DNA from: Methanobacteriota archaeon
Lineage (GTDB): Archaea; Thermoplasmatota; Poseidoniia; Poseidoniales; Poseidoniaceae
Assembly: GCA_011522915.1 (NCBI GenBank)
Contig: WTIA01000073.1
Location: forward strand, 1 to 37,393
Direction: 5' to 3'
Length of the DNA stretch: 37,393 nucleotides
A model generated the notes under the pieces. The model worked only from the letters and a program-made list of their open reading frames with translations, was not told the origin of the DNA and ran no database searches. Below, piece after piece: positions 1-37,393 of this stretch (its first letter is position 1; each line of letters begins with the position of its first letter). The position numbers were made by a program, and so were the translations under genes.

Positions 1-234
1 GCCAAGGTATTCGAGGCTGAAGTTCAGCCATCTTGGAGAGAAATCGCTAGCCGCTGGAATCTCTTTGAGAGACTGGAAGGTAGAATTGCAATCGACCGTG
101 TAACTTACGAAGCTCTGCACAAGGGATTGGCTAAGGAATCAATCATTACTCCACAAGGCGAGTTCGCATTGGTAGATGTCGGAGACGAAGGTGTCGAAGA
201 AGGAATGCGAACCTATGCATGGGTTGGCGAGTGA
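1..234 (+). CDS. C-terminal fragment, probable archaeal hydroxymethylglutaryl-CoA synthase
   Basis: Open frame from base 1 to TGA at 232-234: AKVFEAEVQPSWREIASRWNLFERLEGRIAIDRVTYEALHKGLAKESIITPQGEFALVDVGDEGVEEGMRTYAWVGE. The YEALHKG...PQGEFAL tail resembles archaeal HMG-CoA synthases; only the C-terminus is visible. Confidence 0.5.
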   Translation, partial: AKVFEAEVQPSWREIASRWNLFERLEGRIAIDRVTYEALHKGLAKESIITPQGEFALVDVGDEGVEEGMRTYAWVGE

Positions 235-1965
235 TCAATTCAGTATCTTTGCGATATCCACTGCCTGCGGAATTTGAACACCAGCAGCCTTGAACCAATC
301 CTCTATCTCATCGAATTCTTTCTTCTTTGAAATCGCCTTGACTCTAGCACCGATTAGATTCCAAGCGCCCTTTGCAGAAATGCCAGGGATTGCCGCAAGT
401 TGCTTTTCTGAAGCCGTACGCCAGTCCAGCCCAACTTCTATTCCGGTGATTGAGCGAGCACCGTGACCAGTGACCATGATGTTGCTGTAAGTCTCAAGTG
501 GTGCAAGATAATTCATGCCTACAAGAATTGGATATGCACCAATTTGGCGCCCGAACGTGATTCCCGCTTTGCCGTGTACATCGGGTGAGCGAGCCTCGGG
601 CTCTAGATGCCTTGGCAAGCGAGTTCTCCCCTCATGTGCTTCCCACCATACGTCATTGAGTATAGTGCCAGTTGGAAGCATTTCTTCTAGAAGAGGCCCG
701 TCGAATTCATCACGCACTGTTGTTTTGAAAGCCTTGAAATCAGCATCATCGATTTCTTGGAAACCTTCGCCTTCTACTTGGCGAATGTTAACTCTGCGAA
801 TCATGTGACCTTCGTCTTTCAATTCGTTTAGGAGTCTGAGATTTATGTTGTATGTCTCGTTTGTTTCGCCGTTTAGACCGGCGATGAAATTCAAACCTGG
901 TAGTAACTTTGGAAGTCCTCTTTCTCCACGCACACGCCCGTGTTTGTTAATCAGGGCAATAGCGGATTTGAGTTGTTTTGAATCACAGTTTAACCAGTTT
1001 GCTTCATGCACTCTTGGGTCTGCAGACTCAAGTCCAAAAGAGAGTACTGCGCCGTCAGATAGTGTTTCGACTAGGGTCTTTGTGATCTCCTCTGCCTCTT
1101 CTAGGTGTTCTGCAATAATCGAAGGATTACCGTTGTCGGTATGAAGGATTCCTAGGCGCTCATCATCTCTCAAACCGTGCAGCAATTTTGCGATTGGCTC
1201 TGGATTTGGTCGAGGATATTCCATCTCAACAACGCCTTCTGCCATGTAGGTGTAAGTGTCGGTCATGCCTCCTAGCCTTACGTGCTTTACACCCATATCA
1301 TGGGCGATTGACACTTCCTGAATGATGTCCTCTGGACTGCGCCAAATTGGCACGCCTTTCTTTGGTTCAATACAGAATTTGCATCCTCTCTTGTAGCGAA
1401 CGCAGCCTTGGTAAACTTCGACTTCGTAAGTCAAAGGACCGCTCAAATCTGGATTGTGAGTTACTGCCTTGGAGCGAGCACCAGCATGTGCCCAAGCGGT
1501 CCACTGCTCAGCAGTTCGTCGCTGGTGCTTCCATTCGTTTTTCGATAGGAAGTAATCTAGTGTTGCATCGGTATCCTGTAAAGCCAAGAATAGGCTTCTG
1601 CGAAGTGGACTCCAGCCTTGGTGTCTCCATCCCCTAATCGCCCATCCTCCACAGAGGATTGGAGTATCCCCCGGCGTTCCAGAGATTATCTCCTTAGTTT
1701 CACGAAGAGAAATTGGAGTTCCCCTGAGGTATTTTCCTGGGACGATTGCTCCGGCTAGTACTACAACTCCGAGTCGGTTTTCCAGTGATGGAGGATTGAT
1801 TCTGTACGAATCTATGGGACAGTATTCGTATTCGATACCCTTCTCTTCTAAGACTCCGCAAATGTATCTGATGTGAAATCCAACATAAGGTGGGACACCG
1901 AAAGCAGCCGGCTCATCCTCGTAGCCGTCAATGATGAGCCAGGAGGCCTCTCCGGACTCACTCAT
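235..1965 (-). CDS. Radical SAM protein with C-terminal helix-hairpin-helix (COG1031-like)
   Basis: 576 aa ORF; Cys cluster QGCVRYKRGCKFCIEPKKG, and a C-terminal HhH-like stretch AIPGISAKGAWNLIGARVKAI. Confidence 0.8.
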   Translation of the reverse strand: MSESGEASWLIIDGYEDEPAAFGVPPYVGFHIRYICGVLEEKGIEYEYCPIDSYRINPPSLENRLGVVVLAGAIVPGKYLRGTPISLRETKEIISGTPGDTPILCGGWAIRGWRHQGWSPLRRSLFLALQDTDATLDYFLSKNEWKHQRRTAEQWTAWAHAGARSKAVTHNPDLSGPLTYEVEVYQGCVRYKRGCKFCIEPKKGVPIWRSPEDIIQEVSIAHDMGVKHVRLGGMTDTYTYMAEGVVEMEYPRPNPEPIAKLLHGLRDDERLGILHTDNGNPSIIAEHLEEAEEITKTLVETLSDGAVLSFGLESADPRVHEANWLNCDSKQLKSAIALINKHGRVRGERGLPKLLPGLNFIAGLNGETNETYNINLRLLNELKDEGHMIRRVNIRQVEGEGFQEIDDADFKAFKTTVRDEFDGPLLEEMLPTGTILNDVWWEAHEGRTRLPRHLEPEARSPDVHGKAGITFGRQIGAYPILVGMNYLAPLETYSNIMVTGHGARSITGIEVGLDWRTASEKQLAAIPGISAKGAWNLIGARVKAISKKKEFDEIEDWFKAAGVQIPQAVDIAKILN

Positions 1966-1974
1966 TTTTCCACC

Positions 1975-3366
1975 TCATTCCTTTCGAGGTCGGCGCTTTT
2001 TCTTCTTGGCGTCTTCTTCCTCTTCAGCAAGAGCACGCAATTCACGAGCAGATTTGCCACCGGGTTTACCGCCGGATTTTCCTTTATTGTCACGGTTTTG
2101 AGGTTTAGAGACATCGACCTTGATATTGCGTCCCATGAAGTCGCTGCCGTTGAGTTTGCTAACGACTTCTTCACCCTTTGATTCAGGCTGGATGGTAACG
2201 AATGCGAATGCCTTCTTACGGCCAGATCTATCTGTTGCCCACTGGACATGAACAGTGTCACAGTGGTCTTTGAACAGGGCTGACAAGTCATCTTCAGTGG
2301 CTTTGAATGGAAGATTACCAACGTAGAGTCTAGCTCCTTGTGGTCTTGGTGCACGTTTCTTTTTGTCTTCTCTTGGAGCATCGGCATCTCTAACACCGAT
2401 TCTTCGACCCTTGATTTTCTGACCGTCCAAAGCCGCAATTGCAGCGTCAGCCATATCTTTAGATGCAAATGTGATGAAACCGAATCCTCGGAGATTGCCA
2501 TCATCATCACGCATCAATGCGAAATCTGTGACCTTTCCGTGTTTCTTGAACATGTCACGAACTTCATCTTCTTCAGCATCTCTAGATAGTCCGCCGATGA
2601 AGAGTCTGCAACCTGGTGCTGCTTTTTCTCTGCGCCCACGGCCACCTTGGCCACCTTCACCTTCGAATCTGAAGTACTCGCGCTCTCGACCATCTTCACG
2701 AATGTCTTCAGCGATGAAGGTAGCACGACCTGCACTACCCTTTGCGAACAGTGCTTCGGCTTCTCCGCTCCAGCGCTTACCTGCGCCATTCATTGCAGCC
2801 TTTCCAGCTTCTCCCCCAAAATCATCGGCAAGAGCGCGGAATGATTTGTTGCCACAAGTTCTGCAAACAACGTTCCAATCTCCGTTTAATTCAGCTTCGA
2901 AAGTATCGCCACACGGCGGGCACAGTGCCCATAGAACTCCACAGTCATCGTCTTCTCGCATGTCGATTCGAATTACGTTTCCAGCCTCTAGCACCTTTGC
3001 TCTAACGATGTCACGGCGACGTAGTCCGTCCGCAGTGTTGTGAAGGAATCTGTCCGTGATTTTGGTTACGTGGAATTGGGCATACTCTTGGTCTGCCATA
3101 ACCGAGCGATTTGGCTTTCCTTCAACACTGATGATTCTGATTTCACCAGATTTTTCGTTGAGTTTGACGACCTCTCCAATTACGGTATCTCCGACTTGAA
3201 CACGCAACATTTCGTTGTAAGTATTGACGCTAATTACGCCATCAATTTCGCTAACAACGCCTGTTAGTAATGCGATTAGGTTGCCGTTTTCTTCTGCTGT
3301 ACCCTTACCAGGGCTGTTCTTATCTGCAGTTCCTACTACAGTTCCGGGGGTGACGATTGTCGCCAT
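1975..3366 (-). CDS. Exosome Csl4-like subunit (S1 + zinc ribbon) fused to two RRM domains and a basic tail
   Basis: 463 aa. N-term PGTVVGTAD...GTAEENGNLIALLTGVV, S1-like QVGDTVIGEVVKLNEKSGEIRI, zinc ribbon CPPCGD...CRTCGN. RRM1 has LFIGGL and RGFGFITF; RRM2 has LYVGNL and KKAFAFVTI. Tail is KKKKRRPRKE. Confidence 0.9.
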   Translation of the reverse strand: MATIVTPGTVVGTADKNSPGKGTAEENGNLIALLTGVVSEIDGVISVNTYNEMLRVQVGDTVIGEVVKLNEKSGEIRIISVEGKPNRSVMADQEYAQFHVTKITDRFLHNTADGLRRRDIVRAKVLEAGNVIRIDMREDDDCGVLWALCPPCGDTFEAELNGDWNVVCRTCGNKSFRALADDFGGEAGKAAMNGAGKRWSGEAEALFAKGSAGRATFIAEDIREDGREREYFRFEGEGGQGGRGRREKAAPGCRLFIGGLSRDAEEDEVRDMFKKHGKVTDFALMRDDDGNLRGFGFITFASKDMADAAIAALDGQKIKGRRIGVRDADAPREDKKKRAPRPQGARLYVGNLPFKATEDDLSALFKDHCDTVHVQWATDRSGRKKAFAFVTIQPESKGEEVVSKLNGSDFMGRNIKVDVSKPQNRDNKGKSGGKPGGKSARELRALAEEEEDAKKKKRRPRKE

Positions 3367-3391
3367 AATTTCACGCTCATGTTTTGGGGAA

Positions 3392-3406
3392 TCACCCTAC
3401 GGGTGA
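3392..3406. repeat. GTA-loop hairpin TCACCC-TAC-GGGTGA (TCACCCGTAGGGTGA on - strand)
   Basis: Perfect 6-bp inverted repeat with 3-nt loop between the RNA methylase stop and the Csl4 start. Confidence 0.75.
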
Positions 3407-3453
3407 CGGGAAGGGGATAGTTGAGGCGAGGGCTGTTTACTTTTGAACCCCTC

Positions 3454-4014
3454 TCATCGGGTGAAACGCCAACATTTGATCTCGGTAGCACCCATTCTTG
3501 AGTTGTGGTGTTGGTAAGTTGCTGGCATCCTGAACTCTCCTTGAAGGATGACTTCGCCATCTGGCAAATGAGTCGCTGCGGCGCTATGCATCATGTGTAC
3601 TACCGGTGCAGATTCTAGAGCTGAATCGATGAAAGCACGGTCTGCACCGTGAGTCTGGACCCCCCAAGGTGGATTTGTAATTACGATGTCAACCTTTGGC
3701 AATTCTATTTCGCCAACTCTTCCTGTGATTGTCGGTCCGAGTTTTTCACAAAGTTTTGCAGCGTCTTTATCGCACTCAACGAATGTTACCTCTGCCCCCA
3801 ATAATTGGGCTCCATGTCCCAATATGCCATTACCTGCGCCTAAGTCTAGAACCGTTTTCCCATCCAATCCATCATGGGCATCGATTTGTGCAAGCCAAAG
3901 TGCCGCCAAGTCTCCTTCTGTTTGATATTGTTCGAGTTCGACACTATTACAGGGGTGGCTAGGCAGTTTTGACAATTTAATCGCCAATTGGCGAAGCTTC
4001 AATCCAATCACCAA
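3454..4014 (-). CDS. METTL5-like / COG2263 RNA methyltransferase
   Basis: 186 aa; SAM motif VLDLGAGNGILG, catalytic NPPWG, N-term LEQYQTEGDLAALWL. Confidence 0.85.
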   Translation of the reverse strand: MVIGLKLRQLAIKLSKLPSHPCNSVELEQYQTEGDLAALWLAQIDAHDGLDGKTVLDLGAGNGILGHGAQLLGAEVTFVECDKDAAKLCEKLGPTITGRVGEIELPKVDIVITNPPWGVQTHGADRAFIDSALESAPVVHMMHSAAATHLPDGEVILQGEFRMPATYQHHNSRMGATEIKCWRFTR

Positions 4015-4211
4015 CGCTGTTGATTCTGCTGTTGACCGTAGTTCATTTGCTGCATTTGTTGTGCTTGCATTTGCTGCATTTGGTACCTGATAGATTCAGC
4101 TTCCATACGTAGTCTCGCAATCAACTGGTCCCCCGGTTGCTGGCCTCCACAAAATCTGCAGAATCTAGTGCCGTCGTTTTGCATTTGTCCGCACTGTACA
4201 CAGAAAGCCAT
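4008..4211 (-). CDS. Small zinc-ribbon protein with Gln/Met-rich tail
   Basis: From ATG at 4211: MAFCVQCGQMQNDGTRFCRFCGGQQPG..., CxxC...CxxC, then QQMQAQQMQQMNYGQQQNQQRW. Overlaps the methylase start region by a few nt. Confidence 0.7.
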   Translation of the reverse strand: MAFCVQCGQMQNDGTRFCRFCGGQQPGDQLIARLRMEAESIRYQMQQMQAQQMQQMNYGQQQNQQRW

Positions 4212-4249
4212 GATTGTCCCACCCCTAACTTGTCTTTGAACCCTCGCAT

Positions 4250-5275
4250 TCAACTAACCATCTGCATGAATACGGGCCATGTCTCAAAATTCTGGGCTAA
4301 GGCCCTTTCATTGATGTCTTCCAATCTAGAGTCAGACATCATATCAGACGGGTCGACTCCCGCATCAAGTAATTCTTGGACTAAGGCACGGAACTCCTTC
4401 TCGATTGGAGAAGTATCATCGGTTTCTGGTGCGCTAGCAGGTAGTGGTACGCTTTCATCTACGGTTTCTGTCGCATCACTCGATACAACTTCAGTGCCTG
4501 GGAGGGCAACGCTCTCAATCTCTTCAGGTGCTTGTTCGCCTGTATCGTTATCTGATGTAGGTAGGGCTACTTGCTCGACTTCTTGTGGAATCATTTCTGC
4601 AATGAATGCATCTTCTAACTCGGAATTAGAATCCTCATTCGATGTTGGAGTTTGGACCTCAGGCATCGATTCAACAATAGGAACTTCAACGATTTCAGGT
4701 TCGGGTTTTGCAAGCCCGACACCCAAAATTTCTGCTTGTTGTCTTGCTAGTTCCGCAGCTTGCCTGCGCGGCAGTGAAACGAATGCTTTACCCACAAGTG
4801 CGTGTACAGGGTAAGGCAAGAAATACCTCTCCAGAGGAGGCAGGCTAGGATGTCTAAAGCACAAGATAGAGTGCTTCTCAAACGGTCTTTGGTTAGGAAT
4901 ATCCAACGTAAATGGAACCGGAACGATTTCTACGGTACTTCGCAACCAACCTTCTTGTGTGACCAGTTGTTGCATCCAAGGACCCATATCAGCGTTTGAA
5001 ATATTGACAAATTGGAAGGATGCTGCTTTTGGGTCGAAACCTTGCTCACTAATCAGTTGGGCTTCGGCTCTTGGACGATGAAAAATACCCATAACTGGTT
5101 GACCGTGGTCGATCATATCTCCGTGTAATTCCAACAATTTCCTTTCCTTGCGTGGACAAAGTAAGAGAATTTCAAGACGCCCTGCATCGCCGTCCCAAAT
5201 TTCCTGCCAACGAGAATTGGCTTCATCCTTTAATTGTTGAAAGGTCATATTCGGAATCATTGCCGTGACGCCCAT
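4250..5275 (-). CDS. Hypothetical protein, globular N-terminal part and acidic low-complexity C-terminal part
   Basis: 341 aa ORF without competing strand coding; C-terminal half rich in E/D/S/T/P with VALP/VPLP repeats. Confidence 0.65.
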   Translation of the reverse strand: MGVTAMIPNMTFQQLKDEANSRWQEIWDGDAGRLEILLLCPRKERKLLELHGDMIDHGQPVMGIFHRPRAEAQLISEQGFDPKAASFQFVNISNADMGPWMQQLVTQEGWLRSTVEIVPVPFTLDIPNQRPFEKHSILCFRHPSLPPLERYFLPYPVHALVGKAFVSLPRRQAAELARQQAEILGVGLAKPEPEIVEVPIVESMPEVQTPTSNEDSNSELEDAFIAEMIPQEVEQVALPTSDNDTGEQAPEEIESVALPGTEVVSSDATETVDESVPLPASAPETDDTSPIEKEFRALVQELLDAGVDPSDMMSDSRLEDINERALAQNFETWPVFMQMVS

Positions 5276-5305
5276 GCAACCACCAAACCATCCACTACCG
5301 GTTGA

Positions 5306-6271
5306 CTATTTGGTGATGTATGCTTCTCTGACAGCAAATTCAGCCAAAAGTATCACTCCGCCTGCAGCACCTCTAACCGTGTTATGAGAAAGTGCATCGA
5401 ATCGGATAATATTGCCCTCAACCCTAACATTCCCTACGGTTGTTGTCATTCCATTTCCTACCCAAAGATGTGCTTCTCTATTGGGAGATTCATCGATAAT
5501 ATTGTTCACCACTTTTGGGGAAGAGGGTAGATTTAATGTTGGAATTTTCATCAATTTCAAAACTTCTTCAAGCGACGTTTCTCTACTTACCTCAACTCCA
5601 CATGAAACAAAGTGGCCATCTATTTCAGGCACGCGATTACATGATGCGATTACAGGTATTTCCATACCGAGTAGGTACTTTAGTTCAGCAATCAGTTTCT
5701 CCTCTTCTCCAGGTATCATTGGATTTACATTACCAGAAAGAGCATCCTCGTCGAATAATAATTTCCAACCTGCACCAGATAATGCCTGACGGGTGTGAAT
5801 TGTAACCGAGACAAGTCCCAGAGACTTTAGCCCAATAATCGGGGTGATTACCGGCACTACAGTGCAATTTGTTGCACATGCGTGTCCTTCGTATGATTGC
5901 ATATCCTCAGGGTTTACTTCAGGAATCACCAAAGGTATGCCTGCAATTCTTCTGAAGGCACTCGCGTTTGAAAACACGTGGATTCCTCTTGCAACAAGCG
6001 AGGGCTCTACAACTTCGGCTACATTATTCGGTAAAGCAGAGAACGCTATGTCAACATCAGGAATATCGCTCATCGAACACACTAGGATATCGTAACTTGG
6101 CCTGGGAGAATCTAATCTCCACTCTATTTCTTCATGCATTAGCCCAACCGAATTTGGAGAACCTGCAATTGCAACCACGTCAAAGAATGGATGGTCGTAA
6201 AGCAATTCTTGAAGCCGTTGGCCTACTAGGCCGCTAGCTCCCAAAATCGCCACGTTGTACCGACTCATCAT
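5306..6271 (-). CDS. asd: Aspartate-semialdehyde dehydrogenase
   Basis: 321 aa; NVAILGASGLVGQRL, catalytic ACATNCTV, HTRQALSGAGW. Confidence 0.9.
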   Translation of the reverse strand: MMSRYNVAILGASGLVGQRLQELLYDHPFFDVVAIAGSPNSVGLMHEEIEWRLDSPRPSYDILVCSMSDIPDVDIAFSALPNNVAEVVEPSLVARGIHVFSNASAFRRIAGIPLVIPEVNPEDMQSYEGHACATNCTVVPVITPIIGLKSLGLVSVTIHTRQALSGAGWKLLFDEDALSGNVNPMIPGEEEKLIAELKYLLGMEIPVIASCNRVPEIDGHFVSCGVEVSRETSLEEVLKLMKIPTLNLPSSPKVVNNIIDESPNREAHLWVGNGMTTTVGNVRVEGNIIRFDALSHNTVRGAAGGVILLAEFAVREAYITK

Positions 6272-6975
6272 TTCTCCTCGTGTGGTGTGGGGAAGATTCT
6301 CCTTATGATGAGTTTCCTCGCAATTGACGTACCATCTTTGATACTTCCAAGTTTAGCCTCTCCAACCCTTTTCGAATAAGAGATTGGAATATGCCTAATC
6401 GGAATGTCCAAATAAGCGCATGAGGTATACATTTCTGCCTCGATTTCAAATCTCATGCTATTGAGTTGTAATCTGCTTATTGCATCCCTTGAAAATGCCC
6501 AAAATCCTGAACACAAATCGTTGATAGTCTTGCCGTGAAGGGCCACTGCAAGCCAAGTTAAGAGTTGATTTCCAATCCAATTTGTGCTTGTCATCGCATC
6601 TGCCTCAAGATTTCCATGTAATCTATCACCAATCGCAATCCCGCCATTTGGTATCCCATCAACCATTTTTGTGATCTCTTCTGGGTGGTAAGTTCCATCA
6701 CAATCAAGCATGACTAATTTGTCATCACCGCTTTCTAGGAATCTCTCAAAGCCTTGACGCATCCCGATTCCCTTACCTTCTCCCCATTGATTGATTACTT
6801 CACATCCTAGTTCATGAGCGATACTCAACGTGTTATCGCTTGAACCACCATCTACGACTACAACCCTACTGGAGTAGCCCTTTTGCTTAAGTTCCTCGAG
6901 TGGTATTCGCGAGTAAATTTCTTCCAAAGCCCCCTCTTCATCAAGTGTAGGGAGCATGATGAATAGGTTTGACAC
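6268..6975 (-). CDS. Family 2 glycosyltransferase (dolichol-phosphate sugar synthase-like)
   Basis: 235 aa; MLPTLDEEGALEEIYSRIP, VVVVDGGSSDNT, MLDCDGTYHPEEI. Confidence 0.87.
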   Translation of the reverse strand: MSNLFIMLPTLDEEGALEEIYSRIPLEELKQKGYSSRVVVVDGGSSDNTLSIAHELGCEVINQWGEGKGIGMRQGFERFLESGDDKLVMLDCDGTYHPEEITKMVDGIPNGGIAIGDRLHGNLEADAMTSTNWIGNQLLTWLAVALHGKTINDLCSGFWAFSRDAISRLQLNSMRFEIEAEMYTSCAYLDIPIRHIPISYSKRVGEAKLGSIKDGTSIARKLIIRRIFPTPHEEK

Positions 6976-7018
6976 AATACGTGGAGTGCGTAGTAGTTGT
7001 AGTGTCTTTCCCTAAAAC

Positions 7019-9052
7019 CTAGGCCAAATACACAATTTCTATCCAATGAACCCGAATCCCAGTTTCATCAAACAGTGCATCGCCTCTACCCGATGCCCCG
7101 AGGGGATTAATCCATAGTTTTGATTTGCTTGTGATGTCTATTTCAAAACCTCCACCGCCAGCATAAACACAGGTATTGTACCAACCTGAACCTGTTATTT
7201 CCCTTGAGTTGATTACTGCAGAAACCTCTCCAACGAATTCTGTCATAATACAAACCTCGTAAGCAAAACTATCGTTAACTGCGAAGGTGTGTTTGCCCTC
7301 AGTAATGTACAATTTTTCATCTCCGAGGTTGAATGGGTCTCTCTCTCGAAGTTCTGCCCATGGGTCAACTCGCATGTTTTCGCCTTCTACTGAAACGAAT
7401 TCTGAAACCATCATATCATCTTCAAGAATGTAAAGTGTGGATGCTTGGCTAGACCACATCTTTTCCCAATGGATTGAGGCTTGTATGTATTGCATCATCA
7501 CGCCTTTAGGAGAAGCGATGGCGTGTGTAATTCCCAATTCACGTAATTTTGGAATATTGTCTGCTACTATTGCAGTAGTTGCCGCATTTTGAATCGAGTG
7601 TTCTTGTTTGAGGATTCCAAGTGTTGGCACAGTCGTTATTCCAATATGGTCTGGTATCGAATAGATATGGCCCCAGTGTTCATTTTCCGCATAAACTACC
7701 GAGCCTTCTGGAAGGTTGTCCAACGCTTCAATCAAAGCCTCATCTCCATCAGATATTGCATGTAATTCATCGTGCTTTGATAACTCGGAAAGTGCGCTGT
7801 GTGCGATTCCGCACAACAGAAGAGTTACGATCATTATCGCTCTTCCACCATCCGATGAGATACCACCCTCAACCTTTGAAAGACGCATTCCAACAAGTGC
7901 TGCCAGTGGAATATGGAATGCGTGCATACTCATTGAATACAGCGCATAAGATAGCATTGACAGAATAGTAATCCCTTCTAGTCCATCGAAAATGTGGATA
8001 CTTGACAATATCCAATTCAAGCCAAACCAAAGTGCGAAAATCATTGCTTTGCTATCACTTCTCATGGTCCATGCCGACCATATTCCGAGTGGAATCAAAA
8101 GGCCACCATATACCAGCATTGGTGCACCGCCTTGCCAGCCGTACTCAGCGAAAACAGCCTTGCCATCAAAGGTAGGTGTCAAAGCAATTATCACAATAAT
8201 AATCGCAACCGATAAGATTGCAGATTGAACCGTATCTGTTATTGTGAATTCCTTGCCTTTTGTTACCAATAATTGAGCGATAACTAGCGTTGAAACGTAG
8301 ATTAATCCAGTAGGATGAATCATTGCCACGATTAAGGCTGTAATAGCAACAATTTCCCATCTAAGTTTATCTCCAAACATCATCAATACTACAATTAATC
8401 CAAGTTGACTCGCAACAGTTGGATAACCAGAATCAAGATTTTTTGCGAATAGTGCTGGTGCTAGCAACATTGCCATGATTGTCCAATGGCCACAGCCCAT
8501 CTTTTCACCAAGTGCGGCAATTCCCAACAACAAAGCGACAAAACACATTGTCCCAAGCCAAAATACGCTGGCGTGCGGAGCTTCCCCTAACCATGCTGCT
8601 AATGTTGGGAATGCAGGGGGGTAGAGCCATTCACCAATAGAAGGGTCTGACAAAATGAATCCTCCGTTTCGTGATACTGCATCAGTCAAAGAAGCAAATC
8701 CAATCCAATCAACACCCATTGGCCGCATGTATGTCAAAGGGGTCATTGCGATGAAACAAGCAATAACTGTGAAAATCCAAAACCATGAGGTCCTCTCTAT
8801 GTGGTTGGTTAATGGCTCTGGCTCCAATTCAACCCTAATAGATATCATCGCTGAAATATTTGCTAAAATCAACAAAAGTGTAAGTGTTTCAAGACTCCAT
8901 TCAAGTATGAAAGAGATTCCAGCAAGGCCGAGGCAAATCAGTAATCCAATCGCTGGACTGAACATCAAATGTCTCTTCCAATCTCCCTCTGAGTCCATGC
9001 GACGAGCAACCGCATAGCCCGGAAGAATTGCCACTTCTAGGCCAAGAGACAT
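7019..9052 (-). CDS. Large multi-pass membrane protein, possible GT-C-type glycosyltransferase
   Basis: 677 aa; many hydrophobic segments, C-terminal soluble domain; adjacent to the GT2 gene. Confidence 0.6.
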   Translation of the reverse strand: MSLGLEVAILPGYAVARRMDSEGDWKRHLMFSPAIGLLICLGLAGISFILEWSLETLTLLLILANISAMISIRVELEPEPLTNHIERTSWFWIFTVIACFIAMTPLTYMRPMGVDWIGFASLTDAVSRNGGFILSDPSIGEWLYPPAFPTLAAWLGEAPHASVFWLGTMCFVALLLGIAALGEKMGCGHWTIMAMLLAPALFAKNLDSGYPTVASQLGLIVVLMMFGDKLRWEIVAITALIVAMIHPTGLIYVSTLVIAQLLVTKGKEFTITDTVQSAILSVAIIIVIIALTPTFDGKAVFAEYGWQGGAPMLVYGGLLIPLGIWSAWTMRSDSKAMIFALWFGLNWILSSIHIFDGLEGITILSMLSYALYSMSMHAFHIPLAALVGMRLSKVEGGISSDGGRAIMIVTLLLCGIAHSALSELSKHDELHAISDGDEALIEALDNLPEGSVVYAENEHWGHIYSIPDHIGITTVPTLGILKQEHSIQNAATTAIVADNIPKLRELGITHAIASPKGVMMQYIQASIHWEKMWSSQASTLYILEDDMMVSEFVSVEGENMRVDPWAELRERDPFNLGDEKLYITEGKHTFAVNDSFAYEVCIMTEFVGEVSAVINSREITGSGWYNTCVYAGGGGFEIDITSKSKLWINPLGASGRGDALFDETGIRVHWIEIVYLA

Positions 9053-9058
9053 AGACTC

Positions 9059-9075
9059 GCCTTGTCAATCAAGGC
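9059..9075. repeat. Inverted repeat GCCTTG-TCAAT-CAAGGC in divergent spacer
   Basis: Perfect 6-bp stem with 5-nt spacer between the divergent starts at 9052 and 9126. Confidence 0.5.
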
Positions 9076-9125
9076 TTCAAACCTATTTGCGAAGGATGAT
9101 GAATTAGAGCCATTTGGCCTTGTGT

Positions 9126-9689
9126 ATGGCAGAGGTCATCATCCTACCAGAGGATTATTGGGTGTTTGATTTCACAAAGGGAGAGGACACTGACTTTGAA
9201 TGTCCTTATCCTTATCAAATCGGAAGATATGACGAGGTTAGGCCTGGGATGTATACTCACGAATTATTCGGAGGAGAGAGGGATTTGCACATTGGCATCG
9301 ACATCGGTACTCCCGTTGGTGAACCAGTTCATGCGTTTTCAAAAGGAGTAGTTCATTCACTTGGTGTGAATGAAGAAGATGGGTCTTACGGACCGACCAT
9401 TATCGTAAAGCATGAATTAGATGGCAAACCGATTTGGGCTCTTTATGGTCATCTTTCGATGGAATCCTTGCAAATGGTCGAAGAAGGAATGGAAGTCGAA
9501 GAGGGTCAAATTATCGCAACAGTAGGCGATAAGAGTGTCAATGGGGGGTGGGAGCCACACCTTCATTTCCAATTATCTTGGGTAGAACCCGTTGGCAATG
9601 ATATGCCAGGCGTGGTGGCTAGAAGCGATAGGGATTGGGCATTGGAAAAATATCCTGACCCTCGGATTGTTCTAGGACCTCTATACTAG
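9126..9689 (+). CDS. M23-family metallopeptidase domain protein
   Basis: HxxxD motif in LHIGIDIGTPVGEPVHAFSKG, YGHLS, HLHFQLS. ATG at 9126 preferred over TTG at 9114. Confidence 0.85.
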   Translation: MAEVIILPEDYWVFDFTKGEDTDFECPYPYQIGRYDEVRPGMYTHELFGGERDLHIGIDIGTPVGEPVHAFSKGVVHSLGVNEEDGSYGPTIIVKHELDGKPIWALYGHLSMESLQMVEEGMEVEEGQIIATVGDKSVNGGWEPHLHFQLSWVEPVGNDMPGVVARSDRDWALEKYPDPRIVLGPLY

Positions 9690-10765
9690 TTGATTTGTGA
9701 AAGGAATTCTTTCAAAGAAATAATCGGTTCGATTGCAGATGGGTCTTTTCCGTGCAATAACGCTAGAGCTATTGAGAGCCAGTCCGTCATGATGCATAAG
9801 TGAAGCAGGCATTCTAGTAAAGTCTCTCCATCTCCATGAATTTTCCACGCTAGTTCGGTGGGACAGTTTGACACAAACCAATCCATTCTATGTCTCACAC
9901 GTGGATGAATTTCATCCCAAGAAAGCAACAAAAGGGCTTGCTGGGATGCAGATGGATCTTGGTCATCTCCCACTCCGCCCCAAGCAACCGATTCATTGTG
10001 GTTCATCTCGGGGAAAGCCGCGATTCTAGCAAATCTAGACGAATTTTCATTCAATTGATTCTTGAAGCGATTTACTGCCGGCATGAGTTCCTCTGGCCCC
10101 AGAATTGCAATTGGGTTCTGCATTAAATTCAATGCAAGGCTGGCTACATCGCCCTCAGGGTGAGTAAGAATGTCATTGTCATCTACCGCATTTTGTAATC
10201 TCATGAGAGCGTGTTCAGAAATTTCAGTTTGTAGGATTCCAATCTCAACAAGTAAGGCTAATTGTCTTGAAAAAATATGGCCAAAGGCTGACCTCGGCGG
10301 CTGGCCTGATGGGCATGAAATAAGGTATGCACTGTCAGATAGTTCACACATTCCTGCTAACTCTCCTCCTCCAGAAACAACCACCATGGTTGCATCCTGT
10401 TTCATAGCCTGGCGGCATGCTTCTAGGGTTTCTTCAGTATTACCTGAGTAAGAGGTTGCTAGAATTAACCAATCTGGAGTCCACCAATTTGGTAAGTCAT
10501 AACCACGATGACATCTTACAGGAACGGCACCACTTTCATCACACAAAACTGAGAGAAAGTCGCCTCCTGCAGCAGAGCCGCCCATTCCAAGGCAAAGGAC
10601 CCCACTCCAACCAGTATCAAGTTCATCTAACCAAGGTAATAGGTCACGGTTAACGGCTTCTCTGCCCGCTCTGATGTCATTAACAAATGACCGTGTGAAA
10701 CCAATCATATCCCCTTTATCGAGAGCAGAGGCTAAGCGAATCATACCTTCTTCCATGTCACTCAC
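9686..10765 (-). CDS. Bifunctional phosphoglucose/phosphomannose isomerase (SIS domains)
   Basis: 359 aa; VLCLGMGGSAAGGDFL, ATSYSGNTEETLE, SGGGELAGM, PPRSAFGHIFS. Confidence 0.87.
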   Translation of the reverse strand: MSDMEEGMIRLASALDKGDMIGFTRSFVNDIRAGREAVNRDLLPWLDELDTGWSGVLCLGMGGSAAGGDFLSVLCDESGAVPVRCHRGYDLPNWWTPDWLILATSYSGNTEETLEACRQAMKQDATMVVVSGGGELAGMCELSDSAYLISCPSGQPPRSAFGHIFSRQLALLVEIGILQTEISEHALMRLQNAVDDNDILTHPEGDVASLALNLMQNPIAILGPEELMPAVNRFKNQLNENSSRFARIAAFPEMNHNESVAWGGVGDDQDPSASQQALLLLSWDEIHPRVRHRMDWFVSNCPTELAWKIHGDGETLLECLLHLCIMTDWLSIALALLHGKDPSAIEPIISLKEFLSQIN

Positions 10766-11813
10766 TATCCATCCCTAACCGAGGCAGACAAATCCATTCA
10801 CCATCAATCCTTGCCAACAAAAGTTTCCTTCCCGGCGAATGTTCGAACGGTAATCGTACTGCGGTCATTTTCCAATCGTTTGGGTCCAAGAATTCTGCAA
10901 CAGAAGCATCTTCGTTTATCGAATCAGCGTATGTGAATTCACTAAGTCTAGCAACTACGTTAGCATTCTCTAAATCTCTCCAGGTGGCGCCTGTTCTTTC
11001 TCTTCGCTCTATTTTCTCAAGGATTGCACCCTCGCCGGTCCAGGTTGAGGGACGCCAAAGGTTTCCTCGCCATCGAATTACATCACCCAATTCATAGCCG
11101 GGTTTGCGATAAAGCAAAGTTAGCCTGGTTAAATCCACACCATCCTTCCTACCAACTACAGATGTTGTAGTAGTTATTTGGCCCCCGTGCTGAGCGATTA
11201 AATGACGACCCCAAGCTCTTGCAAGAGCCTTGGAACCGAGCACAACATCATATCCTCCGGTAACTGGTCCTTCTTTTGTAATGAAGAACATGGGGTCATC
11301 CGGCATCTCTGCCAGCACATCATCAAGAGTGGCCCTTAGAACTCTGAATTCTTCTTCCGACAATCTTCGAGCACTAGACCTCAATTGAACCGTGGCTTCG
11401 AAATAATTCCCAGCCCTTCTGGTGCAAGTCAAACACACTCCGTTTGACATTCTAGCTCTCATGGTGTGCTTCTCTGTGTATAGTAAATCGTCGATTACTC
11501 CTTCGATTTCAAGATGTATTAGAGTATGCCTCCCATCTACTTCTTGAGCCATGAGTCCTAACTCTAGGTCTTCGATTTCGGAGTGAAATTCCACATTACG
11601 TTGCACTAACTCGTGCCACAGGTCCTCTTCATCAACGTTACTCCATTTACCTTGGAATTCGATAATTCCACATCTTGCACATTTAGTCCATGGTGCATTC
11701 TTTGGAACCTTAGCGAGGGTGACTCTATCCCGCGTGCACTTTTCGCACATTCTGTCGGTGAATAGCGGAGGGTCTGCTCCGCAAACTAGACAGAATTCTC
11801 CACCAAGGTCCAT
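10758..11813 (-). CDS. NMD3-family protein
   Basis: 351 aa; N-terminal zinc-binding CLVCGADPP...CEKC and CARCG, then CLTCTRRAGNYFEATVQLR typical of NMD3. Confidence 0.85.
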   Translation of the reverse strand: MDLGGEFCLVCGADPPLFTDRMCEKCTRDRVTLAKVPKNAPWTKCARCGIIEFQGKWSNVDEEDLWHELVQRNVEFHSEIEDLELGLMAQEVDGRHTLIHLEIEGVIDDLLYTEKHTMRARMSNGVCLTCTRRAGNYFEATVQLRSSARRLSEEEFRVLRATLDDVLAEMPDDPMFFITKEGPVTGGYDVVLGSKALARAWGRHLIAQHGGQITTTTSVVGRKDGVDLTRLTLLYRKPGYELGDVIRWRGNLWRPSTWTGEGAILEKIERRERTGATWRDLENANVVARLSEFTYADSINEDASVAEFLDPNDWKMTAVRLPFEHSPGRKLLLARIDGEWICLPRLGMDSE

Positions 11814-11827
11814 ACCCTCACCTCAGT

Positions 11828-11977
11828 TTACTCAGATTCATCACGGGCTAAAGCCTTCTCCAATGAATCGATTTTGTTTTGTAGGGATTTCGACCTTGCG
11901 AAAACAGTCCAAGTCCACAAGGCAAGGGCTCCAATCATACCGATGTATGCCACAGTTAGGTAGGTTTGACCGCTCAT
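11828..11977 (-). CDS. CcmD-like single-TM microprotein (49 aa), absent from the ORF track
   Basis: Manual translation: MSGQTYLTVAYIGMIGALALWTWTVFARSKSLQNKIDSLEKALARDESE. Single TM plus charged helix, between CcmC and NMD3. Confidence 0.75.
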   Translation of the reverse strand: MSGQTYLTVAYIGMIGALALWTWTVFARSKSLQNKIDSLEKALARDESE

Positions 11978-12702
11978 CACATCCTCTCCTCATATATTCC
12001 CTGCAACTCCTCTAGTCGCATTTCCAATTTAGTTAGTCTCATGCCTGCTATGACATAACCAACGGTTAGGGTGGTAAACGAGATTGCTCCAAGGAATAAC
12101 ACTATGCTCATGTCCGAGTTAAGCGAACCCTCTGATGTTGCTACTACAGGCCCAGGGTGCCTTATCTGCCAAAGTCTAGTTGCAATGTAGGTAATAGGAA
12201 CTAAAATGAATCCAAACATTCCAAACGCAGCAAATGTATCTCTTGTCTCAACCCCGTCAGGTTGTGACCTTCTTCCTAGTACAAGATATAGCGATAGTAG
12301 AGTCAAAATTGCAAACGTGTTCAAACGAACATCGGTCCAATCCCACGGAACCCCCCATTCTGCGGCGCCCCAGATACATCCAGACCACACGCACATCAAA
12401 CCGGTGGCTAGTCCAGCCTCACTACTTGCAACGTGTAATCTCCAAGCCCATTCGCTACGCTTGAAAAACCAGTAGATAGAGCCTATGAACAATAGAGCGA
12501 AAGCGATCATCGCAGCCCACGCACTGGGTACATGCCAGTAGAAAATCCTCTGGGCCTCAGGGGCCTTGAATGCACTTATTGAAACCGAAGGGGCCCACAT
12601 CATTCCAAGCCACAAGGTAAGGGCTGCACCGGCAAAGCCGAGCATAGCAACGACTTCACCTTTGATGTTCATGTTGATGGCCCGCATGGCGCTCATCTTC
12701 AA
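11977..12702 (-). CDS. ccmC: CcmC-like cytochrome c maturation heme transport protein
   Basis: 241 aa; multi-pass; WHVPSAWAA, WGAAEWGVPWDWTDVRLNTF (WWD-like), IRHPGPV. Confidence 0.88.
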   Translation of the reverse strand: MKMSAMRAINMNIKGEVVAMLGFAGAALTLWLGMMWAPSVSISAFKAPEAQRIFYWHVPSAWAAMIAFALLFIGSIYWFFKRSEWAWRLHVASSEAGLATGLMCVWSGCIWGAAEWGVPWDWTDVRLNTFAILTLLSLYLVLGRRSQPDGVETRDTFAAFGMFGFILVPITYIATRLWQIRHPGPVVATSEGSLNSDMSIVLFLGAISFTTLTVGYVIAGMRLTKLEMRLEELQGIYEERM

Positions 12703-12705
12703 TGT

Positions 12706-13881
12706 TCACGCTGTTAGCGTATCAACAAGTAGGGCCCATGGTAAAATTAGAATCGGCGTGAGGAGGCGAATCATTACTGCATTTGGCCTTGCTAGGCGCA
12801 GAGTAGCATTGCTTAGCAGGCCCACGACTGCTTCGGTTGTAGCACCTAATATTGCACCAGCGATAATCAACTCCCAGTTCAGGTCTGAAGTTATTGTTGA
12901 TGCTAGCAAAGTAAGTCCGCCGCACAACAAGACCGAGTGAAAAATTGCATTTTGGGGAATTGCAGATTTTGTATTCCACCATGCATAGGCTCTATTTTCA
13001 AGACTCAACTTGTGAATAGGATTGCCACAGAGACCGGCCGTTAGAGCAGGCGCTAGAACGAATGCGGTTAGCATTCTGCCCTCAAGTTGTGATGGGTCTA
13101 GCAGTGCCAGCATAGCACCAAGGGTTAGAAGGCCAGCAATTCCGTTATTTGCGAGTCCAGATAGTGTGCGAAGATTGAGCCTGTGTCCAATGTTCACTGA
13201 ACGTTTTGCAGCTTTTTCAAGTGGGGTGAATTTGCCCGATTTTGCATCGCCTTGTTCTTCTTCAAATGGAAACCGAATAATTCTGTCTGAGGCAGAAATA
13301 ATTCTAGAATCGTGGCTTGAGATTAGGATTGCATGCCCTCCCGCTGCCAAATCTCTGAGGGTTTTTGCTAATTTTTCTGTGGAATCATCATCGAGTCCGC
13401 TATCAGCCTCATCGAGTAACACCGCCACAGGTTCATTGGAAATCATTGCAGGTATTAATCCACAAAGCAAGGCGACTTTTCTCCTCTGTCCTCCAGAAAG
13501 CATAGCGATTCTATCGTGAATTCTGTGGTCTAGTCCCCAAGACTTCAGAAGGGGTGCTATGTCAAAATCAAAACCAGCAGCATCGAGTATTCTTTCTCCA
13601 ACCAACTCGTCACCCATAACACAATCATCTTGCAAGCAAAGCCCGAATTCTATCCTGCCTCTCCTACCATCTGAATCCCGAATTAGTTGGCCGGAAATTT
13701 TGCTGGAACCATTTTCTAATGGAATTAGCCCAGCAGCGGCTTCAATCACTGTTGATTTGCCGCATCCATTGTCTCCAGCAAGACATACGACTTCTCCGCT
13801 GTCTATCGAAATGGACCAATCGTCCAAGACCTTAGACCGTCCACGAAGAACGGTGAGGTGTGACAACTCGATGATGCCCAT
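12706..13881 (-). CDS. ABC ATPase (CcmA-like) fused to a C-terminal membrane domain (possible CcmB-like)
   Basis: Walker A GDNGCGKST, signature LSGGQRRK, Walker B VAVLLDEADSGLD, then about 165 aa with several hydrophobic helices. Next to ccmC. ATG at 13881 preferred. Confidence 0.8.
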   Translation of the reverse strand: MGIIELSHLTVLRGRSKVLDDWSISIDSGEVVCLAGDNGCGKSTVIEAAAGLIPLENGSSKISGQLIRDSDGRRGRIEFGLCLQDDCVMGDELVGERILDAAGFDFDIAPLLKSWGLDHRIHDRIAMLSGGQRRKVALLCGLIPAMISNEPVAVLLDEADSGLDDDSTEKLAKTLRDLAAGGHAILISSHDSRIISASDRIIRFPFEEEQGDAKSGKFTPLEKAAKRSVNIGHRLNLRTLSGLANNGIAGLLTLGAMLALLDPSQLEGRMLTAFVLAPALTAGLCGNPIHKLSLENRAYAWWNTKSAIPQNAIFHSVLLCGGLTLLASTITSDLNWELIIAGAILGATTEAVVGLLSNATLRLARPNAVMIRLLTPILILPWALLVDTLTA

Positions 13882-13935
13882 CACCACATGCGAGGAACCG
13901 CATTGCCTTCAAGCCGACCCCTCCTCCGCCCTAAC

Positions 13936-14841
13936 ATGGAGGAGGTATTGTTCGCCCTTTGGATTGCGGCAATAATCGGCCCTCTTGCTTGGTCTTGGTA
14001 TCATAAAGCATCGATTGCAATGGCTATGACACTGTCGCTTTTGTTTGGATACATCGTTCAGTTAATGTGGGGCTGGACCCTCGATAATGACCAACTAAGC
14101 GAACTATACATCAGATTAATCATGATTCCAGCTCTTGTTGAAAGCGGCCATTTTCACACATTGATTACCAGCGGATTCCTACACTCGTGGAGTAGTCCAC
14201 TTCACGTCCTAGGAAATATCGTGATTATCGCTCTTGTTGGTATACCCCTTGAAGACAGATTGGGAAGGGGTAAATGGCTCATCTCATACATGATTGGATT
14301 ATTGGGTGGTTCCGTAGCTTGGACCATTGCAAATGGTGGTTCTTACACACCTGCGCTAGGTGCTTCAGGTGCAGCGTTCGGAATACTCGGAGCCTACCTT
14401 TGCGGTTGGCCCGAAGATGAGGTATATTTCCCGATCATTTTGATTAGAAAATGGCCTGTTCAATTCATTGCATTGTTCTACTTTGGATTTGAGATTTTCA
14501 AAGCGTGGCAAGTATACGGGCTATCACAAGCCAGTCACGTGGCCCACATAGCCCATTTCGGCGGTTTTATTCTAGCCTATGCAACACTGCCGATTTTGAA
14601 GAAAAATATCGAATGGGAAGGAGATGTTGAATTGGTTGAAATTTCATCAGAAAATCCATTTGAAGGAGTGGATGACTTGGTCAAGCGCCTGCATGAAGAG
14701 GGTGATGAAAAAGAAACCCGTCAAGCATGGTTGGAAGAAATCGCAGATAGGGCAGAATGTCCAGTTTGCTCTGGAAAACTCCACCTCAAAAAAATGACAA
14801 TAAAATGTGAAGCCGATTCATCGCATGTTGCTTGGCCTTGA
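13936..14841 (+). CDS. Rhomboid-family intramembrane serine protease with C-terminal zinc-ribbon-like tail
   Basis: GASGAAFGILGAY (Ser), HVAHIAHFGGFILAY (His), HVLGNIVII; C-term ECPVCSGKLHLKKMTIKCEADSSH. Confidence 0.87.
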   Translation: MEEVLFALWIAAIIGPLAWSWYHKASIAMAMTLSLLFGYIVQLMWGWTLDNDQLSELYIRLIMIPALVESGHFHTLITSGFLHSWSSPLHVLGNIVIIALVGIPLEDRLGRGKWLISYMIGLLGGSVAWTIANGGSYTPALGASGAAFGILGAYLCGWPEDEVYFPIILIRKWPVQFIALFYFGFEIFKAWQVYGLSQASHVAHIAHFGGFILAYATLPILKKNIEWEGDVELVEISSENPFEGVDDLVKRLHEEGDEKETRQAWLEEIADRAECPVCSGKLHLKKMTIKCEADSSHVAWP

Positions 14842-14856
14842 GTCCCGTAGGGACTC
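14840..14856. repeat. GTA-loop hairpin GAGTCCC-GTA-GGGACTC
   Basis: Perfect 7-bp inverted repeat overlapping the rhomboid stop codon. Confidence 0.8.
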
Positions 14857-14883
14857 GGAGCCACCCAAGGTTCATGTGTAATG

Positions 14884-14906
14884 TAATCCGCCCGTAGGGC
14901 GGGTTG
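14884..14906. repeat. GTA-loop hairpin TAATCCGCCC-GTA-GGGCGGGTTG
   Basis: Perfect 6-bp core (14888-14902), extended to 10 pairs if two G-U wobbles are allowed; just upstream of the S8 protease start. Confidence 0.8.
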
Positions 14907-14912
14907 GATTCC

Positions 14913-17900
14913 ATGAGAGGAACAAAAGCACTACTTCTCGCTGTACTTTTTCTCATTGCAGACATGTCTGCTCTAGCATCTGCTTCCCCAGTCCAAAGCG
15001 AGGAATCGAGCGAAGAAATTGCAGAAAGATTACCCTTTAGGGGGGATAGACACGCAACTGAAGACTATGGTTGGTGGTTTGCTTATGGCCCAGACACTAA
15101 TTTTGATGGATTAGACGACCGTCTCGAGAGAATAATCGCTGGTGAGGAATCTCAGTCAACTACTGCAATAATCGGCCCTGATGGTAGAAAGACGGTTGCA
15201 ATTGTCGTCGATTATGCATGGCACCCTGGTCAAAGCGAGATTGACGATTTAGTCGCTGTTTTGCGCAGCCACGGATGGGAGGCAGACGGCGCCTGGTTCC
15301 AGGTAATGGATTCAATCGATTCAATCGTTGTCGACCACGTCCCAGTTAGTGCTCTGCTTGAAATCCATGCGATTGAATCCGTTGTTGTAGTCGAGATGCA
15401 GAACGTGATGTATCCTACACTCGAGAGTGCAAATCCGGCTACTAGAATTCAACCTTCAGAAGTTTATTCTGGAACCGTTTACGATAGAGGATATGACGGT
15501 GAAGGGGTTGTTATCGCAGTACTGGATAGCGGAGTAGACAATGAGCACCGATCTCTAAATGATTTTGATGATGAAGATGACGAACCCGATTTGGATCCAA
15601 ATTCCTACGACGACCAGAAATGGGTAGCTGGTTATGATGCAACATCACAAGCATCCAACCCAGATGGCTCTCAAGACCCTGATGATGGTCAAGGGCACGG
15701 CACCCACGTTGCTGGAATTGCCCTAGGCACAGGAGATTCATCACGCGTTCACATCGGAGCAGCACCTGGTGCATTCCTTGTGGATGTCAAAGTATTGACC
15801 GACAGTGGAGGCACAAACTCACAAAATTCTCTGAATGGAATTCAGTGGATGATCAACAACCAAGATACCGATTGGGGTAACGGCGCGAAAGGAATTCAAA
15901 TCGGACAAATGTCATTCGGCTCAATCGGTAACCCAGTCGCCCAAAACAGTGGAGACAACGGTACCGGTGCAGAAGCACGCCTAGTCAACAATGCAACTTA
16001 CGATGCTGGCATTGCTTGTGTTGTTGCAGCAGGCAATGATGGGATTCAAAGAATTGCATCACCGGGAAGCGCAGACGGTGCTATTACAATCGGCTCGGCA
16101 GATAACGCGGACACAATCAACAGAACTGATGATTTCATGGCATCTTATTCAAACAGTGGCCCAAGAGAAAGCGATAACGACGATGACGATTGGGATGAAT
16201 TGAAGCCTGACCTTGTTGCATTTGGAAGCGGGATTTACTCGGCCTCTGCTGCAACTGGGACATCATTCCCGGGAACTCCAAGGCCAGAGGCCGACAACTC
16301 ATACGAATCCAAGGATGGTACATCTATGGCTACTCCTATGGTCTCGGGAGTTGTTGCTCTGATGCTTCAAGCAGACCCTAGCCTTTCGCCAGTTGATGTC
16401 AAAGATATACTTCGAAATTCTAGTGAACAAAAAGGAAACCCATCAGAAGCTAGCATATCTGACAGATGGAATTCTAAGTGGGGATTCGGTTCCCTAGACG
16501 CCTCTTGTGCGGTTGATACAGTCTTGAGAAGATCGTGCACATCTTTGACTGGCGGCGGAGGTGGCGGCGTAATAATCGACCCACCAAATGAATCGGATGA
16601 AGGTATTATTTTCGATAACCCTACCAATGGAACATGGTTGCTGACAGGAGATATGATGCAACTAGAGGGGAGAATCTTAGCGGATACTGGCCCTTGGAAT
16701 AGCGTCCAGGTCAAACTGACTCAGTACTATGAAGAAGACGAAGAAGAGGTCTTGATGGACTGGCAGGAAGCATCCGTAACAAATCTATCTTGGTCCTTCA
16801 CCGACATGATTCCAGAGGATTGGTACGATCCCGATGAAACAGCAGTTGTTATCGAAGTCCAAGCTATTGGAAACGACGATATGATTTCCAACACAGCACA
16901 TTGGGTTAGAATTGGAAGAATGTCAGCATCTTTTGGCTCACCTTCTTCAGGATCAACTCTTTCAGATACAGTTTCCTTCAGCGGAACTGCTCAAGGAATT
17001 GAGCCAAGTGAACTCATCTTCCGAGTAGATTCAGGCGAATGGAGTTCTGCCTACACTTTTGATGAAGAAGATAATGAGGCACAAGATTGGTCATTCACGT
17101 GGGATTCAACAGAAGTGGATGATGGGTCACACAAAATATCGATTCGCCTAGTCAATAAGAGCGGAATAGAATCCGATATCATTCGAAGAACTTTCACAAT
17201 CGATAACTTGCCAGCAGCTCCTGAGTTAAGGTTCCAAGGTTCTGTCGAAATCTTTGACCAAGATCTCCCTGCTAGTAAAGCGATTGCAGGGACTATTTTA
17301 GAAATCCACTTCAATGTAGTAAACACTGGCGACCTTGATGCTACCGATTTGCATCTCAAACTAGACGCACCAGGAAGTGACTCTAGCACCTACCCCAGTG
17401 AAGGTAAGATTCCAAGATTAGAACAGGGAGAAACCATTTCTGTAATTCTTTGGTGGTGGGCTACCGAAGCAGGAATGCACGATGTAACCATTCAGATTGA
17501 CCCCAATGGGGTGATGAATGACGATGAGTCTGATAATGAATATACATTCCAATTCGAGATAGAAGAAAGACCACTAGAGCCCACATTACGATTCCTAACG
17601 AGTGCTGTTACCACAGACAAAAATATACCTCAGCCAAGCGATGATGACACAAAGAAACCATACAAAATCAAGGTAAGAGTCGACAATCTAGGACGTACAG
17701 ATGCCACTGACATTCGAATGACACTATTCACCTGGGTCGAAACCGGTTGGTCTGAAACAGGCTCAAACGTGATGTCTGTAATCCCTGGTTCAGAGACTTC
17801 CTCGGGAAGTAAAATCGCAGAATTCTCCTACACTCATGATTCAATTGGACTTGTAAAGCACAGGGTAGTCCTTGAAGGAAATGGAGTGGAGGCCCAATAT

Positions 17901-19802
17901 TCAGAGTTGAGGTTTAGCGTCGTAGTCGACGAGTATTCGGTCGGTTCAAAAACAGCATTGACCTTATCAGATGGTGAAGCAGTGTTAGGATTTGTAGGAA
18001 TTCCAGAAGGCGTTGACAGCGATGATGGAGGTGGCTTACTATTTACCACAAAAGACGGTGAATTGCACGCTAGAACAATTACTTCCGGATTCTCTATGCC
18101 TGGTGATACTTTGATTGAGGATAACTGGGCAGGAGAATTTGCATTCACACTCCGCGATGATAACAGAATTCACCTAGCATGGACAAAGAGATTCACAAAT
18201 CAGCAAGGTTACACGATGACTGACATAGGAATGTCCAGTATCGGAATGCTTGGTGACATGAGTAGCACCTCTTCCTTCATGACACCATTGAAACTCTCCG
18301 AGGGTAGTTACTGGGGCCTCGACTTGTCCACCAATGGTGATGAGATTGTGCTTGCTGGATACCACAGAGATATCGTTACTGGTGGTTCTTGGAATGACCT
18401 AACCAACGTTTTCATGATTTACAACGATGATTACAAATCATCGAGTTGGACTAAGAAAATGAATGTACTAACAGATATCGATATCAAGCCACAGGATGGA
18501 GACGCTTTGGCAGTAGCGATTGGTGGAGAGCAAATTCACCTCCTCTACCAATCCATGCGTGATGATGTCACCGGTGTTGAGCGCGTGGGCTTGTTTTATG
18601 CACACGGTACAATAAGTGAAACTCCATTCAATTTCCAGGCTCCTGCTGGCGATGAGGCCAGTATGCCTGAATTGATGGTTATCGAAGATGGCAAGGAAGA
18701 TGTTTTGGTTGCAGCCTGGATAGAAGGTACTGGCAGGTCATCAGAAATTGTCAATGTTATACAAGATTCGATATGGTCGGTTGAAAGTTATAATTTCACA
18801 TCTTCGCCAGGAGCAACAAAAGTTGTGATGATGAAAATGGGCGATGAAGAGGTCAAAATCTTCCATGATGAGGTCGGAGTTTCTGGACCTGTAACCAGAT
18901 ACGGGCTTTACAACTTAGGGGATAAGCAAATCGCGATGTCCAACATTATCGGTGCCGGACATGTTATTGGTGCAGGAAGTGTTGGCCAGGATGCAATCGT
19001 AATCATGACGTCGCCTTCAGGGCAAATAAGTGGAAAAACCATTGCAAATATCAACGCTAATTCAAACGCTGGCGACAGCGATGGATTCTTGGATCTCTTG
19101 CTAAGTCCACTTCCAGGAGATAGTCAACAAGAGAAGATGATTGCACTCGGGGCAATCGGAGGATTGCTACTTGTAATGTTCCTCGCAGTTATCATTGTAC
19201 TAAGGAGATCTCACCGCCAGGAAGATGAACTAGAAGTTTCAGCAGAGTCAAGCGACCTTGAATTATTAGTTGAGACTGAAGAAGACGATGGTCCACTTGT
19301 TGCAATAGACGCAGATGGCGAGTCGGATTTGGTTGTTTCAACGAATACTCCAACTGTTATCTTAGAAGAAGAGACTGAAGAACAGACCCTCTCCGAAGAA
19401 TTGTCTGCAAAGGTCGAAGCTGGTAATGCTTCAAAGCGTTTGGAGAGACGAATAAAGAGGAAGAACGACCGTGAAGCAAAAGAGATTTTTGAGAATCTCT
19501 CTAAGACTTTACCAAATCTCCCCCCTCCAGGAGAAATGCCTATCCCTGCGGTTCAACCTACCAGTGAGCCTGTTGAAGAAACCATACTGCCGAAATTGGA
19601 TGATTTGCCCCCGCTACCACTACCGCCTGCCCCCGGAGAACTACCAATCCCTCCTGCGCCTGGGCAGTTACCAATCCTACCTGGGATGCCAGTTCCACAA
19701 AAATCAGTTGTATGCGCCTCTTGCGGTGCTAATACTACCGTCAAGGACATGACTTTGCGAAGAATGAATTGCCCGGTTTGTTCTGAAGTAATCAACATGT
19801 GA
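14913..19802 (+). CDS. Giant subtilisin-like (S8) protease with CARDB/Ig-like domains, TM helix, Pro-rich linker and C-terminal zinc ribbon
   Basis: Signal peptide MRGTKALLLAVLFLIADMSALASA; triad AVLDSGVDNEH, GHGTHVAGI, GTSMATPMVSG; TM ALGAIGGLLLVMFLAVIIVLRR; terminal CASCGANTTVKDMTLRRMNCPVC. Confidence 0.9.
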   Translation: MRGTKALLLAVLFLIADMSALASASPVQSEESSEEIAERLPFRGDRHATEDYGWWFAYGPDTNFDGLDDRLERIIAGEESQSTTAIIGPDGRKTVAIVVDYAWHPGQSEIDDLVAVLRSHGWEADGAWFQVMDSIDSIVVDHVPVSALLEIHAIESVVVVEMQNVMYPTLESANPATRIQPSEVYSGTVYDRGYDGEGVVIAVLDSGVDNEHRSLNDFDDEDDEPDLDPNSYDDQKWVAGYDATSQASNPDGSQDPDDGQGHGTHVAGIALGTGDSSRVHIGAAPGAFLVDVKVLTDSGGTNSQNSLNGIQWMINNQDTDWGNGAKGIQIGQMSFGSIGNPVAQNSGDNGTGAEARLVNNATYDAGIACVVAAGNDGIQRIASPGSADGAITIGSADNADTINRTDDFMASYSNSGPRESDNDDDDWDELKPDLVAFGSGIYSASAATGTSFPGTPRPEADNSYESKDGTSMATPMVSGVVALMLQADPSLSPVDVKDILRNSSEQKGNPSEASISDRWNSKWGFGSLDASCAVDTVLRRSCTSLTGGGGGGVIIDPPNESDEGIIFDNPTNGTWLLTGDMMQLEGRILADTGPWNSVQVKLTQYYEEDEEEVLMDWQEASVTNLSWSFTDMIPEDWYDPDETAVVIEVQAIGNDDMISNTAHWVRIGRMSASFGSPSSGSTLSDTVSFSGTAQGIEPSELIFRVDSGEWSSAYTFDEEDNEAQDWSFTWDSTEVDDGSHKISIRLVNKSGIESDIIRRTFTIDNLPAAPELRFQGSVEIFDQDLPASKAIAGTILEIHFNVVNTGDLDATDLHLKLDAPGSDSSTYPSEGKIPRLEQGETISVILWWWATEAGMHDVTIQIDPNGVMNDDESDNEYTFQFEIEERPLEPTLRFLTSAVTTDKNIPQPSDDDTKKPYKIKVRVDNLGRTDATDIRMTLFTWVETGWSETGSNVMSVIPGSETSSGSKIAEFSYTHDSIGLVKHRVVLEGNGVEAQYSELRFSVVVDEYSVGSKTALTLSDGEAVLGFVGIPEGVDSDDGGGLLFTTKDGELHARTITSGFSMPGDTLIEDNWAGEFAFTLRDDNRIHLAWTKRFTNQQGYTMTDIGMSSIGMLGDMSSTSSFMTPLKLSEGSYWGLDLSTNGDEIVLAGYHRDIVTGGSWNDLTNVFMIYNDDYKSSSWTKKMNVLTDIDIKPQDGDALAVAIGGEQIHLLYQSMRDDVTGVERVGLFYAHGTISETPFNFQAPAGDEASMPELMVIEDGKEDVLVAAWIEGTGRSSEIVNVIQDSIWSVESYNFTSSPGATKVVMMKMGDEEVKIFHDEVGVSGPVTRYGLYNLGDKQIAMSNIIGAGHVIGAGSVGQDAIVIMTSPSGQISGKTIANINANSNAGDSDGFLDLLLSPLPGDSQQEKMIALGAIGGLLLVMFLAVIIVLRRSHRQEDELEVSAESSDLELLVETEEDDGPLVAIDADGESDLVVSTNTPTVILEEETEEQTLSEELSAKVEAGNASKRLERRIKRKNDREAKEIFENLSKTLPNLPPPGEMPIPAVQPTSEPVEETILPKLDDLPPLPLPPAPGELPIPPAPGQLPILPGMPVPQKSVVCASCGANTTVKDMTLRRMNCPVCSEVINM

Positions 19803-19811
19803 GGTTATTCC

Positions 19812-21635
19812 ATGTGTGGTATTTTCGGTTTTATTGGCAATAGGTCAGCAGCACCTTTACTTGTTGAAGGATTAAGAAGATTGGAATATCGCGGATATGA
19901 TTCTTCAGGAATAGTTGTGAAAAATGGGTCTCTTCAAGTCCACAAAAAAATTGGTAAAGTTTCTGAGTTGTCTAACATGCTTCCAAACCACATTGAAGGC
20001 AATATGGGGATTGCTCACACAAGATGGGCAACACATGGAGGGGTTACCGATGAGAATGCTCACCCTCATCTGAGCCAAAATGGCGACATTGCTTTGGTGC
20101 ATAACGGAATTATCGATAACGCAAGAGGACTTAGGAAGAGATTGACTGAAAGAGGTTTCAATCTGAAATCTGAGACCGATTCAGAGGCATTGGTTCACAT
20201 GATCTCAATAGGTATCGATTCAGGCCAAAGCCCCCTCGAATCGGTCCGACAAACGCTTAACCGAGTAACCGGTACATGGGGCCTATGTGTATTATTCAAA
20301 GAGCATGACATGATAGTATGTGCAAGAAATGGGTCCCCTCTAATCTTGGGACAAGGCGAGGGTGAATCATTTGTCGCATCTGACCCGCATGCATTAACTC
20401 AGCACACTCAAAATTTCTATCTCTTGGAAGATGGAGATATGGCAGTCGTTACCAAAGATAGAATCGAAATATCAAGATTAGAAGGAGGCCAATCTTCAAC
20501 TGGATTAACAGTAATCGAAGACGAGTGGGGAGAGGCTGACATGGCTGGTTTCCCACATTACATGCTAAAGGAAATTCACGAACAGCCTGAAGCGTTGCGA
20601 AGATGTATCGCTGGCCGTTTAGATATGGCTAACGGGAGTGCAAAACTTGGAGGCCTTCGCTTAGACCCTTTACGGTTAAGAACCGTTCCACACGTTCGAT
20701 TAATCGGTTGTGGTACTGCGCTAAATGCAAGTAAAATAGGACAGTTAGCGATAGAGAGCCTGGCTCGAATTCCTGCAGTAGCCCACGTAGCAAGCGAATT
20801 TAGGTACAACGACCCGGTGATAAATCCAAACGCTCTTCATTTTGCTGTATCGCAGTCTGGTGAAACCGCAGATACCTTGTCTGCGGTCAAAGAAATTCAA
20901 CTCAAAGGTGGAGATGTACACGGGATTGTGAACGTGGTGGGTTCAACCATAGCAAGAACATGCGGTCAAGGCGTCTACATTCACAGCGGTCCTGAGCAAG
21001 CAGTAGCATCAACAAAAGCGTTCACAAACATGGTTGCTTCTCTGTTATTATTCGCTATAAGAATCGGAAGAACTCGTAACTTCTCTCGAGAAAAAGGTCA
21101 AACAATAATAAGAGATTTTGAGAAAATTCCAGACTTGCTTGAGCGCTACCTAAAAAATCCTGGTCAAATCGATGAAGCTGTTCACTTGGTAAAAGACGCA
21201 AAAAGTGTGTTATTTCTAGGCAGAGGCCTATCTGCACCAGTGGCAAGCGAAGGTGCTTTGAAACTCATGGAGATTGCTTATATTCCATGTCTCGCTTACC
21301 CAGCAGGTGAAATGAAACATGGGCCAATTGCACTTTTGGAAGAAGGAAGCCCGGTTGTTGTGATTCTGCCAAACGATAAGCATCGTGAGAAAACCATTGC
21401 CTCTATGCATGAATGCCGTGCAAGAGGTGCAAAAATCATACTCATTCACGAAGAAGGTGATGAGGACGCCGCTGAGGAAGCAGATGTTTCAATCCCAGTG
21501 CCCGCATGTAGTTACCTTCTGAGTCCACTACTGACAGTGGTTCCTACGCAGTTGATAGCATATCGAGCCGCTCTCGCTCTTGGTTGCGACGTAGACAGAC
21601 CGCGTAATCTGGCAAAATCGGTCACAGTTGAATGA
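19812..21635 (+). CDS. glmS: Glutamine-fructose-6-phosphate aminotransferase (isomerizing)
   Basis: 607 aa; MCGIFGFIG, HTRWATHG, SQSGETADTL, C-term RPRNLAKSVTVE. Confidence 0.95.
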   Translation: MCGIFGFIGNRSAAPLLVEGLRRLEYRGYDSSGIVVKNGSLQVHKKIGKVSELSNMLPNHIEGNMGIAHTRWATHGGVTDENAHPHLSQNGDIALVHNGIIDNARGLRKRLTERGFNLKSETDSEALVHMISIGIDSGQSPLESVRQTLNRVTGTWGLCVLFKEHDMIVCARNGSPLILGQGEGESFVASDPHALTQHTQNFYLLEDGDMAVVTKDRIEISRLEGGQSSTGLTVIEDEWGEADMAGFPHYMLKEIHEQPEALRRCIAGRLDMANGSAKLGGLRLDPLRLRTVPHVRLIGCGTALNASKIGQLAIESLARIPAVAHVASEFRYNDPVINPNALHFAVSQSGETADTLSAVKEIQLKGGDVHGIVNVVGSTIARTCGQGVYIHSGPEQAVASTKAFTNMVASLLLFAIRIGRTRNFSREKGQTIIRDFEKIPDLLERYLKNPGQIDEAVHLVKDAKSVLFLGRGLSAPVASEGALKLMEIAYIPCLAYPAGEMKHGPIALLEEGSPVVVILPNDKHREKTIASMHECRARGAKIILIHEEGDEDAAEEADVSIPVPACSYLLSPLLTVVPTQLIAYRAALALGCDVDRPRNLAKSVTVE

Positions 21636-22355
21636 TCAATTAATTGAGAATCTTTGGTCTGCGGAATTCCAAAGTATCGGAGAATATCCTAATCTGTGAT
21701 GTGTATGTCTCATCTTGATTACCCCAATCTTTCTTGTAATGTCATCACCAACTCTTTCCATTGTAAGGTGCATTACTCCGTCTGAGAGGTAATCCTCAAC
21801 TCCGTATTCACCGAACTGCTTGTGGTCTTCACCTGTCATTTCACAGATAAAGAACGATGTTAATTCGAGACGTCGGCACGCTTCGAATAATCTGAAAATT
21901 TCATCACGAGGATTTTCCATCTTTGTTAGAGTAAAGAATGCACCTAGGGAATCGAATACAAGTAATTCAAATCCAATAGACTGCCTGTATGAAGTAAGTT
22001 GCTTGATTAACTGCCCCATCCAATCGATTCTGTTGCTCATGCCTTGTTCATCTAATTGAACCCTCAAATCTGACAGGTCGATAATTGCAATTCGGTTACG
22101 AACACGGGGGTCATCGACGTTCATTCCCATGTTTGACATGTGAGACCTCAGGGAATCTTTTCCTTGTTCCAATGTGACGTAAATACCGCTCGTTTCACCG
22201 TACAGCACAGCGTTATACAGCAATGAGAAGGTGACTGAAGATTTCATTGCACCTGACTGTCCTGCCACTATACAAATGTGTCCTTGTGGGATGCCACCTT
22301 GCATGTTTTCGTCTAGTCCTGCTATGTGGGTTGGGATTCTTTCTATGTCACTCAC
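21636..22355 (-). CDS. KaiC-like RecA-superfamily ATPase
   Basis: 239 aa; Walker A-like GQSGAMKSS, LLVFDSLGAFF Walker B, KaiC-like overall layout. Confidence 0.82.
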   Translation of the reverse strand: MSDIERIPTHIAGLDENMQGGIPQGHICIVAGQSGAMKSSVTFSLLYNAVLYGETSGIYVTLEQGKDSLRSHMSNMGMNVDDPRVRNRIAIIDLSDLRVQLDEQGMSNRIDWMGQLIKQLTSYRQSIGFELLVFDSLGAFFTLTKMENPRDEIFRLFEACRRLELTSFFICEMTGEDHKQFGEYGVEDYLSDGVMHLTMERVGDDITRKIGVIKMRHTHHRLGYSPILWNSADQRFSIN

Positions 22356-22418
22356 GTCCTCTCACCACTTGGGTGTAACAGCGATGCTCTCTTCAAGGTG
22401 ACCCCCAACCAAGCCTAC

Positions 22419-22970
22419 ATGGGAATATGGTTGGCGAGCGGTTCACAGCGTCGCGCTCAGATTCTAAATGATAGAATCGGACCAATTCACGTCGAACCTT
22501 TACCCGATGTAGACGAGACTCATCCCTCGGGGCCCGTTCATAGCCAGGTCTTGGAAATTTGTCGCAGGAAAAGCGAGGCTGTACCTGATAGCCATGGATT
22601 CCTTGGAGTTGTTGTCGCAGACACAATGATAGAAGACCCAGATGACCCTAATCTAGCGATAGGTAAGGCTTCTGACGAGCTTCAAGCAGCATCTATGATC
22701 AAACGTTTGTCTGGTGGGAGGCATCAGGTTTGGTCTGCCACAGCGATTCAAATTTGTGGGGATTGGACTTTTTTTGTAGAAAGTGCAGTAGTAGAAATTG
22801 ACGAATTATCAGCGGATGAAATCGCACATCTAATCGAAACAGGCTCGTGGATTGGGAAGGCCGGTTCCTATGATTTGGCTGGTGAGATGGGAAGGCATGC
22901 TCGACTGATTGACGGAGATGAATTAGCGGTACTAGGTTTCGCTCCAAGCGCATTGAAACTACTTGACTAA
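22419..22970 (+). CDS. Maf-like nucleotide pyrophosphatase
   Basis: From ATG 22419: MGIWLASGSQRRAQIL, VVADTMI, GSWIGKAGSYDLAGEMG. Confidence 0.85.
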   Translation: MGIWLASGSQRRAQILNDRIGPIHVEPLPDVDETHPSGPVHSQVLEICRRKSEAVPDSHGFLGVVVADTMIEDPDDPNLAIGKASDELQAASMIKRLSGGRHQVWSATAIQICGDWTFFVESAVVEIDELSADEIAHLIETGSWIGKAGSYDLAGEMGRHARLIDGDELAVLGFAPSALKLLD

Positions 22971-24289
22971 TCGCTTTCATGAGACCCTGAGCCCTGTTCT
23001 GGATTTGCAAGGTACTGGTCATAAAACATTGGAATCTTGTGCCATGTGTATAGAGAAATGAACGTTTCTTTAATCCAAAATACCAGTATTGCGAAGTAAG
23101 AAATCGCATAGAATCCAATACCAATGCGGTTGATGTTTTCATTTACTTCACCATTTTTCCAACTAGCAAACATAGCATAGACTGTTACAATAACACCTAT
23201 GTTTACGGCTGTAAATGCAAACCAGTGAGTTTTCCTTGAATGTGCTGAGGTTTTCTTGTGGTCCTCATGCAGATATGCAATAAATCCCCAGAAAACCTGG
23301 AATGCGACTCCAAATATCAAAATCCAACGATAGTAAGACATCATGGCGCCAGATGTTTCTACATATCTCATTGTCTCCATGTAAGATGCAACACCGATAA
23401 GCGGTATCCAAAACACGGATGCAATAATCATCGATTTGTATGGTTTCTTATTTCTTACATTGGAGATTATCCTCTTTGGGTTTAGCATTAAGAAAATGAA
23501 AAGGTACGGAATCAATTTCAATATCGCTACAACCCTCTGAGAAAGGTCACCTCGCTCATATAGCGGGTCTGAAACAACAGATAGGATAAGCAAACTTGCA
23601 TAGATTGCAAACACCTTTCCCGTATTTTCTGGTTTGATAATTTGCCAGTCCAATCTTCTATTAATGTGAGAGACGATTATAGCTACCATTGATAGTGAAA
23701 AGAATAAATCAAAAACTATGGTTTCAGAGATTTCCAATGCTTCAGAAAAATTATTTCTCAATATCCAACTGAGCAATACGATCATTCCAAGAACAGGCAG
23801 GAATGCACCGAGTGCATACGAGAATGGTCCAACCTTGTTCCCATTTTCAGATTTGTTTTTGAAAATAGTAATTGCTGGAGACCACAAGCAAACAACAGAG
23901 GCAGATAGTAGCGTTATTCCAACAGTGGTTAGTGAATGATAGATAGACAAATCTGCGCTAATTATTCCAACAGTAATTGCGATTTGTCCAAAGATATTCA
24001 TACCAACATAAACTCTCATCAGTGTTTTTTCAAACCCAGGAACATCGTAAATTAGCGGAAGTATGCTAAATCCGATTCCTGCAAGTATGCACATCAACCA
24101 GCCGAGGCCTAATTGAATCCGAAGTGTGTAATTGATTTCCTCCAAATTATGTTGGTAAAAATCCTCTCCAGATGTTGCTATCCAGAATGCGGTAAAGAAA
24201 AAGAGAATTTGCATTAATACAGCTGCCATAACCACATCTAGGTATGAACCAGCAGACCAATGTGGCTTACGCTGGAGTTCAAGACCCAT
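22967..24289 (-). CDS. Multi-pass membrane protein, function unknown
   Basis: 440 aa with about a dozen hydrophobic segments. Confidence 0.65.
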   Translation of the reverse strand: MGLELQRKPHWSAGSYLDVVMAAVLMQILFFFTAFWIATSGEDFYQHNLEEINYTLRIQLGLGWLMCILAGIGFSILPLIYDVPGFEKTLMRVYVGMNIFGQIAITVGIISADLSIYHSLTTVGITLLSASVVCLWSPAITIFKNKSENGNKVGPFSYALGAFLPVLGMIVLLSWILRNNFSEALEISETIVFDLFFSLSMVAIIVSHINRRLDWQIIKPENTGKVFAIYASLLILSVVSDPLYERGDLSQRVVAILKLIPYLFIFLMLNPKRIISNVRNKKPYKSMIIASVFWIPLIGVASYMETMRYVETSGAMMSYYRWILIFGVAFQVFWGFIAYLHEDHKKTSAHSRKTHWFAFTAVNIGVIVTVYAMFASWKNGEVNENINRIGIGFYAISYFAILVFWIKETFISLYTWHKIPMFYDQYLANPEQGSGSHESD

Positions 24290-24316
24290 TCCAATCCAAT
24301 TGAACTCATTGCTTTT

Positions 24317-24325
24317 GTATAAAAG
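24317..24325 (-). promoter_or_regulatory. Putative TATA box CTTTTATAC for the 22967-24289 gene
   Basis: Located about 28-36 nt upstream of the ATG at 24289, consistent with a leaderless archaeal transcript. Confidence 0.45.
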
Positions 24326-24341
24326 TTTGAACCCTTTATTG

Positions 24342-24968
24342 TCACATTAAAAGTGGAGTTAACCCCAAGTCATTTTTTGATACATCCATTGTGACATCAC
24401 TTCCCGGCATGAGAAGCAACTTGTCAGATTCATCAAGAGCGAATATGGGGATGTTCATTTCATCACCGACTTGTTTCAGAATTCTCCTACAGGCGTTAGT
24501 CTGAGTATCCATATGAATCAATCCATTCAGGTCGACAATTATTGTGTCACCTCTCGAAATCCTATCTTGTATTTGGTGAACAGGAAGTCTGTGCATCTTG
24601 TCTGGAACTACGTATCTCAATGCCCTATCAGGGAAATCTGTTGGTTTTACTTGGTAGTTTGAAAGGTCATGAAAAGCCTCTCCATCTGGGGTTAGCCCAC
24701 CAGTCCATCCAATTGGAACAGAAGGTGATTTCTTGACCGGTGGTGGTATCTCTGGTTCAATTTCAGAGTTAATCGCCAACGGTGAGTTTTGGTTGGTATT
24801 TTCTTCTGGCATCTCAGCGTCATCAGGATTTACAAGTGTCAGTTGTTGACCTGGGGCCTCAGATTGGGTTTTTGTTTTCTTTTTCTTCGATGCTTTAGAT
24901 GCATCTAGTGCTGGTGATTCCGGGTCAGGGAATCCAAAAAATTGCCACAAAGTCCCCATGTTTTTCAC
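24342..24968 (-). CDS. SepF-like (DUF552-like) protein
   Basis: 208 aa; hydrophobic N-term MGTLWQFFGF, disordered linker, C-term domain LPVHQIQDRISRGDTIIVDLNGLIHMDTQTNACRRILKQVGDEMNIPIFALDESDKLLLMPGSDVTMD. Confidence 0.5.
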   Translation of the reverse strand: MKNMGTLWQFFGFPDPESPALDASKASKKKKTKTQSEAPGQQLTLVNPDDAEMPEENTNQNSPLAINSEIEPEIPPPVKKSPSVPIGWTGGLTPDGEAFHDLSNYQVKPTDFPDRALRYVVPDKMHRLPVHQIQDRISRGDTIIVDLNGLIHMDTQTNACRRILKQVGDEMNIPIFALDESDKLLLMPGSDVTMDVSKNDLGLTPLLM

Positions 24969-24971
24969 TGC

Positions 24972-27900
24972 TCAAAGGTCCAAGTCGTCAAGAATGTCGG
25001 CTAGGGCCTGTGAAGCAGCGGTCGGTGCTGGTTCTTGAACCATCGTCCTGTTGAGCAACGAAGGAGCGGGTTCTGAGTATGTTTGTGTTGGTACCGGATT
25101 AATCTCTGGAAGAGGCTGGGCTTGGAATGCTTGTGCTGGTGCCGGATGAATCTCCGGAAGAGGTTGTGCTTGGTATGTTGGTTGAACAGGTTGTGTAAAC
25201 TGAGGTGCTGGTGGCATTGATGCCAAATACTGGTCTCCGTAGTAAGACCACTGTTCCATAGTCCATCCATGAGGAAGTCCTGAGGCAGGAATAGGCGGTC
25301 CAGACATTGCAGGTTGCGGAGGTGGACTTGCACTTTGAGTAAATTCAATTGGTGCAGCAGTAGGAGCATCGGATATGACGGATGGAGGAGAATCTCCCCA
25401 TCCATAATCTGGTATGTTCTTTGTTTGGATAACAACTGTGGAATCATCTCTTCTCCTGATGAGAAGTAATGCCAACAGGACAATTACTACAACTCCTAGA
25501 ATACCTCCTACTGCAGTGGATGTTGTTACTCCAAACAAGCCTTCAGTTGGTTTTTCATTTACCTCTACCAGCACAGATGCTGTGCTTGATTTGCCATCGT
25601 CATCGGTAACTGTAAGGTTAACGAAGAATTTGCCAGGTGTGTCGAACTTGATTGTGAAGGTTTCACCGTAGCCGTCTTGAAAAGATCCTGCCGTGTTGGG
25701 GTCATTCCAAATGAATAACAGATTTGACCGGTCTGTTGTTGAATCGGTCGAATTCTCTCCATTGAATGTGATAGATTCACCCTCGGTGATTACAAAGCCG
25801 TCAGATGGCACGAAAATACTCGCAGCAGGTGGGCGATTTACGATAGTGACGTCAATCGAAAATGAGTCAGTGGCATTATCGTCATCCCACACGTTAGCTG
25901 TTATGGTTCGCAACCCTGAGGTTGACCATGAGTAGATTAAGTCAGGACCTTCGACATCACAATCATCTGTTGGGATTCCGTTTTCATCGGAATCCAATGA
26001 CACGATTAAATCCCAACAGTATCGCAAATCTTCTTGGTCAGCGATATCTATTGCAGATGCACTAAGATTGATTATTTCGTCTTCAAACAATGTTTGCTGT
26101 GCTGGTAATGCATTTAGAACAGGGTGTATGTTGTTGACTCTCACATAACCGATTACATCCTCACTTGTTTCACCGTCGTTGTCGGTTGCAAATGCTCTTA
26201 TTTCATGCAAACCAGATGTACCCCATGAGGCTGTAATCATTGAGTTAGGCCCAGATGTGGTTTCAGTCCAATTCGCATCCGTCGCGTCAGGATACCATGT
26301 AATCAGTAGACTATCTTTGTCGGATAGCGTATCATCTGCATCTATGTGCAAAGTTGCAACCACGTCCTCGTCAACGCTCCAAGTACCATCTTCGCCGGGC
26401 AGATATGGGATTCCATCGATTGAGAAACCCATCTCGCCAATAGTCGGCGCAACATTGAGTACATCGTATGTCAAAAATGCCGATACAGAGGCGCCATCAT
26501 CGTCTGTCACAACCGCTTCCACCTGCTGTGTACCTTCTTCTTCAGCGATAACTGTGCAGTAGGGTCCGTACAGTCCTTCTTGGCAGGTACTGCCCGGCCA
26601 TGAAATGGTAACTTGCTGGCCTTCAGGAGAAATTGTATCGATATCACCACTATCTGTTGCGTTGAATGTAATTGATTGACCGCCCTCGACGAATGAAGAA
26701 CTCGCTGTTAAATTGACGTAGGGGTCCCTGTTTAGGACTGTTGCATTCATTGTTAGATGGACTTCATCGAGTTCATCATCGACAACGATTACCTTTACCT
26801 CCCAATCTCCGTCATCTACCCAGAACCAACTGGTGATACATGTCGTAGATTCAATGTACTCAGTACGTATTCCGTCTTGTACTTCGAAGTAACATTCTAC
26901 TTCACCACCATCGTTATCATAAGACGAAGATGCATCGATGGTGACATTCTCGAAGGTGTAGACACCGTCACCCAATGTCATTACAGCACTTGGCATTCTT
27001 CCAATAAAGATGTCAAGAGAAGCGTAATTGTTTGACCTATTCGCATCAGCTGTAACGTTTTCATCAGGGTCAACGACGAATGATAGTGTCTGGATTCCAA
27101 TTGCTGCGTCTAGTGGAACCGTCCAATTGACTTCCACTCTGCCTTCGAAATATGGCCCTAAAGCGGGAAGGTCTCCTCTAATGGTTGCTCCATCAGGGGT
27201 TGTGATTTCCATTTCTGTAGCAGGTGAGGTTAGCACACCTCTGTTTTGGGCTGGAACTGAGAAGTGTATGCTATCACCTGGTAAGGCATTGTAACCACTA
27301 GCTTGGTTCAGTATTGTAGATTCTTCACCTCTCGTTCTAGTTACAATCATTGAGTCGGGTTTAGCAACAAGATCAATTCCGACTACTGATAAATCCATCA
27401 CTATTGTAGCAGCTCCAACGATTTTGTTCACAGGATCCCAAATGATTACACCATTGCTTGTCCAATCATCTGATGCATCAGAATTATCCCGGCTGAATCC
27501 AACATCCAAGTCGGGCCTGACTTCTCCATCATTATCGGTGGTGAGACTCATTATTGTGGAATCCGCTTCGTATCTTAGTTGGAGATTGGTCCCTACCTCA
27601 TCATTGCCGTTGACGGTCATGTGTCCGAGAACTTCTTCTGTAGCGTTTGGAAGTATGGCAACAAATTCAGGAGTAACGTCGATTACAACGTTTCGAACAC
27701 CCGGAGACGAGCCTGTATTTACTAATGAAGACCCAACAGGAGTGTAGGTTTTCAATTTCCAGTCGATTTGGAATCCTGCTGGATTGATTATTCTATACCA
27801 AGCAAATGATCTTACTGCTGGGCAGTACCACTCAAAACCGCTTCCCGTTCCCGTGTTATTCCAGTTGTTTAATTTGTACGAATCAGAGCAACCTGAGTAA

Positions 27901-28613
27901 TCAATCCCTGAGCCATCTTCAATCGGTTCACCATCATCAGTCACCTGATATGTGGTATTATCACTTAGGAAAGGAGTGTTGAATTCCTGCGGATCAAAAT
28001 AATCAGAGGTGCCAGATACGTTTGTTGCAGTTCGGTAGGAACTAGTCCACTGGTCGCCTTTTCTTACAGGGAAATCGTATTTTTCACGTGGAGGTTCGTA
28101 AACGGAGTCAAATGTAATGTCTGCCAAATTTTGAGATAACAATCCGATATTAAACGGAGCGAAATTAACACCTAAAAAGAAATCAGATTTCCATAAAGAT
28201 AGGTCATTTACACGTAGTATGTCTGTCCCTTCGTAATCGATGTCTAGCCTTCCAGTAACGCCGTTCAAGGTAGCACCGGAGTTTCCGGATGTGAATTCTC
28301 CGTTTATCTCAAGTTCGTAAACCAAGGTTTGTGTGCCTTGAATATTTTCAAAGGTGATGTCTACAACTTCCATTGTAGTATCTCCAGTGAGTGTGTTTAG
28401 TGATGCTGAAACATTAGCGGATTGTATCAATGTAGCAACGTCGAATTGAGTCTCATAGACCCATTTATCACCGATTCTCCAGTTAGGAACATCGTGTACC
28501 CCTCCGGACTCTTCACTGAATTTGGTTTGGGAATGTCCTAATTCCTCAATCATTGATAATGGTCCATACGCAGTTAATAACACCACGATAATGACCGGAA
28601 TCAATCTTCGCAT
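24972..28613 (-). CDS. Giant PKD/CARDB-type surface protein with C-terminal TM and Pro/Gln-rich tail (paralog 1)
   Basis: 1213 aa; N-term signal; WRIGDKWVYETQFD; PKD-like repeats; TM TAVGGILGVVVIVLLALLLIRRR; tail GLPHGWTMEQWSYYGDQYL. Confidence 0.85.
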   Translation of the reverse strand: MRRLIPVIIVVLLTAYGPLSMIEELGHSQTKFSEESGGVHDVPNWRIGDKWVYETQFDVATLIQSANVSASLNTLTGDTTMEVVDITFENIQGTQTLVYELEINGEFTSGNSGATLNGVTGRLDIDYEGTDILRVNDLSLWKSDFFLGVNFAPFNIGLLSQNLADITFDSVYEPPREKYDFPVRKGDQWTSSYRTATNVSGTSDYFDPQEFNTPFLSDNTTYQVTDDGEPIEDGSGIDYSGCSDSYKLNNWNNTGTGSGFEWYCPAVRSFAWYRIINPAGFQIDWKLKTYTPVGSSLVNTGSSPGVRNVVIDVTPEFVAILPNATEEVLGHMTVNGNDEVGTNLQLRYEADSTIMSLTTDNDGEVRPDLDVGFSRDNSDASDDWTSNGVIIWDPVNKIVGAATIVMDLSVVGIDLVAKPDSMIVTRTRGEESTILNQASGYNALPGDSIHFSVPAQNRGVLTSPATEMEITTPDGATIRGDLPALGPYFEGRVEVNWTVPLDAAIGIQTLSFVVDPDENVTADANRSNNYASLDIFIGRMPSAVMTLGDGVYTFENVTIDASSSYDNDGGEVECYFEVQDGIRTEYIESTTCITSWFWVDDGDWEVKVIVVDDELDEVHLTMNATVLNRDPYVNLTASSSFVEGGQSITFNATDSGDIDTISPEGQQVTISWPGSTCQEGLYGPYCTVIAEEEGTQQVEAVVTDDDGASVSAFLTYDVLNVAPTIGEMGFSIDGIPYLPGEDGTWSVDEDVVATLHIDADDTLSDKDSLLITWYPDATDANWTETTSGPNSMITASWGTSGLHEIRAFATDNDGETSEDVIGYVRVNNIHPVLNALPAQQTLFEDEIINLSASAIDIADQEDLRYCWDLIVSLDSDENGIPTDDCDVEGPDLIYSWSTSGLRTITANVWDDDNATDSFSIDVTIVNRPPAASIFVPSDGFVITEGESITFNGENSTDSTTDRSNLLFIWNDPNTAGSFQDGYGETFTIKFDTPGKFFVNLTVTDDDGKSSTASVLVEVNEKPTEGLFGVTTSTAVGGILGVVVIVLLALLLIRRRDDSTVVIQTKNIPDYGWGDSPPSVISDAPTAAPIEFTQSASPPPQPAMSGPPIPASGLPHGWTMEQWSYYGDQYLASMPPAPQFTQPVQPTYQAQPLPEIHPAPAQAFQAQPLPEINPVPTQTYSEPAPSLLNRTMVQEPAPTAASQALADILDDLDL
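25085..25180 (-). repeat. Tandem 16-codon repeat in cytoplasmic tail (QAQPLPEI[HN]P.P)
   Basis: Peptide YQAQPLPEIHPAPAQAFQAQPLPEINPVPTQ; DNA units offset by about 48 nt. Confidence 0.65.
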
Positions 28614-28632
28614 GTACCTACGTAGTAGGTAC
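28614..28632. repeat. Perfect palindrome GTACCTAC-GTA-GTAGGTAC
   Basis: 8-bp inverted repeat with 3-nt loop filling nearly all of the 20-nt gap between the two PKD giants. Confidence 0.85.
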
Positions 28633-28633
28633 G

Positions 28634-31600
28634 TTACTTAACATCCTGTCCTTCTCCTGTCTGTTGCATCTCAAGGAACTGATGGCCGTAATGTTCCCAC
28701 TGCTCCATAGTCCAGCCTGCTGGCAGGCCACCTTCCGGTAAAGGCAAGACCTCAACAGTATTGGAATTGCCAATATCATCTTCTGAAGTTGTACCAAATG
28801 CATCTATTGGAGGAGCCTCAAGCGGCGCTATTAGTCCTGGAATATCATTCTCATCCCACACAGATTCTCTCTTTTTTTGCCCCCTCTTGAGGAAAATGAC
28901 CATGCCTGCGATTACGAGCGAAATAATGAGTAATTGGATGAATGGATTTGCTTCATCACCAGTAAGAGATTCGATTACTTGTTCAAAAGCAGTCATGTCT
29001 GGTGAATCGACTTCAATGGTTATGGTTTTGCTACTCGGTTTCTGGATTTCCTCATCCCATGCGATCGCCTTTACTTGGAATTTACCTGCTCTCGGGAATT
29101 CGTATTCTACAACTGAACCAACCAAATCAGCGTCGTTGTCTTTTATTCCATCTCCATCGCTATCAATCGAACAATCAACATCCCAGACCACAGTTAGATA
29201 CTCCTTGTCAACAGTCGAGTCGAGTGTTGGTGAGGCATCAAGAGTAATGCTTTCTCCAGCGATCGCCTTGCTAGGTGCATTCAATCTAACGATTGGCGGC
29301 AGGTTAAGCACAGTAACAGATGCTGAAGATGAATTTCTTGCTCCATCATCATCTGTTGCATGGAATACCACATTGTAAACACCGGAATTTTGCCATGACC
29401 AAGTCAGATTTTCTCCTTGAATGTCGCAGTCATCATCAGCAGAACCAATTCCGTCTGTATCCGCCCCAGGGTCAACGTCCCAACAGACTTGCAGTTGGTC
29501 CATGTCAGATGCAGTATCCCACGCTTTGCCAGTTAGTGTGAAACTTTGTCCTTCAGCCACTGCCATGACTTCAGGTAAATCTTCAATCTGTGGTTCAAGG
29601 TTTTGAACGTCCACCCAGCGCTCTACCCAACCGCTATCTTCTCCTTCAGAATCTATTGCCTTGACTAAAACCGTCTTCATACCTGAATCTGTCCACACCA
29701 TTGGAACACGAGATTCTCTACCATCAGTACTCAAACCAAACGACCATTCATACCTCAACTCTGCTAAATCGTCTATCGAATCCTCCGCTCTTGCCGATAA
29801 TTCGATTTCTTGGTCTTCTTGGATTTGCCAAGTGAGTTGAGCACCGGGGTCAACTAGGTTATCATTTTCATCCCACATTGTAATCGCTACATCATGAGGA
29901 GCTATGTTTGTAAATTCAATATTTATTGTAGCATGAGTTTGGTTACCATCGTCATCTGTTCCCACTGCTGTAAATGTCTGAAGGCCTTCTTCCCATGCGG
30001 TTGTTGTACACACCCGAGTGTAGTATCCCTCTTGACAATTAGCAGCAGGCCAGTGTATATCGACAAGACCAGGCCATACATCTTCGGAATCAGAATCATT
30101 AGCGAACACATACAGGGTCACAGGATGTTCAACTTTTACCTGTGACCTTTGTGATACAATAGATACATTAGGGGCACGATTGTGTATTTTGACCTCGATT
30201 GTTTGGCTGGTTTCATCACCTTCCTCGTCAAAAACCGTTACGAGTATTGAGTACAATCCATCATCAATCCATGTCCAGTTTACAGCGCATGATTGTTTCA
30301 TGATTTTCTGATTGGCCATAGACCTTGTTCCATCATCATATTCGATGTCGAAAAGGCACCATACCTCGCCACCATCAGCATCATAGGATGCTGAAGCGTC
30401 AATGAAGATTTTCTCATTTGTCCAAGTGGATTTATTTTCTCCAATAAATGTCGGTGCACTACCGATAAAAATGGGCAGAATTCCAATATCATTATCGGAA
30501 TTAGCATCATTGATGTTGATTGCTTGTCTATCAACTTCCCATTGAATTGTGATATTGTCGATACTTGCATTAGCATAAATTATCCATTCTGTCTCGAAAA
30601 TATATTGCTCGTATAGCGCAAGCGCAGGTAGCGATTCTGTTACCTCATAACCGTCAGGATAGGTGATGTGAACGGTTGTGGGTGCACTCGTCGTCACACC
30701 TCTATTGTATACCGGTAACTGAACACCCAAGTGGTCTCCGGGAAGAACGTTAAATCCAGAAATTGAATTCAGAGTAGTTATTTCGCCACTGCGATTACGT
30801 AGAATACTTGCTCGTTCAAGACCTGCTACTAAATCTAGGCCGACTATGTTTTCATCAAGAGTGATCGTAGCGACGCCATACATTCCGTTGCTGGCCGCAA
30901 CTATCCCATGACTAGCCCAATCTACTGAGGTTTCGGAAGTATCCGTCTTCTCACCGACCTGCACTGTAGCCCAAAAACTACCATTGCTTGCAGTGGTACC
31001 AGTTGCAGTAAATCCCTCTGCTTCATGCCGTATTTCGATGGCTTGTCCAGATTGAGGGTTGCCAGACGAGTCGGTAACATTAGCCCAGACCTCAATTGGC
31101 GTGTTTAATGCTGTAATTTCTGAAGATAATTCCACGTCAACATTCATGTTCCTGTTACCGGGGTTAGTGTTTGAAATAACTCCACTAGAGGCTACTGGCA
31201 TGTATTGCTTTAATCTGAAATCAATAACCAGACCAATGTCCTCTTCTGTGTTTAGCCAAGCGAAGTTTCTAACCTCTGGGCAAAACCACTCAAAGGAGGT
31301 TGCTGTTCCGTTGTCATCATAAGATGTCAACTCATAAGAAGCGTTACAACCGCCATAGCTGATTTGCTCACCTAAACTGTTTACAGGCTTGCCTACATCC
31401 GTAATTTCCCAATTCGTGTGGTTCGCACCGCTTGTCGGTTGTGGGAATGGTGTAATGTAATCAGAGGAACCAGACCAGGCGGTGGATGAAACGTACGATG
31501 TGTTCCAGGTCTCACCGATTCTTAGTGGGAAATCATAATTCTCACTCATCGGGTCGTAATCTGTGCTGATTGTTATGTCTGCAATTTGCTGGGTAAGCGA

Positions 31601-32047
31601 GGAAATCCCGTATGGGACGTACCTGACGTTGAGCGATAGGTCAGTCGAGAGTTTCGCTAAATCTGATACTCTGCGTACTTCGTCAACCTGATATTGGATG
31701 AAAAGATTACCAGTATATCCTTCAAGAGTTACTCCGCCTTTATCGAAATCTGCCTTAGATGAGGTTTCGTAGACCAACGTTGGTACTCCCTCAACATCCA
31801 CTTCATTTACCGCATCTACAGTCGTTGTGGCATCTCCATTAATGGTTCCAACAACAGCGTCAACTCCAGCTTCTTGAACTAGCACACTCGGGTCGAAAGC
31901 ACCGGCGTATACCCATTTGTCACCGACCCTCCAAGTAACGGTATCTGATACTCCAGGGTCCTCCCCTTCTTGGCCGAAAGCCTCCACTTCAGGAACCACA
32001 ATTGTGGAAAGAAGGATGATGATTGCAACCACCACCTCCCTGCGCAT
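28634..32047 (-). CDS. Giant PKD/CARDB-type surface protein with C-terminal TM (paralog 2)
   Basis: From ATG 32047 MRREVVVAIIILLSTIVVPEVEA; WRVGDKWVYAGAFD; PKD-like repeats; TM PFIQLLIISLVIAGMVIFLKRG; tail GGLPAGWTMEQWEHYGHQFLEM. Confidence 0.85.
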   Translation of the reverse strand: MRREVVVAIIILLSTIVVPEVEAFGQEGEDPGVSDTVTWRVGDKWVYAGAFDPSVLVQEAGVDAVVGTINGDATTTVDAVNEVDVEGVPTLVYETSSKADFDKGGVTLEGYTGNLFIQYQVDEVRRVSDLAKLSTDLSLNVRYVPYGISSLTQQIADITISTDYDPMSENYDFPLRIGETWNTSYVSSTAWSGSSDYITPFPQPTSGANHTNWEITDVGKPVNSLGEQISYGGCNASYELTSYDDNGTATSFEWFCPEVRNFAWLNTEEDIGLVIDFRLKQYMPVASSGVISNTNPGNRNMNVDVELSSEITALNTPIEVWANVTDSSGNPQSGQAIEIRHEAEGFTATGTTASNGSFWATVQVGEKTDTSETSVDWASHGIVAASNGMYGVATITLDENIVGLDLVAGLERASILRNRSGEITTLNSISGFNVLPGDHLGVQLPVYNRGVTTSAPTTVHITYPDGYEVTESLPALALYEQYIFETEWIIYANASIDNITIQWEVDRQAININDANSDNDIGILPIFIGSAPTFIGENKSTWTNEKIFIDASASYDADGGEVWCLFDIEYDDGTRSMANQKIMKQSCAVNWTWIDDGLYSILVTVFDEEGDETSQTIEVKIHNRAPNVSIVSQRSQVKVEHPVTLYVFANDSDSEDVWPGLVDIHWPAANCQEGYYTRVCTTTAWEEGLQTFTAVGTDDDGNQTHATINIEFTNIAPHDVAITMWDENDNLVDPGAQLTWQIQEDQEIELSARAEDSIDDLAELRYEWSFGLSTDGRESRVPMVWTDSGMKTVLVKAIDSEGEDSGWVERWVDVQNLEPQIEDLPEVMAVAEGQSFTLTGKAWDTASDMDQLQVCWDVDPGADTDGIGSADDDCDIQGENLTWSWQNSGVYNVVFHATDDDGARNSSSASVTVLNLPPIVRLNAPSKAIAGESITLDASPTLDSTVDKEYLTVVWDVDCSIDSDGDGIKDNDADLVGSVVEYEFPRAGKFQVKAIAWDEEIQKPSSKTITIEVDSPDMTAFEQVIESLTGDEANPFIQLLIISLVIAGMVIFLKRGQKKRESVWDENDIPGLIAPLEAPPIDAFGTTSEDDIGNSNTVEVLPLPEGGLPAGWTMEQWEHYGHQFLEMQQTGEGQDVK

Positions 32048-32070
32048 GTTACTGTATGATTGAAGCGAAT

Positions 32071-32078
32071 AGATATAG
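32071..32078 (-). promoter_or_regulatory. Putative TATA box CTATATCT for PKD paralog 2
   Basis: About 24-31 nt upstream of the ATG at 32047. Confidence 0.35.
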
Positions 32079-32179
32079 ATGAGGGCGTTTACTATCAATT
32101 TATTGAAACTGGTTATCGCATAGGTCTAAATTTGCAATTTGATGAATACCCTCATGTCTGTGACCAGTTTGGGAAGGCC

Positions 32180-32788
32180 GTGGACATAACCGCAATCTCT
32201 GCTGCTGCCGTGATGTTCATTCTCGGCGCTACATCTCCTGGTCCATCTTTAGCGGTAGTTTTGCGCAACACAATGATTGGTGGCAGAACCAGAGGCCTAT
32301 CCTGCGCAGTAGGGCATGGTCTAGGTTTCGGATTCTATGCGGCCGCTGTTGTTTTTGGCCTTGTGACCATCATGACTGAATTGCCAACTTTATTCACTAT
32401 TTTACAAGTGATTGGAATCTTCTTTTTGGTTTATCTTGGATATGGGATATACAATGCTGATTCAGAAAAAATAGAACATGACGGAGGCAATAGAGAAGGC
32501 TTTGTAGAAGGCTTTTTCATCGCATTCCTTAATCCGAAAATCGCCGTATTCATGCTCGCTGTACTCTCTTCAGTCCTTGAACCGGGTATGTCAAGTGACA
32601 CGAAATGGATCATTGCGATAATGGGTATGTCAATAGATACAATCTGGTATGTTTTGGTCGCCTTAGTTCTTTCAAACTCAGTTCTGTTATCCAAGATTGA
32701 GAGAAATCAAAAGTTCATGAATCGAATTACTGGACTTCTGATGTTTGGATTAGCGATATGGTCAACCGCTAAACTGTTGATTTACTAA
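32180..32788 (+). CDS. LysE/RhtB-family transporter
   Basis: MFILGATSPGPSLAVVLRNTMIGGRTRGL, FLVYLGYGIY, FFIAFLNPKIAVFMLAV. Start uncertain; GTG at 32180 is an in-frame candidate. Confidence 0.8.
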   Translation: MDITAISAAAVMFILGATSPGPSLAVVLRNTMIGGRTRGLSCAVGHGLGFGFYAAAVVFGLVTIMTELPTLFTILQVIGIFFLVYLGYGIYNADSEKIEHDGGNREGFVEGFFIAFLNPKIAVFMLAVLSSVLEPGMSSDTKWIIAIMGMSIDTIWYVLVALVLSNSVLLSKIERNQKFMNRITGLLMFGLAIWSTAKLLIY

Positions 32789-32789
32789 A

Positions 32790-33380
32790 TCAATCCATAC
32801 CCCATCTTGGGTTTTCTTTTAATTTCTCAAGAATGGTTTCCTGTTGCCAATTACCAATGTGAAAACCTAGAGAGTTGCAATCTCTGCAGATATCAAACTC
32901 CTTGGTTATACCAGACCTTTTACATGATTCACAACTGATTAGCAAGACTGTATTTTCGTTGAATAGATAGTCGCCGTTTACGACTCTGTTTTGTATAAAT
33001 TTAGAGCTTAAATTAAGCAAGATAGCGATAAACATCGCAGTCCATAAAACAAATTCTAACTCATTCAATAAATGGTTAGATATCATTTGGTATCGACTGA
33101 TAATTTGTTTCCAAACTATGTTTATTGCAAGAATTACAGCAAAAATTACTACGATTTTCCTCGTAAATCTAATGCTAAAGTGTGTGAAGAATAGGCTAAC
33201 CCTCTGTCTTTTTGTAAAATTCGCCTCCTTTACTTCCATCGGGATGATGTTGTATCTATTTGCCAGTTGTCGATGTTGAAATCTGCACCATTCCTTTGGA
33301 AATTTGACTTTTCCATTTCCAGATTCAACATCTTCTTCCATATCTTGTTTGATGTGAAGTGAGTTATTATTTTTTGACAA
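32790..33380 (-). CDS. Hypothetical two-TM protein with zinc-ribbon-like tail
   Basis: 196 aa; two hydrophobic helices, then CESCKRSGITKEFDICRDCNSLG. Confidence 0.6.
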   Translation of the reverse strand: MSKNNNSLHIKQDMEEDVESGNGKVKFPKEWCRFQHRQLANRYNIIPMEVKEANFTKRQRVSLFFTHFSIRFTRKIVVIFAVILAINIVWKQIISRYQMISNHLLNELEFVLWTAMFIAILLNLSSKFIQNRVVNGDYLFNENTVLLISCESCKRSGITKEFDICRDCNSLGFHIGNWQQETILEKLKENPRWGMD

Positions 33381-33415
33381 TCAATACTATTGAGGTTAAT
33401 CCTTTGGAAGAGAAC

Positions 33416-34219
33416 ATGCCAGAACTACCCGAGGTTGAAACGGTCCGAACAGGACTGGCTAGATCTTGGATTGGAAAGCGTATTGATGGTGTTGATTTAC
33501 GTCGTGAAAACCTGAGGTTTCCGTTCCCAGAAGGACTCGCTGAGCGCCTAACTGGGCGTACAGTGAAAGATATACGCAGGCGCGCAAAATACCTCTTAAT
33601 TGACCTAGACAATGGTGACGTTCTCCTTTCACACCTTGGAATGAGTGGTAAGTGGACTCTAGATGCAAGTGAATGTGAAGGTAAGCATGACCACGTTGTG
33701 ATTCTGTTTGACGACGGTAGTATGTCTGTCTACAACGACCCAAGACGTTTCGGAGTGCTTGACATTTTCAGTGGAACATCACACAAATTACTCGACCACC
33801 TGGGCCCCGAACCACTAGAAGAGTGGACAGGGAAAGATCTCTTTGATAAGTTACAGAATAGAAAGAGCGCTGTTAAAATCAGCATCCTCGACCAAAAAGT
33901 GGTAGTTGGCGTTGGAAATATCTATGCCTGTGAGGCATTGAATCGGGCAAAGATTTCACCTACTCGCATTTCCAATAAAGTCAAGAAAAAGGAATGCGAT
34001 GTATTGGTTGCTGAAATTAAGGAAATCCTAGCTGAAGCGATTAGAGTTGGCGGTTCGTCTCTGAGGGATTTCGCAGGAGTCGATGGCACACTGGGTTATT
34101 TCATTCACCAATTCAAGGTTTATGACAAGGAAGGAAAGGACTGTGATTGCGGAGGCATCATCGAGAGACTTGTGCAAGGTGGCCGCTCAACATTCTGGTG
34201 CCGCTCGTGTCAGAAATAA
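33416..34219 (+). CDS. mutM: Formamidopyrimidine-DNA glycosylase (Fpg/MutM)
   Basis: From ATG 33416: MPELPEVETVRTGLA, YLLIDLDNGDVLLSHLGMSGKW, YNDPRRFG, C-term GGRSTFWCRSCQK. Confidence 0.92.
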   Translation: MPELPEVETVRTGLARSWIGKRIDGVDLRRENLRFPFPEGLAERLTGRTVKDIRRRAKYLLIDLDNGDVLLSHLGMSGKWTLDASECEGKHDHVVILFDDGSMSVYNDPRRFGVLDIFSGTSHKLLDHLGPEPLEEWTGKDLFDKLQNRKSAVKISILDQKVVVGVGNIYACEALNRAKISPTRISNKVKKKECDVLVAEIKEILAEAIRVGGSSLRDFAGVDGTLGYFIHQFKVYDKEGKDCDCGGIIERLVQGGRSTFWCRSCQK

Positions 34220-34828
34220 TCAGTAGTTCTCCAATACTGTCCTCAAATCTTCAAGGAATAAGTCGACTGGGAAGTCGTAATCAGACCACACTACCCTTCC
34301 TTTTCCTTCCGTGTCAAGAATATAGGTTGGCGAGGGATGAGCAACTGTATAGCCTTCATCTGAATCATCTCCCTCTTCGTATGGGAATACACCGTAGTTC
34401 TCATAAATCGGGTCTAAGTATTCCTTTGCCCCTGTAAGATGTGGCCAATCATAGCCGAAATCAGCGGTGTAATTTCTCAGCCTTTCGGGTGAATCATGTC
34501 TCCAGTCCACGGTAATCGAAACGAAACTAGTCTTGGCTAATTCGCCCTCAGTTAGCGTCTCTTTAACCATCTTAACGTTCTGACTTGTTACCGGACATGT
34601 GTTGTCACAACGGGTGAAAATAAACGCCATAACCACAACTTTGCCCTCTTGTTCCTCAAGACTCCAAAGCGGCCCTTCCGCATCCTCTAGTGTGAATTTG
34701 TAAGTGTCGCTACCACCTAGGTCGCGGCCTTTGAACGTAATTTCCTCCTCGTCGGAAAAGCAACCGGGAAGCATCAGAACCAAAGCCAATAGTAGAGCTT
34801 GTATTCTCATTTTATCACTCCAAATCAA
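34220..34828 (-). CDS. Sco1/SenC-like lipoprotein (paralog A)
   Basis: Lipobox LMLPGC; FTRCDNTCPVTSQN (CxxxCP), VSITVDWRHDSPE, AHPSPTYILD. Confidence 0.85.
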   Translation of the reverse strand: MIWSDKMRIQALLLALVLMLPGCFSDEEEITFKGRDLGGSDTYKFTLEDAEGPLWSLEEQEGKVVVMAFIFTRCDNTCPVTSQNVKMVKETLTEGELAKTSFVSITVDWRHDSPERLRNYTADFGYDWPHLTGAKEYLDPIYENYGVFPYEEGDDSDEGYTVAHPSPTYILDTEGKGRVVWSDYDFPVDLFLEDLRTVLENY

Positions 34829-35393
34829 TTACTGTTCTCAAATCCTCAACAAATAGGTCGATAGGCCAATCATACTCAGACCAAACAACCCTTCCATCCA
34901 AGTTAGTATCTAGAATGTACACAGGCTGAAGATGTATATCTTGGTAGGTTTCATCATCATAAGGAGTTACATCATACTCCTCGTAGGTGTTGTGGATTTC
35001 ATCTGAATTCCAGTCGGTAAGGTGTGGCCAATCTAGACCCATGTCTTGTGCCCAATCACCAAGAACTTCTGGTGAATCATGTCTCCAATCGATTGTAACT
35101 GAAACAAATGATACCTTTTCCAATTCATCCTCGGTTAGTTCAGATTTCACTACTTTCAGATTGTTTGCAATAAGAAGGCAAACATCATCACAGCGCGTGT
35201 AGACAAAAGCGAGGACAACGGTTTGACCTTCCAATTCAGAAAGAGAGAAGTCTGACTGGTTCTGATCTGTCAACGTGAATTTGTAAACATCCACTTTCCC
35301 CAGACTCTTTCCATTGAAGTCTGGGCCCTCGTCTTCAGCAAAACATCCCGGAAAGAGCAACAATAAACAAGCGAGTAAAACTCGTATTTGCAT
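34815..35393 (-). CDS. Sco1/SenC-like lipoprotein (paralog B)
   Basis: Lipobox LLFPGC; YTRCDDVCLLIANN (CxxxC), VSVTIDWRHDSPE, HLQPVYILD. Confidence 0.85.
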   Translation of the reverse strand: MQIRVLLACLLLLFPGCFAEDEGPDFNGKSLGKVDVYKFTLTDQNQSDFSLSELEGQTVVLAFVYTRCDDVCLLIANNLKVVKSELTEDELEKVSFVSVTIDWRHDSPEVLGDWAQDMGLDWPHLTDWNSDEIHNTYEEYDVTPYDDETYQDIHLQPVYILDTNLDGRVVWSEYDWPIDLFVEDLRTVIDLE

Positions 35394-35404
35394 GCATTAT
35401 CACA

Positions 35405-35758
35405 TCAGTATTCTCGCCAGCCGTTACCGCATTCTTTGCAGGTTAACATTCTGGTCTCGGGTTCATCAGATGAGCGGGTTTGCTCGAGGTAGGAGAATAC
35501 TTCAACGCAGTCACACTTTGGACACATGTAATCGCCTTTTGTAAGTACGCCTCTCATCTCATCAGAGTCCTTGATAACCTCGTATACACGGGTCTCTGCC
35601 TTTGAAGATGATGTGACTTTTGAAAGGTCTACTTCTTTGCCATCTGCTCCTTTGACTTTCAAATTCGCAGGTCCTTGATATCCACATTTGTAATTTGTAC
35701 AATTGATATCTCCCGTAGGTGTAGGGAATGCCAACGTACCGCATTGCGGGCAGAACAT
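35405..35758 (-). CDS. Transcription factor S (TFIIS/RPB9-like)
   Basis: From ATG 35758: MFCPQCGTLAFP...CTNYKCGY, C-term CPKC...EQTRSSDEPETRMLTCKECGNGWREY with the DE catalytic pair. Confidence 0.9.
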   Translation of the reverse strand: MFCPQCGTLAFPTPTGDINCTNYKCGYQGPANLKVKGADGKEVDLSKVTSSSKAETRVYEVIKDSDEMRGVLTKGDYMCPKCDCVEVFSYLEQTRSSDEPETRMLTCKECGNGWREY

Positions 35759-35775
35759 AGGAATAGACTGGAAGA

Positions 35776-35806
35776 CGAAATATATCAACATTTGTTCTAT
35801 AAAAAT
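35776..35806. promoter_or_regulatory. Putative divergent promoter region between TFS and Nop5
   Basis: TATATTT on - strand about 21-27 nt upstream of TFS; CTATAAAA on + strand about 41-48 nt upstream of the Nop5 ATG at 35847. Confidence 0.4.
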
Positions 35807-35846
35807 AGCAATTGTTTCATCAAGTGGGGACTTTTGGACTACCATA

Positions 35847-36854
35847 ATGTGGCTTTGGTATGATTGGCGAGCCGCCGCTGTTGCAGACTCAGACGGCAAT
35901 ATTTTGGATTCTGAGGAATGGGATGGTTGGCACGATACTAATGCCGTGTGCTCGCGCATGGACATCATTGCTCATGAGGCATTAACACCTGAGGCAGAAA
36001 GGCTACTCGAAAGGTTTCCAGACGCCATACCGTTGATTCATGGAGATGACGAACTACCAGATGCTGAATGGCCTCTTCCAAGCAGCGAAGCAATGGAATA
36101 CCTAGACAAGGCTGCTATACTTCTTTCAAAGCGCGGAGTGGATGCTGCTGCCGGTGACCCAGATAGAAGACTAGAGCATATTCTCAAGGCTTCTGATGAA
36201 CTTCGCGCATCATTTGTTACAATCGAAGGACGACTCGTTGAATGGGTTGGCCTTTTCCTTCCTGAAGCTAGGTTCGAGCGCGACAGGAGTGGCCTTGCTC
36301 GAAAAGTCGTAGATTCATCCGATCTCGAACAACTAGCAGAAATACTCGGCATAGGGATGCCTCCTGAAGGGCCAACCGAATCTGAGTGGATAAGCCTGAA
36401 AGACTGGGCAACTAGCGTCAGAGAAATCAAATCTCGCCTCGACAAAATGGAGGACGTCGTTAGAGAATTGGCAAGCGATCACCTTCCTTCACTATCGGCA
36501 CTTCTAGGCCCGATTCTAGCAGCAAGGTTGTGTGTTGAAGCACACGGTAGGGCGAGGCTCGCAAGACTGCCTGCTGGCACAATGCAAATTTTAGGGGCGG
36601 AAAAGGCGTTTTTCAATCATCTCAAAACAGGTGCTCCATCACCAAAGCACGGCCACATTTTCATGCACCCTTGGATTTCTAGATCTCCTCGTTGGGTGCG
36701 AGGTAAAATCGCCAGGACAGTTGCTGCAAAAGCGAGCATAGCAGCTCGTTGTGATGCATATGGTGGCGAGGTTTGGAGTCAAGAAGCGGTAGATGCCGTA
36801 GCAGCAAGAGTCGATGTTATTCGCAATGAAAACTCGAAACCACCACAGAGGTGA
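35847..36854 (+). CDS. Nop5/Nop56-58-like box C/D RNP protein
   Basis: Nop domain: GTMQILGAEKAFFNHLKTGAPSPKHGHIFMHPWISRSPRWVRGKIARTVAAKASIAARCDAY. ATG 35847. Confidence 0.92.
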   Translation: MWLWYDWRAAAVADSDGNILDSEEWDGWHDTNAVCSRMDIIAHEALTPEAERLLERFPDAIPLIHGDDELPDAEWPLPSSEAMEYLDKAAILLSKRGVDAAAGDPDRRLEHILKASDELRASFVTIEGRLVEWVGLFLPEARFERDRSGLARKVVDSSDLEQLAEILGIGMPPEGPTESEWISLKDWATSVREIKSRLDKMEDVVRELASDHLPSLSALLGPILAARLCVEAHGRARLARLPAGTMQILGAEKAFFNHLKTGAPSPKHGHIFMHPWISRSPRWVRGKIARTVAAKASIAARCDAYGGEVWSQEAVDAVAARVDVIRNENSKPPQR

Positions 36855-36858
36855 TTTT

Positions 36859-37393
36859 GTGGCAAAAAAACGCCGTCTTTCATGGGCAGTAATGCTTGAC
36901 GGCAGAGCCATATGGACGCTGAACGCTGTTCCAAAATACTCGCAATATGGGGAATCATTGCGCAGGTTCAGAGGTGTGGAATATCGCAGATGGGACCCTA
37001 CTCGCTCAAAACTTGGTGCAGCAATTTCAAGGGCGAGACAAACTCAATACGAATTGCTACCACAAGAAGGAGACACATGTCTCTACCTTGGTGCAGGACA
37101 CGGCACCTCTATCTCTCACCTTCACGACCAAGTCTGTGGAGCAAACAATGAGAAAGGTGGCAGAATAATCGCCGTCGACCTATCGCCGCGCTGCTTGAGA
37201 GATTTAGTTCACCTTGCAACACTAAGACCTGGTCTAGTGCCGGTACTCGGCGATGCTAGAAAGCACTCCGCCTGGGGAGTAATGGTTGCCAACAAAGTGG
37301 ACTGGTTGCTTCAAGATGTATCACAAGCGGGCCAAGCCGAGATATTCATCAAAGCCGTAAAGCGGTTCTTGAAGCCCGGAGGCAAAGGATTGC
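36859..37393 (+). CDS. flpA: Fibrillarin-like rRNA/tRNA 2'-O-methyltransferase (truncated by window end)
   Basis: Manual translation from GTG: ...TCLYLGAGHGTSISHLHDQV...GRIIAVDLSPRCLRDLVHLATLRPGLVPVLGDARK...VDWLLQDVSQAGQAEIF. Directly after Nop5. Confidence 0.92.
   Translation, partial: MAKKRRLSWAVMLDGRAIWTLNAVPKYSQYGESLRRFRGVEYRRWDPTRSKLGAAISRARQTQYELLPQEGDTCLYLGAGHGTSISHLHDQVCGANNEKGGRIIAVDLSPRCLRDLVHLATLRPGLVPVLGDARKHSAWGVMVANKVDWLLQDVSQAGQAEIFIKAVKRFLKPGGKGL

Follow-up and report, generated by a model that had tools for sequence, protein, structure and literature searches.

A Csl4 exosome subunit fused to RRM domains in the archaeal order Poseidoniales

The window analyzed here, a stretch of 37,393 nucleotides from a Poseidoniaceae contig (WTIA01000073.1), carries on its minus strand a csl4-rrm fusion gene (P0001; positions 1975 to 3366, stop codon included) whose 463-amino-acid frame runs uninterrupted from ATG to stop. 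In the encoded protein, a Csl4 module is followed by a 70-aa linker, two RRMs, and a basic tail; some 280 residues, comprising a linker box and the RRMs, lie beyond the point at which Csl4 usually ends. All features described below are on the same strand, as are the neighboring genes, which are given as context only: a small-domain methyltransferase gene upstream (3454 to 4014; PF05175) and a radical SAM protein gene downstream (235 to 1965; PF04055). An earlier note on this DNA had pointed to positions 2107 to 2613, which correspond to aa 252 to 420, that is, to the two RRMs.

The Csl4 module occupies aa 4 to 185 (2812 to 3357) and consists of an N-terminal ECR1_N domain (Pfam PF14382; aa 4 to 39, E = 5e-9), an S1-type barrel, and a zinc ribbon. 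The Csl4 equivalog model of NCBIfam, NF034126, matches it full-length and over the cut-off (aa 4 to 183, 108.5 bits; cut-off, 90), and a profile search with this part finds the archaeal exosome Csl4 AF_0206 (PDB 2ba1_A; E = 3.8e-20). The same structure ranks first in a Foldseek search with the predicted model (E = 1.3e-13), a match that holds at the domain level only, model confidence being moderate. The identification of this region as Csl4, originally made by eye, is thereby borne out by both sequence model and fold. The zinc ribbon, defined by alignment as C149-C152-C168-C171 (2854 to 2922), is complete in the window protein; in six close relatives (L002 to L007), its fourth cysteine (window aa 171) is replaced by Asn. 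The window genome has a single Csl4-model match, and no second, unfused Csl4 was seen in the Poseidoniales genomes surveyed, where second Csl4-model matches per genome are read as Rrp4 without a one-by-one check. The best explanation is that the window protein is the genome's one genuine Csl4, a cap subunit of the archaeal exosome, into which it would be expected to assemble.

RRM domains are typical of eukaryotes. In the window protein, the Pfam model RRM_1 (PF00076) scores 122 bits against a gathering score of 20.7 and resolves into two domains, RRM1 at aa 255 to 323 (2398 to 2604; 78.4 bits) and RRM2 at aa 347 to 416 (2119 to 2328; 51.3 bits), so the tandem RRMs claimed from the letters are recovered by an independent model. 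Their RNP2 and RNP1 motifs had been called near-perfect, which holds as quoted for LFIGGL and RGFGFITF of RRM1 and for LYVGNL of RRM2; the RNP1 of RRM2, KKAFAFVTI, is slightly off consensus, with G changed to A and the last aromatic to I. The stacking aromatics at RNP2-2, RNP1-3, and RNP1-5 are present in 108 of 108 fused RRMs (48 RRM1, 48 RRM2, and 12 from the sister family f2, introduced below), some of the loci being near-copies of each other. These invariant aromatics speak strongly for RNA binding by the RRMs, without indicating which RNA. Profile matches of the RRM pair include poly(A)-binding protein, nucleolin, and hnRNP A1/A2B1, the closest solved relative by sequence being poly(A)-binding protein (6r5k; E = 2.9e-46), and the RRMs also match the NCBIfam model Rbp_regulator (110.6 bits; cut-off, 100). 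In the predicted model, RRM1 has an RRM-like order of strands and helices, and the RRM half finds RNA-bound hnRNP A2/B1, HuR, and Sxl as fold matches, ranking after 2ba1_A.

Between the two halves lies a conserved linker box (aa 192 to 238; 2653 to 2793), delimited by alignment and profile. Its consensus, LNxxGxRWsxeAE...aDxR, extends over about 47 aa and directly follows Csl4 in both families of the order, with its N, RW, D, and R unchanged across ten representatives drawn from the two. The box has no Pfam match, and its profile finds strong matches, among 15 genomes, only in fusions and in one extra copy (genome G023); that it is a known domain is ruled out on these grounds. It is predicted to be disordered and passes into a flexible Gly/Arg-rich stretch (aa 237 to 251; 2614 to 2658), pLDDT in the linker being below 50. 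The protein ends in a tail (aa 436 to 463; 1978 to 2061) in which the aligned motif GK(S/T)xREL.A..EEE.DAKK precedes a Lys/Arg run; both the Gly/Arg-containing linker and the Lys/Arg-rich tail had been noticed earlier and are indeed there. The tail motif is kept in the window's family beyond mere basic character and is a possible docking motif; a helix is predicted at aa 440 to 454 with low confidence. The AlphaFold model itself, built with 21 sequences, has a mean pLDDT of 64 (about 80 in the RRMs) and a pTM of 0.30, such that the relative placement of the domains is unreliable.

Could the fusion be an artefact of assembly? The earlier note proposed a true in-frame fusion and named misassembly, a lack of RRM hits, which the Pfam result above already answers, or absence from close relatives as what would undo it. 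Of 22 related loci, all taken from independent genome records (carrying the organism names Euryarchaeota, Poseidoniales, or Poseidoniaceae), 21 have the fusion whole and in one frame, in close and distant relatives alike and in independent MAGs as well as two single-amplified genomes (L014 and L015). Within the genus, and where dS can be estimated, dN/dS is about 0.01 to 0.13 for Csl4, linker, and RRMs, with both RRMs at about 0.01 to 0.1 and thus as low as the Csl4 part; the values are rough, dS being saturated in several comparisons. All three parts are under strong purifying selection. A misassembly, frameshift, or chance open reading frame can point to a single record, a MAG (L012) in which the fusion is split by a frameshift, and has next to no chance of being the explanation against the intact records, the single-cell genomes among them, the order-wide occurrence described next, and the selection on the protein; misassembly and frameshift are ruled out by the independent assemblies.

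The phyletic survey covered the Thermoplasmatota and four archaeal control genomes. Of 194 Poseidoniales genomes, 191 have a Csl4 match, and 146 of the 150 Csl4 matches listed for the order sit in frames of at least 400 aa (median, 472). Among the other four, which are shorter, are one at a contig edge (G084) and one whose frame is broken, its RRM lying in the following frame (G091). RRM_1 gave a match in 96 of 97 Poseidoniales genomes. Among 100 RRM frames, 77 share contig and frame length with a Csl4 match among those listed, 17 come from genomes without Csl4 among the matches listed, and the remaining 6 are the G084 and G091 pieces, a copy in G023, and three short frames (G029 and G066). 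Because RRM frames coincide with Csl4 frames in this way, RRMs in the Poseidoniales occur almost only on Csl4, and the fusion is present in nearly all genomes sampled. The G023 copy (contig C27; L127) is a second linker-box-RRM half of the f2 type, in a 332-aa frame without Csl4 among the matches listed, and could represent either a duplicate strain contig or a paralogue that has been truncated.

Outside the order, the picture is different. Csl4 ends at about aa 184 to 190 and is unfused where checked; the longest of the apparently long frames (511 aa; G214, L126), which is the one checked, was set aside as an upstream read-through with Csl4 as its C-terminal end. RRMs occur in 104 of 293 Thermoplasmatota genomes, of which 81 belong to the order and 6 to a sister family within its class, the other 17 lying elsewhere, and every RRM frame outside the Poseidoniales is stand-alone and 81 to 158 aa long. 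The remark that RRMs are uncommon in archaea agrees with these counts: RRMs turn up in 23 of the 211 genomes from the rest of the phylum and in 0 of the 4 control genomes. Five distant Thermoplasmatota genomes (G202, G212, G226, G231, and G259) have a stand-alone RRM and no Csl4 over the cut-off, for which exosome loss or incompleteness is a possible reason. Viral contigs were scanned as well, and no relative turned up.

Within the order, the fusion comes in two forms. Every complete protein examined from the window's family (f1) has two RRMs, in the order Csl4, linker box, Gly/Arg stretch, RRM1, RRM2, and motif-bearing tail; those of the sister family (f2) have exactly one, in the order Csl4, the same linker, a treble-clef zinc finger, one RRM, and a basic tail. 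The zinc finger (PF23477; 49.1 bits) stands in the place of RRM1 in L054 and other f2 loci, and a degenerate RRM1 at that site, which we also considered, is thereby ruled out. The gene order methyltransferase-csl4-radical SAM is common to both families, 15 outgroup loci have the methyltransferase gene next to an unfused csl4, and the window's csl4-rrm therefore sits in the orthologous position, in the gene context of unfused Csl4. Given the shared linker box and the kept gene neighborhood, the data fit a single in-place fusion in the common ancestor of the Poseidoniales, after which the arms would have diverged. In an RRM tree of 77 columns, weakly resolved, the fused RRMs fall apart from stand-alone RRMs, and the f2 RRM tends to join most RRM2s, RRM2 not forming one group; dating the fusion by this tree was dropped, as so few columns resolve too weakly.

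The rest of the exosome is in place in the order. RNase_PH genes, usually as a tandem pair, occur in 78 of 79 Poseidoniales genomes, and one locus (L107) has the gene order SBDS-like, Rrp4, Rrp41, Rrp42, the last three forming an operon and named by best NCBIfam matches that fall below those models' cut-offs. DnaG-size Toprim proteins occur in 57 of 60 Poseidoniales genomes. The DnaG of the window genome scores 368 bits (cut-off, 300) and begins with MKY, which we read as the likely counterpart of the RNA-binding residues K6-Y7 of Sulfolobus DnaG. The window genome, 77.6% complete, gave no match for Rrp41, Rrp42, or Rrp4, which we take as missing contigs; 5 of 5 sampled genomes of the same genus have three RNase_PH genes. 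The RRMs have thus been added to an exosome that the order otherwise retains, rather than taking the place of one of its parts, and a replacement of DnaG in particular is ruled out as a simple account, DnaG being kept together with its N-terminal KY motif. Two loci (L124 and L125, in G036 and G047) encode a bacterial-type RNase PH besides Rrp41 and Rrp42; that of L125 matches TIGR01966 of NCBIfam with 245.7 bits (cut-off, 141.5).

What might such a protein do? We posit, as the probable reading, that the RRMs form a cap-tethered arm that would capture RNA for the exosome, with both RNA binding and assembly putative. By analogy with the Csl4 family, the N-terminal domain would anchor the fusion on the Rrp41/Rrp42 ring, the S1 barrel would line the entry, and Csl4 would hold DnaG. 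The linker box and Gly/Arg stretch would act as a long flexible tether, at the end of which the tandem RRMs (in f2, one RRM and a zinc finger) would bind single-stranded RNA, concentrating it locally around the entry pore. In this model, the exosome would better bind, degrade, or tail a chosen class of RNA, and a cap could carry up to three such arms. In Sulfolobus, Csl4 is anchored to the ring by its N terminus and does not itself bind poly(A) strongly (PMC4227792). An artificial Csl4-NT, in which the N-terminal domain (NTD) of DnaG was placed on the C terminus of Sulfolobus Csl4, binds poly(A) strongly, and its complex was the most efficient RNase complex among those compared (PMC4227792). 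Our reading draws on this precedent because the design is the same, a C-terminal RNA-binding arm on a flexible tether.

Other readings of the same protein deserve weight. The arm could serve mainly the reverse reaction, holding A-rich tails or the 3' ends of rRNA so as to serve tailing and quality control, and in this way giving Csl4 the role that DnaG and Rrp4 have elsewhere. This is in part a sub-case of RNA capture and, taken as the main role, it is the less likely account, if one to be kept in mind. It draws on the closeness of the RRM pair to poly(A)-binding protein and on the finding that rRNA tailing in Sulfolobus is made possible by DnaG (PMC4227792); yet the retained KY terminus of DnaG means that poly(A) recruitment is already covered, and likeness to poly(A)-binding protein does not fix an RNA preference when the pair matches nucleolin and hnRNP proteins strongly too. 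Is it possible instead that the RRMs are a general RNA chaperone or stress module, like cyanobacterial Rbp, acting partly off the exosome? The Rbp_regulator match and the stand-alone RRMs of a sister lineage would suit this idea, but we consider it improbable given that the RRMs are fused in both families and hardly ever separated, that the alignment has no conserved internal start codon ahead of them, and that the linker box is conserved together with the fusion.

A slightly more doubtful proposal still is that the RRMs dock a protein partner not yet known, such as a helicase or the ribosome, and so recruit the exosome indirectly. RRMs can have proteins in place of RNA as their ligands, with a precedent in NEXT, where the RRM of RBM7 binds the protein ZCCHC8 (PMC5322736), and the linker box and the C-tail motif are conserved as binding motifs are. 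Docking alone, however, would not need the stacking aromatics that are invariant in class across the 108 domains, and capture of RNA by the RRMs remains the reading that we prefer.

Poseidoniales are abundant ocean archaea, and to our knowledge little is known of how archaeal exosomes choose their substrates. The cap specificity described so far is the preference of Rrp4 and DnaG for A-rich RNA (PMC4227792). The earlier note knew of no described Csl4-RRM fusion, and we likewise found no description of one, or of an exosome or RRM from Poseidoniales or marine group II, in the titles, abstracts, and term counts of openly licensed literature, although one may exist elsewhere. Each of the two domain families is familiar, and what would be new is their combination, fixed through an order. 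A lineage-wide, natural fusion of this kind offers a reader domain on the exosome that is defined and can be tested; f1 and f2 amount to a natural domain-swap experiment. We speculate, tentatively and at somewhat less than even confidence, that the order may have hard-wired sequence-selective substrate choice into the exosome cap by means of a swappable RNA-reader arm (RRM-RRM or zinc finger-RRM), which would be the archaeal counterpart, in cis, of the RRM adaptors that serve the nuclear exosome of eukaryotes.

How does the fusion compare with known systems? The Csl4 of Archaeoglobus (AF_0206, PDB 2ba1) is the same module end to end, but known archaeal Csl4 proteins end at about aa 180 to 190, whereas the window protein continues with the linker box and RRMs. 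The RRM_1 family is held in common with cyanobacterial and bacterial Rbp and with the stand-alone Thermoplasmatota RRMs, which occupy short frames of their own, whereas here the RRMs are joined to Csl4. In eukaryotes, adaptors such as RBM7 (with an RRM) in NEXT and PABPN1 in PAXT steer the exosome to chosen RNAs (PMC5322736). NEXT and PAXT are separate complexes that act in trans with MTR4, whereas the Poseidoniales RRMs sit on a cap subunit; the fusion is a loose cis analogue, likened by analogy, with no homology found beyond the RRM fold, and the comparison suggests that RRM-exosome coupling arose separately in archaea and eukaryotes. The nearest parallel in design, Csl4-NT, likewise bears an RNA-binding domain on the C terminus of Csl4 and demonstrates that an arm of this kind can function on an exosome; it was engineered with the DnaG NTD, whereas the Poseidoniales fusion is natural and order-wide, uses RRMs, and keeps DnaG besides.
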